Part shown: one piece after another, positions 1 to 64,000 of the stretch
Numbering within the stretch: the stretch's first letter is position 1
Layout of the letters: every line of letters starts with the position of its first letter
IMG/VR virus record: IMGVR_UViG_3300035670_000145
Span: 1-64,000 of that record
Strand: one strand, 5' to 3'
DNA from: a virus
Length of the DNA: 64,000 nt
Notes under the pieces: model-generated
What the model was told of the DNA's origin: nothing
The model's input: the letters and a program-made list of their open reading frames with translations, nothing else
Databases searched by the model: none
Program-made: the position numbers and the translations under genes

Positions 1-1717
1 TTTCAACTCTTGTTTCACCAATTGCCTGATCAACAACCAAATTACGCCTGCCAACAAGAGACCCACTGCTTGTAAGATTATCCGTGGACTGTACTTGCAA
101 AAGGCCTGCGGGCCCAGTAGTGCCAATACCAATCCGATCAGTGGAAGCGTCAACGAAGAACAAGTTGGCGTTGGTGTCACCCTCGATGCGGAAGTCGTAA
201 TTTGCGCCACCGTCGTTGAACACCACTTCACTGGTGCCAAACTCAACGCGCTCAGTACTGTTAGTTGAGATGGCTACTTGGTCTGCGCCAGGGCTGTAGA
301 TGCCGGTGTTGGTGTCGCCGGTGAAGGTGATCGTCGGGGCGCCAGCGGTGCCAGTGCCAGTGCTGACAAGGCCGGTGGTAGCAACAGTCTGGCTGCCGAA
401 GTCCGGGCTGATCTTGGTGCCAGCGATGGCGGCCGAGGCGTTGACGTCGGCGTTGACGATCACGCCGCTGCTGATGGCGGCAGTGCCAGTGCTGCCGATG
501 GTGATGTCGCCGCTGACCTTGCCGAAGGCGTAGTCGGTGATGCGAGTGGCTGCTGCTTTGCGGTTGGTGCCAGCACCGCCATCATCGACGATGAACAGGT
601 CAGCATCAGCCAGGGCAGCGCCGATGTCGGTGCCGCCGTCGATGTTCAGCGCCGACAGCGAAACTTTATCGGCTGTGGCGATGGTGGCCAGTTTGGTGTC
701 TACGATGGCAGCGCTGGCATTGATGTCGGCGTTGACGATGGTATCGTCAAGAATCATCGTGCTAGTAACAGTGCCCGTATCGCCTACTGTTACGACATTG
801 TTGCCGCTTTTAGTCAAAGCGCCAGTCACTGCAACGCTACTATCAAAAACGGCTGCGCCTGTGACATCTAGAGTGCCAGGAATGTCAATATTGCTTGCCC
901 ATTCGACGCCAGTGCCAGCAGCGTCTGTCTGTAGCAATTGCCGTGCCGCACCATCGGCCAGCTTGCTCACTGCAATTTCGGCAGAAGCAGAAATATCAGT
1001 ATTGACAATAGTGCTGTCAAGAATCATCGTGCTGGTGACAGTGCCAGTATCACCAGTGGTAATGATCGTGCCAGTCGTGTCGGGCAGCGTGATCGTACGA
1101 TCAGCAGTTGGATCAGTAACGGCAATGGTGGTTTCAAAACCATCGTCACTACTACCCTCGAAAGAAAGACTTCCCGCAGGGCCAATTTCTAAATTGCCCG
1201 TAACTCGACCGCCTGTTTTAGGAAGTGCTGCGTCAGCAAGATCGTAAGCGCTCTTAACAGCCGTAGATGAAGCAATGGTGGTCGAACTAGTGGTACTGGT
1301 GCTATCGCTAACTTTACTTTGCAGGCCAGAGGGCGTAACTGCACGCACTGCATCGGTGCCTGTCTGTGTTTCGGCGGCAGTAGCCAGCTCAACAAGTCCA
1401 GCGGTGGTCTCAGTGCCTGAAGGCGTCAGGTTATAGAAAGTACTCCCTGTGTAATATTTCAAGCCATGAGTGGTGGTGCTATTGTCCACCCACATTTCAC
1501 CAATAGAGTTTCCTGCGCTTCCTGCCGGCACAGCATTAGGAGCCGCGCTACCCACATGCGCCGGCCCCAGTTTCACGACACTACCTGCGCTGTCCTTGAT
1601 AAAAACGCCTGGCGTTCCAGATGCAGTATTAATAGCAATTTGTCCGTCTGCCATTCCCGATGCGGCGGGACGCTTGTCGGCAGTGGAAGAGCGTAGATGC
1701 TTAAGAATGGAAGGCAT
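1..1717 (-). CDS. Tail fibre protein, C-terminus cut by window edge
   Basis: The frame is open from an ATG at 1717 to the left edge (572 codons, no stop), so the C-terminus is missing. The N-terminus (MPSILKHLRSSTADKRPAAS) is followed by an 'ADGQIAINTASGTPGVFIKD' head of the kind found at the start of phage fibres. The rest is low-complexity Ala/Thr/Ser/Asp sequence with recurring 'GTVTSTMILDSTIVNTDI'-type units and a later 'GTKI' and 'TGIYSPGADQVAIST' section typical of receptor-binding fibres. It is the last gene of the leftward tail operon, beyond another fibre gene. It probably forms a trimeric fibre that contacts the host surface; specificity cannot be read from sequence. Confidence 0.85.
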   Translation of the reverse strand, partial: MPSILKHLRSSTADKRPAASGMADGQIAINTASGTPGVFIKDSAGSVVKLGPAHVGSAAPNAVPAGSAGNSIGEMWVDNSTTTHGLKYYTGSTFYNLTPSGTETTAGLVELATAAETQTGTDAVRAVTPSGLQSKVSDSTSTTSSTTIASSTAVKSAYDLADAALPKTGGRVTGNLEIGPAGSLSFEGSSDDGFETTIAVTDPTADRTITLPDTTGTIITTGDTGTVTSTMILDSTIVNTDISASAEIAVSKLADGAARQLLQTDAAGTGVEWASNIDIPGTLDVTGAAVFDSSVAVTGALTKSGNNVVTVGDTGTVTSTMILDDTIVNADINASAAIVDTKLATIATADKVSLSALNIDGGTDIGAALADADLFIVDDGGAGTNRKAAATRITDYAFGKVSGDITIGSTGTAAISSGVIVNADVNASAAIAGTKISPDFGSQTVATTGLVSTGTGTAGAPTITFTGDTNTGIYSPGADQVAISTNSTERVEFGTSEVVFNDGGANYDFRIEGDTNANLFFVDASTDRIGIGTTGPAGLLQVQSTDNLTSSGSLVGRRNLVVDQAIGETRVE

Positions 1718-1781
1718 GAGAAAGTCCTAACAAGGAAGAGCCAGGCTCAAAGAGCGGCAATTATCTTCCCATTGTAATCGT

Positions 1782-1955
1782 TTAACTGTATTCCCCTTCG
1801 TCTATTTCTGAATTTGCTTCATTAATAATGTGGTCAATGTCGTCCCATGCCGTATAGTAAAACGCGCCAGACGTTTTCACCAATACTTGGCCGGATGAGC
1901 CGTACGGAGGCACTTCTTTTCCAGAGTAAACAAAACGATCTGGGCGATGAGGCAT
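1782..1955 (-). CDS. Small conserved-looking protein between fibre genes (57 aa)
   Basis: ATG at 1955 is preceded by GGGAGAAG at good spacing. The 57-aa product begins MPHRPDRFVYSGKEVPPYGS and ends in an acidic tail. It sits between two fibre genes in the same orientation. No family is recognised; an accessory fibre or tail-fibre assembly role is only a guess from position. Confidence 0.6.
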   Translation of the reverse strand: MPHRPDRFVYSGKEVPPYGSSGQVLVKTSGAFYYTAWDDIDHIINEANSEIDEGEYS

Positions 1956-1983
1956 TTATCTTCTCCCATGGTTAATTGATGGA

Positions 1984-4968
1984 TCAATAAAGACCATCGT
2001 CAGCAGTGCCAATGCTCATAATGCCAGTGCCAGATGCTATGACAATTTCCGAAGATCCCCTGACAGTGCCAGTAGATCCGCTAGTTGCAATTTGCACGCG
2101 AGCCCATACAAGTTCGTTCAAATCTTCTTGAGTGGCCACGCCAGACGCAACAGGGACAAGAGCAGAGCCGTCAACAAGCACGTCTTGATCGCCAACGCCA
2201 GCCACTGCACTGCTGAGGTTTACTTTGGTCCATGTGGAGCCAATGCCCTGCGACAGCACCCAGTTGCCAACTGTCAAGGCTTCATTGGGAGCGGGCGTGG
2301 TGCCTACGCCGCTGCTGGTGACAATTAGATAGAGACCGTTGCTGCTGGTATTCGGAGACGAAAGAGCTTGTCCAACGGTTAAGCCAGCTTCAATGCCATA
2401 GCTATTAATGCTTTCAACGACATTGCCAGAAGCGTTGTAAGTGCCACCAAAGCGTAAGTTGATTTGAGTGGGGCTACCGTAACCAAGATTAAGCCAGTAA
2501 CCGTTTGGCACTGGTGTTACTTCTCCCACCCAGATATAAGCAGACCTATCGTTAGGATTAATCCACCATTGCCCCGCAAATTCTGGAACAGGAGCGCTTT
2601 CACTTACTTGCGCAATACCATAGTCTGCCAATTGCGCAGCGGTGACGCTATTTTCAGCAAGAAATGTGCTACTAAATGTGCCAGTGGTAATCTTGCTAGC
2701 ATCTAAATTTGGAATATCAGAAGCGGAAAGCGTGGACTGCGCTGTGACAATATGACCCTGTGCGTCAATGGTTATTGGCCCTGCATAGGTGCCAGCAATC
2801 GCACTGTTGCTATGATTCAAGGCGCCAGCAGCGCTTACGCTTAAGCCAGCGCCAGGGGTGACGGCTCCAACGCCAGTGGCAGTAGCAATGGGGAGGTCTG
2901 CTGGAACAAGACCCCTGAACGTGGGACTTGTCGATGCTCCAGTGGATGGCCCAGCAAAAACAGTATTTGCAACTTGTGAATCAAGCGTGGTGGTAATCGT
3001 GGCTGAATAAGCGTCTGGATAGCTAACAACAAATGCAATGGGAGTGGAATCAGTAAAGGCAATAGAATTAATCGTTGCCTGCCTGTTCCACGCAGCCCCG
3101 TCCCATGTATATTCAAAGTCAGTAGAACTATCGAACCATTGCTGCCCAATAAAAACGCCGTTGCCGACAGGGGCGTTAGCTTGAACGACGACAACAGAGC
3201 TGTTAGAAACTTTTTCTGCTGTTAGGCCGCTAGCGGCCAGTTGAGCGCTACCAACTGCACCATTTGCAATCTTGTCTGCAGTAATGGCATCATCTGCAAT
3301 GTCAGCAGTGGCGATGGAGGAAGCAGCATACTTACCTGCTCCAATAGTTGAGTTTGCAATTTTAGCGTTTGTAACAACTCCGTCCGCTAAATTGCTGGTA
3401 ATAATGCCTTCAGCAGCAATTTGCAGACCGCTAATTGTTGAGCTTGTAATTTTAGAGCCTGGAACGCTTCCATCGGCAAGATTGAGCTTGCCATAAGCTA
3501 TTGTTGAGTCTGCAATTTTGTCATTTGTTACCGCTAGCGCTCCTAGAGCAGAGGTATCAACTGCACCAGCGAGAAACTTGGTGGATGTAATGCCACTTGC
3601 GGCCAGTGCTGCAGTGCCAACCGCTTCGGCTGCAATTTTAGAGCCAGTGACCGCCGCAGAGGCAATAGTTACTTCCGTAACTGCGCTTGCGGCTATTTTC
3701 CCTGCCGTCACTCCGCTGGCTGCTAGCTTGTCTGCCGTGACAGCTCCATCAGCAATTGCGGCCGTGCCCACTGCCGAGGAAGCTAGTTGCAGCCCGCTAA
3801 TCGTGGCACTGGCAATCTTAGATCCAGGCACGCTACCATCAGCCAAATTGAGTTTGGCATAGGCAATAGTGGCATTGGCAATCTTGTCATTAGTGACCGC
3901 GCCAGTGCCAAGCTTGGCTTCCGTAACGGCGCCCAGGCCAATCTTTGCCTCAGTGACAGCACTGTTAACGATGGCGGCCGTATCCACGGCGTCGTTAGCA
4001 AGCTCAGCGGCGCCCACAGCGTCGCTAGCAATGGCATCAGCGGTGACAGAGTCTGTGGCCAACTGCGCAGCAGTGACGGCGTCGTCAGCAATTTTTGCAG
4101 TGGTAACTGCATCGTCAATTAGCTCAGCCGTGCCCACAGAGCCGGTGCCCATCTGAGCGGCTGTAATTGACTCGGCTGTAATTTTTGAGCCGGGAACACT
4201 ACCATCTGCCAAGTTTAATTTGGCATAGGCAATAGTAGCGTCCGCAATTTTATCGTTTGTTACTGCATTAGACGCAATGGCAACAGTATTAACGGCACCG
4301 GCAGAGAATTTAATGGAAGTGATGCCACTCGTGGCTAGCGCTGCAGTTCCAACCGATTCTGCTGCCAGCTTCGTGCCGTCTACAGCAGCAAGAGCAATCT
4401 TGGGGCCAGTAATTGCACCATCGGCTATCTTAGAAGTGGTGACATTTGCGTCGACAATTTTGATTGTCGTGATTGCATTGGTTGCAATGCCTGCTGCGGT
4501 CAAACCCCCGCTTTGAATTTTGCCGTCAGTAATTGCATTGTTTGCAATTTTTGCAGTGGAAACGGCCAGGTCCGCAATGCCTGCAGTTGGCATGACCACT
4601 TGCTGATAGTCACCATTGGAAAAAATTTGCAAATTTCCATTAGTGCTGCTATACCAGCCTCGTCCCGTAAAATTATCCGCAGTAGGAGCTGTTGACTGGG
4701 CCGCAATAGAGCTATTGGCAGCCAGCTTACTTGCGACAATTGCAGCCGAGTCAATGGCTACTGTTCCAAGCTTGACGGTGCTATCTTGATTAAGCTTTGA
4801 GAGATCAATACTGCCGCTTGCAGTGAGAGCTATGCCATTCTGCAGGAATTGCGTGGTGCGAATTTTCTTTGTTTCACTTGCACTAACATCAACAATGGCC
4901 AGCAGATCGCCAGAACCTAAAGACGAACCTAGAAGTTCGTTAAGCTGCGAAATAGTTTGATCGGCCAT
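1984..4968 (-). CDS. Repeat-rich tail fibre protein (994 aa)
   Basis: The N-terminus (MADQTISQLNELLGSSLGSG, then 'LLAIVDVSASETKKI') is a typical phage fibre attachment head. Residues about 100-600 are a run of 10-11-residue repeats of the type 'AVTAAKIADGAVT', as in fibrous beta-helical tail proteins. Three copies of a longer block share 'IAYAKLNLADGSVPGSKI' with one-residue changes. The C-terminal third has mixed sequence, including a 'GQQWFDSSTDFEYTWDGAAW'-like segment that recurs as 'GQWWINPNDRSAYIWVGE'. It likely forms a side or tip fibre. It ends 16 bp before the next fibre-region gene's start. Confidence 0.85.
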   Translation of the reverse strand: MADQTISQLNELLGSSLGSGDLLAIVDVSASETKKIRTTQFLQNGIALTASGSIDLSKLNQDSTVKLGTVAIDSAAIVASKLAANSSIAAQSTAPTADNFTGRGWYSSTNGNLQIFSNGDYQQVVMPTAGIADLAVSTAKIANNAITDGKIQSGGLTAAGIATNAITTIKIVDANVTTSKIADGAITGPKIALAAVDGTKLAAESVGTAALATSGITSIKFSAGAVNTVAIASNAVTNDKIADATIAYAKLNLADGSVPGSKITAESITAAQMGTGSVGTAELIDDAVTTAKIADDAVTAAQLATDSVTADAIASDAVGAAELANDAVDTAAIVNSAVTEAKIGLGAVTEAKLGTGAVTNDKIANATIAYAKLNLADGSVPGSKIASATISGLQLASSAVGTAAIADGAVTADKLAASGVTAGKIAASAVTEVTIASAAVTGSKIAAEAVGTAALAASGITSTKFLAGAVDTSALGALAVTNDKIADSTIAYGKLNLADGSVPGSKITSSTISGLQIAAEGIITSNLADGVVTNAKIANSTIGAGKYAASSIATADIADDAITADKIANGAVGSAQLAASGLTAEKVSNSSVVVVQANAPVGNGVFIGQQWFDSSTDFEYTWDGAAWNRQATINSIAFTDSTPIAFVVSYPDAYSATITTTLDSQVANTVFAGPSTGASTSPTFRGLVPADLPIATATGVGAVTPGAGLSVSAAGALNHSNSAIAGTYAGPITIDAQGHIVTAQSTLSASDIPNLDASKITTGTFSSTFLAENSVTAAQLADYGIAQVSESAPVPEFAGQWWINPNDRSAYIWVGEVTPVPNGYWLNLGYGSPTQINLRFGGTYNASGNVVESINSYGIEAGLTVGQALSSPNTSSNGLYLIVTSSGVGTTPAPNEALTVGNWVLSQGIGSTWTKVNLSSAVAGVGDQDVLVDGSALVPVASGVATQEDLNELVWARVQIATSGSTGTVRGSSEIVIASGTGIMSIGTADDGLY
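3240..4560 (-). repeat. Coding tandem repeats inside fibre gene
   Basis: On the minus strand this segment encodes a long run of 10-11-residue 'T-x-x-K-I-A-x-x-A-V' units. A larger block recurs three times (near 3460-3530, 3820-3900 and 4190-4260) with nearly the same DNA. Such arrays can gain or lose units by recombination and so change fibre length. Confidence 0.8.
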
Positions 4969-5009
4969 GTCAAAGCGCTCTCGATAGGGGGATTCTAGCC
5001 AAAAACTGT

Positions 5010-5885
5010 TTAATCATCTATTTCTTTCAGCAAAGCATCAAGCTCAAACTCTTGCGTCAAGATACGCCCTTGATCTTCTTGCAGCACATAGCCAGGAGCC
5101 CTGCCAACCAGAAGCCTGATCTCTCCGGTGGCCAAGAAATCAATGGAGCAGGAAATAATATTATCGCTTTGCACTTCCACGCCAGCTTTTGTGATTACCG
5201 CTTCAAACTGATAGTAAACATCCAGATCACTTCCATAAACGTTTTGATCCGTAATAAAAAGCTCCGCCGCAAACGCAGATCCAATCTCCACCCTTTGGAT
5301 GAGCTGAAGCAATAACAGCGAGCTTTCGCGCCTAGTAGCGGTGTACGGATCGAACAGTGCGTCTATACTGCCGCTGCCGCTAATTAATCCGGCGCTATAT
5401 TGTTGCTTAAATTTATCACTAAGAGCAGTTGTTTCAATAGCCTCTCTTTCTGTTTGAAACGTGAAGCTCCTTACGCTGCCAAGGGTGTTGTAATCAAAAT
5501 CTTGCACTTCAATGGAGATAGGAAGAGCGTCTCCGGCAAATTGAACCAGTGGCAGCTCATTGTCCCTGTTATTATTAATAGCGTCTTCAAAAGTGCGGAA
5601 AAAGCGTAATCCTCCGTAAAGATTTACATTGACATAGGCACTGATAGAGTCCTGAACACTATTTACCCTTGGCCAGGTGGAGGCTGGAAAGCAGATGAGG
5701 CCACGACTATCGTCAGTAGCAATCGTCAGGCGATCGCCTGTCAGAATGTTTTCCAAGGAACCATCAAAGCCCAGTCGATTCAGAATTGTGTTTACGTCGT
5801 CTGGCGCAATGGCACTGGCAAATGCAACGGTTTGCGTGCTACGACGCAGGCGCACCGTTCCAGTGTGGCCAGCAAAAAAAGTCAT
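5010..5885 (-). CDS. Tail protein, possible tail-tube/adhesin paralogue (291 aa)
   Basis: Starts MTFFAGHTGTVRLRR, resembling the start of the next gene upstream (MAFYTGRSGSLAFG), so the two probably share an N-terminal fold. The product is beta-rich, without signal peptide or membrane segment. It lies between the J-like tip gene and the fibres, so a baseplate or tip ring component is likely. No named family is recognised with certainty. Confidence 0.65.
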   Translation of the reverse strand: MTFFAGHTGTVRLRRSTQTVAFASAIAPDDVNTILNRLGFDGSLENILTGDRLTIATDDSRGLICFPASTWPRVNSVQDSISAYVNVNLYGGLRFFRTFEDAINNNRDNELPLVQFAGDALPISIEVQDFDYNTLGSVRSFTFQTEREAIETTALSDKFKQQYSAGLISGSGSIDALFDPYTATRRESSLLLLQLIQRVEIGSAFAAELFITDQNVYGSDLDVYYQFEAVITKAGVEVQSDNIISCSIDFLATGEIRLLVGRAPGYVLQEDQGRILTQEFELDALLKEIDD

Positions 5886-5891
5886 TATGTG

Positions 5892-6374
5892 TTAGACAAT
5901 GGTTTCAACAAAATCGCCATCCATGGTGAACTGAATAGGCACGGAAGAGAGTTCTCCAGTCGAAACAGTTACACCCACTGAAGTAATATAGGCCCAGAAT
6001 TTAATATCATCACTAAGCCCGCCACCAGCATTAAGCTCAATAAACACTCGATCGGCTTCCGTGATAAGTCCAGGCTTGTGAATGCTATTAGACAACAGTG
6101 TATTGAAGCCATAAAGCGTATTGCTCTCTGCCCCTTCCAGCCGATAGTAAATCAAAGTGGCGCTACCAGTGGCGCCCTTGATGCCAGGGGTGAATGTATT
6201 GACGCCGCTATCAATGGAATTAGTGGAGACCAGTTCAAGAGTGGTATCCAAGGACCAGTCGCGAATTTTGGCAACTTGGCGCACATTAGTGGGAGCGGAC
6301 AGACTGCTCGAAGGTGCCGTGCTATCTGTGGTACCGAAAGCCAGGCTTCCAGAGCGTCCAGTATAAAAAGCCAC
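5892..6374 (-). CDS. Tail tube-like protein (160 aa)
   Basis: Start is GTG (MAFYTGRSGSLAFGTTD). The 160-aa product is beta-rich with 'SATLIYYRLEG' and a C-terminal 'SVPIQFTMDGDF', a pattern common in siphovirus tail tube proteins. The gene at 17792-18370 is in the usual place for the main tube protein, so this may be a second tube-fold protein at the tail tip. It lies downstream of the J-like gene and 6 bp upstream of the 5010-5885 gene. Confidence 0.6.
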   Translation of the reverse strand: MAFYTGRSGSLAFGTTDSTAPSSSLSAPTNVRQVAKIRDWSLDTTLELVSTNSIDSGVNTFTPGIKGATGSATLIYYRLEGAESNTLYGFNTLLSNSIHKPGLITEADRVFIELNAGGGLSDDIKFWAYITSVGVTVSTGELSSVPIQFTMDGDFVETIV

Positions 6375-6410
6375 TGTTGGCGATGCTATTTTTTACATTC
6401 TAAGCATAGC

Positions 6411-9400
6411 TTATTCAGGACGGCCGTCAATTGTAAAAAGACCACTCACTCTTTGTGCCAATCCTCTTGAAATTAAAGAATTTCCGGAGGCATCAGTGCC
6501 GTGTTCAACGCCTCGCACAGTCACTTCACCCTCTTCATCCATTGTTACTTCCGTCACCCTGAACACGCGACGGTTGCGTACTACCGTGCCCAAGACAAAC
6601 AGGTGGCCGGCGTAACCCGCCAGGGCCGTGGCCCTATTGGAAGTCACTGACACATTGTTAACCTGTTTCGTGCCTTGATTGGTGGGAAAATAGCACAATG
6701 CCGAATAGTTGCCGTTTGGAATCGATGGGGAAATAGCACTATTAAGAACGCCGCCGTCCTCCACTGTCCCAGAGTAAATCCTGTCCCATTGATTCTGAGC
6801 TAATTCCACATAAATATAAGCACCAGGAAATACAGGGCTATCTGTGGGAAACGTCTTGAATTCAATTGCTTTTTGTGAATGACGCTTTACTTGACAAAGA
6901 AACTTTGCAACCATAATCGCCTGCTCTCTGCGAGTGACAAAAGCCGACATATCAACTGTTTCTTTTAACGTGTTATCTTCCGCTGCTCCAGTTGTATCAG
7001 ACAACTGCACCTGCACTGTAGTGTTGCGGGCAAATGTGCTTTCAGCGTCAATTGTGCGATAGACAGCATCAATAATCACGTCTTGCGTGTTAGAGCCATA
7101 GTCAATAAACTCTTCCTTGTAGCTGTCGGCAAGAATATTTCCCTGGTTAAACAGTGCAGTGATGGAAATGGCAGTGGTGATCTGGCCGGTCTGATTGTTG
7201 TAAGGCACTGCCGGCACTAAAACATCCTGTCCTCCGACTTTGGCAAGTTCAAGCAAGCTAAAACCAGCATTTAACATCCAAAAAGCCCGCCATGATGATG
7301 GCTCTGCAATTACGCCATCCATGAACAGTTGATTGGTCTCGCAAAATTTCTTGCTTCTTGCTAGCTGCTCGAGATTGGTAGACTCAAGCGTCGCGTACTT
7401 GCCAATGCCATCATTAAAATCCAAAATTGTGTCAACAAAAATGTCAGGGGCCGTGTTTGGATTGCCGTTTGGAGATGGCGAAAGATAATCCTTGTCAGCG
7501 GCGTACTGCCCCCATGCCCTTCCATTGACCGTGCCAGACGTGCGAAGCAGGCGCCCCTTCCTTCCTTTCGTGACAAACAACGTAAAAGAGCGCAGGTCTT
7601 GCACACTTTTGCCCGAATACATATTGAGCCCAAACAACGCAATATCAGAATAAAGACCGCGAAAATTTGAAAACGGCGTGACAATTTGTTCAGTGACTGC
7701 AGCCAAGGCAAACTCTGGACCATTGTCAAAGGAAAACGACACTTGCTCGTCTGATGTATTGGTGAACAAGTCCCATTCGTTCATGCCGCCGGGAGAGCTG
7801 TTCAATGGAGGGAAGAGACCATTGCTGCTGCGAGTGCTGCCAGAGTATTCAAAGCTGGCCCCCGCGTATGCGCTGGTCATTGAATAGGCAATAGGACTGC
7901 CGCTATTCTCGAGGTAGTGATAAAGCCTGAGGCCGGTGCCGGCCTGGACTAGCTCGGGATGGGCAGAAAACTCAGCCACTGGATCAATTACTGGCTCAAA
8001 CTTAAACTGCCAGTGCGCCAAGGGCAAAGCGCCACCGTTAAAGCGAAAATAAACAAAATTCTCAATATCGGCTGATCTGCGTACAACAAAAATACCAGGC
8101 AAGTAAGAATAAGTTGCATCAGTGGTTCGCTTGACTTTCACTAAAAACATAGAGGAGCGCATTTTTATGCCGTTGTCTGCAGTGGACCACCCTCGCATTC
8201 TGTCCGATCCATATGTTTCCTGCCTGCCGCTTATGCGCTTGAACACACGCGCTTTAATTGAAAAGTCAACAATATTGCAAGGCGAAATTGTTTCATAAGC
8301 GGCTTCTTCTACTCGGCAAACACTTTTAATGTAAAACAAATCGTCTTGGAGGCTTTGCTGCGCAAGAATGTCTTCTAGCTCTGCATAGCGATTAAGGGTT
8401 GCAATTTCATCTGCCGTAAGATTGCGGACAAACGCATAAGAATAAGACATGCTGCCGCTAGAGCCACGACCGGTATAACTAGATGCTTTTGATTTAATTG
8501 TGTAAATATTACCTTGAGCAGCAAGTTGCCTGGCGTTTAATTTAGTGCCGCTCCCGATTGTTGCACCGAAGAATCCTGAAGTCAAGCCTTGAGTTAAAAC
8601 GCGAGTGTCTCGACGGTCTTGTTCTAGTAATGATAAGGCAATGGTTCTGGAAGTATTGTACTCGGCTTCAAGCCCTAGCAAATTCAAAATATTGCCTGCA
8701 GCAATCTCGTCCTTGTCCTGCACTGAATAAGCAAGAACACTGCCCCTGCCATTCTCGACGGCTCGAAGTGATACGATCATTGGACCATCAACGACATTCG
8801 CCCTATTTGCTCCAAGCACTTTGAGCTTTGCGGAGCCAAACTTAAACAGGCCTGAATTGTCAAAGACAGTAGACAAAGTTTGCCGAGCATCGTTTGCTTC
8901 TTCGTCGGCTAAATTATTATCTTCGCTGGTCCGAAGCTGCTCTAGCGTAATCGTGAACGATTGATCTTTACTTACTCGCTGCAATCCATTGGACCAGTTG
9001 GTCATCGTAATGCGATTGTCTGCCGTAACAAATGAACCGGCTTCGTTGCGAATGTTGTAATCAATATTGATTGGCACCACTCCATACACGCCAAAAGTGT
9101 TTGACGCCGTGGGAGAATAAGCGTGACTAAACCCATCACTCTTACCCCCATTGATTGCAGTGCGGACACGGTAGGGATTGGCAATGGCGGTGCCATCGGC
9201 AGTTGGATCTACGCTTCTGGTTTGTCCGTCCAGCGCCGGCCTTAAAAAGCTGTTTCTTAATGCCCCCGTGTAACTTGGCGAAAAATAAGTCCAGTAGTTT
9301 TGTGCAATTAAGTCTCTTAGCGCTGTCTGACCAAACGCGCTTCTGCTTTCATCAATGGCATCAACGCCTCCGGCTCCAATGACAAACAAAAGTTGAACGA

Positions 9401-9839
9401 GCTGGCTGTTGCCATAGCTTTGCACTGCCGACCAGATGAGAGCAGTCGCGGCGCGAACGCCGCCAGCGGGGTTTGTGTCAGTATTGGCGTAGATGAGATT
9501 GATTGGATCACCATAGGCAGCAAGTTGCTGCGCGTTGTTAAAGCCAAATCGAGGAGCGAAAATTTCATCGCGAGTGGCGGCTTGTCCCGCTGCCCGCATT
9601 TGCGGAATGGAGGGTTTTGGCATGAGCAATGCTGATGCCACTTGAAACAAGACGCCAATAATCGCGATGACAAACGCGGCAATTTCCCAATTACGCGCAT
9701 CAAGAATGGTGCCTTCCTTTGCGTCGCTATAAATATGCTGCTGAGAAACAAAGTCCAAATATTCGTCTTTAGTTACACCCAGCGCCTCTATAAGTTGATG
9801 CTCGTAAGGAAGAAGCTTGCGCTGATTTTCGCTCATCAA
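6411..9839 (-). CDS. Tail tip attachment protein, J-like (1142 aa)
   Basis: A long protein following the M-, L- and K-like genes, the position of lambda J. Near residues 50-70 it has a hydrophobic segment (AAFVIAIIGVLFQVASALLM) and then a segment beginning 'QLAAYGDPINLIYAN', as in tail tip proteins of this type. The middle is beta-rich and probably contains insertions; the C-terminal third has 'AIMVAKFLCQVKRHSQKAIE', typical of J-like hub domains. It likely forms the central tip hub that carries fibres and meets the receptor. The start overlaps the upstream gene by 4 bp. Confidence 0.85.
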   Translation of the reverse strand: MMSENQRKLLPYEHQLIEALGVTKDEYLDFVSQQHIYSDAKEGTILDARNWEIAAFVIAIIGVLFQVASALLMPKPSIPQMRAAGQAATRDEIFAPRFGFNNAQQLAAYGDPINLIYANTDTNPAGGVRAATALIWSAVQSYGNSQLVQLLFVIGAGGVDAIDESRSAFGQTALRDLIAQNYWTYFSPSYTGALRNSFLRPALDGQTRSVDPTADGTAIANPYRVRTAINGGKSDGFSHAYSPTASNTFGVYGVVPINIDYNIRNEAGSFVTADNRITMTNWSNGLQRVSKDQSFTITLEQLRTSEDNNLADEEANDARQTLSTVFDNSGLFKFGSAKLKVLGANRANVVDGPMIVSLRAVENGRGSVLAYSVQDKDEIAAGNILNLLGLEAEYNTSRTIALSLLEQDRRDTRVLTQGLTSGFFGATIGSGTKLNARQLAAQGNIYTIKSKASSYTGRGSSGSMSYSYAFVRNLTADEIATLNRYAELEDILAQQSLQDDLFYIKSVCRVEEAAYETISPCNIVDFSIKARVFKRISGRQETYGSDRMRGWSTADNGIKMRSSMFLVKVKRTTDATYSYLPGIFVVRRSADIENFVYFRFNGGALPLAHWQFKFEPVIDPVAEFSAHPELVQAGTGLRLYHYLENSGSPIAYSMTSAYAGASFEYSGSTRSSNGLFPPLNSSPGGMNEWDLFTNTSDEQVSFSFDNGPEFALAAVTEQIVTPFSNFRGLYSDIALFGLNMYSGKSVQDLRSFTLFVTKGRKGRLLRTSGTVNGRAWGQYAADKDYLSPSPNGNPNTAPDIFVDTILDFNDGIGKYATLESTNLEQLARSKKFCETNQLFMDGVIAEPSSWRAFWMLNAGFSLLELAKVGGQDVLVPAVPYNNQTGQITTAISITALFNQGNILADSYKEEFIDYGSNTQDVIIDAVYRTIDAESTFARNTTVQVQLSDTTGAAEDNTLKETVDMSAFVTRREQAIMVAKFLCQVKRHSQKAIEFKTFPTDSPVFPGAYIYVELAQNQWDRIYSGTVEDGGVLNSAISPSIPNGNYSALCYFPTNQGTKQVNNVSVTSNRATALAGYAGHLFVLGTVVRNRRVFRVTEVTMDEEGEVTVRGVEHGTDASGNSLISRGLAQRVSGLFTIDGRPE

Positions 9840-10228
9840 TCTGCCCAGAAAAATTTCTTCGGCCTCACCGTTGCCAATGGCGCGGCAACTACCATCTTAC
9901 TGCCTCCAAGAAAAAGACAATTGCTTTCGTCCGCTACTACTGCCATTGCCAATAAAGATTTTGCGCCCGGCAGGTAAAAAACGGCCCCAGGACGAGGATC
10001 GTAAATAATTTCCCCTTGAGAAAGCAACCAGCGCAAAATTTTGCGAATGGTAAGTTGTTCTTCCGTGTAGTCTTCGTACACCCAGGCAAACTGCTCTCGA
10101 CAGTGCTTCAAGCCAAGCCTGCGTCGTACCTCCATACATAACAACCAGCAATCTGTATAACCTTCGCCGTCCTCTGGCGATGCAGCATATTTATGCTGCA
10201 AGCCAATTAAATCGTTATAGTTGATCAT
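9836..10228 (-). CDS. Tail assembly protein, NlpC/P60-like, catalytic His apparently lost
   Basis: Residues 21-40 (GEGYTDCWLLCMEVRRRLG) match the active-site helix of NlpC/P60 peptidases with nucleophile C27, as in lambda K-type tail proteins. The region where the conserved His should start the next strand reads 'LLAMAVVADES', with no His. Seen: Cys kept, His absent. Inferred: a structural rather than peptidoglycan-cutting tail-tip protein, or a changed active site. Overlaps both neighbours by 4 bp, so it is translationally coupled. Confidence 0.7.
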   Translation of the reverse strand: MINYNDLIGLQHKYAASPEDGEGYTDCWLLCMEVRRRLGLKHCREQFAWVYEDYTEEQLTIRKILRWLLSQGEIIYDPRPGAVFYLPGAKSLLAMAVVADESNCLFLGGSKMVVAAPLATVRPKKFFWAD

Positions 10229-10776
10229 CGCAAGGAAATGTCAGCGCTCAATGGAAGCAATCCTACAAGATTGCGCGTAAGTTTTCTTGCGGGAAACTGG
10301 CTTCCAACGCTATCCATGGCGCTGCGAAATCGAAGTTCAATGGTAGTGTCAGAGAATGCTGCTCCAATGCCAATGTAGCGCTCTTCGTACACCTTGATCG
10401 GAGCTAGTGCTTCATTCATCCATACCGTCGTAAGCTTGAGCCTGCTTAGCCTGTTTCCATTGCCTTGCTGAACCAAGCGCACCGCCACTTCTACATTGGG
10501 AAACAACACTTGTACCATTCCATTGTCACCGCCTAATGTCGAAATGGTACCTTCTACCATAAATGGGGCAAACGCGTAAAAAAGACCAGCCGATGCCTGA
10601 GGCCATCGAACTGTTTCGTTGACAAAATAGTTTTGATAGCGATGAAAAACCGTGCCAGGTTCCGAGCCTAAAGTAATCGTGTCTTTCTGATTGGAGCCAG
10701 CAAGGGAACTGGCTGTAGCAGCACTACCAGTAAAAGCTAAGAGCTCAAAATATTGAACAATGCGAATAGTGCTCAT
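10225..10776 (-). CDS. Minor tail protein, L-like (183 aa)
   Basis: Lies between M-like and K-like genes, the lambda L position. It contains 'ERYIGIGAAFSDTTIELRFR' followed by 'SAMDSVGSQFPARKL', typical of tail-tip proteins that join the tube to the tip. No cysteine cluster for an iron-sulfur site is visible, unlike lambda L. Overlaps downstream gene by 4 bp and abuts the upstream one. Confidence 0.7.
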   Translation of the reverse strand: MSTIRIVQYFELLAFTGSAATASSLAGSNQKDTITLGSEPGTVFHRYQNYFVNETVRWPQASAGLFYAFAPFMVEGTISTLGGDNGMVQVLFPNVEVAVRLVQQGNGNRLSRLKLTTVWMNEALAPIKVYEERYIGIGAAFSDTTIELRFRSAMDSVGSQFPARKLTRNLVGLLPLSADISLR

Positions 10777-11180
10777 TACTGCCTGAACTCGGAAACAAGT
10801 TTAACACTGATAGTACTCAAGTCTCTTTGCGTGCTTTCGACAGACGGAGGTTCAGCATACACCCATTCAGTGCTGTCAGCGAAAGGGCTGCCATTTTTCA
10901 GGCCTCGCACTGTCGTAGAGGAAAGGGATAGTCCCGCCCAAACTTCGTCAGGTAAAGCAAAACCAACAGTGGCCCCTTGTTGCGTGTGGTAATGACTGTA
11001 AATTGCATCTAGCGTTGCTTGCTTAACGTTTTCAAATACAAGCTCCAAGGACGCGCCGTAGGGACGATTGCCAAATGAACGTCGAACTGTTTTGCCGGAT
11101 AATGACCGATAAGTCTTGACGGGGTATTCCCCTAAGGAGAAAGAGCGTTGCGTAGGCTTGATTGACGGAAAAGTTGCCAT
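10776..11180 (-). CDS. Minor tail protein, M-like (134 aa)
   Basis: A 134-aa protein immediately after the tape measure gene, with 'AIYSHYHTQQGATVGFALPD' and an N-terminal 'RSFSLGEYPVKTYRSLSG', as in lambda M-type distal tail proteins. It likely forms the first ring of the tail tip on the tape measure/tube complex. Two bases separate it from the tape measure gene. Confidence 0.7.
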   Translation of the reverse strand: MATFPSIKPTQRSFSLGEYPVKTYRSLSGKTVRRSFGNRPYGASLELVFENVKQATLDAIYSHYHTQQGATVGFALPDEVWAGLSLSSTTVRGLKNGSPFADSTEWVYAEPPSVESTQRDLSTISVKLVSEFRQ

Positions 11181-11182
11181 AG

Positions 11183-14100
11183 TTAGCGCATTCCTATGCG
11201 TCGGCGCGTATTAGGACTTTGCTGAAGCTTGTCAATAGCAAGACTTGCGCCTCGCACTGAGCCCTCCTTGACGGCAGCCCTGCGTGTTTCCATCATAGCC
11301 GCCTCTAATTGCTCTCTACTTACATACTCCACTCCATTGATAGAAGTAGTTTCAAAGCTCATAGAAAGGATGGGAGACGATGGGGAAGAGCCGTAATTGC
11401 CTCCCATTTTGTCGCGAATGCTTTCGCCCTGCATTTGCACGGGGATCGAGCGGCCGTCAGGCAGTGGCACAATCGCTTCGTTGTATTTGCCTTCGCCCAC
11501 AAGGCCGAGAGTGGGGCCCTGAACAATTCCTCCATTGGCAAACGCTTGAAAACCGCCTTCCCATACGGCTCCATTAGCTGCAAGTTTGGGCATTTTCAAT
11601 GCATCAGAAAAACTGGTACCGGGAGTGCTGCCAAATGCACCGCTGTAATTTGCGCCCGTACCACCCCCAACGCCTCCCATCACGCCCAAAGCTTTCAAGA
11701 TGATGCCATAAATCATCATTGTGATTTGCTGAGCAATGATTTGCGCGGCCATATCTAGGAAGTGGTCGGCAATGCTTTGCATCATGTTTGCAAGGGCTTC
11801 CTGGGCGCTCATTGATCCAGAGGCAATATCCTTGAAGGCTTGCCCAAAGGCGCTTCCAATTGCTTTCGCACCCTCTACTGCCTGGAATCCCCAGTTTGTA
11901 AGCTTGTCAAGTTCTCCTCTGGCGCTACCAGCAGCATCCTTAATCAAATCCATCGGTCCTTTAGCGGCCTCTCTTGGCACTCCAGCCTCTGCGGCGCTAC
12001 CGGCCTGCGCTATTCCGCCCCTGACTGTCTTTAAGCGTTCAAGCTCTTCTCGAAGTTTTTTAGTTGCCTCGCTAGACCCCTCTCTTGCTTCACGCTCTGT
12101 AATAGCAGTTTCGGCCTGGGAAATGGACAGGTCAAGAGTTTCCATTTGCGCACGCACCAACTTGCGCACTTCTGCAACTTGCCTTGCCCTTTCAGGTAAC
12201 ATGCCTTCCGACATTAAATCTTTGACATCCTTTTCGTAGCGCAATTGCTCGCGCTGGCTAGCAAGCAAATCTTTGATTGGTTGCAAGGCATTTTCACGAA
12301 CGCGCTGCATTTCTTGTTCTAAAGTTAAAGAATTTTGTGCGCTTTTGATGCGTGCCGTTTCAGTGATGCTTTGTTTTTCTTTCTCGCTTTTGGCTTCTTT
12401 CAATGCTTGATTTAACTCGCGCCGAATAGTAAGTTCTTGGCTCGCGAATTCCGCAAAAGTTTTGGCAACAGGGTTAGTGGCTTGCATCACGGACAGCCGC
12501 TGCTGCTCCGCAAATAAAGCATCGGAAGCTGCCTGCGCTTGTTTTGCGATTTCTTCGGCCAAGCGCTTGGCCTCGTTGGCCGCTTTATCGGCCTTTGCTT
12601 TTGCTGCTTTTCCGTTTCCACCACCTATAGGTATATTGCCCAACGCTCCTCCCGCTTGTCGCTGCGCAAGTTGAGCCTGGGTCGGATTAAGCCTGGCCCC
12701 CGTCAAAACGGCCTCTTGGACTTGCTGCATTGCAAGTCTTGCTCTCAGCTCCTCGTCGCGGCCAGTAATCAATCCTCGCGCAGCCCCAAGCGGGCCGGAG
12801 AATTGCGCAAGCTCCTTTCTTGCTTGAACTTGGGATCTCCTATTCACAATAATGCGACTATTTACTTCTTCCCTGCTCAGTCCCTTGACTTGTTTTTGAT
12901 ACTCCTTAGAGCTAAATCCAGCTATATCATCAAGAGATTTTTTAAGTCGATCAATTTCCGACATTCCACTTATGGCCACCTCAATAGCAATTGCAATGAG
13001 GCCAAATCTGGCAAGCCCAACCAATGCCACTTTTAATGCAGTCACTGGTCCAGTCGCGGCAGTAGCGGCACCCGCAAGTAATCCCATTTGGACTTTAGTG
13101 CCAGCCAGTTGAGTGTTTGCGATAGTTGCAGACCTACTTACTGCAATAAATTGAGCATTAAGAGCAATAAATTTGGAAACTGTTGCGCCAATGCTGGCAA
13201 CAAGTCCCAAAAGAATTTTGCCCCCTAACATGGTAAAGACAGTGTTGACCAGTAAAACATTGGCGTATATTTTTAGTAGAAATCCAGTAACTGGATTGCC
13301 AGCAATACTTGCCAAAACTTTGCCAACATTCAACAGGATATTTCCAAAGAGCTGAAATGCGGGAACTAGCTCCCGGAGGTTTTGGCCGATACCTTCTAGC
13401 GATGGCCTGAGCTGGGCCAGTTCTTTTGCAAGAGCAGCGCCTCCTGCGGTCTTGGCCTGAGTACCAGTAAAAAATGTATTAAAACCGTCCGTGACAACTT
13501 TAATTCCATTGGTAAGCGGCACAACGACGCTATTCAAAAAACCAACCGCCACCGGCTCGAAGCTTTCATATAAAAGCTTCATTGAATTTTGAAGTCGATT
13601 AATTACACCTTGGAATGTTAAAGCAGCTCCTTCCGCACCCGCGCCAAATTCTTTCCGCATGATGACGCCAACATTCAAAAGCAATTGCTTCATGGCGTCG
13701 CCTTTGTATGCTCCATCTTCAAGAGCTTTGGAAAACTTAGAGATGGCTTCGGGGCCCTTGAACCCAGCGGCTTCTGTAAATATCGCCATTGCGCCTGGTA
13801 ATACGTCGCCCAGTTGCCCTTTAAGCTCTTCGCTCATTACTTGGCCTTTGCTGGCCATTTGAGCAAATGCGTAGTTAACTCGATCAACTTTATCCGCGCT
13901 CATTCCAAATGTTGCGGCCGCCTGGCTGATTCCAGTAAACAGCCCTCGAATTTCTTCTCCCTTAAATCCGGCAGGGCTCATCGAAGCGTAAAGCTTCGTG
14001 AAACCATCGCGTGCGGACTGCAATGGAATGTTATATCGATCAACGATGCTAAGAATGAATTCGTTTGAAATTGCGGCCTCTCTGGCTGTTGGCGAAATGG

Positions 14101-15649
14101 CAGACAAAGTGTTTCTAAAGCTTTGTAACTGCCCCACTGCCGCCCCTACTTGAGAGGGAAAATCTTGCAAGAAAGCAAGTAATTTATAGGCTTGCCCAAA
14201 CAACAACACTTGTTTTGTGGCAAAAGCAAACTCAGAGCCAAGCTCTCTAATCATTCCAGAGCCAGGAAGCCTCATATTTGCAAATGCGCGGGCAAACTCG
14301 CCAGCTCCTCCGCCCCCACTGGGAGGGCGGCCGCCGCCACCTCCTCCGGTGCCACCGCCGCCACCGCTGCGTGGCTGTGGCACAATTGCCCCAGGGGCAG
14401 CATAGGGAACAATGGAAGAAAGCGGACGAGGGGATCTGTATGCATAGCCATAAGGAGAAGGAGTTCGCACTCCTGCGCCCGCCATTACATCGGCTTCTCG
14501 AAGCGCCGACCGCATACGTGCTTTTCTTTCACGACGCGCAAGCATCTCTTGGCGACTTTCCCCATCGCGCTCCAAGCGTCCAGTAGCGTAAGAGGAAGGT
14601 GTTCGTCCCACGCCCGGAGGAAGCAAGCCCGCGATGCGACCAGGGGCTAATGCCGCTCGTACTGTATTGCCAAGATCTTTTACGTTGACACTGCGAATGG
14701 CCGCGTTCAACTCGGTGCGCACGGCATCAACAAAAGAATTAGCAGCGTTGCGCAATGCGTCTTTTAATGCCGGAGAAAGAATATCTCCAGTCAATCTTTT
14801 TTGACTGGCAAAACTAGCACCAGGAAGTTCCGCGAACGATCGACCAGCCGGCAGCGCTCGCGATGAAACTGTCGAAACTCCAACAGGAGTGGGCCTAGTC
14901 GCCGTCCAATTAATCTCTGGGAGTCTTCTTCGTTCTGCTTCTCTTGCTCGAATGGCAGCAGGATCAACGCCAGCCATAAAGAATATTGCACGAGCAATTT
15001 GGTCAAGCAAAGTGCGCTGAGGCTGAACCCCGCCAGGTTCTCTCATCCGCATTTCCATGCCAGACGCAGTCTTCCCGACCATGCCCTGCGTGCGCATGTA
15101 CTCCATAAGATTCAGAAAATCTTGTGGTGGCGCAGAACCACTGGCGGCTCCTTTGACATTTGCCTTGACGTTTACGCTGATGTCCCCTAACGATTCCTTT
15201 ACAGCCCTCTTGAAATCCGCAACATCAGCTTTGGTGATTGACGGTTTAATGCTGACGGGAATGCGAATTTTACCACCAGTGTCCTCTAATGCGCTTGATC
15301 GAATGGTTCTATAAATATCGGCTACGACAGATTTAGCGTCTTTCTGTGTTGTTCCGTTTTTGACAGAAACCCCAATGGCAATTTTTTCGTTTGCAAGTAG
15401 TGCCAGGCTGGTCTTTGCTGTTTCGAGGCGCCTGGCAAGCCCTTCCAACTGAGAATCGTTAATTTTTAAGCGAATTTCTTTGCCGAGATCTTTTAACTGT
15501 CTGTCAAGCTTTTGCTTGTTAATTGAAAGATTGATTGGGTAATATTGGGCAGACGCGGCTTTTGATGCTTGGGCTAATTGTGCGCGAAAGCCTGCGAGAT
15601 CAAGCGTAACGCCAAGCTGAAGACGAACATCACCTGCGCCCGCTGCCAT
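11183..15649 (-). CDS. Tape measure protein (1488 aa)
   Basis: The longest gene. It has an N-terminal helical region, a Gly-rich linker around residues 425-455 (encoded near 14290-14370), then a tape-measure core that includes 'GQLQSFRNTLSAISPTAREA' and 'AQMASKGQVMSEELKGQLGD'. Hydrophobic segments follow at about 760-930, then a long charged coiled-coil region (about 1000-1250) and a second hydrophobic stretch near 1340-1370. It sets tail length and is ejected during infection. At 0.15 nm per residue a tail of about 220 nm would be expected (inference). The chaperone genes lie directly upstream. Confidence 0.95.
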   Translation of the reverse strand: MAAGAGDVRLQLGVTLDLAGFRAQLAQASKAASAQYYPINLSINKQKLDRQLKDLGKEIRLKINDSQLEGLARRLETAKTSLALLANEKIAIGVSVKNGTTQKDAKSVVADIYRTIRSSALEDTGGKIRIPVSIKPSITKADVADFKRAVKESLGDISVNVKANVKGAASGSAPPQDFLNLMEYMRTQGMVGKTASGMEMRMREPGGVQPQRTLLDQIARAIFFMAGVDPAAIRAREAERRRLPEINWTATRPTPVGVSTVSSRALPAGRSFAELPGASFASQKRLTGDILSPALKDALRNAANSFVDAVRTELNAAIRSVNVKDLGNTVRAALAPGRIAGLLPPGVGRTPSSYATGRLERDGESRQEMLARRERKARMRSALREADVMAGAGVRTPSPYGYAYRSPRPLSSIVPYAAPGAIVPQPRSGGGGGTGGGGGGRPPSGGGGAGEFARAFANMRLPGSGMIRELGSEFAFATKQVLLFGQAYKLLAFLQDFPSQVGAAVGQLQSFRNTLSAISPTAREAAISNEFILSIVDRYNIPLQSARDGFTKLYASMSPAGFKGEEIRGLFTGISQAAATFGMSADKVDRVNYAFAQMASKGQVMSEELKGQLGDVLPGAMAIFTEAAGFKGPEAISKFSKALEDGAYKGDAMKQLLLNVGVIMRKEFGAGAEGAALTFQGVINRLQNSMKLLYESFEPVAVGFLNSVVVPLTNGIKVVTDGFNTFFTGTQAKTAGGAALAKELAQLRPSLEGIGQNLRELVPAFQLFGNILLNVGKVLASIAGNPVTGFLLKIYANVLLVNTVFTMLGGKILLGLVASIGATVSKFIALNAQFIAVSRSATIANTQLAGTKVQMGLLAGAATAATGPVTALKVALVGLARFGLIAIAIEVAISGMSEIDRLKKSLDDIAGFSSKEYQKQVKGLSREEVNSRIIVNRRSQVQARKELAQFSGPLGAARGLITGRDEELRARLAMQQVQEAVLTGARLNPTQAQLAQRQAGGALGNIPIGGGNGKAAKAKADKAANEAKRLAEEIAKQAQAASDALFAEQQRLSVMQATNPVAKTFAEFASQELTIRRELNQALKEAKSEKEKQSITETARIKSAQNSLTLEQEMQRVRENALQPIKDLLASQREQLRYEKDVKDLMSEGMLPERARQVAEVRKLVRAQMETLDLSISQAETAITEREAREGSSEATKKLREELERLKTVRGGIAQAGSAAEAGVPREAAKGPMDLIKDAAGSARGELDKLTNWGFQAVEGAKAIGSAFGQAFKDIASGSMSAQEALANMMQSIADHFLDMAAQIIAQQITMMIYGIILKALGVMGGVGGGTGANYSGAFGSTPGTSFSDALKMPKLAANGAVWEGGFQAFANGGIVQGPTLGLVGEGKYNEAIVPLPDGRSIPVQMQGESIRDKMGGNYGSSPSSPILSMSFETTSINGVEYVSREQLEAAMMETRRAAVKEGSVRGASLAIDKLQQSPNTRRRIGMR

Positions 15650-15687
15650 TGTATTTCAAGTACTATTATTTTGCATTGTAGCCAATG

Positions 15688-16152
15688 TCAAGCTTGCTCA
15701 CGCATTGACGCAGTTTTGATTTCGTCAGCGAGCATGCCAACAACTCGCCCATCCATTTTCTTGGTTTTTAGTAAACGATGGAGAACGGCAATGCTTTGCG
15801 GCGTGATTCCTTGCTCTTTTTCGATAAGTTTTGCATCGAATGGCAGAAAATCAGTTGGCTTCACTTGGCTTTTTTTGCCGTTTATCATTCCAGCAACCAT
15901 TGTCCCCAGCTTTGCTATGGCAATGCTGTTGATGTTGTGCTTGGCAATATCATGCTTTTCTAAATACTTCAGAGCGGCCTTGACATCCGCCACTGGCTGC
16001 TTTGCGAAATTTGCTGCAGTCCATCGTTCATCGTTGAAGTCGGAAGAGACAAGGCGAAAATAAAGTTCATTCCAATTGGTCAGACTTTTTAGCAATAGCC
16101 TTGCCTCATGCTCTAGGCGTTCTGCTGCTGAGGAGAATTCCTCTTTGGGGTT
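15688..16152 (-). CDS. Tail assembly chaperone, T-like part made by -1 frameshift
   Basis: This frame has no ATG/GTG start of its own near its 5' end. It joins the upstream chaperone gene in the -1 frame at the A-run 16151-16158. After the slip the reading goes N-P-K-E-E-F-S-S and on through 'LLKSLTNWNELYFRL', giving a fusion of about 332 aa (178 + 154). This is the lambda G/GT arrangement: the T part binds the tape measure while the G part coats it. Stop is 38 bp before the tape measure start. Confidence 0.85.
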   Translation of the reverse strand, partial: NPKEEFSSAAERLEHEARLLLKSLTNWNELYFRLVSSDFNDERWTAANFAKQPVADVKAALKYLEKHDIAKHNINSIAIAKLGTMVAGMINGKKSQVKPTDFLPFDAKLIEKEQGITPQSIAVLHRLLKTKKMDGRVVGMLADEIKTASMREQA

Positions 16153-16685
16153 TTTTTTGCTGTATTGTTTGCCTCCTTCATTTCTGCTTCTTGTTCTGCG
16201 GAAATGAATTCAACCACCTTTGAGATGATGGCACGGGGCAGTCCTTTAGTGTCCTCAACGTCCCAGTCGGCCAAATCGCGCCACTCGTCATCAATCAAGC
16301 CTTGCCCTCGCGATCGAATGAAGGCGGTAACCATCCGAGCGTTTGTGGCCTCTACTGACGTGCCACTAGTGATCATGCCAAGGGTTTCCTCGGTAAAGTC
16401 GGACAATAGCTCGGCCTCAGTGATAGCGCCTCCACCTTGCAACAAGCTAAAGGCTTCGTCAAGAGGAATGTCTTTAGCAGTAGCAATGCGTTTTGCCAGT
16501 TGAACAGCACGGATTGTCGCTTGACTTTGCAGCTTGCTGATTTCTTCTTGTTCAATTGCCTCTGCAACTAGCCACCCGCCGTATTTTTTCATGCGAATGT
16601 CGGGCAAAAGTTCAAAATAATCAGTTGCCTTGGTTTCGAGGAGGAAGCTGTATTTGCTCATGGCGAAGGATGTTAAGGACAACAT
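16113..16685 (-). CDS. Tail assembly chaperone, G-like (190 aa)
   Basis: Helical 190-aa protein directly before the T-like frame and tape measure. Two in-frame ATGs are possible: 16685 and 16661 (MSKYSFLLETKATDYFELLP); the second looks more natural as an N-terminus. The tail has a Lys-Lys pair (K177-K178) encoded by the slippery A run, followed in the zero frame by TPKRNSPQQQNA and stop. Role: chaperone for the tape measure during tail assembly. Confidence 0.85.
   Translation of the reverse strand: MLSLTSFAMSKYSFLLETKATDYFELLPDIRMKKYGGWLVAEAIEQEEISKLQSQATIRAVQLAKRIATAKDIPLDEAFSLLQGGGAITEAELLSDFTEETLGMITSGTSVEATNARMVTAFIRSRGQGLIDDEWRDLADWDVEDTKGLPRAIISKVVEFISAEQEAEMKEANNTAKKTPKRNSPQQQNA
16150..16160 (-). 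promoter_or_regulatory. Programmed -1 ribosomal frameshift site
   Basis: On the minus strand the coding sequence reads GCA AAA AAA ACC, giving the slippery heptamer A AAA AAA inside a run of eight A. Slipping back one base after the two Lys codons continues directly into the T-like frame, which otherwise has no good start. The position next to the tape measure gene is the usual one for this device. Confidence 0.85.
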
Positions 16686-16887
16686 TAAAGGCTTTCACTC
16701 TCTCATGATTAGAGCGCACCTCTTGAGGAAGCTCTACCAGAAAAGCGTGATTTTCATTGCAGATTCTAATAGTGAGCTCGCTGCAGGAAATAAGACAAAG
16801 GATGCCCACTTCCATGGCCGACTGCTGAACTGTGCAATTGATGGCATGCACCTTGCCGTCTTCACTTGCCAGTAGATCAATTTGCAT
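16621..16887 (-). CDS. Small tail-region protein (88 aa)
   Basis: ATG at 16887 overlaps the end of the upstream gene; the 3' end runs 41-65 bp into the chaperone gene. The product begins MQIDLLASEDGKVHAINCTV and is about 88 aa with a beta-rich N-terminal part. No family recognised; position suggests a small tail component. Confidence 0.6.
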   Translation of the reverse strand: MQIDLLASEDGKVHAINCTVQQSAMEVGILCLISCSELTIRICNENHAFLVELPQEVRSNHERVKAFNVVLNILRHEQIQLPPRNQGN

Positions 16888-17332
16888 GAAGCGAGTCTAA
16901 GGCCTTTTGCACCTGGCGAACTAGCGCCATTCCCGGTGCTTTTCTTAAAAAAGAAGATGCAATGGCGATATCATCAGTGAATGGACGAGCCTTTGTAAGC
17001 TTTGTTCCATAGTGAACATAATAAGCATACTCTTGCCCTGATGAGTTAACGGCTCCCCAGCGCCAACTAGCCTCTGCCTTGGCGCTGTTTTTAGAAAAAG
17101 AATATTCTTTGCTGTCGTACAACGTACCGAGATCGTAGATATCCCGAGGGCTTCCAACGGTCTCTCCATTGCGGCGCCGTGTCTCACCAGACCAGCGCCA
17201 TTTACCCGTGTCCCTAAATTGATCATCCCAATGGGCATCATCAATGTCCTCTTCTGCCCATTTTTGAAAAGCATTTCCCAGTGCCGCTATTAGCTTTTCT
17301 GAATTAATTATTCTTGCGGGAACGTTTTTCAT
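16877..17332 (-). CDS. Neck/tail completion protein, HK97 gp10-like (151 aa)
   Basis: Contains 'GTLYDSKEYSF' and 'EYAYYVHYGTKLTKARPF', the pattern of HK97 gp10-type and Z-like proteins that join head and tail. It lies between the terminator protein gene (overlap 4 bp) and the chaperones, the usual place. No catalytic function is expected. Confidence 0.75.
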   Translation of the reverse strand: MKNVPARIINSEKLIAALGNAFQKWAEEDIDDAHWDDQFRDTGKWRWSGETRRRNGETVGSPRDIYDLGTLYDSKEYSFSKNSAKAEASWRWGAVNSSGQEYAYYVHYGTKLTKARPFTDDIAIASSFLRKAPGMALVRQVQKALDSLHAN

Positions 17333-17736
17333 GCTGTAATTAACCTCCGAATTTCTCTATCGGGAATAATAATACGACAACGCTCATAGGCAACATCATC
17401 CCCAGGTAAGTAGCGAAAATCTGCATCAGGAAAGCGCCTGCTCATCCTGTCCATTGCAGAAGCAATTTCAGAGCCGTCAGGATTGTATTGCATCAGCACC
17501 ACTTCCCATTGCTGTAGCACGTCCACAACTCCTACGCCAGCCCTAGGAAGCACTTCTGGGTATTGTCGCATTGTCACTTCCAGTCCCGTCACCTTCCATT
17601 CAGAAGGCACGCTTTTTTGTCCCACCACATACACAGCGGGAACAGTGGTACCATTCGGAAAAATATACGAGCCGATTAAATTAGGGCTAGCGCTCAAGAG
17701 CGTTGTAATTACATCTCGCAACTGTGAAATGTTCAC
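17329..17736 (-). CDS. Tail terminator-like protein (135 aa)
   Basis: 135 aa, GTG start (MNISQLRDVITTLLSASPNL), with 'DVLQQWEVVLMQYN' and 'SRRFPDADFRYLPGDD', compatible with the small tail terminator/connector proteins (lambda U type) that cap the tube. The start lies immediately after a strong terminator hairpin and has no clear Shine-Dalgarno, so most of its mRNA must come from read-through. Confidence 0.65.
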   Translation of the reverse strand: MNISQLRDVITTLLSASPNLIGSYIFPNGTTVPAVYVVGQKSVPSEWKVTGLEVTMRQYPEVLPRAGVGVVDVLQQWEVVLMQYNPDGSEIASAMDRMSRRFPDADFRYLPGDDVAYERCRIIIPDREIRRLITA

Positions 17737-17739
17737 AAT

Positions 17740-17766
17740 AAAAAAGCCTGCCGTATAGGCAGGCTA
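17740..17766 (-). terminator. Rho-independent terminator after tail tube gene
   Basis: Perfect 8-bp stem (AGCCTGCC / GGCAGGCT, 17745-17765) with a 5-nt loop followed on the minus strand by a run of six T. It lies just after the tail tube gene and just before the terminator-protein gene, which would let the highly used capsid and tube genes be expressed above the rest of the tail operon. Confidence 0.9.
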
Positions 17767-17791
17767 GCAAAGAAACAATGGGAAAGAGCAA

Positions 17792-18370
17792 TCAGCTATT
17801 GGGAGCCGAAGGAATCAGGCTTCCAGTGTTTTCAGCGTTCTGGTGGATGCCAATGCGACCACGGCTGATAATGTCAAAAGTTACTTCGACAAGATTGTCA
17901 GCAGGATAGCTTTCGTTGTAATTCATCACTCGACCCGTGTAAGCCACGCGATCGTAGTAATAGGTGGTGCCGGAAGCGCCCAGTTGCTTATTGATCTCCA
18001 CATAAACTTCGCTGTTCTTGTTGTAGCGCGAAGCACTAATCACCTGGAAAGCTTCATCAAAGCTGTTTGGCAGGAACACCGTGCCATCGACATCTTTCTG
18101 GAAGTAGGAAGTAATCGAGGCAGTCGCTTGAGAGGTGACAATAACGCTGTCAGAGAAGCCGCCGCCGCCCAGGAGGTAGAACTCAGTGTTGCCGTCGTTA
18201 AAGGCCACAGAAGCCGTTGTAGCGGCTTGCAGGGTGTAGAGGGTAGGAGCGCCGCTAACCGTGAATGTAGCGCCGCTCTGCGTGATTACAGGGCGAGCAG
18301 TGCCGTCGATGGAGCCAACACGCACAATAACGTCCTGGCTTTTCACTAGCTCAGTGGGATGATAGAGCAT
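17792..18370 (-). CDS. Major tail tube protein (192 aa)
   Basis: Beta-rich 192-aa protein between neck genes and the chaperone/tape measure genes, the standard place of the tube protein. It starts MLYHPTELVKSQDVIVRVGS with GAGGA upstream and has a 'NLVEVTFDIISRGRIG' C-terminal strand. A dedicated terminator follows, in keeping with high expression. Confidence 0.8.
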   Translation of the reverse strand: MLYHPTELVKSQDVIVRVGSIDGTARPVITQSGATFTVSGAPTLYTLQAATTASVAFNDGNTEFYLLGGGGFSDSVIVTSQATASITSYFQKDVDGTVFLPNSFDEAFQVISASRYNKNSEVYVEINKQLGASGTTYYYDRVAYTGRVMNYNESYPADNLVEVTFDIISRGRIGIHQNAENTGSLIPSAPNS

Positions 18371-18405
18371 TTGAAGATCCTCAATGGAGAGAAAGTGTTT
18401 TAGCG

Positions 18406-18795
18406 TCAGGCGTTCTGTACGCTTCCTTTGCCAACCAGTCTAAAAATACCTCTGATCGGCGTGCCGAGAAATTGCCAATAATGCTCAGCAATTTGTTCAT
18501 TTGGCAATAGCTCAAACCGTCCTTCTCTCCCATTGATTGTTGCAGCAGCAGAGGTTCCAGGAGTGATACCAGAAAGGGCCAATGGTCCAGTCAATCGTCC
18601 CTCCATGTAAACGGCTGTATTATCTGCACCGAGCAAATAATCAAACCGTGGGTTCTGCTTTTGCTTCAGGCTCGCGTAATATGTGACGCCAGTGGAGGTA
18701 GCCACATAATTATCAGTGCCGCTTTCAACCACGTAGCCCGATGCAACTTGCCAAACCAAAGTGGCATTAGCAAGAGGAGCGAGCACGTTGGTCAT
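18406..18795 (-). CDS. Head-tail connector/stopper protein (129 aa)
   Basis: 129 aa, beta-rich, with 'EGRLTGPLALSGITPG' and 'QIAEHYWQFLGTPIRGIFRL'. Its place between the adaptor-like gene (4-bp overlap) and the tail tube gene suggests the head-closure (stopper) protein. Family assignment is by position and size. Confidence 0.6.
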   Translation of the reverse strand: MTNVLAPLANATLVWQVASGYVVESGTDNYVATSTGVTYYASLKQKQNPRFDYLLGADNTAVYMEGRLTGPLALSGITPGTSAAATINGREGRFELLPNEQIAEHYWQFLGTPIRGIFRLVGKGSVQNA

Positions 18796-19106
18796 ACGAC
18801 GAAACCAATGGAAGAAGCACCAGCGACGGTTTCAAGCATTCGTTTGAACTCTTGGCCATACTGAGTGGCTTCGAGCCCTTTGCCATAAACCTTGCCCTCT
18901 GTAGCTCCAATTTGGATGCCCATTTGAGCAAGTTGAATGGCAATAATGTGAGCAGCAAGATGCTTAACAGCTCGGTCAGTTTGACTGCCAAACACATCAG
19001 CACTTGCGTCTGCTGTTGCCTCGTCGATGGCCCCATTCACAATTCCTGATGGATGAGGGGTGAATTCGGGGAAGCGGTCAAGAAAATTGGCGTAGGTGAC
19101 GGTCAT
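18792..19106 (-). CDS. Head-tail adaptor, DUF4054-like (104 aa)
   Basis: Small helical protein starting MTVTYANFLDRFPEFTPHPS with 'AVKHLAAHIIAIQLAQMG', the pattern of DUF4054/gp6-like adaptors that bind the portal. Two bases separate it from the upstream gene; the stop overlaps the connector start. Confidence 0.75.
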   Translation of the reverse strand: MTVTYANFLDRFPEFTPHPSGIVNGAIDEATADASADVFGSQTDRAVKHLAAHIIAIQLAQMGIQIGATEGKVYGKGLEATQYGQEFKRMLETVAGASSIGFVV

Positions 19107-19108
19107 GA

Positions 19109-19519
19109 TCAGACCTGCCCTGCGCGAATGGCTTCAAGACGCTTGTTAATGGCGTTACGGATGCGCACTCGCCCTTCTGCCTTTTTCCAATCCTGGAGCT
19201 GATCTTCATCGTGCATAATTTCAATCATGCGCAATGCATCAGTAAGAGGCAGTTGAGCGAGCGTGGACACTTTTGTCGGAATGTCCTGCACCGTAGGGGT
19301 GTCTTTCAGCTCTTCAATGGCGCCAATCGCCATGAGACGTTTGACAGTGCCATTGTTGCGTGCCTGAGCCCACTTGGTCTCTGGCACGTCTGAATTTACC
19401 CCTGGACTGAGCTGGATCATCCCAGCATCAGTGATAACACCAAGACCACCTTCGCGAGGCGGGTTTTCGAGGTCGGGGCGATAAGCAATCAACATAGTGT
19501 TCAAAGGAACTGCTTTCAA
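19109..19519 (-). CDS. Conserved head/neck protein of unknown role (136 aa)
   Basis: 136 aa, containing 'GLGVITDAGMIQLSPGVNSD' and a charged helical C-terminus. It sits between the capsid and adaptor genes, where small head proteins are common. No specific function is claimed. Confidence 0.6.
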   Translation of the reverse strand: MKAVPLNTMLIAYRPDLENPPREGGLGVITDAGMIQLSPGVNSDVPETKWAQARNNGTVKRLMAIGAIEELKDTPTVQDIPTKVSTLAQLPLTDALRMIEIMHDEDQLQDWKKAEGRVRIRNAINKRLEAIRAGQV

Positions 19520-19539
19520 GCTTAACGCCCCAATTACGC

Positions 19540-20445
19540 TCAGTTATCCTGCACGTAAATGACGCTCTTGGGATAGTAGAGAGCCACGCCACCAACGCGA
19601 GCATGGGCGGGAACAATGAATTCCAGACCACGCTGCTGGGGCGGGAACAGCTCAAGAGGTTGAGGGATGTGCAGTTGCACCTTGCCGGGATCGCGCTTGT
19701 AGACGACCATGCGGTTTTTGCCAATCGAGCTATTAGCACCGGCGAGCTGGTTAATGGGCTCGACGTTGCGGATGTAGGGATTGGTGCGCAGGAAATATTC
19801 CAGGACGGTCACGTCCGAAGAATCGCTATTGCGGGTGGTGCTCACCTTGTTATAGTCCTCATAAGCCATGAGGATGGTGTCAGGCTCTTCCTTCATTTTC
19901 GAGGCGCTGATGATGGCAGTCACGCCATAGTTCAGCAGCTCGAGCATGTCCTGAGCAGTAGTGCCACTATCAGTGAACCACTTGTCAGCGATGACGAGAT
20001 CAACCGTCGAATTATTGAAGAAGCCGGCCAGGCCCACCGAGGACTCACCGAACATTGCCACTGCTTCAACCTTCTCTTCGTAAGCACGACGAACGGCATT
20101 AGCACGGCGCTGCTCAAGAGCAATGTTTGCCATTTGAGCGGCACGCAGTTCCTGAACGGTGTAGCCAAAGCTGCCCCCGAAAGAGCGAATATTGATGCTC
20201 TTTTCGGTTTGGCTGATGTCGGCACGAGGCAGATCATCGGCGGCGTCAGCAATCAGACGGAATTCACCCGTGGCATCCATGATGCGGTAGGTGAAAGTTT
20301 GTGCACCAGGGCCAGCTTCGCTGGTCACAGGCAGAATAGTAGGGTACTTGATGTCAGCGTAGGTGACTTCAAACACTTGCGGGCGAATGTACTCAAGCTG
20401 ACGCTCAAGAAACAGACCCGCTTCATCCATGCGAAAATCAGACAT
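19540..20445 (-). CDS. Major capsid protein, DUF2184-type HK97 fold (301 aa)
   Basis: 301 aa, no scaffold domain of its own. An N-terminal 'ERQLEYIRPQVFEVTYADI' helix leads to 'SINIRSFGGSFGYTVQELRA', 'EEKVEAVAMFGESSVGLAGF' and a C-terminal 'LEFIVPAHARVGGVALYYPK', which together fit DUF2184 major capsid proteins. It follows the protease-scaffold and decoration genes, the usual order. Confidence 0.9.
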   Translation of the reverse strand: MSDFRMDEAGLFLERQLEYIRPQVFEVTYADIKYPTILPVTSEAGPGAQTFTYRIMDATGEFRLIADAADDLPRADISQTEKSINIRSFGGSFGYTVQELRAAQMANIALEQRRANAVRRAYEEKVEAVAMFGESSVGLAGFFNNSTVDLVIADKWFTDSGTTAQDMLELLNYGVTAIISASKMKEEPDTILMAYEDYNKVSTTRNSDSSDVTVLEYFLRTNPYIRNVEPINQLAGANSSIGKNRMVVYKRDPGKVQLHIPQPLELFPPQQRGLEFIVPAHARVGGVALYYPKSVIYVQDN

Positions 20446-20459
20446 TGGAGGGCCTCCTA

Positions 20460-21020
20460 TCAGGTGTCAGCGGTGAGGGTGAACGAAGGACCGTTCAGCT
20501 CAACGATCGCCAGGCCGGAGCCGGTGACAGAAGTGAGATAACGGGCATTCGACAAGAGAGCAGACTTGTTCGCAATGGCTTCGCCAGTGAACTGACCTGC
20601 ATACTTGACGCCAGTGGCAGTGTGAATGACGCGCACTGCAGTGGCAGGGGTGACATCGCCGTGAACATACACAGCAACAGCGCCTTCATTAGCAACGTTC
20701 AGCACTTGTTCATTCTTCACGCCGGGACGGCTATTGGAGTCAAGAGCGGTCTCGTCCACGTAGGTGAGAACGTTCAGGCCAACAACGGTTTCGCCCGTGT
20801 CGCCGAGAGTCTTAGCAGAATTAGCAACGGTGCCGCCGCTGGCATAAGCAACGACATTGCCGAAAGCAATGACAGCATCCGTCTCGTTGACGTAGGTGCC
20901 AATGGTGTTGTCGCGAATGTCGGACAGTTGGCCTTCCAGGAGGGCGGTCAGCTCAAGAGCGTAGCTCTGCTGAACACCACCTGCAGCAGCCGTGCCCGAA
21001 GGGGTGAAAGTAACGGCCAT
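20460..21020 (-). CDS. Capsid decoration / structural cement protein (186 aa)
   Basis: Beta-rich 186-aa protein between protease-scaffold and capsid genes. 'TLGDTGETVVGLNVLTYVDE' and 'VANEGAVAVYVHGDVTPATA' followed by 'VKYAGQFTGEAIANKSALLS' fit structural cement proteins that bind the capsid surface. No enzymatic motif. Confidence 0.75.
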   Translation of the reverse strand: MAVTFTPSGTAAAGGVQQSYALELTALLEGQLSDIRDNTIGTYVNETDAVIAFGNVVAYASGGTVANSAKTLGDTGETVVGLNVLTYVDETALDSNSRPGVKNEQVLNVANEGAVAVYVHGDVTPATAVRVIHTATGVKYAGQFTGEAIANKSALLSNARYLTSVTGSGLAIVELNGPSFTLTADT

Positions 21021-21023
21021 GGA

Positions 21024-22217
21024 TCAGCGCTCCTTGGAGATGGAAAGAGGAGCCTTCCAAGCATTCTGCAGGCGCTCCATGTAGGAAGCAGGAGCAGAAG
21101 CGGGAGAGGCGATGGAAGCAACGGCTTTGCGCAGCTCGTCAGTGGCAGCCGAATCAGCCCGAGGCAGTTCAGCCAGAGTGTCGAACATGGCTTGCACGTA
21201 ATCGTCGGAACGCTCCGACAGATCAAGAATGTCGCCACGGACTGCTTTAATAGCAGCCTCCATGACTTCACGGGCACTCTTGCCAGAGAAATCAAACTCA
21301 CTGTCCAGAGTGTTGCGAGCTTTGTCGATCAGCGCAACGCGCTCTTCGACCAGCGAGTCGAGATTGATTTCCTTGGCGGAGTCAAGCTCGGCACGTGCAG
21401 CTTCAAGCTCTTGCTCAAGAGCATCGGCGCGACCCTCGGCGGCATCGCACTTGCCCTTCATATCCTTTTGCATGGCATCCATTTCTTCCTTCATTTTGGA
21501 AGCTTCTGCCATCATCTCATCGTATTTCTTTTTCATCATGTCAAGATTTGCCTTGGCATCTTCGCGCTCTTTGGCGATAGATGTTGCAATGCCCTCCGAC
21601 ACTTCAAAAGAAACACCATCGAAATTGACTTGAGCAGTCATGGGTGTGTCCTCGTTATGGAGAATTAAAGACGGATCGGCGGCATCTAGACGATCTAGAT
21701 GAAGCTTCACCTGCGGGCCTGCCCGGCCCCTGCGAACCACTGCAATGTGATTACCGTCGATCATCCGCTGGATGCCGTCGTAATGTTCACCATTGTCCGC
21801 AACGCCAGGCGTGGGGTCAAATTGAACCCTGTAACCAGCGCTAACTTCCTTTGCATCGCCCCGCATGATCCGCTCAATTGCGTCCTTGTCTGTGATGGTC
21901 ATGACGGCACGGACAAAGCCGTTGTCATAAACCACTTCAGTGCCTGAAAAACCGATTTGATAGTCTTTCGTATTGGCGCTATCGAGAAGAGCAGGGGGGT
22001 GCTCGAAAGTTACAGCCTTGCCCGCAAACGAAGCGAGGCTCTCTGGTGAGCCCACTTCTTCCTCGGGACGATATTCACGCCGAACCCCACCGCCCGCATC
22101 GGTGTACATTTGTACGCCAGTGCGAGCAATAGTAGCCCAAGTGCGAAGATAACCCTCGGGGGTTAGTTCGTACTTTTCTATGGGCGCGACATCGTAACGA
22201 AAAGAAGTTTCGCTCAT
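21024..22217 (-). CDS. Prohead protease-scaffold fusion, DUF2213 (397 aa)
   Basis: Residues about 1-180 match DUF2213 prohead proteases: 'GKAVTFEHPPALLDS' with H73 and 'KEVSAGYRVQFDP' with S126 are the likely catalytic pair, and 'HIAVVRRGRAGPQVKLHLD' closes the domain. Residues about 205-300 form a long charged coiled coil (the scaffold), and the C-terminus is helical. The protein would direct capsid assembly and then cleave the scaffold. It is the first gene of the leftward capsid-tail run. Confidence 0.9.
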   Translation of the reverse strand: MSETSFRYDVAPIEKYELTPEGYLRTWATIARTGVQMYTDAGGGVRREYRPEEEVGSPESLASFAGKAVTFEHPPALLDSANTKDYQIGFSGTEVVYDNGFVRAVMTITDKDAIERIMRGDAKEVSAGYRVQFDPTPGVADNGEHYDGIQRMIDGNHIAVVRRGRAGPQVKLHLDRLDAADPSLILHNEDTPMTAQVNFDGVSFEVSEGIATSIAKEREDAKANLDMMKKKYDEMMAEASKMKEEMDAMQKDMKGKCDAAEGRADALEQELEAARAELDSAKEINLDSLVEERVALIDKARNTLDSEFDFSGKSAREVMEAAIKAVRGDILDLSERSDDYVQAMFDTLAELPRADSAATDELRKAVASIASPASAPASYMERLQNAWKAPLSISKER

Positions 22218-22248
22218 ATAAATAAACTAACAATCAAAAGCAATCATG

Positions 22249-22254
22249 TATAAT
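22249..22254 (+). promoter_or_regulatory. Consensus -10 box (TATAAT) in divergent region
   Basis: A perfect TATAAT lies 3 bp before the GTG start of the XRE regulator in the 39-bp gap shared with the protease-scaffold gene. No clear -35 is seen. Transcription from here would begin at or just after the GTG, favouring either leaderless translation or use of the internal ATG at codon 20. Confidence 0.5.
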
Positions 22255-22256
22255 AA

Positions 22257-22574
22257 GTGTTCCAGAAACGAAACACCGTGCGCCTGGTTTCCAGCAAGGT
22301 CAACGCCTTCCGAATGCCTCACCTACAGCGACGCACGCTTGTGGCCAATCGCATAAAAGAGGCTCGCCTTAATAGCGGCTTATCACAAAGAGACGTGGCA
22401 AAAGAGCTGCACATAGGAGCCGCCACTTACTGTCGAATGGAAAAAGCAATGACAGAACCTTCTGCTGTGCAATTGGCAACCCTGAGCGGTCTCTATGGTC
22501 TATCTGTACTATGGCTGCTGGGAATGCCCAGCTTTGTTGTCAATGCGGCTCAGTCTTCGTCGTCTTCGTCTTGA
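22257..22574 (+). CDS. XRE-family transcription regulator (105 aa)
   Basis: Helix-turn-helix of the Cro/C1 type at residues about 32-75: 'LVANRIKEARLNSGLSQRDV' then 'AATYCRMEKAMTEPSAVQLA'. GTG start; the ATG at codon 20 (MPHLQRR) is an alternative. The last residues are a run of six Ser, antisense to the acidic tail of the convergent gene, with which it overlaps by 25 bp. It is divergent from the capsid operon and probably controls it, or itself, as a late or repressor-like regulator. Confidence 0.85.
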   Translation: MFQKRNTVRLVSSKVNAFRMPHLQRRTLVANRIKEARLNSGLSQRDVAKELHIGAATYCRMEKAMTEPSAVQLATLSGLYGLSVLWLLGMPSFVVNAAQSSSSSS

Positions 22575-22861
22575 ATGGAGCGAATTTGCTCTTCTACTCC
22601 TTCCATGACATATGCCTTGGCGATTGCCTCCGCCTCAAAAGTAAGCATCTTCACGGGCTCAAAATGCTCGTCCGGCTTTTCGTAGAAGCTTTCCACGAAA
22701 ATATGCGTTTCGTCAAGGCGACCATTCTTGAAATGTTGCCTTTCGACCAAGCGCCAATGAGAAGTGCTGCGATGCTCATGGGCCGAAAGAATGGCCAGAG
22801 CTTTCAAAACGCCAATGCCGTCTTCTTCTTCCTCTTCAATCACGCGCACATATTCGCTCAT
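22550..22861 (-). CDS. Acidic protein of unknown function (103 aa)
   Basis: 103 aa, acidic at both ends (VIEEEEEDG near the start, EDEDDED at the end), ATG at 22861. The 3' end overlaps the convergent regulator. No family recognised. Confidence 0.6.
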   Translation of the reverse strand: MSEYVRVIEEEEEDGIGVLKALAILSAHEHRSTSHWRLVERQHFKNGRLDETHIFVESFYEKPDEHFEPVKMLTFEAEAIAKAYVMEGVEEQIRSIQDEDDED

Positions 22862-22888
22862 TGGTCCCTTTTGCGGCTTTCCACCATC

Positions 22889-23563
22889 TTAACGGTCGGC
22901 CTTCGGGATGCACTTCCGCCCTCTCTGGTGTTGTTTCATGTTCCCCATGGTGCCCTTGATTTGAGCACCACACCTATTGCATGTTCTTGCCACTTTCCCT
23001 TTTTCCTTATTCAACCACGCATTCATTTCTTTGTTGCGAGCTTTTGCTCTTTCACTGGAAGCTGCGCGTGCTTCATCCGAAGATAATGGATGATTGCCTT
23101 CTTCTCGCCACCTTTGCTGTGTTTCTTTGGTCGCCTTTGAAATCTTTTGACGCCCTTCTTGAGAAATGGTCCAACCTTCTGCGATACGCCTTTTCATCTG
23201 TTGAGAAAGGAAAGCTCTTCCTTCTGGAGTTTTGGTCCAGTTGTGCTCGCTAAGAACACGCCTGAGCCTTTCAAATTTGCGCGAGTTCATCCGAGGATCG
23301 CGCTTGGACATGCAAAGCAATGCCGCAACCGTTCCTTGACATGGAAACATTTTGAACAAGAGGCGATGGGCAATCCAATGCTCCCTCAACGTAAGAGGAA
23401 CAATTTTCTTGTTTTCTTTCCTGTCGCTCCAAAAGCAAATAGGAAAGTAATGATGCCATTCGTATTTTTGGTTTAGGTCTAAATTGTCTTCCGCCCTTTC
23501 TTTTGCCCTTTCGATCAAGCGAACATACGCCTGCCTATAATCCATCTTGCTTCTGTCGCTCAA
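22889..23563 (-). CDS. HNH-type homing endonuclease (224 aa)
   Basis: Residues 34-70 (EWHHYFPICFWSDRKENKKI, then 'LTLREHWIAHRLLFKMF') match the HNH-like core of phage homing endonucleases. A basic middle region ('GRQKISKATKETQQRWREEG') resembles DNA-binding NUMOD-like repeats, and the C-terminus carries CNRCG and a final Cys/His-rich part that could bind zinc. It is a selfish element in the accessory block, and its start overlaps the next gene's end. Confidence 0.85.
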   Translation of the reverse strand: MSDRSKMDYRQAYVRLIERAKERAEDNLDLNQKYEWHHYFPICFWSDRKENKKIVPLTLREHWIAHRLLFKMFPCQGTVAALLCMSKRDPRMNSRKFERLRRVLSEHNWTKTPEGRAFLSQQMKRRIAEGWTISQEGRQKISKATKETQQRWREEGNHPLSSDEARAASSERAKARNKEMNAWLNKEKGKVARTCNRCGAQIKGTMGNMKQHQRGRKCIPKADR

Positions 23564-24101
23564 CTCGCTCGATTATAGAGCGAGCCCACTTCTCTCCACT
23601 CTTCCCGCCCCATAGCAGCATTGATACGAATCCCGCATCATCTTCCCCTCCAGCGAAATTTTTGCGATGTCTCGAAAAGAACGCCGCCATGCGCTTGATG
23701 GTTTCATAGCTCACTGCTTCTCCATTGGCCAGGCTCGTAGCCCTTGCCACGCCGCTGCCAATGCCTTCTTTGCCGGCTTCTTGCGTGGTCAAGCCACCTT
23801 TGCCATGCTTCTTGCGAAGCTCAAGCCCGCGACGCGCTGCAGATCGCACTGACGATGGAGGGGAAAATGATTCGGCGTCTTCTTTGTCCTCTTTTTCTGT
23901 AGCCAGCTCATTCATGAAGGCCATATAGTATTCGTCGCCCATGTCCTTTTTAGGCTTGCGAGACAGGCCAGCTTCGGACAGGGCAATTGCGAGAGCCCGT
24001 TGAGCGCTTTTCACTGTTTCGCCGCTGCTGCTTTTCAGCTTGCCAGCTTGGAATTCGCGCATGACAAAAGCCACTTTGGCTTGCTTTTCTTTCGCTGTCA
24101 T
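23535..24101 (-). CDS. Phage protein with DUF6496-like and conserved C-terminal domains
   Basis: N-terminal residues 1-50 ('KVAFVMREFQAGKLKSSSGE', then 'AQRALAIALSEAGLSRK') fit the DUF6496-type segment found in many phage structural proteins. Residues about 85-185 ('SAARRGLELRKKHGKGGLTT', 'MLLWGGKSGEKWARSIIERV') form a second domain often fused to portal or head proteins. Function unknown; position between head genes suggests a virion-linked role. Confidence 0.65.
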   Translation of the reverse strand: MTAKEKQAKVAFVMREFQAGKLKSSSGETVKSAQRALAIALSEAGLSRKPKKDMGDEYYMAFMNELATEKEDKEDAESFSPPSSVRSAARRGLELRKKHGKGGLTTQEAGKEGIGSGVARATSLANGEAVSYETIKRMAAFFSRHRKNFAGGEDDAGFVSMLLWGGKSGEKWARSIIERVERQKQDGL

Positions 24102-24121
24102 GGCAATGGTTTTCTTTTAGT

Positions 24122-24847
24122 TTAGGGGCCGAAGAACTGAATGGGAGCAGTTTCAATGGTCATGCCATGCCACACTTTGTCTCGATGGAGAACGAGGGCT
24201 GTCATGATGCGCTCGGCCAAGAAAGAAATGTAGCGGCAGTTATAGCCTTCAATTTGCATAATTTTCTCTTTCCCATCGTCCCATATCGGCCACATGCAAT
24301 CAAGAAGCGTTTGCATAAATTGACAGTAAAGCTGATGAGGGCCGCGAGCCATGATGTGACCATAAAAAACCTTTTGCTCAAAGGCGGCTTCTAGATTTTC
24401 CCTCGAGAGAGGCAGCTCTCCTCTGTCTGCAGCGGCCAGCGCTTGATCAATTCCATCCATTCCTTTATGCCCGCCTGCGTATTGTTCGGCCACTGAACAG
24501 TGAAAATACTCTGGTTCTGGAATATACAGCACAGACGGCGATGACGGCTCCAAGCCATCGTCTCTCCATTTACGCCTGTATTGAGCATTGCCAATGAAAT
24601 CATAAGGCGAATTATTGACAATCCAGTAAATGCCAGTCAGTTCAGACCACCATTTATTCAGTTCGGAAATACTGCGCCCTTGATTATCAAGAATCCATCC
24701 ACTATGCGCCAAGTCAATTTGATCATAAACGCTCAACTTTTCAGCTCCTAATCGCATTCGATGCATCGTTGCAAGTGTGTCATAGCGAGGCAAATTATCG
24801 CCATGACACATCACATAAAGATGGTGGTTTTTAGCCTGCGTAGACAT
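24122..24847 (-). CDS. DUF4422-type glycosyltransferase (241 aa)
   Basis: 'SELNKWWSELTGIYWIVNNS' and 'YDFIGNAQYRRKW' match DUF4422, a family of predicted glycosyltransferases in capsule and LPS gene clusters. It overlaps the GT32-like gene by 17 bp. No signal peptide; a cytoplasmic enzyme. Donor and acceptor unknown. Confidence 0.8.
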   Translation of the reverse strand: MSTQAKNHHLYVMCHGDNLPRYDTLATMHRMRLGAEKLSVYDQIDLAHSGWILDNQGRSISELNKWWSELTGIYWIVNNSPYDFIGNAQYRRKWRDDGLEPSSPSVLYIPEPEYFHCSVAEQYAGGHKGMDGIDQALAAADRGELPLSRENLEAAFEQKVFYGHIMARGPHQLYCQFMQTLLDCMWPIWDDGKEKIMQIEGYNCRYISFLAERIMTALVLHRDKVWHGMTIETAPIQFFGP

Positions 24848-25541
24848 TGCGAGCGGCCCAAAGTTCGTTGTAATTATTCACTCCTTTAGCCCCTACTCCC
24901 GTTAAGTCACCACCGCCAGAAGGCTTACTCCAGGCCATGATCGTTCCATCGGGAAGAACAAATGCCCTATTCTTTTGCTCGTGCGTGGGGGTCAGCTCAA
25001 GATAGTCGCCATAGACAAAGTCCGACTGTCCCTTGTTAATTGCAAGTGCCTCTCCCAAGAGCGTGGGGCCAGTGGGACACAATGGGGTGATGCCATAGTA
25101 TTGCTCGTGGCAATTTTTGACAATCAGCCCAATGGCAGTGACCAATGCAGGATTGTTGGGCTGCGAATAAAGAACCGTCGTAGCACAGGCCCAAGAGGTG
25201 AAGCTAAACCGTTGAATGTCACGAAAAGCCAGCATCTTAATTCGTGGCCCAATCTCCACTGGATTGACCACCCTGATGGCAATGTCAAAATACCATCCGC
25301 CCAGCTTGTTCAGCAAGCAAAATCGACCCAAATCGGCTTTGTACGAATAGGGCTTGAGCGTGTCATAAGCCCAAAGCACTTCCGTGCCGTAATTGTCGGC
25401 AATAAATTGTCTCAGGCTTTCTTTGTTGTAGACGGTGTGGTTCGCGCTAGGAAACGCAGTTTTAACAGTGCCCGTGGCATGTTGGAGAAACGGCGAAAGC
25501 TCATCGCTTACGTCGCTCAGAAAGATTTGCGAGATTTCCAT
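24831..25541 (-). CDS. GT32-like glycosyltransferase with altered DXD motif (236 aa)
   Basis: Start chosen at ATG 25541 (MEISQIFLSDVSDELSPFLQ), 2 bp after the upstream stop. 'SYKADLGRFCLLNKLGGWYF' followed by D-I-A-I-R (residues 67-90) is the nucleotide-sugar site of the 'Gly_transf_sug'/GT32 family. The second Asp of the DXD motif is Ala (D86-I-A88), so metal binding may be changed. Forms an operon with the two flanking glycosyltransferases. Confidence 0.8.
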   Translation of the reverse strand: MEISQIFLSDVSDELSPFLQHATGTVKTAFPSANHTVYNKESLRQFIADNYGTEVLWAYDTLKPYSYKADLGRFCLLNKLGGWYFDIAIRVVNPVEIGPRIKMLAFRDIQRFSFTSWACATTVLYSQPNNPALVTAIGLIVKNCHEQYYGITPLCPTGPTLLGEALAINKGQSDFVYGDYLELTPTHEQKNRAFVLPDGTIMAWSKPSGGGDLTGVGAKGVNNYNELWAARNVYAG

Positions 25542-25543
25542 GG

Positions 25544-26767
25544 TCAAGCGATGCGAGCGGGAGTGCCAAAACCTTTGAACTCTACAGGAGCTTCCTTTTG
25601 TTCTAGCGTTTTCTTCACGATGCCTAGCATTTGCTTTTGCACAAAAGGCCAAGTGAAGGGCTCTTGATGGATGCGTTCATGGCACCACTCTCCAGCCATT
25701 TGCAGTTCTTCCCGATTGTGGTAATAATGGTCCAAGATATTGGCCAGCTCTGAAGGAGATGGCTGTCCGCGTTCAAGGCCATAGTTCCTATCGGTTTCCC
25801 AGCTCTCAACGGGAATTCGCTTCACGCCATCGAAAATCTCTTTCAAGCTTGTGTGATCAGGCACCACTTGCGCCACGCCAGTAGCAGCGTGCTCAGTATT
25901 CACAAGCCCCCATCCCTCGCCAATGCAAGTGTTCACTCCTACGTCACAAGCGTTGTACACCTTGTTCAGTTGTTCAACGGGAAGGCAGTTATGGGTTGAA
26001 AATTGCGGACTGGTCAGAATGAGCTTGCCGGTGGCATCGTAACCCTCGTCTCTGGCCACACGCTTGAACAGCGGAACAAGCTCCCACCCCATGTCCTTGC
26101 TGCCCATATTGAGCCAAAGTCGAGCATCGGGCTTGTCCTTGGCAAATTTTATAAAGCCTTTAATTGTCAAGTCAATGCGCTTGCGCGGTTGATTCCTGTT
26201 GCCGTTGAAGACAATAAATACGTCTCCTGGCACTCCAAGCTCCTTACGGCATTCTTGCTTATCAATGGGAAAAAAATGAGAAAAATTGGTGCCGTGGCCA
26301 ACTGTGTACACATGTTTGTCGTAGCCAATTTTCTTGATTTCTTCTTTTGCAAACTGTGTGTAAGTGATGAGCGTATCCCACTTGTCAATCGCAGGAAGCA
26401 GCCCCGGAAACAATCCATAGGAATCAATGGGAGTGTAAATAGCAGTTTTGAAGCCAATGCTCTCTTTGAACGGAGCAATCTTGTCCATCAGACCAATTGC
26501 CACCCAAATATCGTTTACGACAAATACAAGGTCAGGCTTGATAATCTGCACAAGCTCTCCAATGCGATGAGAGCCGAACGGATCAGAGCCATGAGCCATG
26601 GCTGGATACATGCGGCAATGCTGCTGCATTTCGTTTGGGTCGCCATGCCAATTCACTGCCAAGGCATGCACTTCATGCTCTGCTGCCATTGCGGGAATCA
26701 AATATTCGGCCACTCGCCCGAATCCCGTTTGCACTCCAACGTCGCCGCAATAAAGAATGGTAGCCAC
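25544..26767 (-). CDS. GT4-family glycosyltransferase (407 aa)
   Basis: A GT-B protein. 'DVGVQTGFGRVAEYLIPAMA' is the N-terminal loop, 'FNGNRNQPRKRIDLTIKGFI' the linker at the start of the second domain, and 'GEGWGLVNTEHAATG' the donor-binding motif with the conserved Glu pair. Full length for the family. First gene of the leftward glycosyltransferase operon; it shares a 69-bp divergent gap with the FAD-dependent gene. Confidence 0.9.
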   Translation of the reverse strand: MATILYCGDVGVQTGFGRVAEYLIPAMAAEHEVHALAVNWHGDPNEMQQHCRMYPAMAHGSDPFGSHRIGELVQIIKPDLVFVVNDIWVAIGLMDKIAPFKESIGFKTAIYTPIDSYGLFPGLLPAIDKWDTLITYTQFAKEEIKKIGYDKHVYTVGHGTNFSHFFPIDKQECRKELGVPGDVFIVFNGNRNQPRKRIDLTIKGFIKFAKDKPDARLWLNMGSKDMGWELVPLFKRVARDEGYDATGKLILTSPQFSTHNCLPVEQLNKVYNACDVGVNTCIGEGWGLVNTEHAATGVAQVVPDHTSLKEIFDGVKRIPVESWETDRNYGLERGQPSPSELANILDHYYHNREELQMAGEWCHERIHQEPFTWPFVQKQMLGIVKKTLEQKEAPVEFKGFGTPARIA

Positions 26768-26836
26768 GAAAATTTTGAGACTGGCCTCATCTTAGGGACG
26801 CTTTTAGACTGTGACAAAGGCTAGGGCGGTGCGGCA

Positions 26837-27808
26837 ATGAAGGTGGCGATCATCGGAGCAGGATGGGTGGGGTGTCATTTGGCCTTAAGTTTGAGCAGCG
26901 ATTATGAAGTGGTGCTTTTCGATCCGTTTCCATTCAAGGGCGCGTCACTCCTAAATCAAAACCGCCTTCACATGGGCTATCACTATGCCCGAAACCATGC
27001 CACTAGAGAACTGTGTCAAAACACCTTTAATGCCTTCATGCGTGACTACGGTTTTCTAACGGAAACAGTGGAGAACAATCTCTATGCCGTGCCAAGCGAA
27101 GAAAGTTTACTGGATGCGAAGACAGTGGAAACCATTTTCCCTCCATTGTCATGGCACCACGAGAGAATGGAAGCTCCGTTCCTGCGTGACACTGAAATGG
27201 TTTGGCGCACACAAGAACGATATATTTGTCCCTTAAAAACTAAAGAATTTATGCTGCAGCAATTGTCCCCTGTGCTACGCCGCGAACGCATTAGCAAGGC
27301 GCAATTACCGGCCTTGCAGCGAGACTGTTCACTGATCATTGACTGTACAAACAATACCTTGCTACGTCCTCGCACTAATGAATATTTTGAAGCGGTGGCG
27401 ATGTTCATTTATGACATCGTAAAACCACTTCCGTTTGGAGCACTTACTTATATTGATGGCCCTCTCTTCTCCATTTACCCCTTCCACGGCGGCACCATTT
27501 CTTTGAGCCATGTGGTACATAGCGTCATCCATTCGTCTGTCGTACCCATTGCTTCAGATGATGTCAAGGACGACGGCGAAGCAAGGCGCCAGGCAGAGCT
27601 TCACGCTCGCCTTTACTGGCCAAGTTTTTCAGACCACCTCTCATTCTCAAAAACAGTGTATTCGACAAAGAGCAAACGCTCCAATGCAAGCGCCTACAGA
27701 GCCCCTCTGTTCAAGCAAAATGACAATGTGCTTTCGTGTTTCACTGGCAAAATTCAAGGCATCTATTTGATAGAAGCCAAGGCCCGAGAAGTGCTGGCTG
27801 GCTTGTAA
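26837..27808 (+). CDS. FAD/NAD(P)-binding oxidoreductase (323 aa)
   Basis: N-terminal Rossmann motif GAGWVG (MKVAIIGAGWVGCHLALSLS) and 'SLLNQNRLHMGYHYARNHAT', a pattern of FAD-dependent amine/sugar oxidoreductases found in surface-glycan clusters. The only rightward gene in this block; its 3' end overlaps the convergent isomerase-like gene by 46 bp. Substrate unknown; a nucleotide sugar or amino sugar is likely from context. Confidence 0.75.
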   Translation: MKVAIIGAGWVGCHLALSLSSDYEVVLFDPFPFKGASLLNQNRLHMGYHYARNHATRELCQNTFNAFMRDYGFLTETVENNLYAVPSEESLLDAKTVETIFPPLSWHHERMEAPFLRDTEMVWRTQERYICPLKTKEFMLQQLSPVLRRERISKAQLPALQRDCSLIIDCTNNTLLRPRTNEYFEAVAMFIYDIVKPLPFGALTYIDGPLFSIYPFHGGTISLSHVVHSVIHSSVVPIASDDVKDDGEARRQAELHARLYWPSFSDHLSFSKTVYSTKSKRSNASAYRAPLFKQNDNVLSCFTGKIQGIYLIEAKAREVLAGL

Positions 27809-28506
27809 AGGTGGGCGAAGTAATGATATTCTCCGGGATGATTTTTGGTTTTTAACATTTCCCTGACAACTCCGCCAGAATAGCCAGTTCCGCGCAGTGC
27901 GTCTGCAAATCGCTCGTGCTTGATTTGTTCCGTGATTGGACCAATTTTTTCATCGCTTACATGTACATGAGCGATATAGGGAAAATACTGCATCAACACT
28001 TCTTCTGGCAACTGATCTTCAAGCCAGGCGCTGTTTGTGTCAATCATTGTTTGCACGCGAGGCAGTGAATATTCGGCCAAGCTCTGAACAATTTCTTCAA
28101 CTGTAAAGAAATAGTTACCGCCATACTGCCTGGCCACTGGTTCAATGCAGATGGTACATTCCGCTTCCTCTAGCTGCTGATGACAAGCGGCAAGTCCATC
28201 CATTAGATAGCGGCAATCGCCTTGCCTTAGCCCAGGGCTGCCGAGAATCATGCGCTTCCACCCAAGAGCCTTGGCTTGGTTGATCAGCAGAGTAATGCAC
28301 TTCCGAAGGCCAGGTTCGTCCCAGAAGGCTTCAATGTCCATTCCATAGAACAATGATTGCGCCGAATATTTTTGCAAGTAGCCAGAGAAATGGCTATGCC
28401 TCTTGAAAGGCACCGCCTCCAAAAGCTCAATGCCATCAGGCAAATGCAAAACAATATCTGCATGGTCCTCGGCTTCCCAGCCAATAGCGCTAACCCCGAG
28501 CTTCAT
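27763..28506 (-). CDS. Sugar phosphate isomerase/epimerase-like TIM barrel (247 aa)
   Basis: Start is ATG 28506 with GGAG upstream. It fits the xylose isomerase-like TIM barrel superfamily: 'CIEPVARQYGGNYFFTVEEI', 'QTMIDTNSAWLEDQ' and 'YIAHVHVSDEKIGPI' carry the Glu, Asp and His/Asp metal ligands at strand ends. It overlaps the dehydratase-like gene by 17 bp. Likely a sugar-modifying enzyme of the glycan block. Confidence 0.75.
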   Translation of the reverse strand: MKLGVSAIGWEAEDHADIVLHLPDGIELLEAVPFKRHSHFSGYLQKYSAQSLFYGMDIEAFWDEPGLRKCITLLINQAKALGWKRMILGSPGLRQGDCRYLMDGLAACHQQLEEAECTICIEPVARQYGGNYFFTVEEIVQSLAEYSLPRVQTMIDTNSAWLEDQLPEEVLMQYFPYIAHVHVSDEKIGPITEQIKHERFADALRGTGYSGGVVREMLKTKNHPGEYHYFAHLYKPASTSRALASIK

Positions 28507-29239
28507 TGATAAATTCTCCAATCAGCGTGAGATTGTCATTACGCCCTAGCGGCCAATAACCGCTGTTTGTATGCATTGTAAAATGATTGTATTCAATTCT
28601 CTCGCCCATCGTTTTCTTTACGGAAGGAAAAAATTTGTCCATAAGTGTTTCAGTTTCAATGGGAGCGGGGAATAAATTGGCGATGCCGTGAGCCGGGCAC
28701 TTGCGCAAATCGCGCCAGAGATTGTTTAGCGGATACCACTGATAACAACTGTTGGCATTAATTTTTTCCACTTCATGATCGTTGATCAAATCAAACAAAA
28801 TGTTCTTCTTGATGAGTCGATGGTAAAGGGCGGGAAGGCGGACAACTTGCAAGGAGTTGCACCAAAGCCTTTCCTTCACAAGCCCCTCAAACAACAAGCG
28901 ATTTGATCCATAGCTTGGCTTCTTCAGCGCCGGCGTCACAATTTCATCCATGAACGCAGATTCCGGGCCGTACACGTCAATTGTCGAAATAAGCGTCACG
29001 TGATCGGCGCAAATGCTTGACAAAATATCAACAATGGAAAAGATATTTTGTAAATCAGTTAGCGGATCTTGATTAACCTTCCACTTAGAAGCGGGCAGGC
29101 AGCAAAGGACCAAATGATCTATTGGCCAGCTTTCCGTCATGATTTGATGGAAATCCTTGGACGAATAAGTGCGGTCGAAGCTAGTTTGCTCCTGCAGCGC
29201 AGAGCCGACTAGTCCAGTGCTGCCAACGAGAACCTTCAT
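28490..29239 (-). CDS. NAD-dependent epimerase/dehydratase-like protein (249 aa)
   Basis: Extended SDR fold: 'MKVLVGSTGLVGSALQEQTS' is the nucleotide-binding start and 'VTLISTIDVYGPE' the central strand. The catalytic YxxxK appears as Y110-G-S-N-R114, with Arg for Lys. The sequence is short for the family (249 against about 300 aa). Expected substrate: a nucleotide sugar. Activity is uncertain because of the Lys change. Confidence 0.75.
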   Translation of the reverse strand: MKVLVGSTGLVGSALQEQTSFDRTYSSKDFHQIMTESWPIDHLVLCCLPASKWKVNQDPLTDLQNIFSIVDILSSICADHVTLISTIDVYGPESAFMDEIVTPALKKPSYGSNRLLFEGLVKERLWCNSLQVVRLPALYHRLIKKNILFDLINDHEVEKINANSCYQWYPLNNLWRDLRKCPAHGIANLFPAPIETETLMDKFFPSVKKTMGERIEYNHFTMHTNSGYWPLGRNDNLTLIGEFINEARG

Positions 29240-29260
29240 GGCAAAGACGCAATAATGCCA

Positions 29261-29938
29261 CTATACAGGCACTGTTGGCGCTTGCTGTCTGTAATAACGA
29301 ACACTACAGCGGCACCTTGCCCCGCACTCGCAACGCTGGCCGGGAAGAGGAAGTGTACCAATGGACACTATTCCCTGGTCTGCATATCTGAGGCAGTCCT
29401 CGCAATGCTGGGCCTGGCTGTCCAAAATGCGTCGCATGAGACTATATCCTTGTCGCTGCTGCCGAAGTTCGGCACCCTGCCAGTAAGATCCGCGAACGCT
29501 TTGAGCATATAAGCCAATGCGAGCCAGAGCCATGGGAGCAGAAAGGCGATTGCTAAGCAAGTCGGAAACAAAACGTTGGAGATAAGCATATTCCTCGCGA
29601 AGGCGCTGACCGATGCGGCCGTATTCCGCACTGCCCATGCCGGCTCGACCACCATGGCCCACAATTGCTGCCTGAATATGAGCAGCCTTAAGCAATTCGC
29701 GGATACTCCCCTGCCACTGATCAAGCGTGATGGATCCATTGATCAACATGCGCGTAAAGCGCCGTAAACTTGCGTCCAGTTTATCAATGCGCTTGTCCAC
29801 AAGCTTTTCGATCGACGCTTTACTAAGGAACCGCCCCTTTTCGTCGCGATAACGACCGCTGTTCTGGTCATAAGACCATTCAGCGTCCATCCTGCTGGAC
29901 AGAATAGTTTCACTGAAGCTTTCGATATTATTCAGCAT
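29261..29938 (-). CDS. Head morphogenesis protein, Mu F-like (225 aa)
   Basis: Directly after the portal (11-bp overlap), helical N-terminus, and a C-terminal Cys cluster ('HCEDCLRYADQGIVSIG', then 'PGQRCECGARCRCSVRYYRQ') as in Mu F/SPP1 gp7-type minor head proteins. It probably enters the head with the portal and helps DNA ejection or assembly. Confidence 0.8.
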   Translation of the reverse strand: MLNNIESFSETILSSRMDAEWSYDQNSGRYRDEKGRFLSKASIEKLVDKRIDKLDASLRRFTRMLINGSITLDQWQGSIRELLKAAHIQAAIVGHGGRAGMGSAEYGRIGQRLREEYAYLQRFVSDLLSNRLSAPMALARIGLYAQSVRGSYWQGAELRQQRQGYSLMRRILDSQAQHCEDCLRYADQGIVSIGTLPLPGQRCECGARCRCSVRYYRQQAPTVPV

Positions 29939-32000
29939 TATCAGCTTCTAGTAGGTCCTTAAATTTTTCGGGAGCCTCTTCCTTCCATTGCTGCAGTGCT
30001 GCGTCAACGTCCGCCTCGCTAATAAAAGCAGCCTCGTCAATGCCTCCAAGCATTAGCCCTTCCACTTGCACGGGCTCAATCGCATCCACTTTGCTGCTGA
30101 CCATTTTTGCTGGCCCTTTTCGATCTGGATTAGGGTCGGACTTGCGCTTGCGGGCCACAATTGTCTGCCGCTCCTCTTTGCTCATGGCTTTAGCTTTTGC
30201 CTTGGGCAAGCACTTTGGCTTTCCTTCTCTCTCTTCGCGCCCTCCACATTCACCAAGAATTTCTCCGTTAGCGCCAATCCTCACCCATTCTTCCTTGAAC
30301 CATTTATCAAGATCATCGTGGTTCACGTCGCCATTATCCCCCTTAAAGCCACTGCCGCCACCGTGCTTTTTCTTATAGAGTTCTTTGTACTTCTGCACCA
30401 TGTAGGCGCTGGCATAAGCACTAGGCCACACCTTGAATTTTGACTTGGCGGCGGCAATTGCTTGCTGATGCAGGTCTTTGTCTTTGAACTGCACATCGCC
30501 CCGCACTTTTTCGAGGTCACGAGGCAAGAACAATCCTGCGGCGTCTTCTACTTCCCTGCTTCCATCCATTGGCAAGGTGCCGTTCTCTTCGTTCATGGGA
30601 TCGCGTCCGCCAGGAGGCACGGCCAATCCACTCGCTTTCTGAGTGGAACCACCCCCTCCCTGAGTAGGAAGCTCGCGCACCACAGACGGATCGAGAGTAA
30701 GCTCCATCGACCACTCGGAGCCGCCGTAACGTGCGTCGGCCACCTCTTTGGGGCTCAGTACTCCGAGCTGAATGTAGCGCCCGTCTACGGCCGCCACGCG
30801 AGCCCTCACGTCGGCTTTCTCTCTTTCGTTCAGCTCGAACAAATCGTTGAATTTGATGCGCCACGATTCCGGCACTCGCCCATTCGTCGGTCCAGTCTTG
30901 CTAAGCATGATGTAGGTCATCAGCTTTTTAAGGGGACGATGGAAAGTGGATTGTTGGTAGTCGGCTAGCGTCTTAGCGAAATCTCTCTCTTCGCTTCGCC
31001 CAGTAGAGCCAAGGCCGCTGGGGCTTTCACCAAACAAAACTGTATGGGGAATTTTTGATGCGCCAATAATATCAACGCGAGTTTTTTCTAAGATTTCACC
31101 AACTCCGCCAAAGTTCCTACTGATAAAAGCAAGCTCTTCCTTCTCAGCGTCAATCGCATAGCCACGATAAACACTTTTGCTCATGTCGTTAAGGACAAGA
31201 CGATCTCTCACGTCTTTTTCTTTGCCTGCAGCAAGCATTTGTGCTAGGCCACGAATTTTGTGGACAAAAATATCAAACTCACTCAACAGGGTGGCGGCGC
31301 TATTCAATCCAGTCCAATAGTGCTTAAAGCTTTCATAGACAGTCTGTAAACTGCTCATTCCCCATCCATAGTTCCTCTGCCTAATCCGATAAGGAAGCCA
31401 ATCGCCATCAAAACGCAAAATCCTGTCTTTATGGATGTAGGTGAGTTGCGGCTGCCGAATCAAATCGCCGGAAATAATTTGATAGTAAGTTGCTTTGGAG
31501 TAGTCGTACAGATTTTCTTCATTGATCACTGGTGCAATTTGCCAGCGATCCAGCACTTCCATTCCTTCCACGGAATAAATGCGGCTTCTGTCAACTGGCT
31601 GATCTGCTGGCCTGCCGTCATCAATGTACAAAAGAATTACGGCCCCTCCATAAAGCCTCGAATTTTTAGAGGCAAGCATAAAGTTTTCAAGGATATACAA
31701 ATCTTCAATCACCTGTTCAATGCCTACCACTTCTTCAGCCGCCGCTCCTTCTCCGCCAAACAACACCTTGAAGCCCCTTCTTGTGGCTTGCTCTGCATAG
31801 ATATCCACAATGCGGCGAGGCAGCCATTCGCCGTAGAGCGCTTCCAACTCTTCTTGCGCAAGAAAGATGATGGGCTGCGCTTGCGTGGATAAACTTTTGT
31901 CCCTGCCAGAGATGCCCATGCCAGTGAGGGCATTGGCAAGACCATCATTGCGCAGTCCGTCCGCAGTGGCATGCCCCAAGTCAACTGCTTCTTCCGACAT
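29928..32000 (-). CDS. Portal protein (DUF1073-like) with C-terminal DUF5872-like extension (690 aa)
   Basis: Residues about 40-440 match DUF1073 portals: 'ALYGEWLPRRIVDIYAEQAT', 'SKNSRLYGGAVILLYIDDGR', 'ATLLSEFDIFVHKIRGLAQM' and 'GASKIPHTVLFGESPSGLGS'. Beyond residue about 500 there is an extra domain with 'KFKVWPSAYASAYMVQKYKE' and 'GGREEREGKPKCLPKAKAKA', the DUF5872-type sequence seen in other phage structural proteins. The portal forms the ring for DNA packaging; the extension's role is unknown. Confidence 0.9.
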   Translation of the reverse strand: MSEEAVDLGHATADGLRNDGLANALTGMGISGRDKSLSTQAQPIIFLAQEELEALYGEWLPRRIVDIYAEQATRRGFKVLFGGEGAAAEEVVGIEQVIEDLYILENFMLASKNSRLYGGAVILLYIDDGRPADQPVDRSRIYSVEGMEVLDRWQIAPVINEENLYDYSKATYYQIISGDLIRQPQLTYIHKDRILRFDGDWLPYRIRQRNYGWGMSSLQTVYESFKHYWTGLNSAATLLSEFDIFVHKIRGLAQMLAAGKEKDVRDRLVLNDMSKSVYRGYAIDAEKEELAFISRNFGGVGEILEKTRVDIIGASKIPHTVLFGESPSGLGSTGRSEERDFAKTLADYQQSTFHRPLKKLMTYIMLSKTGPTNGRVPESWRIKFNDLFELNEREKADVRARVAAVDGRYIQLGVLSPKEVADARYGGSEWSMELTLDPSVVRELPTQGGGGSTQKASGLAVPPGGRDPMNEENGTLPMDGSREVEDAAGLFLPRDLEKVRGDVQFKDKDLHQQAIAAAKSKFKVWPSAYASAYMVQKYKELYKKKHGGGSGFKGDNGDVNHDDLDKWFKEEWVRIGANGEILGECGGREEREGKPKCLPKAKAKAMSKEERQTIVARKRKSDPNPDRKGPAKMVSSKVDAIEPVQVEGLMLGGIDEAAFISEADVDAALQQWKEEAPEKFKDLLEADNAE

Positions 32001-32065
32001 TGTTCACACTATTGGCGTGCCTCCATTCTAAACGTGGCTATGATGGCGACGACGTTCTTTTAGTT

Positions 32066-32551
32066 ATGCCCACTCCCATTGAATTTGTCTTCTCCGAAGA
32101 GGAAAGGAAGCAGGCGATGGAGGAAGGACAACGACGCCAGTCTGTGAACGAAACGAAAGGGCTTCGAGGGCGCAATAAAGGCGCGGCCCGTGGTGATCAA
32201 GCTTTGTCTATTCACTTGCTTGGCGCCGCAGGTGAAATGGCAGTGGCATCTTTCATGGGCCTAAAGCACGAGCTTTACAAAGAAAGCGAGGCAAGGCGCG
32301 GGTCCGATGATTTGCCGGGAATTGACGTAAAAACTCGATCAAAACATTCCTACGATCTCATTGTGCAAAAGAACGAAGACCCCGGAAAAAAGTTTGTTTT
32401 GGTGACCATTGAAAACCAAAAAACTTTCATTCATGGCTGGTGCTACGGAAAGGAAGCAATGGAGGAACGATTCTGGGCCGATCCCGCGAGAGGTAGGCCA
32501 GCTTATTTTGTTCCTAAAGAACAGCTTCGCCCCATGTCAACTTTGCAATGA
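32066..32551 (+). CDS. PD-(D/E)XK-like nuclease (161 aa)
   Basis: ATG 32066 (MPTPIEFVFSEEERKQAMEE) chosen over an upstream TTG that would overlap the portal. 'LLGAAGEMAVASFMG' supplies the Glu, and 'GSDDLPGIDVKTRSKHSYDL' the D...(D-x-K) of a PD-(D/E)XK fold. The stop overlaps the terminase start by 4 bp. Likely a resolvase- or packaging-linked nuclease. Confidence 0.7.
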   Translation: MPTPIEFVFSEEERKQAMEEGQRRQSVNETKGLRGRNKGAARGDQALSIHLLGAAGEMAVASFMGLKHELYKESEARRGSDDLPGIDVKTRSKHSYDLIVQKNEDPGKKFVLVTIENQKTFIHGWCYGKEAMEERFWADPARGRPAYFVPKEQLRPMSTLQ

Positions 32552-33930
32552 GCAGTTCTCTCAAATGCAGCGACTTTGCCAGGCATGTATTAAAGCTTGA
32601 GCTTTGGCCTGAGCAAAAGCGCATTCTTGACGGCTACTTTGGCGGCAACAAAACTCATGCCGTGTGGGCGCTTGGGCGACGCTGCGGCAAAACGCTTATG
32701 GCCGCTATTGCAGCCCTGTACGCCTGCTTTGTCTTGGAAGATCAATACAGAAGGCGCGTGCGAAAAACGGAAAAGTGGTACATTCTTACCATTGCAAACG
32801 ATCAAAGCCAGGCAAAGCTAGCGCTCAATAATATTCGCCAGCTTCTAATGGACAGTCCTCTTGTTGATGAAATCACAAGAGAAACTGCCACTGAAATTGA
32901 AACTAGTAATAATTGCGTGTTCCAAGCCATTCCTGCATCGGCCCGCGCTTCTCGTGGTAAGGCCGTGGTGATGTTAATCATGGACGAGCTTTCCTTTGCT
33001 ATTGAAGGCGATGCCAACCGTGGCGCAAAAGCCATCTACGATGCGCTTTCCCCTTCCATTGCACAGTTCGGGCAGCACGGACGCATCCTTGAACTATCTT
33101 CTCCATGGCTCACCGATGGCCTGTTCTATCAGCACTATTGCGAGGCAAAATCTGGAGAGTTTCCCTTTATGCAGGCAGTGAATCTCCCAACTTGGGAGGT
33201 GAATGTTAATTTGCCATGGGGATGTGCATTCCTTGACGCTGAACTAAAACGTGATCCCGATAAGTTCTGGGTGGAATATGGAGCTCAGTTTGCTAAAAAC
33301 AATTCAGCACTATTGGCCACTGAAATTGTCGAAGCTGCCATAAGCAAGGAGCGGGGAGTACTGTTTCCCGAGAAAGAATTTACTGGCACTTATGTGCTTT
33401 CCCTGGACCCCGCCCGAGGCGGTGTGGGACGAGACGATTACACCGCTTGCATTGTTCATTATGAGGGCGAAAGGCTAGTGGTGGACAAGTTTCACGCCTT
33501 CGAACCAGACTTTGAAATTGGTGGCAAGAAAGAAGTGAACATGGCGAAAGTGGAAGAGTGGATCAAGGAACACCATCGCATTTATGAGTTTCAAAGTATC
33601 GTGCTTGACCAATTCAATAGCAGCTTTATCATTCAGAATCTTTCTAAGGATTTTCCTATTGCAGAATTAGCCTGGTCAGTTAGCACAAAAATGAAAGCCT
33701 TCAGCAAAATGAAAGAGCTCTTTAATGCTGGCTTAATTGAACTTTATCCTCACCAAAAAGCAATCACTCAGCTTAAAAATTTGAGCGTTATTTATAGAGC
33801 AAGCGGACAATGGGCCGTCACTGGAGGAAAGGAAGTGGGGGTTGATGACTATGCGTTCGCACTTGCGGCGGCGATTCTTGAGGCATCCAAGGATAATGAC
33901 ATCGACTGGTTGAATAGTCTTGTTCGATAA
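32548..33930 (+). CDS. terL: Terminase large subunit (460 aa)
   Basis: Walker A G43-R-R-C-G-K48-T, Walker B 'VVMLIMDELSF' (D146, E147), and a nuclease domain with 'YVLSLDPARGGVGRDD' (D287), 'FQSIVLDQFNSS' (D354) and 'VGVDDYAFALA' near residue 440, the three acidic sites. Length is normal. It pumps DNA through the portal and cuts concatemers. It is transcribed away from the portal, and the small subunit is about 19 kb away. Confidence 0.95.
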   Translation: MSSSLKCSDFARHVLKLELWPEQKRILDGYFGGNKTHAVWALGRRCGKTLMAAIAALYACFVLEDQYRRRVRKTEKWYILTIANDQSQAKLALNNIRQLLMDSPLVDEITRETATEIETSNNCVFQAIPASARASRGKAVVMLIMDELSFAIEGDANRGAKAIYDALSPSIAQFGQHGRILELSSPWLTDGLFYQHYCEAKSGEFPFMQAVNLPTWEVNVNLPWGCAFLDAELKRDPDKFWVEYGAQFAKNNSALLATEIVEAAISKERGVLFPEKEFTGTYVLSLDPARGGVGRDDYTACIVHYEGERLVVDKFHAFEPDFEIGGKKEVNMAKVEEWIKEHHRIYEFQSIVLDQFNSSFIIQNLSKDFPIAELAWSVSTKMKAFSKMKELFNAGLIELYPHQKAITQLKNLSVIYRASGQWAVTGGKEVGVDDYAFALAAAILEASKDNDIDWLNSLVR

Positions 33931-33980
33931 TTACGCTTAGAATTTTCAGCAATTGCTGAAACTTTCACTTTTTTTGAAAA

Positions 33981-34157
33981 ATGATTGGTATTGAAATTTC
34001 TAGCAAGGAGCTAGCCTTTTTACTAGCGCTCCTGGAGGCCGACAGGCAAACGGCGCTTCAGCTTCTTGCCGCCGAGCATGCTTATAAGCCCACGCTACTG
34101 CCAAAACTGCGAGAGGCAGAGAAAGTTGTTAAAGCAATGAAAAATTTGGAAGGATAG
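33981..34157 (+). CDS. Small helical protein (58 aa)
   Basis: ATG 33981 to TAG 34157. The 58-aa product (begins MIGIEISSKELAFLLALLEA) is Leu/Ala/Lys rich and predicted helical. Same strand as terminase, 50 bp downstream. Unknown role. Confidence 0.55.
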   Translation: MIGIEISSKELAFLLALLEADRQTALQLLAAEHAYKPTLLPKLREAEKVVKAMKNLEG

Positions 34158-34182
34158 ACTAAACACATTCCTCCTCTTTGCC

Positions 34183-34398
34183 ATGGCATCGTCCTTCACC
34201 GCAGAAGAAGCCCTTGCTTGGGCCATGAAGGCTGCAGAAGCCGTAGAAGAAGCTGGCAAAAGCTTTGGCCCCATGAGCGAAGAATCGCGGCTCGCAAGGG
34301 CTGCTTTTGAGCATCTCATGGACGATTATCGCGAGCATTGGAGCAATGCCTGCGAAAGCCGGTTTGGCCATCAAGGATGCAAAGAATACGACGTGTGA
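34183..34398 (+). CDS. Small helical protein (71 aa)
   Basis: 71 aa, ATG 34183 (MASSFTAEEALAWAMKAAEA), Ala/Glu rich helical sequence with a Cys pair near the end. Follows the previous small gene by 25 bp. Unknown function. Confidence 0.6.
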   Translation: MASSFTAEEALAWAMKAAEAVEEAGKSFGPMSEESRLARAAFEHLMDDYREHWSNACESRFGHQGCKEYDV

Positions 34399-34401
34399 GC
34401 A

Positions 34402-34530
34402 ATGGTTTGCTTGTGCTACAGCCTCCATGGCCAGCGGCATGAAATCAGAGTGCCATTTCACGAAGCGCGTTTTGTCAATAAGCGTTTGTTCCTGGAGGGA
34501 GCCGCCGTGTACTGGACCTTTCTCTGTTAA
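34402..34530 (+). CDS. Possible small protein (42 aa)
   Basis: ATG 34402 to TAA 34528-34530, starting 3 bp after the previous stop (MVCLCYSLHGQRHEIRVPFH). Fits the tight spacing of this run, but no family is known. Confidence 0.4.
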   Translation: MVCLCYSLHGQRHEIRVPFHEARFVNKRLFLEGAAVYWTFLC

Positions 34531-34619
34531 GCTTTCAAAGCTTCCTGCAGGAGCCCGTTGGCCAACGGCTTGCCAGTATCCTCGTCAATGCTGGCATCAT
34601 CGTGGATTCCGTTCACTGT

Positions 34620-34643
34620 CTTAAGTGAGTTGAAGCACTTAAG
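34620..34643. repeat. Perfect 8-bp inverted repeat
   Basis: CTTAAGTG (34620-34627) and CACTTAAG (34636-34643) around an 8-nt loop, just upstream of a second, longer inverted repeat and a tRNA-like element. AT-rich, no T tract, so not an obvious terminator. Confidence 0.6.
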
Positions 34644-34649
34644 ACGCTT

Positions 34650-34703
34650 GGCAGAATGTCAGGGCCGCACCCTGTTTATTTCCTGATGCGGAAACATTCT
34701 GCC
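34650..34703. repeat. 10-bp inverted repeat enclosing a smaller hairpin
   Basis: GGCAGAATGT (34650-34659) pairs perfectly with ACATTCTGCC (34694-34703). Inside, AGGG and CCCT can form a small hairpin. The 3' arm overlaps the D-arm of the tRNA-like element at 34678-34751, so the two folds would compete. Confidence 0.6.
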
Positions 34704-34751
34704 GCTTGTCTCTTCTGATGATGAAAGCTGGTTTGATTCCAGCAGGAGACC
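34678..34751 (+). tRNA. tRNA-like element, possible tRNA-Arg(TCT), degenerate
   Basis: T arm GCTGG-TTTGATT-CCAGC (34727-34743); acceptor strands ATTTCCT (34678-34684) and AGGAGAC (34744-34750) pair at six of seven positions with one G-U; D stem GCGG/CCGC (34688-34691, 34702-34705); anticodon loop CTTCTGA (34712-34718) with T33 and anticodon TCT. Weak points: the anticodon stem has two G-U pairs and one mismatch, the D loop lacks GG, T replaces C56, and pair 1-72 is A-C. Could be a decayed or unusual tRNA. Confidence 0.4.
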
Positions 34752-34756
34752 TTTCG

Positions 34757-34969
34757 CTATTTATTTCTGTGCCCAGCTTCTTCCGTTGCGTGAATGTAGG
34801 TTTTTAGCTCACGCACATATTGTCTGAGCAAGGCGGCCTTCTCCAGATGCCAAGGATCACGATGGAGAAAGTAAAGCTCCATGTGGTTGTCAATGGCTTT
34901 TAGGCAATTGTGAATAGGCGCGTTCCATTGCGAACGAACTGGCGTATCAAACGTCCGACGCTCGTCCAT
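34757..34969 (-). CDS. Small protein of unknown function (70 aa)
   Basis: 70 aa from ATG 34969 (MDERRTFDTPVRSQWNAPIH). Overlaps the end of the phosphoesterase gene by 23 bp and is probably co-translated with it. Charged helical sequence; no family known. Confidence 0.55.
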   Translation of the reverse strand: MDERRTFDTPVRSQWNAPIHNCLKAIDNHMELYFLHRDPWHLEKAALLRQYVRELKTYIHATEEAGHRNK

Positions 34970-35507
34970 TGGCCTTGAAATAAGCCTTGATGTCCTCTAA
35001 TGCTACCGGCTCAAAATCGTTTCTTTCTAAACAGGCATTGAAATAACGCCCGTCTACTTCCCCATCGTCCGTCAATACAAGATGACAATGGAGATGGCCG
35101 TGGACGTTGCCAAGATAATGCCCCTGCAAAATACTGGGATGCACTGGAATGTGCGTGAAGATTAGACCTCCCGGCATGGTGCTATCACCCCCACGAAAAA
35201 ATGCTCCTCGAATGTCTTCAAAATACGGAAGATAATCTTGAATTTTGTAAATATCATGATTCCCTTTGACGAGAATCTTCTTCCCATTGAAACGATTGAG
35301 AAGCTGCAGACCACTTCTGGGAATTGCCACGTCGCCCAAAATGTAAACGCGATCTTTCTCGTGGATCTTTTTGTTCCAACGCTCAATGAGCGTTTCGTGC
35401 ATTTCTTCAATGGAGGAGAAAGGACGAAGGGGTTCTCCGTCGGGACGCACGAAATCCAGCATCTTGGCATGGCCGAGGTGCAAATCTGATGTGACAAAAG
35501 CGCTCAT
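34947..35507 (-). CDS. Metallophosphoesterase (186 aa)
   Basis: All calcineurin-like motifs are present in order: SDLHLGH (D8-x-H10), LGDVA, KGNHD, FTHIPVHP and VHGHLHC. The 186-aa size fits the small phosphoesterases of phages and bacteria (predicted di-metal phosphodiesterase/nucleotidase). Substrate unknown. Leftward, followed by a 70-aa gene. Confidence 0.9.
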   Translation of the reverse strand: MSAFVTSDLHLGHAKMLDFVRPDGEPLRPFSSIEEMHETLIERWNKKIHEKDRVYILGDVAIPRSGLQLLNRFNGKKILVKGNHDIYKIQDYLPYFEDIRGAFFRGGDSTMPGGLIFTHIPVHPSILQGHYLGNVHGHLHCHLVLTDDGEVDGRYFNACLERNDFEPVALEDIKAYFKANGRASDV

Positions 35508-35512
35508 AGTAA

Positions 35513-35713
35513 TCAGTGCTTTTCGTAAACTACTTTTCTTTGCACGGGATCAGGACGATCTTCCAGCTCATGCAAAAGATCAAGAGCCTGATCAAATGTG
35601 CTAAACCAGCCCCTCTCGTCCCAGATGAAAGGACAGATGCGCTCTTGTACTTCGTAGAGCGGCTCCCATGGATGCACGGCGCTTGGACGTTGAACAATGC
35701 GAAATCGCGCCAC
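35513..35713 (-). CDS. Small protein of unknown function (66 aa)
   Basis: 66 aa, ATG 35713, with 'LYEVQERICPFIWDERGWFS', a Trp-rich pattern I associate with small phage proteins. Five bp separate it from the phosphoesterase gene, so it shares that operon. Confidence 0.6.
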   Translation of the reverse strand: MARFRIVQRPSAVHPWEPLYEVQERICPFIWDERGWFSTFDQALDLLHELEDRPDPVQRKVVYEKH

Positions 35714-35760
35714 AGCAAAATTTAGAAGGCAAGCCTTAGTTTAGTACGGTTCGGAAGAAA

Positions 35761-35830
35761 GGGCTCCTCCAGGAATCGAACCCGGCATTCCAGGCTATCT
35801 GCCTGACGTGTAAACCAACACCAAGGAGCA
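35761..35830 (-). tRNA. tRNA-like element, anticodon position GAT, lacks T33
   Basis: 70 nt. Acceptor TGCTCCT/AGGAGCC pairs at six of seven positions; D arm GTGT-TGGTTT-ACAC; anticodon stem TCAGG/CCTGG with loop CAGATAG; T arm CCGGG-TTCGATT-CCTGG. The cloverleaf is nearly complete, but base 33 is A instead of T and pair 1-72 is mismatched, so the anticodon (GAT, Ile, in the normal register) is doubtful. No encoded CCA. A decaying tRNA or tRNA-like element is likely. Confidence 0.55.
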
Positions 35831-35953
35831 AGTGACCCCCAGGTTTGAGCATCGTTGAGAGGCTTAGGGGGTGTTAAACGATGGAGCAAGCGTGAGGGTC
35901 ATCCGGGATTTGCCCCCAGTGACGCACAGAGGCTTGCCCGCCGTCGCTTGATA

Positions 35954-36463
35954 CTATAGCACCACTCTCGGCCGCAAGCCAAGGCGCACCCTGTTCTCCT
36001 CAATGCTTTCTCCGACAGATCTGCCTATTAAATACATTGCCGCGTCAAATAATGTATTTGCATCATCTTTTGCGTTGCCAAGCATTAAGTTACAGGAGCC
36101 GCATAAAATTCCTCTGACATGATTTAATGAATGGCAGTGATCCACGACAAAATTTCCGCTTGCGTGATTTGGCTCTGTAGTGCCACAAATTGCACAGCAA
36201 TAATTCTGCTTGGCGAATAATTCATTCCACTGTTCAACGGTCATTCCATAATTAATCTTCAAGCTTTGCGCCCTGGATTTTTGAGCGCAATATTTCTCCT
36301 TTTGCCTTTTAAGTACATCCTCTTTTCTCTGCTCATAGCTAGAAGATGCGGCGGTTTTTGTGCATAATCTGCACCTTGCAGTAAGGCCGTCTTTTACTCT
36401 TTTTTCCTTGTAAAAATCGCTAGCCTGCTTAAGCTCACCACACATGACGCATTGTTTTTTCAT
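35954..36463 (-). CDS. HNH endonuclease, endonuclease VII-like (169 aa)
   Basis: N-terminal zinc motif CVMCGELKQASDFY...CRLC and C-terminal 'NYCCAICGTTEPNHASGNFV', then 'VDHCHSLNHVRGILCGSCN' fit the recombination endonuclease VII family (zinc-bound beta-beta-alpha metal fold). It lies just downstream of the reductase small subunit gene, a common spot for homing endonucleases. Confidence 0.9.
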   Translation of the reverse strand: MKKQCVMCGELKQASDFYKEKRVKDGLTARCRLCTKTAASSSYEQRKEDVLKRQKEKYCAQKSRAQSLKINYGMTVEQWNELFAKQNYCCAICGTTEPNHASGNFVVDHCHSLNHVRGILCGSCNLMLGNAKDDANTLFDAAMYLIGRSVGESIEENRVRLGLRPRVVL

Positions 36464-36513
36464 GGCAGGATGGGCTCGAAAAATAAAATTCTAGCCCATC
36501 CCACAATTAAAAC

Positions 36514-37251
36514 CTAGCGCCCGTAAGAAGGCAGGTCGTAATTTGCGCTTTCGAAAAACGCCAAACTCCGCGCCCTACGAGTGTCGGCCATTTCAGGGGC
36601 CTTGCCAGTAAAGAACAAATTTTCAGACTGGCGCATCCAGAAATCTTTATCCAGCCATTGATTAGAGGAAGATCCAAGCTTGTCAAATAGCCACGCGGCA
36701 GTAGCCTTCCGAAGTTTATTCAGGCTTTGGGAATCTTCCTCTCCAAGCTCTTTCGCCACCATCCCATGCACTGCCGTATGAACCCGTTCATCGCGAGAAA
36801 TATCGGCTGAGACAGTGCGCATACCAATATCGCCGTTCTGCCTAAAGAATGGCAAAGCGACAAAGAAAACGCTCCGTTCAAGAATGGAGGCTTTATGGAT
36901 GGGGTGGGCGGGATGCTCCATCCACGCCTTCAAAATGTTCATCACCTCTTTTTCTGCTTTGGCATCCGTGCCATGAGCAGCGGCGATGTAGCTCAATGCT
37001 TGGTCGTGACGTTCTTCATCTTCCTGGTTTGAACGCAAAGCCTCAATCACTCCAGGAGTAGAGGGAAGATCGCGATGCAAACCTTGCTCTAGTAATTCTT
37101 TCACCGGAAGTTCAAGATGACGCAATGCCAAGGCACGAAAAATTGTATCTTCACCGCCGCATACAACGGCACCTTTTCCGACTGGAACGGCCTGCCAAGG
37201 GCGTTTTTTTGCAATGGTAGACAAATAGGGAGAGTCTGCAACGGCGACCAT
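36514..37251 (-). CDS. nrdB: Ribonucleotide reductase small subunit-like, no radical Tyr (245 aa)
   Basis: Ferritin-like di-metal helices: an acidic residue in 'LRHLELPVKE' (likely E47), E79-E-R-H82, E125 in 'ILERSVFF' and E155-R-V-H158 in 'ISRDERVHTAVH'. The residue four after the first His, normally the radical Tyr, is Leu (L86). The large subunit lies 73 bp upstream in the same operon. This fits the class I reductases reported in cyanopodo- and cyanosiphoviruses, whose small subunit was long overlooked. Metal and radical type cannot be read from sequence. Confidence 0.75.
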   Translation of the reverse strand: MVAVADSPYLSTIAKKRPWQAVPVGKGAVVCGGEDTIFRALALRHLELPVKELLEQGLHRDLPSTPGVIEALRSNQEDEERHDQALSYIAAAHGTDAKAEKEVMNILKAWMEHPAHPIHKASILERSVFFVALPFFRQNGDIGMRTVSADISRDERVHTAVHGMVAKELGEEDSQSLNKLRKATAAWLFDKLGSSSNQWLDKDFWMRQSENLFFTGKAPEMADTRRARSLAFFESANYDLPSYGR

Positions 37252-37324
37252 TTTAGTAATGCAATGGGGAAAGAATGAAAAAGGGGGAGTAAGTCCCCCT
37301 TATGAACGAATTGTGGAGGGCTTT

Positions 37325-38773
37325 TTATTCAGCGCAGGCGCTGCAGAAGCCAGCGTCCAAACTGCAAGAGACAGTTTCCTCCTCGGCCTCGCTGTCATCA
37401 AGGCCAAACATGGTCTTAAACGAGTCGTCCAATGCCGCGTAGGCGTCGTCTTTGCGCTGCGTTTCAGGCGTCACCTGAAGAGCATAGTAAAGACTTGTCT
37501 GAGGAGATTCTAGCCAAGTCCGAAGGAACTCTTTGCTATAAATAACTTGATCACTCCAGTGGTTAATCGAATACCCATGGAAAAGACCAGTGTTTTGAAA
37601 TAACTTAACAATATTATTTGCCACCTTAAAAAATGCCTCCCATCCTACTTCTGCCGCAATTTCCACTTCCCCATAGTCAAAACTTTCCACGCCAAAGGTG
37701 CCAGAGTCCCTGTCAACAAGCCGTCCGATGGGAGGGGCAATTTCAGGGGCAGTGGTGAAACCTTTCTTGTCGAGATAGCGATAGGAGCAGGAAGCAGTGG
37801 GAGCAATGCAGAAGGCCCGTTCCATGCCGTGCTCACGAGCAATCTTCGCTGCTGCTTCAATGCCATCGCGAATGGCCTTTGCAGCCCTTCCAGCGGGCTG
37901 CTCGTGCCAGTAATGGCACCATGGGTGGGGATCGTCCTCATTCAGGGCTTCCAGGGCCTTCCCGAAGTCTTTGTAGGAAATGCCATGGAGGGAAAGGAAG
38001 TTGGCAAGACCAAGCATGCCAAGACCCACTTGCTTATCAATAGAAGGGGGAAGGTATTCGCCAGTGTCACCAACGCCTGTGTTGGGATGGAGCTCGCACA
38101 ATTGCTTCATGCCCTCGACAAAGGCTTCCTCTACTTCATCGATGTCGCAAGCACCCATGTTGACGTGCTGAAGAAGGCAAGTGCCACGGTGAGGAAGATA
38201 AACTTCAAGGCAGACATTGGCACGGATGCGCTTTCCTTCTTGATCGTACCGAATTTTGTTAAGCCAGATGTCGCCAGAAGCAATGCCTTTTAGCAGCTCA
38301 TCAATAAGCTCTTGAGAAGAGTTCTCAATAAACTGTTCATCCACATTCACACACCTCTTCACCCATGGAAGCTCTTGACGAGAAGCTTTGATGAAATCAA
38401 GAATGTCAGGATGCGAATAGTCAAGATGAAGCACTACGGCCCCATTTTTATAGCGTCCGCCTCTGCGAAGAATTTCATTGAGCGTGGAATAAATTTTGCC
38501 GAAGCTAATGGGACCACTTGCAACAAGGCCTTTTCCATTTTCATCGCCTTTGCCACGCAGCTCAGACAAATGCACTGCTACGCCTGCACCATTGCGCAGG
38601 CCATGAGAAACAAAACGCCACGATGCTTCAATGCCATTTTCCCCCTCCATTGAATCATCCACGACGAAGACCGTGCAGCTTACGGGCAGTCTTCCGTCTG
38701 CTTCGTCAAGCCAGCTTTGCACACGACCGGTGCGAGCAATCTTTTCACACTTCGCCTGTTCCTTGAGCTTCAT
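37325..38773 (-). CDS. nrdA: Ribonucleotide reductase large subunit, class I, no ATP cone (482 aa)
   Basis: Contains the redox/catalytic Cys set C33, C188 (in N186-V-C188-L-E190) and C199, matching E. coli NrdA C225, C439 and C462. It also has the radical-transfer Tyr pair in SLYYAL (Y429-Y430) and a C-terminal FCSAC tail. The N-terminal ATP cone and helical part (about 190 residues) are absent, as in the short cyanophage enzymes. The YY pair and the partner gene argue for class I, not B12-dependent class II. A terminator lies just upstream, so its promoter must lie between 38774 and the hairpin or read-through is used. Confidence 0.88.
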   Translation of the reverse strand: MKLKEQAKCEKIARTGRVQSWLDEADGRLPVSCTVFVVDDSMEGENGIEASWRFVSHGLRNGAGVAVHLSELRGKGDENGKGLVASGPISFGKIYSTLNEILRRGGRYKNGAVVLHLDYSHPDILDFIKASRQELPWVKRCVNVDEQFIENSSQELIDELLKGIASGDIWLNKIRYDQEGKRIRANVCLEVYLPHRGTCLLQHVNMGACDIDEVEEAFVEGMKQLCELHPNTGVGDTGEYLPPSIDKQVGLGMLGLANFLSLHGISYKDFGKALEALNEDDPHPWCHYWHEQPAGRAAKAIRDGIEAAAKIAREHGMERAFCIAPTASCSYRYLDKKGFTTAPEIAPPIGRLVDRDSGTFGVESFDYGEVEIAAEVGWEAFFKVANNIVKLFQNTGLFHGYSINHWSDQVIYSKEFLRTWLESPQTSLYYALQVTPETQRKDDAYAALDDSFKTMFGLDDSEAEEETVSCSLDAGFCSACAE

Positions 38774-38781
38774 AAGACAAC

Positions 38782-38800
38782 AAAAGCCCGCCTAGCGGGC
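38782..38800 (-). terminator. Terminator upstream of reductase genes
   Basis: GCCCGC-CTA-GCGGGC (38786-38800) followed on the minus strand by TTTTGTTG. It separates the small gene at 38846-39034 from the reductase operon. Confidence 0.75.
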
Positions 38801-38845
38801 CAACGACCAACCAAAGCAGACTAGCGCAAAAACCTTTGCCCTCAG

Positions 38846-39034
38846 TCAATCACACAAGCCTTCAGAATCACTTCCGCTTTGAGCATCCTTTGCAAACAGC
38901 ACAGCCTCGTTGCGAGAGCGAAAATAATAGGGCCGTCCTTCGTGAGCAATGAACCAGCTAAAGCCAGGCCGGCTATGAGCTGGCCACACCTTAATGCTGC
39001 CCACCATAAAAGGCATTGGCAAATCATCAAACAT
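38846..39034 (-). CDS. Small protein of unknown function (62 aa)
   Basis: 62 aa, ATG 39034, with 'VWPAHSRPGFSWFIAHEGRP' and 'RSRNEAVLFAKDA'. Leftward, between the divergent glycosyltransferase-like gene and the reductase terminator. No family recognised. Confidence 0.6.
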   Translation of the reverse strand: MFDDLPMPFMVGSIKVWPAHSRPGFSWFIAHEGRPYYFRSRNEAVLFAKDAQSGSDSEGLCD

Positions 39035-39119
39035 GGCTTGATGGCTATGATTTCTTAGGCTACTAGAAAAATAAAATACAAACGGTAAAATAGACTACGC
39101 AAAAGAAAATTTTTATTTT

Positions 39120-40091
39120 TTGGCCGTGTACATCGCTCTTCTCTTCTCTGGCCATAAGCGTTCTTTCTTTAAGCATGTGGGGCGATGGAGAGAAATGATA
39201 AAAGAGCTGGAAGACGGAGGAGCTGTTGTTAATTGCTTCTTCCATTCATGGACTGTTGATTGTCATGCTGAGATGAAAGGCAATCGACGCATTGAAGGCT
39301 CCTATGTGAAAAGCCCGCTAGAAGACAAAGAGGGCATGATAATGGCATTGCCGTTTCGCAATTATTTCTTTGAAAACGAAGAAGAGCAAGAGGCTCTTTT
39401 GCAGCTTCCCGAAAGAGCATTTCTCTTAGACAAGCAAGCAGCGAAAAAGCACATTGGCATGCAACTCTATTCAATGCAGCGCAGCTACGAAGCAATGCTT
39501 CAATGGGAAAAGGAAAATAATATCGAACACGATACCATTGTTAAACTTCGTTTCGACATCTCTCCTGCCAGATGGAACGTCCGGGAATTTTTCCTCTCCA
39601 CTGACCATCGTTTCCAAAATTTACTGATTGCTGCAAACGAAAAGGCTCACCCTCACCCCGGCGGAGGCGGTGGCTGTCTCCAATGCAATCGCTTGCACAC
39701 TGAATGGTGGGAAGATCAATGGAAAGGAAAAAAGGAGGGGCCAGAACCTACCACTGAACTGTGGCTGCATGAAGGCGCCCATGCAAATGACATTTGCGAC
39801 CTTTATGCCATTGGCAACAGGAAAACAATGTCTCGCTATATGACTGTCTACAGCAGGGCTGTTGAACTATATTCGCCAGATCTTTTTGAGCGCTCTTATT
39901 ACTGTTGGCACAATGAAAAAAGAAAAGGAGCAATTACTTGCTCCTATGACAGTGCTGATTTAAGGATTAAAGCTTCAGGAAAAGAAATGGAAGACGAGCG
40001 CATTGCTTGCTTCTACCCTGAACGACTACAGCGTCTTAATTTAGAAGGTTTTGCAGTGTTGCATGCTGCTTCTGTTTTTTATCGAGACTAA
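39120..40091 (+). CDS. Glycosyltransferase-like protein (323 aa)
   Basis: 'VYIALLFSGHKRSFFKH' at the start, 'IVKLRFDISP' near residue 145 and 'ICDLYAIGNRKTMSRYMTVY' near 225 match predicted capsule-type glycosyltransferases. The start codon is not clear: TTG 39120 or GTG 39126, neither with a Shine-Dalgarno. The only rightward gene for about 15 kb. Its end overlaps the convergent gene by 4 bp. It may work with the glycan block at 24-29 kb. Confidence 0.65.
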   Translation: MAVYIALLFSGHKRSFFKHVGRWREMIKELEDGGAVVNCFFHSWTVDCHAEMKGNRRIEGSYVKSPLEDKEGMIMALPFRNYFFENEEEQEALLQLPERAFLLDKQAAKKHIGMQLYSMQRSYEAMLQWEKENNIEHDTIVKLRFDISPARWNVREFFLSTDHRFQNLLIAANEKAHPHPGGGGGCLQCNRLHTEWWEDQWKGKKEGPEPTTELWLHEGAHANDICDLYAIGNRKTMSRYMTVYSRAVELYSPDLFERSYYCWHNEKRKGAITCSYDSADLRIKASGKEMEDERIACFYPERLQRLNLEGFAVLHAASVFYRD

Positions 40092-40459
40092 TCAAGAACA
40101 CTGGGCTTGACATAGGAGGCAAAGCGCTCTTCCAAGAAGTCGATGGTAGTACCAGCGAAGCCTTCTTCAATAAATTCTTCCTTGAGCCAAAGAAATACAA
40201 GCCCCATGATGATTTCTGTAGTTTCGCACGCATTAGTGGCAGGGTGTTCAATGGTGGCAAACACCCTGTCGAAGATGGTGGTCTCTTCAGCGGCGTTTTC
40301 TTTTTCTTGATCGCGCATGGCAGCAAGGTAGCCAAAGGCAGCAGCAGTGGCCATGTCTTTACAAATGGAAAAGCCTTTAAAGCGCTTCTTCAGGGCAGGA
40401 AGCTCAGGACCGCTCGTGTGGTCCATGGCAAGGGCAAACAGTTCTTCGTCGAAGGGCAT
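40088..40459 (-). CDS. Protein of unknown function (123 aa)
   Basis: ATG 40459 (MPFDEELFALAMDHTSGPEL). Helical, with Cys residues at the middle and a hydrophobic 'IIMGLVFLWLKEEF' helix. Same operon as the next two leftward genes. No family known. Confidence 0.6.
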   Translation of the reverse strand: MPFDEELFALAMDHTSGPELPALKKRFKGFSICKDMATAAAFGYLAAMRDQEKENAAEETTIFDRVFATIEHPATNACETTEIIMGLVFLWLKEEFIEEGFAGTTIDFLEERFASYVKPSVLD

Positions 40460-40464
40460 GGTGA

Positions 40465-40707
40465 TCACCAGTCGGGATAGGAGAACGGTAGCTGGTCTTC
40501 GCCTTTTGTCAATTCCCAGCTCATTAAGGTCATTTGATGGCCTTGCTTGCCCGTGTATGTTCCTGGCTGGTAGTAGATGGTCCTCTCTGGCCTGATGGCC
40601 TTCTCAAGCTCTCTAACTGCCTTGTCCCAAGAACGCTCAGAAGGCACATACACCCTCCATTGCTCTCTCACTTCCACTAAGTCGCAACGACTGTCTGTGT
40701 AGGCCAT
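40465..40707 (-). CDS. Small protein of unknown function (80 aa)
   Basis: 80 aa, ATG 40707 (MAYTDSRCDLVEVREQWRVY). Lies 5 bp upstream of the next leftward gene's start. Unknown function. Confidence 0.6.
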   Translation of the reverse strand: MAYTDSRCDLVEVREQWRVYVPSERSWDKAVRELEKAIRPERTIYYQPGTYTGKQGHQMTLMSWELTKGEDQLPFSYPDW

Positions 40708-40714
40708 GGAGGAA

Positions 40715-41353
40715 TCAAACAGAAAGAGACCTCACGCTTTTACGAGGAGCCCTTGGCTTGATGAGCATAGCGTAGTGGGCCTCTCCCTGTTCTGTCAGCT
40801 CATAAAGCCCCTGCTCTGGCCGCCTAACTATGCCTTCCGCTAAGAGCTTGCCAAGCGTGTTATAGATGGTTTGAAGGGGAATGGCTGCTCCTGGCAAGGC
40901 ATGAAGCGTAGATGGGGCGCAGGGTTCCTGGGACTGCCCTAGAAGTTCGATAATCACTTCCTTTGCCGTGGGCATTGCCTTTTCATCACCACTTGGCCTC
41001 CATAGCAATCTTCCCCTGCAGCGGCCGATAATGGCACGAGCTTGTCTTGTGGAGCAAGGCAGTTCCCTGATGAAGGCCTGCAAAGCAGCATTGTTTTCGT
41101 GCCAACAGGGAGACACTGGCGATTTTGATGGCGCAAGGTCCTCTATATGAGTGGTAAGTCGTTTTTCGTCTTCTAGCGAGGCTTGCACCACTTTTAGGAC
41201 GATGAGACGACTCGGACAGCAATGGAGGAAATTGTGAAGGGTTTCGTTGACGGCGGCGATATTGGTGCGCCATGAGCAGTGGACAAAGGCTGGAATACCT
41301 TCCCACTGCACGAAAAAGAACTGACCGTCGCTGTGCTCCCAGTCCAGGGACAT
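40715..41353 (-). CDS. Winged-helix protein of unknown function (212 aa)
   Basis: ATG 41353 (MSLDWEHSDGQFFFVQWEGI). The N-terminal half is unassigned; residues about 135-200 ('IPLQTIYNTLGKLLAEGIVR', then 'PEQGLYELTEQG') look like a winged helix of the PadR/Fur-like kind. It lies next to the large repeat-rich non-coding region, so it could bind there. Confidence 0.65.
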   Translation of the reverse strand: MSLDWEHSDGQFFFVQWEGIPAFVHCSWRTNIAAVNETLHNFLHCCPSRLIVLKVVQASLEDEKRLTTHIEDLAPSKSPVSPCWHENNAALQAFIRELPCSTRQARAIIGRCRGRLLWRPSGDEKAMPTAKEVIIELLGQSQEPCAPSTLHALPGAAIPLQTIYNTLGKLLAEGIVRRPEQGLYELTEQGEAHYAMLIKPRAPRKSVRSLSV

Positions 41354-41561
41354 GGCTTCTAAGGGGCTTACCAAAGCACCATATCACTTACCAGCTCATT
41401 GTCAACTCAGGAATTCCCTCCTCTTTGCTCGCACTTACCACCATAGGCAAATTACAATAGCTGTATGGCGCAGCGTATGTCCTCTGACAGGCAACGCAGC
41501 CACGAAAGGACCGTCACGAGCAGCTCAGCTCCCTTCGCCTGAGCCGCTTCGAGCGGGAGCA

Positions 41562-41632
41562 GCCGCCTTGGCGGCGTGTCACGAAGGCCGCAACGCGCCT
41601 TAGCCCCCAAGGCGAACGAACCTAGCGGCCTT
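41562..41632. repeat. GC-rich hairpin cluster, copy 1
   Basis: GCCGCC-TT-GGCGGC (41562-41575) is followed by an outer stem AAGGCCGC (41584-41591)/GCGGCCTT (41625-41632) that encloses an inner stem CGCCTT/AAGGCG (41596-41614). The inner loop and 3' flank recur at 41711-41759. Confidence 0.65.
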
Positions 41633-41710
41633 CTGCCCCCAGCGACCTTGTCATAGCGGCTCTTCTCAACAACCCTCCTCTCGACTGCTTCTTTTAAGAA
41701 ACCTTTGCCA

Positions 41711-41759
41711 GGAGCCCGTTACGAGCAATAGCCCCCAAGGCGTACGATCCTAGGGCTCC
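41711..41759. repeat. GC-rich hairpin, copy 2
   Basis: Stem GGAGCCC (41711-41717)/GGGCTCC (41753-41759). The enclosed sequence shares TAGCCCCCAAGGCG and a related ACGA-CCTAG-G flank with the copy at 41601-41629, although the outer stems differ. Confidence 0.6.
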
Positions 41760-41834
41760 CTCCTAACCACCTTCTTTTCAACTATTTCTTTTCTGACAGT
41801 AGTGTGATCGCCCATGGTGTGCGCAGCTACCGCC

Positions 41835-41883
41835 AGTCTCATTGTTTTCTCATTTGAGACTAATTTGAGACAATATTGAGACT
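41835..41883. repeat. Iteron-like repeats (TTGAGAC x3, 11-bp period) with inverted copy
   Basis: TGAGAC at 41855, 41866 and 41877, exactly 11 bp apart (one helical turn), preceded by an inverted copy AGTCTCA at 41835-41841 that pairs with 41855-41861. Typical of repeated protein-binding sites. Confidence 0.65.
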
Positions 41884-41941
41884 AAAGAAGGGGCACGAAC
41901 AACGCCGCTTGGGGCGGCTCCTGAACATAGGCCCCTTCTTT
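41884..41941. repeat. 11-bp perfect inverted repeat with internal hairpin
   Basis: AAAGAAGGGGC (41884-41894) and GCCCCTTCTTT (41931-41941), enclosing GCCGC-TTGGG-GCGGC. Directly after the TTGAGAC repeats. It could act as a bidirectional terminator or structural element. Confidence 0.65.
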
Positions 41942-41977
41942 GCACAATTCAACATTCGGGCACTATCTTGCGCTCGG

Positions 41978-42039
41978 GAACGATCTTAGTGCGCTCACTC
42001 CTTCTCGTAAGCTTTAGATCGTTCGCGCAGTGCGCACTA
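41978..42039. repeat. Two interleaved inverted repeats (pseudoknot-like)
   Basis: GAACGATCT (41978-41986) pairs with AGATCGTTC (42016-42024), and TAGTGCGC (41987-41994) pairs with GCGCACTA (42032-42039). The order A-B-A'-B' means both cannot form as simple hairpins, but an H-type pseudoknot or alternative cruciforms can. Confidence 0.65.
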
Positions 42040-42112
42040 GCCTTTCGCCCATAAAAAATAAACGAAAAAAAACGCGGAAAAAGGAAAAAAGTCGTTTAAA
42101 AATTGCGTCGCT

Positions 42113-42304
42113 TTAAAAAGGGGTGCCCCCGCCCCAATCCACTCCCATAGCAGGCGCTACTGCTCCCTGTCTGTATCCGTTGCTACCGTTTGGCGGATTG
42201 TCACGTAAAGTTACGTTCAAATCTGGCCGCAAATTTAGGGATTGTCTCTCTAAACCACGCAACAATAGGCGCCCACTATGAAGCAGACGCCCTGTTGATT
42301 TCAA
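42113..42304 (-). CDS. Doubtful small gene (63 aa)
   Basis: Open from TTG 42304, one base after the upstream stop, to 42113. The product (MKSTGRLLHSGRLLLRGLER...) is basic, low in protein-like features and without a Shine-Dalgarno. Possibly real by position only. Confidence 0.25.
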   Translation of the reverse strand: MKSTGRLLHSGRLLLRGLERQSLNLRPDLNVTLRDNPPNGSNGYRQGAVAPAMGVDWGGGTPF

Positions 42305-42305
42305 C

Positions 42306-42470
42306 CTATTGTTCTTCAGCGCCTATGATTTCACTAGAGACAATAGCTTCATGGTCGAAACTATAGTCTGCATCCGCTACCACCTCGTGAGGATTTGCGG
42401 CCCCTGATATAACCAACTTAACTGTAACGTAGACTGTAGCCTGCGCAGTGTGATTGTAACGTTGCATCAT
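42306..42470 (-). CDS. Small acidic protein (54 aa)
   Basis: ATGATG at 42470 overlaps the upstream stop (ATGA). The 54-aa product has alternating beta pattern ('ATVYVTVKLVISGAANPHEV', then 'DADYSFDHEAIVSSEIIG') as in small phage proteins of unknown role. Last clear gene of the three-gene module 42306-43572. Confidence 0.6.
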   Translation of the reverse strand: MMQRYNHTAQATVYVTVKLVISGAANPHEVVADADYSFDHEAIVSSEIIGAEEQ

Positions 42471-43066
42471 GCCACCTCCCGAATCATGCGGCGCCATGTG
42501 CACCATGTGATAGCCTGAACTTGCGCCGGCTTATAGTTTGTGCCCATAATGCCGTTAATTTGTGATGCTGCAATGGTAAAGTCTGCAGCGATTGCAGCGT
42601 AAAGTTTAGGACTGATCTTAGGCGTTTTAGTTGTTGACACTCTATCGCCCAGCCAAAGACTGTAGGCATGACCGTCAACACAAACAACGTCGTAATTTCC
42701 CATAATGCAATCATAAAAAGCGCGCACTTTCAGACCGCCCAGTATGTCAAGCGGCGCAAGTCCTGCCAGGATTTGCAATGCTTTAGCCTTATTTGCGTTG
42801 TACGTGCTGACTTTCAGCGCTGCGCAATCACCGCCGGAAGCGTACAACTTGCAAAGTAAATCAGCGTCTACGATGTTGCGCTCCCACCGATTGTTTGGAC
42901 TCAGCGCTGCAATCACGCCCGCTACAGTCTGCAGACTGAGACCATGGTTGTTAGCGATTGTCTGCGCGATTGTTTGCGCCTGATTGTACCATTGACTGCC
43001 ATATTGTATTTCAGCATGATTTGCGCTGAAATAGACCGCGAGAATAGCGCCGTGTGAAATTTTCAT
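42467..43066 (-). CDS. HhH-GPD-like (DNA glycosylase-like) protein (199 aa)
   Basis: ATG 43066 (MKISHGAILAVYFSANHAEI). 'LSLQTVAGVIAALSPNNRWE' and 'VCVDGHAYSLWLGDR' resemble the helix-hairpin-helix and catalytic Asp ('VDTH') segments of HhH-GPD glycosylases, but identity is low. It resembles a widespread phage family without assigned function. It may act on modified or damaged bases; unproven. Confidence 0.55.
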   Translation of the reverse strand: MKISHGAILAVYFSANHAEIQYGSQWYNQAQTIAQTIANNHGLSLQTVAGVIAALSPNNRWERNIVDADLLCKLYASGGDCAALKVSTYNANKAKALQILAGLAPLDILGGLKVRAFYDCIMGNYDVVCVDGHAYSLWLGDRVSTTKTPKISPKLYAAIAADFTIAASQINGIMGTNYKPAQVQAITWCTWRRMIREVA

Positions 43067-43115
43067 GGCCGTTTGTTTGTGATTGTTTGTTTGTGATTGT
43101 TTGTTTGTGATTGTC
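43067..43115 (-). repeat. Tandem 14-bp repeat in leader of the 199-aa gene
   Basis: On the minus strand a 14-bp unit (AATCACAAACAAAC) is repeated about three times right up to the ATG at 43066. It replaces the usual Shine-Dalgarno region and is A/C only on the mRNA strand, hence unstructured. Confidence 0.7.
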
Positions 43116-43572
43116 AGAACGCTTTGATTAGTTTCTGCGGCTGAAATTCGCCATGATATAAACATGCTGCAGCTTGTAAAATTATTTCAGAATGCAGCAG
43201 CCACCAGATATCTCTAGGCGCTGATTTGCGCGCCATTTTATAGCTGAATATTTCACCGCTCAGAGTAGAGTCAAATCCGCCGCTTATGTGGTGCCAATCA
43301 TGCACAGCGCGAAATTTAGCATTGTCAGCAAAGCTAAGAAATGGGTGATTGTTGTGCAGCACGCTGATAGCTAGGACGTTTGATTGCCGATATATCCGCT
43401 GCGCAACAGATAGATCTACCTCCTGATACCAGAAATCAACGTGGCATGGCAGACGATCGAATTCGGCGCAAATCCACGTGCGCAGCGCTGCGCGCTCGGC
43501 TTCGGTGGGATCGGTAGGCGCTGCAGCGTAGAGAGCTGCTAGGCGCGCTGCTAGGCGTGATTGATGGACCAT
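43114..43572 (-). CDS. His-rich conserved phage protein (152 aa)
   Basis: ATG 43572 (MVHQSRLAARLAALYAAAPT) preferred over an upstream TTG. 'LSFADNAKFRAVHDWHHISG' followed by 'GGFDSTLSGEIFSY' is a His/Asp/Glu pattern I associate with a phage family next to the glycosylase-like gene; a metal site is plausible. Function unknown. Confidence 0.6.
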   Translation of the reverse strand: MVHQSRLAARLAALYAAAPTDPTEAERAALRTWICAEFDRLPCHVDFWYQEVDLSVAQRIYRQSNVLAISVLHNNHPFLSFADNAKFRAVHDWHHISGGFDSTLSGEIFSYKMARKSAPRDIWWLLHSEIILQAAACLYHGEFQPQKLIKAF

Positions 43573-43688
43573 TTGCGGATTGCTAGTGAAAATCGCTGCA
43601 TCGCTGCAGCAAACAAACAATAGGCGCAAGCGGCCAGAATGCTAGGTCACATAGGGAACACTGATCGCGGCAGACTGGTCATGCGTCA

Positions 43689-43708
43689 GATAAGCGGATA
43701 CGCTTATC
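43689..43708. repeat. 20-bp palindrome
   Basis: GATAAGCG-GATA-CGCTTATC, a perfect 8-bp inverted repeat with a 4-nt centre. Likely operator-type site. Confidence 0.6.
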
Positions 43709-43902
43709 AGTGGAGGTTTCGGGATCCAACCATGAGTCACGCTGATCAGTCAACCGCCGCGGACGCCGCCCCTACCATGAGACTAGAGAGACTGAGCCGG
43801 ATTGTTGCAAACGGTCACATTTGCGCTGCTGATATCAGGAGTGCTAATGTTAAGAAATATTTTGTAACATTAGCAATATTGATATAAGCAACACTCATGC
43901 AA

Positions 43903-44109
43903 CGAAATGTGAAGAAATGTTAATTATTAAGAATTGTTAAGAAATGTTAATTATGAAGAAACGTTAAGAAATGTGAAATATTGCGAAATGTTAAGAAATG
44001 TTAAGAAATGTTACAAAATGTGAAGAAATGTAAATGTTAAGAAATGTCAAGAAATGTTACAAAATATAAATGTTAAGAAATGTTGCAAAATGTGAAGAAT
44101 TGTTACAAT
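43903..44109. repeat. A/T-rich iteron array of GAAATGTTAA units
   Basis: Eleven exact GAAATGT heptamers in about 200 bp, plus variants (GAATTGT, GAAACGT, CAAAATGT). Most are spaced 10 or 11 bp, one helical turn, as in GAAATGTTAA repeated head to tail. All lie in the same direction. No spacers of constant unique sequence, so not CRISPR. Confidence 0.8.
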
Positions 44110-44127
44110 AGTACAAATGTACTATTG
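44106..44127. repeat. 9-bp inverted repeat at end of iteron array
   Basis: CAATAGTAC-AAAT-GTACTATTG, perfect 9-bp arms, immediately after the last repeat unit. Confidence 0.65.
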
Positions 44128-44189
44128 ATGCGTCTATGTGCATAGGCTCATAAAAACAATTGAGAATGATTCGCAATAGCAATACGCTT

Positions 44190-44264
44190 CCAGCCGGATC
44201 CAATACGACGCCAGCCGGATCTTGATACAACCTTAGCCGTGTCCGATAGAGCTCTGGCCGGATC
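44190..44264. repeat. Four 21-22-bp direct repeats (CCAGCCGGATC)
   Basis: Units begin at 44190, 44211, 44233 and 44254: CCAGCCGGATC, CCAGCCGGATC, TTAGCCGTGTC, CTGGCCGGATC. Spacing is 21-22 bp (two helical turns). Lies 25-100 bp from the stop of the leftward gene at 44290. Confidence 0.7.
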
Positions 44265-44289
44265 TTGTCAATTCTTTTGCTTTGTGCTG

Positions 44290-44820
44290 TCAACACTTCA
44301 CAATGATCCTGCCATCATTTTCGTCCCATCGAAAGATTGCCCATTGTTGATACAGCCTCCCCAGCTCAATAGCCTGCTCTTCTGATATGCCGTAGATGGC
44401 CCAACTAGGCTCTTGCCAGCTCCCATCGACAGACTGCCCCACCACTTCTTCACAGGATGCCCCTGAGAGCCCATCAATGCGCCTGCGCAAGCTTTCATGC
44501 AAAGGCTCGTCAAAAAGACGATGAAGCGGGGTGTTTTGGCTGAAAGGACAACAAGCAGAAACAATAAAACAAGGCAATGAAGATGGCGCCCAGGCATAGC
44601 CTTCTGTCGAAACAAGCACTGCTTCGTCGAAGAGTTCCAGAGGAGCAATCGTCTTTTCAATCCTGAATTCAGCTAAGGCATCTCGCAGGAAATCAACAAA
44701 ATGCTGTTTGTGAATGTTTTTGAAGATATTGTCCACATATTCTTTAGTGTCAGGATCGTAAAGCACCATGCCTCTCCACCAATCGTTAACAAAGTGCAAA
44801 AGCTGATCATCGTCAATCAT
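44290..44820 (-). CDS. DUF3293-like protein (176 aa)
   Basis: The C-terminus ('SWQEPSWAIYGISEEQAIEL', then 'GRLYQQWAIFRWDEND') matches DUF3293, which has this Trp-Glu, 'GIS..QA..LG..Q.A.F' pattern. 'NTPLHRLFDEPL' upstream also fits. Function unknown; common in phages and bacteria. Overlaps upstream gene by 4 bp. Confidence 0.7.
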   Translation of the reverse strand: MIDDDQLLHFVNDWWRGMVLYDPDTKEYVDNIFKNIHKQHFVDFLRDALAEFRIEKTIAPLELFDEAVLVSTEGYAWAPSSLPCFIVSACCPFSQNTPLHRLFDEPLHESLRRRIDGLSGASCEEVVGQSVDGSWQEPSWAIYGISEEQAIELGRLYQQWAIFRWDENDGRIIVKC

Positions 44821-45269
44821 GAGAATTCTCCAATAATGTAGTCAAAAGGGCCGTCACCACCATGGCCAATACAATGGCCAGGATACAAAGCATGCCTAGC
44901 AAGTCCGTAGGGGCCAATAATGGCATGATTATCTTTTAACCATTGCTTGTCACAAAGCTTTTCTGGCCGTCCTTTCCTGTCCCAAACAATGGAGAAGAAA
45001 AGGGCAGGATCAACAGGGTCGCCATACTCATTTTTAATTTCATAGCCTTCTTCTTCTGTTTTGTGGTGGATGTAGCTCCACATATCGCCCCAATTGTGTA
45101 AATCTTTTTCGGGATACACATGCAGGCCGAAGCACCATCCTGACGAACTTTTGCCAAGATGCAGGGGCTCTTCTGCTTCTTTGCCGCAATGCAAGCATTT
45201 AGGAGCATGTAAATAATAGTTGGCTCCCACGGTCAAGCCCTTTTGAATTTGGAAAGGTGCATGTTCCAC
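44817..45269 (-). CDS. Conserved protein with Cys pair and HLGKSSSGW motif (150 aa)
   Basis: 'APKCLHCGKEAEEPLHLGKS' followed by 'SSGWCFGLHVYPEKDLHNWG' is a pattern shared by small uncharacterised phage and bacterial proteins; one Cys pair may bind zinc. No function known. Start overlaps the 101-aa gene by 37 bp. Confidence 0.65.
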   Translation of the reverse strand: MEHAPFQIQKGLTVGANYYLHAPKCLHCGKEAEEPLHLGKSSSGWCFGLHVYPEKDLHNWGDMWSYIHHKTEEEGYEIKNEYGDPVDPALFFSIVWDRKGRPEKLCDKQWLKDNHAIIGPYGLARHALYPGHCIGHGGDGPFDYIIGEFS

Positions 45270-45538
45270 ATTCCCCTACTCATGTCGCCTGGTCGATAAA
45301 GCACGTAACAGGAAGGTTCTTGCACTAGCCCTCCTTCCCCATCGCTAACCGCTTCGGCCTCATCCACCCAGAAGCCTTTGCACTGTCCATCTTCGTCAAA
45401 CACGCCCATTTGATAATCACCATCTTCCATGCACAGTCTGATGTGGAAGATAAGCTCTTTGAGGGAACTGGCTTGATAAACACCCTGCGTAGGAGGAAAA
45501 TAGGGGCCGTTGTCAGAATAGTTGCGAACGGTGATCAT
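45233..45538 (-). CDS. Protein of unknown function (101 aa)
   Basis: 101 aa, ATG 45538 (MITVRNYSDNGPYFPPTQGV). Overlaps the upstream 51-aa gene by an ATGA. Acidic with several Trp; no family recognised. Confidence 0.6.
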   Translation of the reverse strand: MITVRNYSDNGPYFPPTQGVYQASSLKELIFHIRLCMEDGDYQMGVFDEDGQCKGFWVDEAEAVSDGEGGLVQEPSCYVLYRPGDMSRGMWNMHLSKFKRA

Positions 45539-45690
45539 TGATCTTCTCCTCTGACGAGCTCAATGATGGAATAGTTGGTGCCAGCTTGTTGATAAATTGC
45601 ATGGAGCTGATCGCGCTCCTCTTCGGACTGTGCATAGTCTTCGTAGCCTTCGCTGTCCTTGAACAGCCAAACAATGGAAAGAGAAGTCAT
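45535..45690 (-). CDS. Small protein (51 aa)
   Basis: ATG 45690 to TGA 45535; 51 aa (MTSLSIVWLFKDSEGYEDYA...). Two bases after the upstream stop and overlapping the downstream start, so clearly part of the operon. Unknown function. Confidence 0.65.
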   Translation of the reverse strand: MTSLSIVWLFKDSEGYEDYAQSEEERDQLHAIYQQAGTNYSIIELVRGEDQ

Positions 45691-45692
45691 AG

Positions 45693-45878
45693 TCAGTCTT
45701 CAATAATGCGAAAGTCAAGATCGTTTGTTTTCTTTATCCATCGACATTGATTGAACTGCGGCAGCACGATGAACAGTTTATCGTGGTGATCTTGCTCAAC
45801 AATGGCAGTGGTGATGGTGGCGCCGATGCGGCTACGACCTCTGTTGCTGATGGCCAGGATGTTGATGGTGTCTTGCAT
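45693..45878 (-). CDS. Small beta-rich protein (61 aa)
   Basis: 61 aa, ATG 45878 (MQDTINILAISNRGRSRIGA). Contains 'KLFIVLPQFNQCRWIKKTND'. Directly upstream of the 51-aa gene. Unknown function. Confidence 0.6.
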   Translation of the reverse strand: MQDTINILAISNRGRSRIGATITTAIVEQDHHDKLFIVLPQFNQCRWIKKTNDLDFRIIED

Positions 45879-45979
45879 GGTGGAGCTGGTTGAGAAGTGC
45901 TTGTCTGCGGGCTCTGGCGGCCCTGAGAGCCTGAGGCTTGAGCCTCCGCTTAGGAGGCTTGCCTGAGTTGTGCTGGTGG

Positions 45980-46156
45980 TTAGGCACTTGCATGACGGAA
46001 CACTGGTCGTATCCAGTGGCGATTAGCAGGGAAGCACTGTTGCATTTCCTGCTGCCAGAGCAGGGCCTCTTCACGATCAGGGCCGGTGAAGCCACACTGG
46101 CGGATGGCACCATCGGGAGTCTGCTCGAAAAGGCGGAAAAGGACGACGGTTTGCAT
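45980..46156 (-). CDS. Small protein (58 aa)
   Basis: ATG 46156 (MQTVVLFRLFEQTPDGAIRQ), 58 aa. A repeated intergenic hairpin cassette lies 42 bp upstream. Unknown function. Confidence 0.55.
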   Translation of the reverse strand: MQTVVLFRLFEQTPDGAIRQCGFTGPDREEALLWQQEMQQCFPANRHWIRPVFRHASA

Positions 46157-46189
46157 GGTCTTGAGATCAAGGTGGAGAGCCTCGCGGCC

Positions 46190-46240
46190 CGTTGAAAGAA
46201 CAATAGAGCAGGAGAGGCCCCTGGAAAGGGGCCTGTAACA
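46190..46240 (-). repeat. Dispersed intergenic hairpin cassette, copy 1
   Basis: On the minus strand: GGCCCC hairpin, then CTCTATTGTTC and T-rich sequence. Shares about 30 bp with copies near 46657, 47668 and 48244, each between the stop of one leftward gene and the start of the next. Confidence 0.6.
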
Positions 46241-46245
46241 ATGCT

Positions 46246-46617
46246 TCACACTGCATCAAGCCTTTCCGCTTCGCGCTCTGCCATGTGGCGCTGATTGGCA
46301 AGCCAGTTCCTAAATTCAACCCACGTAGCAGCAGGCACTGTGGCCATCGCCCAAGAGCTCACTGCTTGACGCCTGTCGCAATCTTCATTGCAATAGGAGA
46401 TAGGAGCTTTGAGCATGGTCAACTTATGAGCAGCATGCTCGCAAAGATCGATGCCAGCGTGGTAGGAGCTGGGAAGCCATTCTAGAAAGGCCTCGGTAGT
46501 GCGCTGATTGGCGCAGAAAATGTGCGTGAAGAGCTCCTGTAGGTCGAGCATGTAAAGCTCGTGGCTGGTGGCTTTAGCCCAGAAGCCGTGGTCAGGACGA
46601 TTGAAGGAGATGGTCAT
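46246..46617 (-). CDS. Protein of unknown function (123 aa)
   Basis: ATG 46617 (MTISFNRPDHGFWAKATSHE) chosen because upstream residues lie in the repeat cassette. 123 aa with several Cys ('NEDCDRR'). Unknown function. Confidence 0.55.
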   Translation of the reverse strand: MTISFNRPDHGFWAKATSHELYMLDLQELFTHIFCANQRTTEAFLEWLPSSYHAGIDLCEHAAHKLTMLKAPISYCNEDCDRRQAVSSWAMATVPAATWVEFRNWLANQRHMAEREAERLDAV

Positions 46618-46649
46618 GGCTTGGAGAGTGGTGGAAGCTCGCGCCTCCG

Positions 46650-46693
46650 AACAAAGGAAGAATAGAGCAAAAAGGGGCTGTTGCCAGCCCATG
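46650..46693 (-). repeat. Dispersed intergenic hairpin cassette, copy 2
   Basis: ACAAAGGAAGAATAGAGC followed by an AAGGGGCTG...CAGCCC hairpin; upstream of the 123-aa gene. The same arrangement as the other copies. Confidence 0.5.
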
Positions 46694-46720
46694 AATCATT
46701 GGCTTCACAAATCGTTGCAA

Positions 46721-46873
46721 TCAGCGCCGTTGATCACAAATGCCGGCCAGCATTTCGCCCACGTGGGCATGGGCAGCACGAAGCTGGTCAAAGGCTTGAT
46801 CGCGCTCCTTGCGGGCCTGGTAGTAGGCATCAGGGCCCTGAGGGTAGAAGTCGCGGCCTATATGTGTTGCCAT
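46721..46873 (-). CDS. Short paralogue of the 85-aa protein, 50 aa
   Basis: ATG 46873 to TGA 46721. The 50-aa product (MATHIGRDFYPQGPDAYYQA...) is closely similar to the C-terminal half of the gene at 47379-47636 (GRDFYPQGPDAFYQHRQERQ...). Its start overlaps the end of an HNH endonuclease gene that separates the two copies. It looks like a duplicate that lost its N-terminal half. Confidence 0.7.
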   Translation of the reverse strand: MATHIGRDFYPQGPDAYYQARKERDQAFDQLRAAHAHVGEMLAGICDQRR

Positions 46874-47343
46874 ATTTTGCGTAAAACAATTTGACTTATC
46901 AACGGCTGTGTTACATTAAATTTTCTCGCCAAAGTATTCGTCGATTCACCACCCGCCGCGTACAATTCTCTTATTTTTAGCACTTCTTTTTCTGTTAATT
47001 TTGCCTTGCAATTTCTTTCACCTTTGGCGCTAGCAAAGATACGTCTTCCTCTTTCGACCATGTCATTGTAATTATCTTGGTCCGTGCCAAGTTCCAAGTG
47101 AAAAGGATTACAGCAAGAAGGGTTGTCACACTTATGGCGCACCAGCATGCCAGTTGGTATTTCTCCAAAGGCAAATTCCCATGCTGCGCGGTGAGCCAGC
47201 ATCTGTCTTTTGTTGACCGTGATTCTTCCATATCCAGACTTGAGTCTTGACTTGGACTTCCATTCCCAGCAAAGATCTACCGGCGCTTCGGTAACGCTTC
47301 CCCAAAGGCGCTGCCATGCCGGCACTTTATTCCATTGTGTCAT
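46858..47343 (-). CDS. HNH homing endonuclease with C-terminal HTH (161 aa)
   Basis: An N-terminal 'CWEWKSKSRLKSGYGRITVN' segment and 'MLVRHKCDNPSCCNPFHLEL' (His-Asn HNH core with Cys pair) are followed by a 'LTEKEVLKIRELYAAGGEST' helix-turn-helix. Typical AP2/HNH-type mobile endonuclease. Inserted between two copies of a duplicated small gene. Confidence 0.9.
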   Translation of the reverse strand: MTQWNKVPAWQRLWGSVTEAPVDLCWEWKSKSRLKSGYGRITVNKRQMLAHRAAWEFAFGEIPTGMLVRHKCDNPSCCNPFHLELGTDQDNYNDMVERGRRIFASAKGERNCKAKLTEKEVLKIRELYAAGGESTNTLARKFNVTQPLISQIVLRKIWQHI

Positions 47344-47378
47344 GGGTTAAAAATCAACGACTGAGAGAGTCTAGCAAC

Positions 47379-47636
47379 TCATTGCTGGTTGCAGATACCT
47401 ATCAGAACTTCTTCCACATATTTGTGGGCAGAGCGGAGACTGTCAAAAGCAGCTTGCCTTTCTTGGCGATGCTGGTAAAAAGCATCTGGACCTTGTGGAT
47501 AAAAATCCCGACCATTTGACTCGGCAGCGGCTAGAGCATCAATCGCCTTGTCAATGGCATCGTACGCAGCAGCGTAACCATCGCGCAGGTCGGTGAAGCC
47601 GGTGCCGTTGAGATGGATGGTGGGGATGGTTGCCAT
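47379..47636 (-). CDS. Small helical protein, full-length copy (85 aa)
   Basis: ATG 47636 (MATIPTIHLNGTGFTDLRDG). Helical 'GYAAAYDAIDKAIDALAAAE' followed by 'NGRDFYPQGPDAFYQHRQER'. Function unknown. Its C-terminal half is repeated in the 50-aa gene at 46721-46873. Confidence 0.65.
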   Translation of the reverse strand: MATIPTIHLNGTGFTDLRDGYAAAYDAIDKAIDALAAAESNGRDFYPQGPDAFYQHRQERQAAFDSLRSAHKYVEEVLIGICNQQ

Positions 47637-47664
47637 GGGAAAGAAAGGAAAGGGCGTTGCCGCC

Positions 47665-47712
47665 GGACAAAGGAACAATACAGGCAAGAGGGGCCGAAAC
47701 CCCTGCTTGTCA
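47665..47712 (-). repeat. Dispersed intergenic hairpin cassette, copy 3
   Basis: GGACAAAGGAACAATACAGG then AGGGGCCGAAACCCCT hairpin. It lies between the 86-aa and 85-aa genes, 30 bp upstream of the latter's start. Confidence 0.6.
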
Positions 47713-47967
47713 CAAAGCTTCACAAACAGCGTCAATCAGTTTCTTCTGTGCCACTCGCTTGCCATTAACCTTCCAAATCGTGGTGCTACTCCAGCGACCA
47801 CGGCCCATGCACCGAGGCACAATCCAGCAAGCTATTTCCTTTCCATTAAATTCTCCAGAAGCAAAACCTCCAGCGCTGCTTCCATTTTTGCAGCTCTGAG
47901 AAAATGCTTGGTCATAAAGCTTGCCAGTGAAGACAGTGGCGTCAGAAACAAGAAATAGAGCGTCCAT
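47710..47967 (-). CDS. Small Cys-containing protein (85 aa)
   Basis: ATG 47967 (MDALFLVSDATVFTGKLYDQ). It has 'KEIACWIVPRCMGRGRWSST' and several Lys; small basic protein of unknown function. Its stop borders cassette copy 3. Confidence 0.6.
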   Translation of the reverse strand: MDALFLVSDATVFTGKLYDQAFSQSCKNGSSAGGFASGEFNGKEIACWIVPRCMGRGRWSSTTIWKVNGKRVAQKKLIDAVCEAL

Positions 47968-47972
47968 GGTGA

Positions 47973-48212
47973 TCAAACGTTGATGATGTTGTTGAAATAC
48001 TGTTCAGCTTCCCACTTGTGATCGAACAGGCCGTAGGAAGTGTCGTGAATAGAAAGCTCAGTCAAGCGCTCCCAGCCATAGGCTTCCCATTTGACGGTGC
48101 CATCGGCACAGTGGAATTTGCGCACGCCATAGCCAGAATGCTGGGCTTGGCGGTCGGCTTCGAGCTTGGCGAGGTAAGGGCTCTCGCGGTGGCCTTCGAT
48201 GGTGCGGTGCAT
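47973..48212 (-). CDS. Small protein of unknown function (79 aa)
   Basis: ATG 48212 (MHRTIEGHRESPYLAKLEAD). Upstream in-frame codons lie in the repeated hairpins, so the inner start is preferred. 'TVKWEAYGWERLTEL' beta-rich segment. Unknown function. Confidence 0.55.
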   Translation of the reverse strand: MHRTIEGHRESPYLAKLEADRQAQHSGYGVRKFHCADGTVKWEAYGWERLTELSIHDTSYGLFDHKWEAEQYFNNIINV

Positions 48213-48227
48213 GACTTTGGTGACGGT

Positions 48228-48290
48228 GGGCTCGCGCCCGTGATAGAACAATAGAGGCAGGAGGGGCCTGGTCAGCCCCTCCGCAACAAT
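48228..48290 (-). repeat. Dispersed intergenic hairpin cassette, copy 4, with GGGC-TCGC-GCCC hairpin
   Basis: GGAGGGGC (48260-48267)/GCCCCTCC (48275-48282) stem, then on the minus strand CTCTATTGTTC. It is followed by a second small hairpin GGGCTCGCGCCC (48228-48239), which also occurs at 49393-49404 upstream of another gene. Confidence 0.65.
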
Positions 48291-48293
48291 TGT

Positions 48294-48473
48294 TTACAAA
48301 CGGTTCGGGCCTTGCATGCCCTGCACCACCATGAAGCTCTTAGTGGTGAACACGGCTTTGAGGCTTCGAGCCTGTCGTTCGAGGGCATTGCGGTCAGGAC
48401 TGGAATCAAGCATGGTCCAATCCATGCCTGACTCTGCCCATAGGCTCCAAACGTCGCGATCAAGAACTGCCAT
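48294..48473 (-). CDS. Small protein (59 aa)
   Basis: ATG 48473 to TAA 48294; 59 aa (MAVLDRDVWSLWAESGMDWT...). It begins 2 bp after the clamp-like gene's stop, so is probably co-translated. Unknown function. Confidence 0.6.
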   Translation of the reverse strand: MAVLDRDVWSLWAESGMDWTMLDSSPDRNALERQARSLKAVFTTKSFMVVQGMQGPNRL

Positions 48474-48475
48474 GA

Positions 48476-49063
48476 TCAGTCCCTCACCATGACGGGCAAC
48501 AGCAAGAACTGAAGCTCAGTGTCTCCTAGGCTTGTAGTGAGCAGCAGTGGCGAAGTGGAAGATTCTCCCATTCGCACCTTGATATTGACAGAATCTGCAA
48601 GCTTTGCGCTGATGTCGCAAATGGTGCGCATGTATTCGCTGTTGAGCACTATGGGCTTGGCCGGAGCATTTGCCATGCTGGCCGGATCTGGCCAGAGACT
48701 ATCAAAGTGAGAAGGAAATTCACCCCTGTTGTCACCTACGCAGGGGCGAGCTTCTAGCAAGTCCATCACGCCTTCTTTCTTTCCTCCATAGAACCTTGAT
48801 TCTCCATTGTTGATGATTGCCTTTTGTGCATAGGCCACTTTCTTTTTGAAGGTTTTTGCTGGTATCAATGCTTCTGGGCTTTGCATGAAACAAAGAGGAC
48901 CAAATGGCACCAGGCAGCGAAAAGCGAAGTGGCCATTAGTGGCGGCAATGCGCATGCCACGAGGAGTGCTTTTCAAGTGGATGTCAGTAATGGCACCTTT
49001 GTAGGCGTCAGGATGGACAAATTGTGCTGCGATGTGCAGCAGGATTGCAGGAGCTTCGATCAT
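48476..49063 (-). CDS. Sliding clamp-like protein, two domains (195 aa)
   Basis: ATG 49063. 'DIHLKSTPRGMRIAATNGHF' and 'FRCLVPF' resemble a beta-clamp strand-turn segment; 'GEFPSHFDSLWPD' resembles the start of another clamp domain; the C-terminus 'LGDTELQFLLLPVMV' is like the final 'YLLMPM' of DnaN. At 195 aa it has room for two domains, so it would have to trimerise as T4 gp45 does. Similarity is weak; structural search is the test. No polymerase gene is seen in the window. Confidence 0.55.
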   Translation of the reverse strand: MIEAPAILLHIAAQFVHPDAYKGAITDIHLKSTPRGMRIAATNGHFAFRCLVPFGPLCFMQSPEALIPAKTFKKKVAYAQKAIINNGESRFYGGKKEGVMDLLEARPCVGDNRGEFPSHFDSLWPDPASMANAPAKPIVLNSEYMRTICDISAKLADSVNIKVRMGESSTSPLLLTTSLGDTELQFLLLPVMVRD

Positions 49064-49098
49064 GATGATTGCAATGGAGGGGAAGGGAAAGGAAAAAG

Positions 49099-49377
49099 TC
49101 AGAACACCAGCTCTTTGCCATTGGCCTTGATGCTCACCACGCGCTCGCAATCAAACGAGCGCCAGGCACCTTGTCCTTCGTTGCGGGCGATGGAGAAATC
49201 ACGACAGCGGATGATGCTCACCTTGCGAGAAGGAGTGCCAGTGCCCTTAATTTCTTTGGTGTCGCGAGGGTTAAACTGCAGCTTGCGCACGGTGCCATCG
49301 GCTTTTATGAACTGCACGCTGACGATGCTGCTGCCAGCTTCAAAGATGAATTTCTTGATGAAGGAGGTTTTGTCCAT
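49099..49377 (-). CDS. Small SH3-like beta protein (92 aa)
   Basis: ATG 49377 (MDKTSFIKKFIFEAGSSIVS). 'SVQFIKADGTVRKLQFNPRD' and 'SFDCERVVSIKANGKELVF' form a beta pattern as in DUF2693-like phage proteins. Unknown function. A GGGCTCGCGCCC hairpin lies just upstream. Confidence 0.6.
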   Translation of the reverse strand: MDKTSFIKKFIFEAGSSIVSVQFIKADGTVRKLQFNPRDTKEIKGTGTPSRKVSIIRCRDFSIARNEGQGAWRSFDCERVVSIKANGKELVF

Positions 49378-49411
49378 GGGAGAGGAGGAAGTGGGCTCGC
49401 GCCCTTGATGA

Positions 49412-49642
49412 CTATGATTGCTGGTCTGAGGCCTTTTGTGAAGCCCTTCGGGCATTAGCGTTGCTTATGGCCTTGTGCATGTCCTTTTCGGCATTGCGCA
49501 GGGCGCGATCATCGCTTACGCTCTGTGGCGCCACGAACGTGGCCCCGTTTGGATGCTTGAAAACGAAGTGGCGCTTGGTGCGGGCGAGAATGAAGCCTAG
49601 GCTTGTGGCCATGGCGACAATGCGCTTGTTTGCTTCTTTCAT
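49412..49642 (-). CDS. HicA-like small protein (76 aa)
   Basis: ATG 49642 (MKEANKRIVAMATSLGFILA). 'RTKRHFVFKHPNGATFVAPQ' is the dsRBD-like HicA/YcfA pattern with the His-containing strand. The adjacent genes are not HicB-like, so toxin-antitoxin function is not supported; phages often carry solitary HicA-like proteins. Confidence 0.6.
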   Translation of the reverse strand: MKEANKRIVAMATSLGFILARTKRHFVFKHPNGATFVAPQSVSDDRALRNAEKDMHKAISNANARRASQKASDQQS

Positions 49643-49800
49643 TGGCCTAGGTGCGTGATGGCGCAATAGCGCTGCGGGTGAAGCTGCGTGCAAGCCTGAT
49701 AGGCCTGACGATCAGGCTTGGGGAGAGGCTCGGTCACATGGGACCACGCCAAGGCAGTCAGCATGGCTGAGAGCGATGCTAGGGCTAGAAGGTTCTGCAT
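49639..49800 (-). CDS. Small exported or membrane protein (53 aa)
   Basis: ATG 49800 (MQNLLALASLSAMLTALAWS) with a hydrophobic N-terminus of about 18 residues, then a polar tail with two Cys. Likely secreted or periplasmic peptide or membrane anchored. Overlaps the HicA-like gene by 4 bp. Confidence 0.6.
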   Translation of the reverse strand: MQNLLALASLSAMLTALAWSHVTEPLPKPDRQAYQACTQLHPQRYCAITHLGQ

Positions 49801-49887
49801 GAAAGAGAGGCGAACCAGCTCACAATACCGAGCCAGCCCGCCCCTGAAAATGCTTTGTTGCTTTTTGCAATACAAGGTCAGCCGGCA

Positions 49888-49914
49888 AAAGAAAAGCGCC
49901 CCTCGCGGAGCGCT
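49888..49914 (-). terminator. Terminator after the RlpA-like gene
   Basis: Minus strand: AGCGCTCC-GCGA-GGGGCGCT (one G-U) followed by TTTCTTTT. It lies 23 bp downstream of the RlpA-like gene's stop. Confidence 0.85.
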
Positions 49915-49936
49915 CGTGGATTCTCGTTCTTCGGCA

Positions 49937-50299
49937 TCATGCCCTGGCGTAGCAGAGCCGCGCAACTCCTTGTGAGGGATTGGCCACGCGAGCAAAAGCA
50001 CCGTAGGAAAGATCAAGAATGCGATCGCCATACCAAGGGCCTCGGTCGGTCACCCTCACCACCACTGACTTTCCATTGCGGGGATTGACGATGCGCAGGC
50101 GGGTGCCGAGGGGGAGCGATGGAGAAGCAACGGTGAGGCCGTAGGCATCGAAACGGCTACCATCAGCAGCTCTCTGGCCGTCGTAGCCATCTCCAATGCC
50201 ATAGTGCGAAACCAAGCCGCACGACGATCCAGCCTCCGCAGCGAATGGCACCAAAGCACCAAGGGCGACGGAAGCAGCAGAGAGAAAACGAAAAAGCAT
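49937..50299 (-). CDS. RlpA-like double-psi beta-barrel protein with signal peptide (120 aa)
   Basis: Residues 1-23 form a signal peptide (MLFRFLSAASVALGALVPFA-AEA). Residues 30-103 match the RlpA/expansin-like barrel: 'SHYGIGDGYDGQRAADGSRF', 'LTVASPSLPLGTRLRIVNPR', then 'SVVVRVTDRGPWYGDRILDL'. In RlpA this fold cuts peptidoglycan lacking stem peptides. A phage copy exported to the periplasm could aid lysis or alter the cell wall. It has its own terminator. Confidence 0.85.
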   Translation of the reverse strand: MLFRFLSAASVALGALVPFAAEAGSSCGLVSHYGIGDGYDGQRAADGSRFDAYGLTVASPSLPLGTRLRIVNPRNGKSVVVRVTDRGPWYGDRILDLSYGAFARVANPSQGVARLCYARA

Positions 50300-50401
50300 C
50301 AGGAAGAGAAAGTAAGTAGCAGGGACCAGGGAGTCGCCTCCTGGCAGCCCTTACTGTACCAAAGTCGTCAAGCCTTTGTGCCGGGCGACAGTGAAGGTGC
50401 T

Positions 50402-50521
50402 ATGCTTTGCAAGCTTGAGTTGGTCCTGAGCGAAAGCTCCGTCGTTGACGCCGTAAGGGTGGACGCTTCAGAACAGTGGGTGACTTCGCGAGAACCACCA
50501 AGGCAATGCATGGGCCTGTAG
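50402..50521 (+). CDS. Possible rightward 39-aa peptide gene
   Basis: ATG 50402 preceded by GAAGG at about 6 bp; 39 codons (MLCKLELVLSESSVVDAVRV...) to TAG 50521. It is the only rightward unit in this leftward stretch, with a rightward terminator 60 bp downstream. Could instead be a small RNA. Confidence 0.4.
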   Translation: MLCKLELVLSESSVVDAVRVDASEQWVTSREPPRQCMGL

Positions 50522-50576
50522 GGCACTGTTCCCCTTTGTTGAGGGACCATGGAGCATCGGAAGCTCAAGCAGCGGG

Positions 50577-50606
50577 AAGGGGGAGCGAAAGCTCCCCTTT
50601 TCTATT
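50577..50606 (+). terminator. Rightward rho-independent terminator
   Basis: GGGGAGC-GAAA-GCTCCCC stem, extended by A-T/G-U pairs, followed by TTTTCTATT on the plus strand. It would end a rightward transcript covering the 39-aa peptide gene. Confidence 0.75.
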
Positions 50607-50665
50607 GCTTTGCAGGAGCAATAGGTGTTTTATCCGGCAGTGATAATTGCACTAAAAAGCGCCCC

Positions 50666-50779
50666 TTAATGGCGCTGTTGATTGCTGCTAGTCCAGGACG
50701 TATCGCCTGGTATGGGCTCCATACCAAATTCCCAATCGTCATAGTCAGGAGAGTTGCGCAGAGCCGCCTTTTCTTGCAT
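50666..50779 (-). CDS. Small acidic protein (37 aa)
   Basis: ATG 50779 to TAA 50666: MQEKAALRNSPDYDDWEFGM..., 37 aa. The start region is duplicated 23-24 bp upstream (second copy encodes MQEKAAF in another frame), so the true start and reading frame are not certain. Confidence 0.45.
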   Translation of the reverse strand: MQEKAALRNSPDYDDWEFGMEPIPGDTSWTSSNQQRH

Positions 50780-50809
50780 TGAAAGGCCGCCTTTTCCTGC
50801 ATTGGAAAG
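50763..50809. repeat. Tandem 23/24-bp duplication at a gene start
   Basis: GCCGCCTTTTCTTGCATTG (50763) and GCCGCCTTTTCCTGCATTG (50786) are successive near-identical units, each containing a minus-strand ATGCA(A/G)GAAAAGGCGGC. The duplicates differ by one inserted base. Confidence 0.7.
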
Positions 50810-50822
50810 ACGGCCCTCTTGT

Positions 50823-51155
50823 TCAGAACTGGTATGGTTCGCTGCTGATTGCCACTGCATAAGCTTCAAGGTAAGCCATGAGATCATCTTCGGACGGAGC
50901 ATCAGTTTGAATTTCATCGTGCTGTTGCTTGTGCTTTGAGAGAGCTCCTTTGAGGCTGAAATAGAGCCTTTCCATCACAAGACGGTTGGCCATGTTTTCC
51001 TCGCGAAGCATGGTCTCTTCCAATGTAGTGAGCCATTCTTCAAGGTCTTTAATGCGGAAGCTCCATGCAACGACAGGGTGGTTGCCGTTCATCACCAAAG
51101 AATTGCTCTTGGTGAAAGCAGAGGTGCCAAGCGAGTCGCGGTAGATGGTTGCCAT
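50823..51155 (-). CDS. Protein of unknown function (110 aa)
   Basis: ATG 51155 (MATIYRDSLGTSAFTKSNSL). Beta N-terminus then a helical acidic C-terminus. A GTCAAGCCTT motif lies 55 bp upstream and may mark a promoter. No family recognised. Confidence 0.6.
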   Translation of the reverse strand: MATIYRDSLGTSAFTKSNSLVMNGNHPVVAWSFRIKDLEEWLTTLEETMLREENMANRLVMERLYFSLKGALSKHKQQHDEIQTDAPSEDDLMAYLEAYAVAISSEPYQF

Positions 51156-51226
51156 GGGAAGAAGAAAGGATTGATCGCCTGCTTAGTGTGCCGCTGTCCT
51201 CAGACCTTCGTCAAGCCTTCTGGCCA

Positions 51227-51586
51227 TTAGCGCTGCTTATCGTTGGTTTTCCATGCCATCGCTAGCATTCTTCCTTTGCCTACCGGCCTCAGCACCACAT
51301 GCCTCCCTGCCCTGACAATCACATTTTGGAAGGCCTGCCGCTTAGCTTTGTTCAATGGTTCAAGAGGCTCTTCTAGCCAGCTCGAGGCCCAGTCAGCCAG
51401 TTCCTCAACGTCGCTTAGCTCAGACGTACGCAGAACGAAATGGCGCCCTTGCTGGGCCATCTTTTTCCATGCAGGATGCACCAGCGGCTCTTCTGCGGCC
51501 ACGTATTCAGCTTCTTGCTTCAGGATGGGCGGAATGCAAATGGTGACCATGGGAGGCATGATTAGCGCAGGGGCTGGGGAGGTCAT
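51227..51586 (-). CDS. Protein of unknown function (119 aa)
   Basis: ATG 51586 (MTSPAPALIMPPMVTICIPP); a start further in at 51550 is also possible. Helical acidic middle, then 'IVRAGRHVVLRPVGKGRMLA'. Begins 3 bp after the 46-aa gene's stop. Confidence 0.6.
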   Translation of the reverse strand: MTSPAPALIMPPMVTICIPPILKQEAEYVAAEEPLVHPAWKKMAQQGRHFVLRTSELSDVEELADWASSWLEEPLEPLNKAKRQAFQNVIVRAGRHVVLRPVGKGRMLAMAWKTNDKQR

Positions 51587-51588
51587 CG

Positions 51589-51729
51589 TCAAAGCAAAGC
51601 AACAACAAAAGCAATGGGAAGAGAAATTGTTTGATAGGCAAGCGATCGAGCCTGGTTCTCGTTATAAGCCAAAAGGCACAGTTGCAAACCATTCTCAAAA
51701 GTAATCTTATAAGGGCCTAGCCAACTCAT
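51589..51729 (-). CDS. Small protein with hydrophobic C-terminus (46 aa)
   Basis: ATG 51729 to TGA 51589; begins MSWLGPYKITFENGLQLCLL. The last 14 residues are hydrophobic (LPIAFVVALL). Overlaps the upstream stop by ATGA and is followed directly by the next start. Unknown function. Confidence 0.6.
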   Translation of the reverse strand: MSWLGPYKITFENGLQLCLLAYNENQARSLAYQTISLPIAFVVALL

Positions 51730-52190
51730 GATTCCCCTCCATTGAAAATATCTTCTACGCTACGGCCGCTTTCTTCAATTTGTTCAAGCACTGCCTGATT
51801 GATTTGCTTCTTCAGCACGTTTCGATAGTCCTCGTCTCCGCCAAACGACCCAATGTCTGAGAGAATGCGAAGTGCGGTGGTAATTTTTGATAAGTCGCTC
51901 ATGGTAAGCATGGCTTCTGCATAGCCATCATTGGCCAAATGCTCTTCAAGCATTTCTTGATGAGTGGAGGCCCATTTGCCAATGGCCACCATGCCCACTT
52001 GCTTTAAGGCTTCATCACCAAACTGTTCGTATAAATCTTCCAGGGCTGCTGCCATAGCCGGAGGCATGGCATAGGTGGATGGATCGTCAAGGAAAGGCTC
52101 GAGGTGTTCGTTAATGGCTTCCCTTTGCTTAGCCTTTGCGCCCTGCGCTTTGCGCAAGAAATCGCCAACGGAACCAAGCGAAAAATCCAT
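51726..52190 (-). CDS. Helical protein of unknown function (154 aa)
   Basis: ATG 52190 (MDFSLGSVGDFLRKAQGAKA). Mostly helical and acidic, 154 aa. A TTGACA-containing GTCAAGCCTTT element lies 45 bp upstream. No family recognised. Confidence 0.6.
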   Translation of the reverse strand: MDFSLGSVGDFLRKAQGAKAKQREAINEHLEPFLDDPSTYAMPPAMAAALEDLYEQFGDEALKQVGMVAIGKWASTHQEMLEEHLANDGYAEAMLTMSDLSKITTALRILSDIGSFGGDEDYRNVLKKQINQAVLEQIEESGRSVEDIFNGGES

Positions 52191-52270
52191 GGAAGAAAAG
52201 CAACAACACTAGCCTGACGACAAGCGAAGCTATTGTCAAGCCTTTAGAAGCTTAAGACAATGGAAGAAGA

Positions 52271-53011
52271 CTAAGGGGAATCATCTTCGGGCATGGTCAG
52301 CATTGGCCTGCTGTTGCCGGTGGGTTCGCCGTCGTCGTCAAACTCAGGCTCCACTTCTGCTTTTGCATCAATGGCAGAAGCTCTGAGTTCGGAATTGCTC
52401 TCAGCTTCTTTGATCTTTTTTACTTCCTTGGTGAGCGTATCCAGGAAGTTCTTGTAGCCGCTCTTTTCTGCCGTTTGAGGCTTGATGTCGAACAGGCCAA
52501 TGAGCTTTGCTTGCTGTTCCAGACAACTGCGTGCAATGCCTAAGAAACCGCTTTCACCAGCGCTCTCCTCAATGCGCACAATTGTTTCGTCTTTGCTTTC
52601 GTTGTAAGTGGTGACTTTCTTGCGCTTGCTTTGCTCGAACGATTCCAGGGCTTTGTTCTTTAACTCGTCCTGTTCCTGCACCAGCCGTGCCCGCCAAGTG
52701 TCCTGGCTCTTCAGGATTTCATGAGTCCAGATTTGACGATTATGAATGCGATCGGAACTGACGGTCTCTTTTGACAGCAGCAACGCTTCAGCGATTTGCT
52801 TATTGCTCATGCGAGCTGCAAGCAGCTCCTGCACCATGTAGCGCCGCTGTCCAGTGAGGTCTTTGTCGTAAGGGATTTTGCCAGGGCCTAGCCCCACTTT
52901 ATTGCGAATGCGATCAATTTGCTCTGGTGTAAATCCTGCCTCTACAAGCACTTTCGTTGCATATTGCAACTGCTCTTCTTTAGAAGCAAAAGAAATCTCA
53001 GGAAGAGGCAT
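52271..53011 (-). CDS. terS: Terminase small subunit-like DNA-binding protein (246 aa)
   Basis: Residues about 55-100 ('RYMVQELLAARMSNKQIAEA', then 'LLLSKETVSSDRIHNRQIW') form a helix-turn-helix; the middle is a charged coiled coil and the C-terminus is acidic. This matches small terminase subunits, which bind the packaging site and form a ring. It lies about 19 kb from the large subunit and on the other strand, so the pair is not an operon. A general transcription factor is the alternative. Confidence 0.65.
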   Translation of the reverse strand: MPLPEISFASKEEQLQYATKVLVEAGFTPEQIDRIRNKVGLGPGKIPYDKDLTGQRRYMVQELLAARMSNKQIAEALLLSKETVSSDRIHNRQIWTHEILKSQDTWRARLVQEQDELKNKALESFEQSKRKKVTTYNESKDETIVRIEESAGESGFLGIARSCLEQQAKLIGLFDIKPQTAEKSGYKNFLDTLTKEVKKIKEAESNSELRASAIDAKAEVEPEFDDDGEPTGNSRPMLTMPEDDSP

Positions 53012-53030
53012 GGTCGTTCTTTGTTGGCCT

Positions 53031-53207
53031 CTATTCTAGAGGGGCATTTCCTTTGCCTATCAGGCTTCTGGCGAACAGGGCCGAAAAGCGCTCAAGCTTT
53101 TGTGGTGCCACTGACGATGGAGAGGAGCTGATGGCATGAAGCAAACTTTTCATTTCATTCCATTCTTCCTTGGAAAGCAATGGAGAAGGATCAAAAGGAG
53201 CGCTCAT
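53031..53207 (-). CDS. Small protein (58 aa)
   Basis: ATG 53207 to TAG 53031; 58 aa (MSAPFDPSPLLSKEEWNEMK...). Start overlaps the membrane gene's stop. Helical; unknown function. Confidence 0.6.
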   Translation of the reverse strand: MSAPFDPSPLLSKEEWNEMKSLLHAISSSPSSVAPQKLERFSALFARSLIGKGNAPLE

Positions 53208-53353
53208 TGTGCAACTAAATAGTAAAGAAAAAGAAGGGCTGCAACAATGCCGCCAAACGAAAGGAAGCCAATAATGCCACTAATCAAACCAATCCTAATT
53301 TCATGGCTTTTGATTTTGGCATCAATCATTGCAGCCACCTCTTCTTTGTCCAT
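53204..53353 (-). CDS. Small single-span membrane protein (49 aa)
   Basis: ATG 53353. A charged N-terminus (MDKEEVAAMIDAKIKSHEIR) is followed by one hydrophobic helix (IGLISGIIGFLSFGGIVAAL) and LFLYYLVAQ. Overlaps its neighbours by 4 bp. Size and layout resemble small holin- or spanin-like proteins, but that is inference. Confidence 0.65.
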   Translation of the reverse strand: MDKEEVAAMIDAKIKSHEIRIGLISGIIGFLSFGGIVAALLFLYYLVAQ

Positions 53354-53355
53354 TG

Positions 53356-53673
53356 TCAAAACACTTCTTTAGGAAGGGTGAAGACAAGGCTTTCTTTAAC
53401 TGACAAGATAGAAAAATTCCCCATGTCATCGGCCAGTTTTTTGGCTTCTTTCAAGGCAATTTCCATGCTCCTTATTTCACTCCCATAGTCCTTTCCAGAA
53501 CGTCGTTGAATACGAATGGTGCCATAAGGGCTGTCGCAATTTTCAGAGCCTTCCTCGCGCATTAGCTGGAAGATGTCTGCTTTGCATTGTTCTTCGCGAG
53601 CTGAAAGAGCTTTTTGATTGGTTTTGATTGTTTCCAGCTCTTTCAAGAGATCGAGCATTTCTTGCGAAATCAT
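53356..53673 (-). CDS. Helical protein of unknown function (105 aa)
   Basis: ATG 53673 (MISQEMLDLLKELETIKTNQ). An N-terminal coiled coil then a beta segment. 'QRRSGKDYGSEIRSMEIALK' basic stretch. Start overlaps the 25-aa gene. Confidence 0.6.
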   Translation of the reverse strand: MISQEMLDLLKELETIKTNQKALSAREEQCKADIFQLMREEGSENCDSPYGTIRIQRRSGKDYGSEIRSMEIALKEAKKLADDMGNFSILSVKESLVFTLPKEVF

Positions 53674-53747
53674 AAGCCTGTCTCGTTAAGCAAGATGATG
53701 ATCGAGCAAATTATGACAGCCAAGAAGGCGATTGTCAATGTTGTCAC
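53670..53747 (-). CDS. Tiny membrane peptide (25 aa)
   Basis: GTG 53747, inside a GTGA overlap with the upstream gene, to TGA 53670, which overlaps the next ATG. The peptide TLTIAFLAVIICSIIILLNE is a single hydrophobic helix. The double stop-start overlaps and a GGAGAGG ribosome site argue that it is translated. Confidence 0.55.
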   Translation of the reverse strand: MTTLTIAFLAVIICSIIILLNETGL

Positions 53748-53980
53748 GAGGCCTCTCCACTTGCGACAAAATTGCGATTGATGAGAGAGACAATTTCCTC
53801 GTAAGTGCTACGCCAGTGACGCTCACCGTCTTCGGGATTGCGGGCTCCGTAAAGCATGCGCGATCGTGGTGCAGCACCCCTGTCAGGCATTGAGAAACCA
53901 TGGTGATGAATGGCTTCAATTTTCACTCCCTGGTGTTCGAGCGTGGGGAGCTTGTCAGGAGCGAGAGGAGGCTTAGGCAT
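53744..53980 (-). CDS. Small protein (78 aa)
   Basis: ATG 53980 (MPKPPLAPDKLPTLEHQGVK). Basic/His-rich ('IEAIHHHGFSMPDRGA') with helical end. Last leftward gene before the divergent control region. Unknown function. Confidence 0.6.
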   Translation of the reverse strand: MPKPPLAPDKLPTLEHQGVKIEAIHHHGFSMPDRGAAPRSRMLYGARNPEDGERHWRSTYEEIVSLINRNFVASGEAS

Positions 53981-54074
53981 TGTGCCAGTAAAAAGCCTTT
54001 GTAGTTTAAGAGAAGATTGTTGAGAAGAGCGCTATGAAAAAGCTCGCCTGGGGGCTCGCCTGCTCGTACGCGCT

Positions 54075-54230
54075 CTAGCAAGGGTTACTTAGCAGGATTC
54101 TCAATAAACGACGCTTATCGAGAATCCAATTATTCCCCTCCATCGCTCTTTCCAGAAGAAGCGCCGCAGGGCTAGTGATGCAGCTCTGCGCGTGGTCATG
54201 CCGGCTTGCCCTAGGCGCGTAGATGCGCAT
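54075..54230 (-). CDS. Possible small basic protein (51 aa)
   Basis: ATG 54230 has an excellent GGAGG at 7 bp. The 51-aa product is basic (MRIYAPRASRHDHAQSCITS...) and its 3' codons overlap a 33-bp palindrome. Could be a short leader gene of the leftward operon. Confidence 0.45.
   Translation of the reverse strand: MRIYAPRASRHDHAQSCITSPAALLLERAMEGNNWILDKRRLLRILLSNPC
54095..54127. repeat. 33-bp near-perfect palindrome in divergent region
   Basis: GGATTCTC (54095-54102) and GAGAATCC (54120-54127) with ATAA/TTAT and CG/CG inner pairs around an A at 54111, interrupted by two symmetric A-C mismatches. Lies between the leftward and rightward small-gene operons; a likely dimer- or tetramer-binding operator. 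Confidence 0.65.
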
Positions 54231-54358
54231 GGTCAAGCCTCCGGACGATTGTAAAACTTGCCGCAAGCTCAAATGTGCCAGTTCAGAAATTGGCACAATG
54301 GAAAAGAGCATGGTTGACGCTGGTGTACCATGACGAAGTCCTCGGCCATGCCATGCCC

Positions 54359-54445
54359 ATGCTTCGTGACATTTGGCTCATTGCAGCGCTCTACTGGAGC
54401 GTCTGTGCTTTGTTGATTTTTCTTGCTAGTAAAATCCTTCCATGA
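54359..54445 (+). CDS. Tiny membrane peptide (28 aa)
   Basis: ATG 54359 (54353 also in frame) to TGA 54445, which overlaps the next ATG (ATGA). The product MLRDIWLIAALYWSVCALLI... is a hydrophobic helix. Stop-start overlap argues that it is translated. Confidence 0.55.
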   Translation: MLRDIWLIAALYWSVCALLIFLASKILP

Positions 54446-54846
54446 CTTACAAAGAAATGCACGAGCAGTGGAAGGCAGACGCAGCTCGCTGGCCAGAGGC
54501 CATCCTGGAACTTCGCGCCAGGGTCGAGGCGCTGACAATTGCTAATACGGCACGAACAGTAGAAATCCTGTGCCTAACCAATGCTGTTGCCAATCAGGTG
54601 CCAGACAGAACAAAACTGTTCGTGGATGCAATGGTTGACGACAATGATTATCAGCCATCTTCTAATTCCTCCCAAAATGGGAGTTCGCTGGTTGAGCGAG
54701 TGGAAGATGCTTTGATGCACGAAGTAGGCTTGCGCCCCATGGCTTGCGCCGCGATCCGCGAGGTGGCGGCGTGGATGACCAGCAATCCCGATGTTTACTT
54801 TCCACCTGCGCTTGTCTTTGCCCTTGAGCAAGAGACTGAGCGATGA
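54442..54846 (+). CDS. Protein of unknown function (134 aa)
   Basis: ATG 54442 (MTYKEMHEQWKADAARWPEA). Helical N-terminus (coiled coil), then a helical 'LMHEVGLRPMACAAIREVAA' region. First larger gene in the rightward chain; unknown function. Confidence 0.6.
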   Translation: MTYKEMHEQWKADAARWPEAILELRARVEALTIANTARTVEILCLTNAVANQVPDRTKLFVDAMVDDNDYQPSSNSSQNGSSLVERVEDALMHEVGLRPMACAAIREVAAWMTSNPDVYFPPALVFALEQETER

Positions 54847-55067
54847 CCCCTGCCGAAGCTGGCTTCAATGGACAAACGCTGTACGGGCCAGAAGGGTTTG
54901 TATTTATGCTCAAGCGAGGCAACAAGCCTCCTAGTGACTATCCAGAGCATAAATTCGCTAAGCAGTTGATCTGGTATTGTCCGGAAAATCAAAATGCTTG
55001 CTTGCTTTGGTGCAATGCCGACAATCAATGGTTCAATCTGACTTTTTCTTTCATTGAAAAACCATGA
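54843..55067 (+). CDS. Small protein (74 aa)
   Basis: ATG 54843, overlapping the previous stop; 74 aa (MTPAEAGFNGQTLYGPEGFV). No family recognised. Overlaps the next gene by 4 bp. Confidence 0.6.
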   Translation: MTPAEAGFNGQTLYGPEGFVFMLKRGNKPPSDYPEHKFAKQLIWYCPENQNACLLWCNADNQWFNLTFSFIEKP

Positions 55068-55408
55068 CAAAAGAATTTCCCATCACCCCACCACCAGAAC
55101 TAATTGAAGACTGGATTGAAATTGCTAAACCTGAACCGTGGAAGCGTCCGCCTGATCCAAATGTACTTTGTACGCTTGCCGCCCAATGGGGCGCAGACCA
55201 GGAGCTGGAGGCGTGCTGTGAGCTTATGGACCGCGCTTTCATGGCTGGTCCCTCCGACCTCCGAGCCGCCCGCCGCCCCAAGCCGCCGAGCTTGAAGAAG
55301 CAGGCGCTGGAAGCGTTCAAGCGTTTCACCAGCGGCAACAACGGCATAGTTGATGACATGCGAGACGGCGGCATCATCCGCCGCGCTTTGGAGTCAATTA
55401 ATGACTAA
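55064..55408 (+). CDS. ITPPPEL-family protein, copy A (114 aa)
   Basis: Begins MTKEFPITPPPELIEDWIEI; 'AAQWGADQELEACCELMD' and 'LRAARRPKPPSLKKQALEAF' recur in copies at 55401-55781 (B) and 60666-61013 (C). Family seen in picocyanobacteria and their phages as I recall it; function unknown. Overlaps the next gene. Confidence 0.75.
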   Translation: MTKEFPITPPPELIEDWIEIAKPEPWKRPPDPNVLCTLAAQWGADQELEACCELMDRAFMAGPSDLRAARRPKPPSLKKQALEAFKRFTSGNNGIVDDMRDGGIIRRALESIND

Positions 55409-55781
55409 CAACAAACAACATTCAATCACCCCACCGCCGGAGCTGGTGCAGCAGTGGATAACTGAATACACAGAAACCAAGGCAAACTGCCTCGGAACAG
55501 AGTTCATCGCTAGCCGCGCCGCACAATGGGGCTATCAGCAGGCCCAGCCGGAGAAGGCGCATTATTACATCGCCTGGATTTTGTTTGAGGCTGACGGCAA
55601 GCTCCGTCCAGAGGCGTTTGAGGTTTTGGCGGCCTGTGGAATAATCCCGGCCGCCCGCCACGGCAAGTCGTCGAACTTGAGGGAACAAGCGCTAGCGCTT
55701 TTAACCAAAAACCCGTCGCGCATACCCAATGCACAGGAATGGGACACCATCCGCCGCGCACTGGAGCAACTTGATGACTGA
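55401..55781 (+). CDS. ITPPPEL-family protein, copy B (126 aa)
   Basis: ATG 55401 (MTNNKQHSITPPPELVQQWI). The N-terminal motif and the C-terminal 'IPNAQEWDTIRRALEQLDD' match copies A and C; the middle is diverged. Overlaps copy A by 8 bp and the next gene by 8 bp. Confidence 0.7.
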   Translation: MTNNKQHSITPPPELVQQWITEYTETKANCLGTEFIASRAAQWGYQQAQPEKAHYYIAWILFEADGKLRPEAFEVLAACGIIPAARHGKSSNLREQALALLTKNPSRIPNAQEWDTIRRALEQLDD

Positions 55782-56139
55782 ACAACCCACTAACTGCATC
55801 ACGTTTCACGAATCTGGCTACGAGCCAGGCAAAGAAGTCATCCGCCTCGACAAAGAAGGCTTCCACTACCGGGGCCAGTTTATTGCTGACGCTGGTGAAG
55901 CCCACCGCTTGATGGTGGAGTTTCTCAGGCAGCAGACCCAGTCAGAGCCGCAGGGGCCGACGGATGAGGAGCTGTTGGATCTCATGCCTAAAACCATGCG
56001 GGATGATTTCAGCTATGCGGCCAAGGTCAGTAGTGATGCGACTGGCGGCCAAGTCAAACCCGGCATTTTTCGCGTGGCGCTCAACACCGCAGCTCTGGAG
56101 TATGCCCAAGCCGTCCTTGCTCGCTGGGGGTGCCAATGA
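55774..56139 (+). CDS. Protein of unknown function (121 aa)
   Basis: ATG 55774 (MTEQPTNCITFHESGYEPGK). Two parts: a beta-like 'EVIRLDKEGFHYRGQFIADA' segment and a helical end. Present in the same tight chain; unknown function. Confidence 0.6.
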   Translation: MTEQPTNCITFHESGYEPGKEVIRLDKEGFHYRGQFIADAGEAHRLMVEFLRQQTQSEPQGPTDEELLDLMPKTMRDDFSYAAKVSSDATGGQVKPGIFRVALNTAALEYAQAVLARWGCQ

Positions 56140-56363
56140 CTAACGACTCAATGTCCCCCGCTGCGCAAGCAGTGTTGGATGGCTTTCGTGCTGTGCCAAG
56201 TCTCATGGATGCACCGTCTATTGCAGGTGCCCTGCGAGCTGCTGCGGATCAGGTGGTGCCGGAGGTTAGGACCCCGTGGAACTCCACCCTGACTCCTATG
56301 ATTTCAGCAGGGGAAGTGCGCGCTTGCATCCTCGCCATCGCCGCCGAGCTGGAGAATCAATGA
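56136..56363 (+). CDS. Small helical protein (75 aa)
   Basis: ATG 56136. 'SPAAQAVLDGFRAVPSLM' and 'IAGALRAAADQVVPE' form a pattern I associate with picocyanobacterial and cyanophage small proteins. Overlaps both neighbours by 4 bp. Confidence 0.65.
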   Translation: MTNDSMSPAAQAVLDGFRAVPSLMDAPSIAGALRAAADQVVPEVRTPWNSTLTPMISAGEVRACILAIAAELENQ

Positions 56364-56578
56364 CTCAAGAAATGGACTACAAACGTGCCTATTTGGAAAT
56401 CGTCGAAATCATTTCGCCTCGCTTTCCAGAATGCAGTATCAGCACTATTGACTTAGTGCGTATGCTTGCTTTTGAAAACGACACTTTGCGCATTGCTCTT
56501 AAGCTTCCCCATCCTTCCGACGTGGTTAAAGCCAACGAACAAAGAGAATCGTCCTTTGAAAAAGATTTCTTCTCATGA
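56360..56578 (+). CDS. Small helical protein (72 aa)
   Basis: ATG 56360 (MTQEMDYKRAYLEIVEIISP); an internal start at 56372 is possible. Unknown function; overlaps the next gene by 4 bp. Confidence 0.6.
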   Translation: MTQEMDYKRAYLEIVEIISPRFPECSISTIDLVRMLAFENDTLRIALKLPHPSDVVKANEQRESSFEKDFFS

Positions 56579-56730
56579 CTCCTTCAGAAGAACCAAAGAT
56601 CATTCGCCTTCCACGCAATGGCCCTAAGCCAGGGCAATCAACAAGCGCTTGGCTTTATGGAAAGCAACGTTCAGAAGAAAAAGCTCTTGAACGAGAACGA
56701 TGGAAAAGCCTCAGGAAAGATGCTAGTTGA
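56575..56730 (+). CDS. Small basic protein (51 aa)
   Basis: ATG 56575 to TGA 56730; 51 aa (MTPSEEPKIIRLPRNGPKPG...). Highly charged, last gene of the rightward chain, followed by a strong terminator. Unknown function. Confidence 0.6.
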   Translation: MTPSEEPKIIRLPRNGPKPGQSTSAWLYGKQRSEEKALERERWKSLRKDAS

Positions 56731-56735
56731 CTCTT

Positions 56736-56760
56736 GCCCTCCTTTCGGAGGGCTTTTTAT
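56736..56760 (+). terminator. Rightward terminator of the small-gene chain
   Basis: GCCCTCC-TTTC-GGAGGGC followed by TTTTTAT; 6 bp after the last gene. It also separates the chain from the convergent primase-helicase gene. Confidence 0.92.
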
Positions 56761-56784
56761 TGCTTGAAAGCTTCACTCACTAGT

Positions 56785-58764
56785 TCAGAAAATATCTTCG
56801 AGCGCGGGCTCTTCGGCCACAGCAGGGACAATGGAAGCGGACGGAACAAAGGGCTCGTCATTGTCAAGGGGCTCTTCCCACTCCCAAGCATGGTAAAGAC
56901 GCTGCTTTTCTCCATTGGGACCATTAATGAAACTACTAGTGATCAAGCCTTGGCGCCTGGCCACTTCGAGCATCTTACCAGTGGAGGAGGTTTCAAAATT
57001 GCCACAAAGCATGGCTGCCTGCTGCTTCGTGAATCGTTCGGTCTTGCGCATGTTGATGGCATTGACCACCCTGTCAAGCTCCTCAAGACTGCCACCCATT
57101 GGTCCCGTATAGCGCCAGCCATAATTAAGCGCATCACGCTGTAGCGAATGCTTGCCAGTGAGGCCGCTCCTGCTCTTCAGCCATTCGAGAATAAATTGAT
57201 TGGGGTCGTAATTTTGCTCGTCGCGGGTGAGCTTCACCACTTCGCTAACGTTGTCAACAAAACTAGTACTGTCTCGCAGGCCTCCGCTTTTGTTCAAATG
57301 GTGAAGAATGAGAATAGAACAGCGATAAGTGTTGGCAATATCCCTGAGGCCGTAAATTACATCACCAGCATTACTCTTAATCAAATCAACGTTCATGCCA
57401 GCAAGGCAAGCAGTGAGGGAGTCAATGGCAATAAACAAGGGGCGATGCTTTCTCACATGGTCCTCAAGCTGTTTCATGTGGGCGAAGCGCCAGTTCTCCC
57501 AGAAGCTGATGGTGCCAGGAGCGAGGCCTGCATCTTCATAGCCAATCACGCCCAGCTTCTCGCTGGTGTCCACAAGAGGCTCGTCGCTTTGGATGATTAG
57601 GCTCTTGCCCTTCATGCACCTTCTGCCACTCCATGGCTGCCCCAGCGCCACGTTGAGAGCCCAGTTGTAAGCCACAGTACTCTTGCCGGTGCCGCCTGAT
57701 GCGGCCAGGAGCATCACGCTTCCCAAGGGAATGATGCCAGCAATCAACCATTCTCTGGCCTTGTCAGAGCCTGCAATGGTGAGAGCGTCAATCGTTTCAA
57801 TTTCTTCTCTGCCATAAATGCGAGCCTTGGCTTCATCAATGATTCTGTCAATGTTTTGTTGGCTCATCTTCAAGCCATGCTGTTCCATCCACAGCACGGT
57901 CTCGTAAGCCACGCGAGCATCATTGGCATAAAGGCCAACAAAGTTTTCAATGGTGGAAACAATTTCTTCGTAAGAAGGTTTACCATCACGTCCTTTGTGA
58001 CGACAGGCTCCAATGGAAGCAAGAAGATCGTCTTTAGTGGCACCCTCTTCGATGTAGTCAGCTAAGTCGTAGCCGTTGCCAGGCGGCAGATTGTCCCATT
58101 CCCAACTACGAGGGTCGGCATAGAGCCACTGCGCCCCTGGATTATCAGTGGCCACTTCTGCCATGAAGGCCACGCCTTGTTGATCCCTGTCAGGGCAAAG
58201 CACCACTTGTTTGTTACGAAACAAGCCGGAATAGTCTCCATTGGTGCGATATTGTTTGCTGCCTCCTAAGAAGGTCACGCAAGGAATGTCAAGAGCCCAC
58301 ACCGCTTGACAAGTGAGTTCTCCTTCGACAATGAAAATGGGCAAGCCAGTTTCATTGCTCTTCTCCATCGCCTCTTTGTATTGAAAAGGCAAAACATTTG
58401 CCTTCACTTCTTGAAGCTGAGTTTTATGATTTTCGCTGGTTTTAATCGTCGGAAAGTCTTGCCAAATGCGCTTTGAGCCAGAGGAATCGTCACGATGGAC
58501 AATAACTACTTCCTTGGCTTCGTTGTTGTAATAGGAGAAATGGTGCAGGCCGGCTTCGCGGGGTGGCTTCTCCCATCGAGAAAGGGGAGCAAGGGCGTCC
58601 CTGATTTCAGCCCTGTGCATTGGCGAGGGGTCGTGCCAGCAGTTGTAGCCGCCAGTCGTCTTGTTGACTGTAAAATCATTGCCGCCACACGCAGGGCAAA
58701 CGAACTTGCCCGGCTCGTTACTGGGCTCGAGCTGCTCAAGGTGGTCAAGGATGGAGAACGCCAT
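56785..58764 (-). CDS. DNA primase-helicase (659 aa)
   Basis: N-terminal zinc site C23-x2-C26 ... C42-x-H44 (primase-like), a TOPRIM-like core (E147 in 'PIFIVEGELTC' and D192-x-D194 in 'VVLCPDRDQQG'), and a RecA-type ATPase with Walker A 'AASGGTGKST' (355-363) and Walker B 'PLFIAIDSL' (D448). The 'ILILHHLNKSGGLRDSTSFV' segment resembles RepA-like helicases. Zinc, primase and helicase regions appear fused in one chain, as in many phages. Monocistronic on the minus strand between rightward operons. Confidence 0.9.
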   Translation of the reverse strand: MAFSILDHLEQLEPSNEPGKFVCPACGGNDFTVNKTTGGYNCWHDPSPMHRAEIRDALAPLSRWEKPPREAGLHHFSYYNNEAKEVVIVHRDDSSGSKRIWQDFPTIKTSENHKTQLQEVKANVLPFQYKEAMEKSNETGLPIFIVEGELTCQAVWALDIPCVTFLGGSKQYRTNGDYSGLFRNKQVVLCPDRDQQGVAFMAEVATDNPGAQWLYADPRSWEWDNLPPGNGYDLADYIEEGATKDDLLASIGACRHKGRDGKPSYEEIVSTIENFVGLYANDARVAYETVLWMEQHGLKMSQQNIDRIIDEAKARIYGREEIETIDALTIAGSDKAREWLIAGIIPLGSVMLLAASGGTGKSTVAYNWALNVALGQPWSGRRCMKGKSLIIQSDEPLVDTSEKLGVIGYEDAGLAPGTISFWENWRFAHMKQLEDHVRKHRPLFIAIDSLTACLAGMNVDLIKSNAGDVIYGLRDIANTYRCSILILHHLNKSGGLRDSTSFVDNVSEVVKLTRDEQNYDPNQFILEWLKSRSGLTGKHSLQRDALNYGWRYTGPMGGSLEELDRVVNAINMRKTERFTKQQAAMLCGNFETSSTGKMLEVARRQGLITSSFINGPNGEKQRLYHAWEWEEPLDNDEPFVPSASIVPAVAEEPALEDIF

Positions 58765-58928
58765 TCAGCGGCAAGAGGGGAAGCGCCCTCTATCATGGCA
58801 GTCCTAGCCACTGGCTGCAAGCGAAATAGCTGATGCTTAAGGCGCTGTTCATAAGCAACGCTAATCGTTCAAGGCCTTGTGCAAGGGCATTGTGGGCTTA
58901 AACTCAGGGAGTCCTTCGCCAATGGCCA

Positions 58929-59156
58929 TTGCCAAAAAGCCTTTACAAGGGCGGCAAAAAGCGTCGCCACTTTACGCTTTCGGACCAAGCCCATGAGCAT
59001 CTGTGCCGATTGGCACAAGAAGCTGGCATTTCCAAAAGCGAAGCCGTTGAGCGCCTCGTGCGCTGTCAACATCTTTCCGAAGGTCGCTTCACTCTTTCTG
59101 ATGAAGTGTGGCCTGAAGTGACTGACTTTTCTCTTTCTTCTTATGAAACTCTCTAA
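58929..59156 (+). CDS. RHH-like DNA-binding protein (75 aa)
   Basis: 'RHFTLSDQAHEHLCRLAQEA' followed by 'GISKSEAVERLVRC' is a ribbon-helix-helix-like pattern (CopG type). The start is unclear: TTG 58929; no ATG lies in frame. Overlaps the next gene by 14 bp. It may regulate the replication/recombination genes downstream. Confidence 0.6.
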   Translation: MPKSLYKGGKKRRHFTLSDQAHEHLCRLAQEAGISKSEAVERLVRCQHLSEGRFTLSDEVWPEVTDFSLSSYETL

Positions 59157-59385
59157 ACTTCGTGCATTGTGCGACAAAGCCATTGAAAAACATGGCGACA
59201 TGGAAGTCGGCTCTTATGACAAAGATTATGCCTACGACATTGACAGTGCTTCCGATATGAATTCAATCAAGCTTCGCATTTTAAGCACTTCTGGTTCGTT
59301 GCCTGGTGAATCCATGGATGGAGACGAAGAAGAAGCCTCTGGCACTCCCGCTTCTCACTTTGCTTGCATTTTTTACGAGGGTTGA
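59143..59385 (+). CDS. Small acidic protein, paralogue of next gene (80 aa)
   Basis: ATG 59143 (MKLSKLRALCDKAIEKHGDM). Shares an 'L..L...(K)(G)..EV' start and acidic middle with the following gene. Probably paralogues. Unknown function. Confidence 0.6.
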   Translation: MKLSKLRALCDKAIEKHGDMEVGSYDKDYAYDIDSASDMNSIKLRILSTSGSLPGESMDGDEEEASGTPASHFACIFYEG

Positions 59386-59388
59386 ATT

Positions 59389-59652
59389 ATGAAACTCGCC
59401 GCCTTGATTGACACCCTGGACAAAGCTCGCCACCAGGCGGGCAATGATGCGGAAGTGTTTCTTTGCTTTGAAGAAACTGCTCTTGACGAAGGCTACGACG
59501 AAGCCTCCACTGAAGGCATTAGCGACATTCGTCTTTTAGAAGACTGGCCGCTCCCCGGCAAAAGCTTGTGCTTTACAGAAGGCGAAAAAGCTCAAAAGGT
59601 GGTCATCTTTTATGACAACCATTACAAGCTTGACTCTGCCAAGCAAGCATGA
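59389..59652 (+). CDS. Small acidic protein (87 aa)
   Basis: ATG 59389 (MKLAALIDTLDKARHQAGND), related in layout to the preceding gene ('SLPGES' there against 'PLPGKS' here). Overlaps the annealing protein start by 4 bp. Unknown function. Confidence 0.6.
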   Translation: MKLAALIDTLDKARHQAGNDAEVFLCFEETALDEGYDEASTEGISDIRLLEDWPLPGKSLCFTEGEKAQKVVIFYDNHYKLDSAKQA

Positions 59653-60584
59653 ATTCTTCTCTTCTCTTTTACGATCCTGCCCATTTCCAAAACATGACTT
59701 TGCCCGTTACTGCCGTAAACGAAGCCATGCTCACTGAGCGCATGCTTGGCCATTTTTCGCCCCTTGACATTTCTCCTGAAGCCTTCAAGAAAGCTTACGA
59801 ACTTCCCATTGGCGATCACGTTGAGAAGAACTACAAAGGGCTGTCCTATCTGTCTTGGCCTTTTGCCTTCCGCTACCTTAACGAACAATTTCCTGGCGTG
59901 TTCGTGGCCTTTGAAGAAAAGGAAGCTGGTTGGCCAGTATTTGGCCGAGACGGCTGCTGGCTGCTGCGTCCTTATTTGACGGACGGCATTAGACGCACTC
60001 CTGCGTTGGTGTTTCCCGTGATGGACAACAAGCACAACGCAGTGAAGGAGCTGGATGCTCGTCAAGTGAGCGACAACATCCAACGTGCCAGTGTTAAATG
60101 CATTGCCACTTTCACTGGCCTTGGTCTGAAGCTCTACGCAGGGGAGGATGTTCCCAAGGCAGATGACGCCCCATCACTGCCTCTTCAGCAAGAAGCCCCA
60201 AAGCCTGCCCCTGCGGCCAAAACGGCTGCACCTTCGCCCAAGGAGGATATTGGTGGCATTTCTGAGGGAGGGTTCAATGGTAAAGAGGCATTGCTGACTT
60301 TCTGCAAAGCCAATCCTCTCGGCAAAGCTGATGAGCGTGCAAGTCTGATGCTGGGCAAGAATGCGCTGCAGGCCCTTGGCCTGGCGAAAGGCGAAGACAT
60401 TCAGGATGCTGAAATGTTTGCCAATGTCATCAGCACCATGGTCACCTCATGGACAAAGGAAGAAGGCATCAAGATTACAAAGGTGGCAATGGCAAAAGAA
60501 ATTGATTGCCTGCGTGCCGCTTGTCTTGATGGAGCTGATGCTGCCATTGAATGGGTCAAGGCATATGTGGAGGGAAAAAAGTAG
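59649..60584 (+). CDS. Single-strand annealing protein, DUF1071/Sak3-like (311 aa)
   Basis: 'YKGLSYLSWPFAFRYLNEQF' (about residues 62-81) and 'NIQRASVKCIATFTGLGLKL' are the DUF1071 core of phage annealing proteins, which pair single strands during recombination. A Pro/Ala-rich linker follows (about 180-210), then a helical C-terminal domain. The zero-frame end has GGA AAA AAG TAG, an A-AAA-AAG slippery site; a -1 slip would add 43 residues. The nuclease at 61613 is the likely partner. Confidence 0.85.
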   Translation: MNSSLLFYDPAHFQNMTLPVTAVNEAMLTERMLGHFSPLDISPEAFKKAYELPIGDHVEKNYKGLSYLSWPFAFRYLNEQFPGVFVAFEEKEAGWPVFGRDGCWLLRPYLTDGIRRTPALVFPVMDNKHNAVKELDARQVSDNIQRASVKCIATFTGLGLKLYAGEDVPKADDAPSLPLQQEAPKPAPAAKTAAPSPKEDIGGISEGGFNGKEALLTFCKANPLGKADERASLMLGKNALQALGLAKGEDIQDAEMFANVISTMVTSWTKEEGIKITKVAMAKEIDCLRAACLDGADAAIEWVKAYVEGKK

Positions 60585-60625
60585 ATAGAGCAGCAGCCAG
60601 GCTCGCAAGAAGTTTTGCGGGCCTG
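60575..60625 (+). promoter_or_regulatory. Candidate -1 frameshift element after annealing protein
   Basis: Slippery A AAA AAG at 60575-60581 just before the TAG stop, preceded by GGAGGG (a possible internal Shine-Dalgarno, as in dnaX) and followed after 16 nt by an 11-bp stem, CAGGCTCGCAA/TTGCGGGCCTG, with a 6-nt loop (one G-U). The -1 frame stays open for 43 codons to TAA 60712. Confidence 0.5.
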
Positions 60626-60665
60626 ATTGCCTGCGACGAAGACGGAAATCCTCTCGATGAACGCC

Positions 60666-61013
60666 ATGAATCATTCTCATCCCATCAACCCTCCATCATT
60701 GGCAATAATTAAAAAATGGATCATTGATAACGGACTTACTGTATCAATCGCAGAGGCGTCTGCCATCGCATCGCTAGCGTCTCGCCTTGGCGCTGACCAA
60801 GAGCTAGAAGCCTGTTGTAAGTGGCTTGACGAGTATCTTCTGGCACCCAAGGGAGCACAGCTCCGCGTCGCCCGCCGTCCTAAGAAGCCAAGCCTAAGAG
60901 AGCAGGCGCTGCTTGCCATCGACACCGCTGTTACTGATGGACGCTTGTCTTCCGAGGTGAGCGACTTAGTCCGCTGTGCCTTTGACAAACTGGAGACAAT
61001 GCCCCGTGATTGA
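60666..61013 (+). CDS. ITPPPEL-family protein, copy C (115 aa)
   Basis: ATG 60666 (MNHSHPINPPSLAIIKKWII) matched by homology to copies A and B; an ATG at 60657 is also possible. 'LGADQELEACCKWLDEYLL' and 'LRVARRPKKPSLREQALLAI' are nearly as in copy A. Overlaps the possible frameshift extension. Confidence 0.75.
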   Translation: MNHSHPINPPSLAIIKKWIIDNGLTVSIAEASAIASLASRLGADQELEACCKWLDEYLLAPKGAQLRVARRPKKPSLREQALLAIDTAVTDGRLSSEVSDLVRCAFDKLETMPRD

Positions 61014-61209
61014 CGCAGTCATCCAGGTTAGGGTTCAAGGGTTTGAATGGCCATCAGTGCTTGGCCACTACAGTTTGATGGGTCCAGTCAACAGGCTAGG
61101 CTCTTGGCGCTGGTATGAACGCAAGTTTGACGGGATGACTCAGCGAGTCAAAGTTAATCATCTTCTTGAGCCGATCGACCTAAGAGCATTTTGTGATGAC
61201 TCGTTTTGA
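61006..61209 (+). CDS. Small protein (67 aa), GTG start
   Basis: GTG 61006 (MIDAVIQVRVQGFEWPSVLG) overlaps the previous stop by 8 bp. Trp-rich, no family recognised. Overlaps the next gene. Confidence 0.55.
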   Translation: MIDAVIQVRVQGFEWPSVLGHYSLMGPVNRLGSWRWYERKFDGMTQRVKVNHLLEPIDLRAFCDDSF

Positions 61210-61444
61210 TGAGCTGCAACATTGCCCTGAATGCGGCAGTCTCTGGCACGACCAGCCGATTCCAGGAGAAAGCCGTCATTTATTTGGCGGCTCCAAATGG
61301 TTCAGTCGCGTGATTCTCCTGTCGTCGTGGGAGACAGACCGTGGCTTTGCCTATCAATGCCCAGACTGCGGCACCACTTGGGACCGTGGCACTGGCGCGA
61401 TTATTGACCATCCCAAAGTAAGCCTTTCGTTTCCCCGACCATGA
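61196..61444 (+). CDS. Zinc-ribbon protein (82 aa)
   Basis: ATG 61196. Two Cys pairs (CPECG ... CPDCG) 40 residues apart form a zinc ribbon. Small zinc-ribbon proteins of this kind can bind DNA or RNA polymerase, but the target is not known. Overlaps the secreted peptide gene by 4 bp. Confidence 0.65.
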   Translation: MTRFDELQHCPECGSLWHDQPIPGESRHLFGGSKWFSRVILLSSWETDRGFAYQCPDCGTTWDRGTGAIIDHPKVSLSFPRP

Positions 61445-61572
61445 AAATCGTTCTCATTTTCTTCTGCTTTTTGCCCATCGCTGCTGCAGCTTGCAATCAG
61501 CCCATCATCAAAAACGGCTCTTGCCCGCTTGGCTACTACAGCTCCGGCGGCTATTGCATTCCTAGTCGTTGA
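61441..61572 (+). CDS. Secreted small Cys-rich peptide (43 aa)
   Basis: ATG 61441 (MKIVLIFFCFLPIAAAACNQ) gives a short signal peptide; the mature part 'SCPLGYYSSGGYCIPS' has a Cys-x(n)-Cys pattern known from small cyanobacterial and phage secreted proteins. Likely exported to the periplasm or surface. Function unknown. Confidence 0.65.
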   Translation: MKIVLIFFCFLPIAAAACNQPIIKNGSCPLGYYSSGGYCIPSR

Positions 61573-61612
61573 CGGTACAGTGGCTTGTCTAGACCTTTGT
61601 TTGGCAGCCATC

Positions 61613-62377
61613 GTGCCTTCGTTTGAGCAGTTTGAGCCGAAGCGCATCAGCCTCAACGGCAAACGCCACTACATCAACGAAGGGTTTCCCAATGTGCCGG
61701 AGGGTATCGTCCTACCTTCCGTCACTACTTTCCTTTCGGCCATGGCTCCCGTGGCCAAGGTGATGGCCCTGATTAACTGGCGCAAGCGTGTGGGGGCTGA
61801 TGAAGCTAATCGCCGCACTCGCCTTGCAGCCAATCGTGGCACCTGGATGCACGGCGTGCTGGAAGATCATTTCGATGGGGAAGATATTGAGCACCACCTT
61901 GACAAAGCTCCCGACTGGCGTCCCTACTTTGAAGCAGTAGAGCCATTCTTGGAAGGCATTCAAGAGCCGCTGCTAGTGGAGAGTGCCGTGGCCTGGTATG
62001 ACGCCGGCCTTGGCATTGGCTACTCAGGCACGCTCGATATGGTGGCGCAAATGACCGGCGGCGCCATTGCTCTGGTCGATTGGAAGACCAGCTACAAGGA
62101 AAAGCCTGACTACCAACTGGCCGACTACAAGCGGCAGCTAGGTGCCTATTCCATGGCAGTAGAGCAAATGTATCAGCAGCCCATTGACGAGGCATGGTGC
62201 GTTATTGCCTGCTACGACCCCGAAAACGAAGAAAGCGAACCATCATTGCAGCTCGTCCACCTTGACGGCTTTGAGCTGATCAACCAGCAGCGCATCACGG
62301 CAGACATTGTGAAGAGATATTTCAAAGACCACTACCCAGGAGGCAAGGCATTTGCGCTCACCATGGATAGGGGGTAA
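61613..62377 (+). CDS. PD-(D/E)XK exonuclease, Cas4/RecB-like (254 aa)
   Basis: 'GIGYSGTLDMVAQMTGGAIA' and 'LVDWKTSYKEKPDYQLADYK' carry the Asp, D-x-K and Gln of a RecB-like nuclease; the first part has 'LPSVTTFLSAMAPVAKVM', also typical. Start uncertain: GTG 61613 given, with other in-frame starts at 61529 (TTG) and 61580 (GTG). It probably resects DNA for the annealing protein. Confidence 0.85.
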   Translation: MPSFEQFEPKRISLNGKRHYINEGFPNVPEGIVLPSVTTFLSAMAPVAKVMALINWRKRVGADEANRRTRLAANRGTWMHGVLEDHFDGEDIEHHLDKAPDWRPYFEAVEPFLEGIQEPLLVESAVAWYDAGLGIGYSGTLDMVAQMTGGAIALVDWKTSYKEKPDYQLADYKRQLGAYSMAVEQMYQQPIDEAWCVIACYDPENEESEPSLQLVHLDGFELINQQRITADIVKRYFKDHYPGGKAFALTMDRG

Positions 62378-62424
62378 GATTGGCAGGCCCACAAAGGGCT
62401 CCATCACTCCTCAGGAGAAACACC

Positions 62425-62676
62425 ATGGCTGGAAAGCCTCCAATCACTGCTGCTATCGACCTCACGGTTGACGTTCTGAAGGCCCTTAAGGAAGCAGGCC
62501 CCAACGAGCGCGGCAACTATTCCCTCGACATGGCTGTCTGGCCGAACGAGCGCAAGACTTCCGACCGTGCCCCTGGCTTCACCGGCTCCGTCAAGGTGAA
62601 AGGCCAGAAGGAAGGCGCCAAGGGCTATGCCAGTCTTTGGGACAATCGCGAAGGCGGTTCTGACGATCTGTTCTGA
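62425..62676 (+). CDS. Small protein, strong ribosome site (83 aa)
   Basis: ATG 62425 preceded by AGGAGA at 7 bp (MAGKPPITAAIDLTVDVLKA). Basic, glycine-rich end. Could bind DNA (single-strand binding-like?), but no clear motif. Likely abundant given the ribosome site. Confidence 0.65.
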   Translation: MAGKPPITAAIDLTVDVLKALKEAGPNERGNYSLDMAVWPNERKTSDRAPGFTGSVKVKGQKEGAKGYASLWDNREGGSDDLF

Positions 62677-62678
62677 CC

Positions 62679-63080
62679 ATGAGATATGATCGCGAATTTC
62701 CCGTCATGGCAGTAGTCACTGTCACGGGAGTTGTATTGGTCGCCTTTTTCTTGATTGGCGGTCCCCAATACAACGTATGGAGGGAAAGCCTCAATGGCAA
62801 GGCTGAACTTCAAAAGGCTGAATACACGCGGCAAGTAGCCGTTCTCGAGGCTCAAGCAAAAATGGATTCCGCATCCAGGCTTGCAGAAGCTGAAGTTGAA
62901 CGGGCCAAGGGCGTTGCTGAAGCCAATCGCATTATTGGCGATAGCCTTAAGGACAATCCTCGCTACCTCCAATACTTGTACATTACAGGCCTTCAAGAAG
63001 GCAGCGAAAAAGGCAATCGTACCATTTTTGTCCCCACGGAAGGTGGCATGCCAGTGCCTACGCTGGACGCCAGCAAATGA
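62679..63080 (+). CDS. Membrane-anchored coiled-coil protein, SPFH C-terminus-like (133 aa)
   Basis: N-terminal membrane helix (VMAVVTVTGVVLVAFFLIGG), then a helical Ala/Glu/Arg-rich stretch with 'LEAQAKMDSASRLAEAEVER' and a C-terminal 'NPRYLQYLYITGLQEG' and 'NRTIFVPTEGG', as in the ends of band-7/stomatin proteins. The band-7 core is missing. A terminator follows directly. Confidence 0.7.
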   Translation: MRYDREFPVMAVVTVTGVVLVAFFLIGGPQYNVWRESLNGKAELQKAEYTRQVAVLEAQAKMDSASRLAEAEVERAKGVAEANRIIGDSLKDNPRYLQYLYITGLQEGSEKGNRTIFVPTEGGMPVPTLDASK

Positions 63081-63084
63081 CCAC

Positions 63085-63112
63085 AAGGGGCTTCGGCCCC
63101 TTTCTTTCTCTT
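63085..63112 (+). terminator. Terminator after SPFH-like gene
   Basis: AAGGGGC-TTCG-GCCCCTT followed by TTCTTTCTCTTC. Lies 5 bp after the stop and 21 bp before the dCTP deaminase start. Confidence 0.85.
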
Positions 63113-63122
63113 CATTAAAACC

Positions 63123-63710
63123 ATGCTTCTCACTGATAAAGAAATCAGCAAACTTGCTGAAAACGACTTGCTCATGCCCTATGTGGGCGAAAAGCGGCGC
63201 AGGCTTGATAATGGCATCAAAGCCATTTCCTACGGGCTTTCGCAAGCTGGTTATGACATTCGGCTTTCGGACAAGCAATTTCTGGTGTTTAATGGGAAAG
63301 CATACAGGGCTGCAGATCGCCCCATTCTCGATCCCAAAATGCTCGATTGCCAGCCTTACGAAGCTGTGTTGAATCATGGCGACGGAGAGTCTTGGTACAT
63401 CCTGCCTCCCCATAGCTTTGGGCTTGGCGTGAGCGTAGAGCGCTTTACCATGCCCAACGATGTGTTTGCCTTGTGCGAGGGCAAAAGCACTTATGGGCGC
63501 ATTGGTTTGATTGCCAACATTCTTCCCATTGAGCCTGGCTGGACTGGTTATTTGACAATGTGCTTGGTCAATCCCACTTCTTTTCCGTTGAAGCTCTATG
63601 TCAACGAAGGTATTGCACAAATTGTCTTCTTTCGCTGTGGCACTGTTGACAAGCCCTACGAGGGACACTATCAAGACCAAGGCGCTAGGGTACAGCTAGC
63701 TGCCGTATAG
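63123..63710 (+). CDS. dcd: dCTP deaminase (195 aa)
   Basis: 'AISYGLSQAGYDIRLSDKQF' (N-terminal), 'ALCEGKSTYGRIGLIANI' with S122 and R126, and 'PIEPGWTGYLTMCLVNPTSF' with E137 match the active-site residues of E. coli Dcd. Full length (195 against 193 aa). It turns dCTP into dUTP for dTMP synthesis. It complements the reductase genes elsewhere in the window. Confidence 0.93.
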   Translation: MLLTDKEISKLAENDLLMPYVGEKRRRLDNGIKAISYGLSQAGYDIRLSDKQFLVFNGKAYRAADRPILDPKMLDCQPYEAVLNHGDGESWYILPPHSFGLGVSVERFTMPNDVFALCEGKSTYGRIGLIANILPIEPGWTGYLTMCLVNPTSFPLKLYVNEGIAQIVFFRCGTVDKPYEGHYQDQGARVQLAAV

Positions 63711-63712
63711 CT

Positions 63713-64000
63713 TTGAGCGCTCTTGAAGATCAATTCCTGAGCCTCTGGCAGGCGCATTATCCTCAGCTTTCTCTAGAGCGAGAATATAGCGACATTGAAG
63801 CTTGGGAAAAAGATTTTCAAGAGCGTTATTCCCGCAGTAAACGTTCAAAAAGGTATCGTCTTGACTTTGCTCACCCCGACTCTCGCATTGGCATCGAAAT
63901 ACAGGGTGGTGTTTATAATCGTGGCCGCCACGTCACTGGCTCTGGCTATGAGCGAGATTGCCGCAAGTATAATCTCGCCTACACGAGCGGTTGGACGATT
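63713..64000 (+). CDS. PD-(D/E)XK/VSR-like nuclease, cut by right edge
   Basis: Starts at TTG 63713 (SALEDQFLSLWQAHYPQLSL) and is open to the edge (96 codons). 'RYRLDFAHPDSRIGIEIQGG' followed by 'VYNRGRHVTGSGYERDCRKY' is the D...ExQ pattern and 'GRH...GY.RDC.KY' of VSR-like phage nucleases. The C-terminal part lies outside. Probably a DNA repair or recombination nuclease. Confidence 0.75.
   Translation, partial: MSALEDQFLSLWQAHYPQLSLEREYSDIEAWEKDFQERYSRSKRSKRYRLDFAHPDSRIGIEIQGGVYNRGRHVTGSGYERDCRKYNLAYTSGWTI

Follow-up and report, generated by a model that had tools for sequence, protein, structure and literature searches.

The locus under study was a non-coding island within the window, i.e. 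the 64,000-nt stretch analyzed here (positions 1 to 64,000 of the 73.8-kb virus record IMGVR_UViG_3300035670_000145), located between two genes that both lie on the minus strand (44290-44820 and 43114-43629, with the start of the latter taken at an internal ATG). The island contained a dense array of GAAATGT-type units ending in a palindrome, flanked on one side by a Fur-like box and four 22-bp repeats, and on the other by an imperfect hairpin, a conserved block, a TTGAC...ATGGT block and a GATAAGCG palindrome of GATAAG type close to the downstream gene (Table 1). The terminase of the record was 62% identical to that of Synechococcus phage S-CBS4 and many of its early genes also matched this phage, from which the host is inferred to be probably a Synechococcus/Cyanobium-type cyanobacterium. 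Loci of other viral contigs compared with the window are designated below by L followed by a number.

Table 1. Position and supporting observations of the features composing the island and of its flanking genes (window coordinates)
Position	Strand	Feature	Supporting observations
43114..43560	-	First gene downstream of the island	Start taken at the ATG at 43560; kept in relatives L009-L012
43689..43708	.	Palindrome GATAAGCGGATACGCTTATC	Same family of palindromes recurs in relatives
43722..43753	-	TTGAC...ATGGT block (role inferred)	Weakly like the TTGAC-N15-TGGTA element of relatives; strict pattern not matched in the window
43766..43793	-	Conserved block AGTCTCnnnnGTCTCATGGTA, promoter-like (inferred)	Present in the window and six related loci
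43817..43900	.	82-nt imperfect inverted repeat (hairpin) between the array and the downstream conserved block	41-nt arms, 76% complementary; DNA fold z-score -4.3
43857..43871	-	Inverted array unit ATATTTTGTAACATT	Exact 15-nt reverse complement of 44053-44067
43904..44106	+	Array of 17 units (GAAATGTTAA read on +; KTAACATTTC read on -)	10-bp steps in runs of 2, 2, 2, 5, 3 and 3, with 16-17-bp jumps; TRF scores 131-188; unit consensus from seven regions
44106..44127	.	Palindrome CAATAGTACAAATGTACTATTG containing the LexA box AGTACAAATGTACT (44110-44123)	10-bp arms (CAATAGTACA-AA-TGTACTATTG); only AGTAC-N4-GTACT in the 73.8-kb record
44161..44175	+	Fur-box-like 7-1-7 palindrome TGAGAATGATTCGCA	Degenerate; better copies in relatives
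44181..44269 (about)	-	Module A: four imperfect ~22-bp repeats GRYCCGGCYnnnnnYGTATY	Just downstream of the stop of gene 44290-44820
44290..44820	-	Gene whose stop precedes the island	DUF3293 domain

The array reported in the first-pass annotation was confirmed. Eleven exact GAAATGT copies were located at 43904-44083 on the plus strand, while the rest of the window contained only six copies on the plus strand and three on the minus strand. Six more units with one or two mismatches filled the same lattice, giving 17 units starting at 43904, 914, 931, 941, 958, 968, 985, 995, 44005, 015, 025, 041, 051, 061, 077, 087 and 097. With 23% GC, the stretch was the most A/T-rich of the window. Several details differed from the initial description, which gave 10-11-bp repeats all facing the same way, so that a protein could bind along one face of the helix, and a 9-bp inverted repeat. 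The step was exactly 10 bp inside runs, but successive runs were about half a turn out of phase and therefore do not all face one side of the helix, one unit was inverted, the palindrome arms were 10 bp long, and the feature extended well beyond the array. Rfam hits to two miRNA families were below the gathering score and represented chance hairpin matches, and a sigma-70 promoter scan returned 3 sites against 2.0 in shuffled sequences.

A DNA-pattern scan of IMG/VR for three GAAATGT units in 10-bp steps returned 11 stretches, of which seven (L016, L017, L020, L021, L023, L024, L025) possessed the same modular island, and protein scans with the flanking genes provided additional loci. The 22-bp repeats identified the island in 43 dereplicated loci, including the window, in cyanosiphophages related to S-CBS4. 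The order of the modules was fixed, with the four 22-bp repeats followed by, often, a Fur-like box, then a palindrome, swappable arrays, and genes in the same direction. In each case, the island started at or just after an upstream gene and the genes that followed read mostly in the same direction, although the flanking genes themselves varied. L017 and L025 carried two complete islands within 2.2 kb (790-1000 and 3003-3260 in L017, same in L025), each upstream of genes and together flanking a small gene cassette, suggesting that cassettes may be exchanged by recombination between islands. Downstream of the arrays, L027, L038, L105, L153 and others possessed a conserved TTGAC-N15-TGGTATCCGCGC element that also reads as a very short ORF (MVSARVRV...) and may be a promoter or a leader peptide. 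No DNA similarity to known phages was detected for the island. The published S-CBS4 record (L033/L034, NC_016766) ends inside the homologue of gene 45233-45538 and starts just before the RNR gene, so that the whole island is missing from it, and the repeats may have broken the assembly; the isolated relative S-CRES3 was retrieved only for its DUF7178 relative. A scan of genome contigs with the A1 pattern returned a single MAG contig, of doubtful origin.

The content of the array slot differed between close relatives. Based on the neighbouring 101-aa protein, the closest relatives of the window (L153, L154 and L157/L248) lacked the GAAATGT array: L153 carried a long array of 8-bp NNNCATAT repeats (about 7590-7850), L157/L248 a Pho-box array, and L154 only the 22-23-bp repeats. 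Absence of any array in close relatives with the same gene order had been proposed beforehand as grounds for rejecting the initial reading, and the outcome was thus mixed. On the tree of this protein, the 10-bp array required four changes and the Pho array six, these counts being approximate as the alignment had few columns. Further array types were found in the islands of L083, L104, L202, L009, L010, L175 and L192 (GTAGAATATACnCnAC, TGAGCCCTACTG, GCGCCAGTTCTTTATAC, ATAAGCTGAGCTTAT palindromes), matching no regulator motif recognized here.

The modules were then compared with externally defined regulatory motifs, two of which fitted exactly. First, the palindrome adjoining the window's array matched the cyanobacterial LexA consensus (RGTACNNNDGTWCB / AGTACWNWTGTACT; PMC3091678). 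In an unbiased ranking of all 5-bp half-site palindromes with gaps of 0-10 across 44 related islands, AGTAC-N4-GTACT ranked first and was found in 20 regions once the 22-bp repeats were excluded. Of its 33 copies in 410 kb of loci, 30 lay inside the islands, which represented 9% of the bases, and the strict consensus was present in 19 of the 44 regions against 0 in shuffles. Second, in sister phages the slot held CTTAACCT boxes with 3-bp linkers in 11-bp steps, exactly the Pho box of SphR (PMC1906773), a regulator that binds at least three such boxes. A scan of 2.9 million viral contigs for three Pho boxes in tandem returned 14 stretches, of which 13 belonged to this family at this locus: twelve carried two or more homologues of window genes and one (L236) carried the 22-bp repeats and a LexA box, whereas the last (L240) was an unrelated simple repeat. 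The reversed pattern gave none. The Pho arrays contained 9-34 boxes, the largest being in L246, showed 5-bp phase shifts comparable to the half-turn jumps of the window, and often enclosed a LexA box, but no Pho-array region examined also had the 10-bp array. Conversely, the window region contained no paired Pho box and its step is 10 bp, so that its own array is not a Pho-box array.

The Fur-like copy of the window departs at one fixed position from the 7-1-7 Fur box (TGANAATNATTNTCA), which was matched in 11 related regions. NtcA, SufR, CRP, NdhR, CIRCE, DnaA-box and HIP1 patterns were not enriched. Several other repeat patterns tested were read off the islands themselves, making their enrichment circular, and only LexA, HLR1, Pho and Fur, which are external definitions, were retained as evidence.

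Read on the minus strand, the window's unit is (G/T)TAACATT followed by two bases, which matches the HLR1 half-site of RpaB, (G/T)TTACA(T/A)(T/A) plus 2 bp (PMC11633204), at 7 of 8 positions, with the same 2-bp spacer, 10-bp period and G/T position. The mismatch lies at the third base, which is A instead of T in nearly all window units, so that the strict half-site definition is not satisfied; a half-site of the form TTAACAT is nevertheless listed in the scpB HLR1 (PMC6331805). Perfect HLR1 sites were restricted to the sister copy L017b (four overlapping sites) and one site of L020. This similarity is weak on its own, as 21% of random units of this composition match HLR1 as well, and a scan of viral contigs for HLR1 triples returned 44 mostly unrelated stretches, only 2 of which belonged to this family. 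Among the unrelated contigs, L270, L273, L274/L283 and L284 contained several consecutive perfect HLR1 half-sites (three or more overlapping triple matches each).

The OmpR-type DNA-binding domain PF00486 was absent from this record and from 11 relatives, whereas the same search detected it in the Synechococcus elongatus control. No LexA-type domain passed the cut-off either, although weak LexA-type winged-helix matches (E about 0.03, below cut-off) were found in ~99-codon frames 1-2 kb from the LexA box of two relatives (L234, G006:28682-28858, and L235, G011:12791-12970). The binder is therefore probably a host protein.

Taken together, the array is best explained (probability of about 0.6) as an operator array for a host OmpR/PhoB-class response regulator, perhaps RpaB, lying with a host LexA box and a Fur-like box in a conserved control island between two co-directional gene blocks. 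The initial interpretation of a cooperative silencer/activator region or an origin of replication was thus partly supported, its regulatory alternative fitting the evidence well and its origin alternative poorly supported though not refuted. In this view, host regulator dimers would bind the 10-bp direct half-site pairs cooperatively along the array and, together with LexA at the palindrome, would raise or lower transcription of the downstream genes from the promoter-like blocks, located about 110 bp or more from the array end, according to host light/redox state and DNA damage, while in sister phages the slot would respond to phosphate through SphR/PhoB. The analysis itself established the repeats and their conservation, the exact consensus matches for LexA and, in the sisters, for Pho, the slot swapping, the fixed orientation, and the lack of a phage-encoded OmpR-type DNA-binding domain in the genomes searched; that any host regulator or LexA actually binds, that the ligand is RpaB, and in which direction transcription would change are inferences from sequence alone. 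The regulator class is better supported than the RpaB identity, because the alternative occupant of the slot is an exact OmpR/PhoB-class operator array with the same geometry, whereas RpaB is weakly supported and rests on analogy with the Pho-box sisters. Moreover, 17 half-sites are far more than one promoter needs, and a predicted Pho box in a cyanophage does not always bind PhoB (PMC10976474). If this reading is right, cyanophages of this group carry a modular control island that can be refitted with arrays for different host stress regulators, and the sequence alone would predict which environmental signal (light, phosphate, DNA damage, iron) each phage listens to, making the question of how environment tunes cyanophage infection directly testable with purified RpaB, PhoB and LexA.

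Host response-regulator boxes in phages have been described previously. CtrA-site clusters in intergenic regions of Alphaproteobacteria phages ('lytic deferment', PMC9437464) are likewise unusually dense sites for a host OmpR-class response regulator in a large non-coding region, were gained and lost among relatives and arose repeatedly, but they concern another host phylum and other regulators, whereas here head-to-tail arrays of 9-34 half-sites are swapped between regulators in one slot and combined with LexA and Fur-like boxes; the present reading would extend this idea to cyanobacteria and to several regulators at once. Cyanophage DNA carrying boxes for the host PhoB/SphR regulator is also known (PMC10976474, citing Zeng and Chisholm 2012), with a few boxes at individual gene promoters of Synechococcus phage S-PM2d and of Prochlorococcus phage P-SSM2 pstS, compared to arrays of 9-34 boxes in the sister siphophages and a related 10-bp array in the window. 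Phage GIL01 is controlled by host LexA at its lysogenic promoter P1 (PMC4551915), while here the LexA box is embedded in or beside response-regulator arrays. Compared to the HLR1/RpaB sites of cyanobacteria (PMC11633204, PMC6331805), which share 8-bp direct half-sites, the (G/T) first base and the ACAWW end, the window has 17 half-sites instead of two. Long head-to-tail arrays exchanged between regulators in one conserved slot and combined with LexA and Fur-like boxes were not described in the papers found.

Among the alternatives, a regulator sponge remains possible but unlikely. In this hypothesis, the arrays would titrate one or another host global regulator (RpaB-like, PhoB, LexA, Fur) as phage DNA multiplies, releasing host regulons and rewiring host stress responses without a phage regulator protein, rather than controlling one phage promoter. 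The excess of sites, the interchangeable array identity and the two modules of L017/L025 are consistent with it. However, the orientation relative to the downstream genes and the conserved promoter-like blocks are fixed, which a sponge does not need, LexA boxes number only 1-3 per genome, and a literature search for phage decoys gave no direct precedent.

A replication origin, in which the four 22-bp repeats would be initiator iterons and the A/T-rich array the unwinding region as in lambda-type origins, is less likely still, although not excluded. Direct repeats beside A/T-rich DNA are indeed present, relatives L023 and L083 also have A/T-rich DNA right after the repeats, and the raw cumulative GC-skew minimum was at 45.4 kb, near the locus but confounded by gene strand. 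The detrended minimum was at 32.1 kb, and gene-strand-corrected GC3 skew differed only slightly across the locus (-0.116 versus -0.172, an estimated 1.3 standard errors). A/T-richness was not conserved, as relatives with the same gene order had arrays near 50% GC and L009, L010 and L012 had no comparable A/T-rich stretch. Module duplication and slot swapping also weigh against an origin, which does not explain the exact Pho and LexA boxes.

Operators of an unrecognized phage-encoded repressor or partition protein (ribbon-helix-helix or winged helix) are doubtful. Direct-repeat arrays at one helical turn are typical of partition sites and RHH operators, and the phage has a weak winged-helix candidate at 40715-41374, but no DNA-binding or partition family was recognized in most of the nearby small genes, and the exact host boxes in the slot of sister phages need no phage protein. 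A selfish or slippage-driven tandem repeat without function, spreading in a recombination-prone gap, is very unlikely despite the fast turnover of the slot and the variable flanking genes, since expansions would not converge on externally defined LexA and Pho consensus sequences with the right spacing.

The surroundings of the island showed two further particularities. Compared with L009/L010 and L027-L032, the gene preceding the island (44290-44820) appeared mosaic, its first 52 residues matching one set of relatives at 90% or more and its C-terminal part (DUF3293) another set at about 50%. In addition, an 863-bp stretch without any ORF of 70 aa or more (41604-42466), with a short 11-bp repeat at 41852-41885, formed a second non-coding region near the island.
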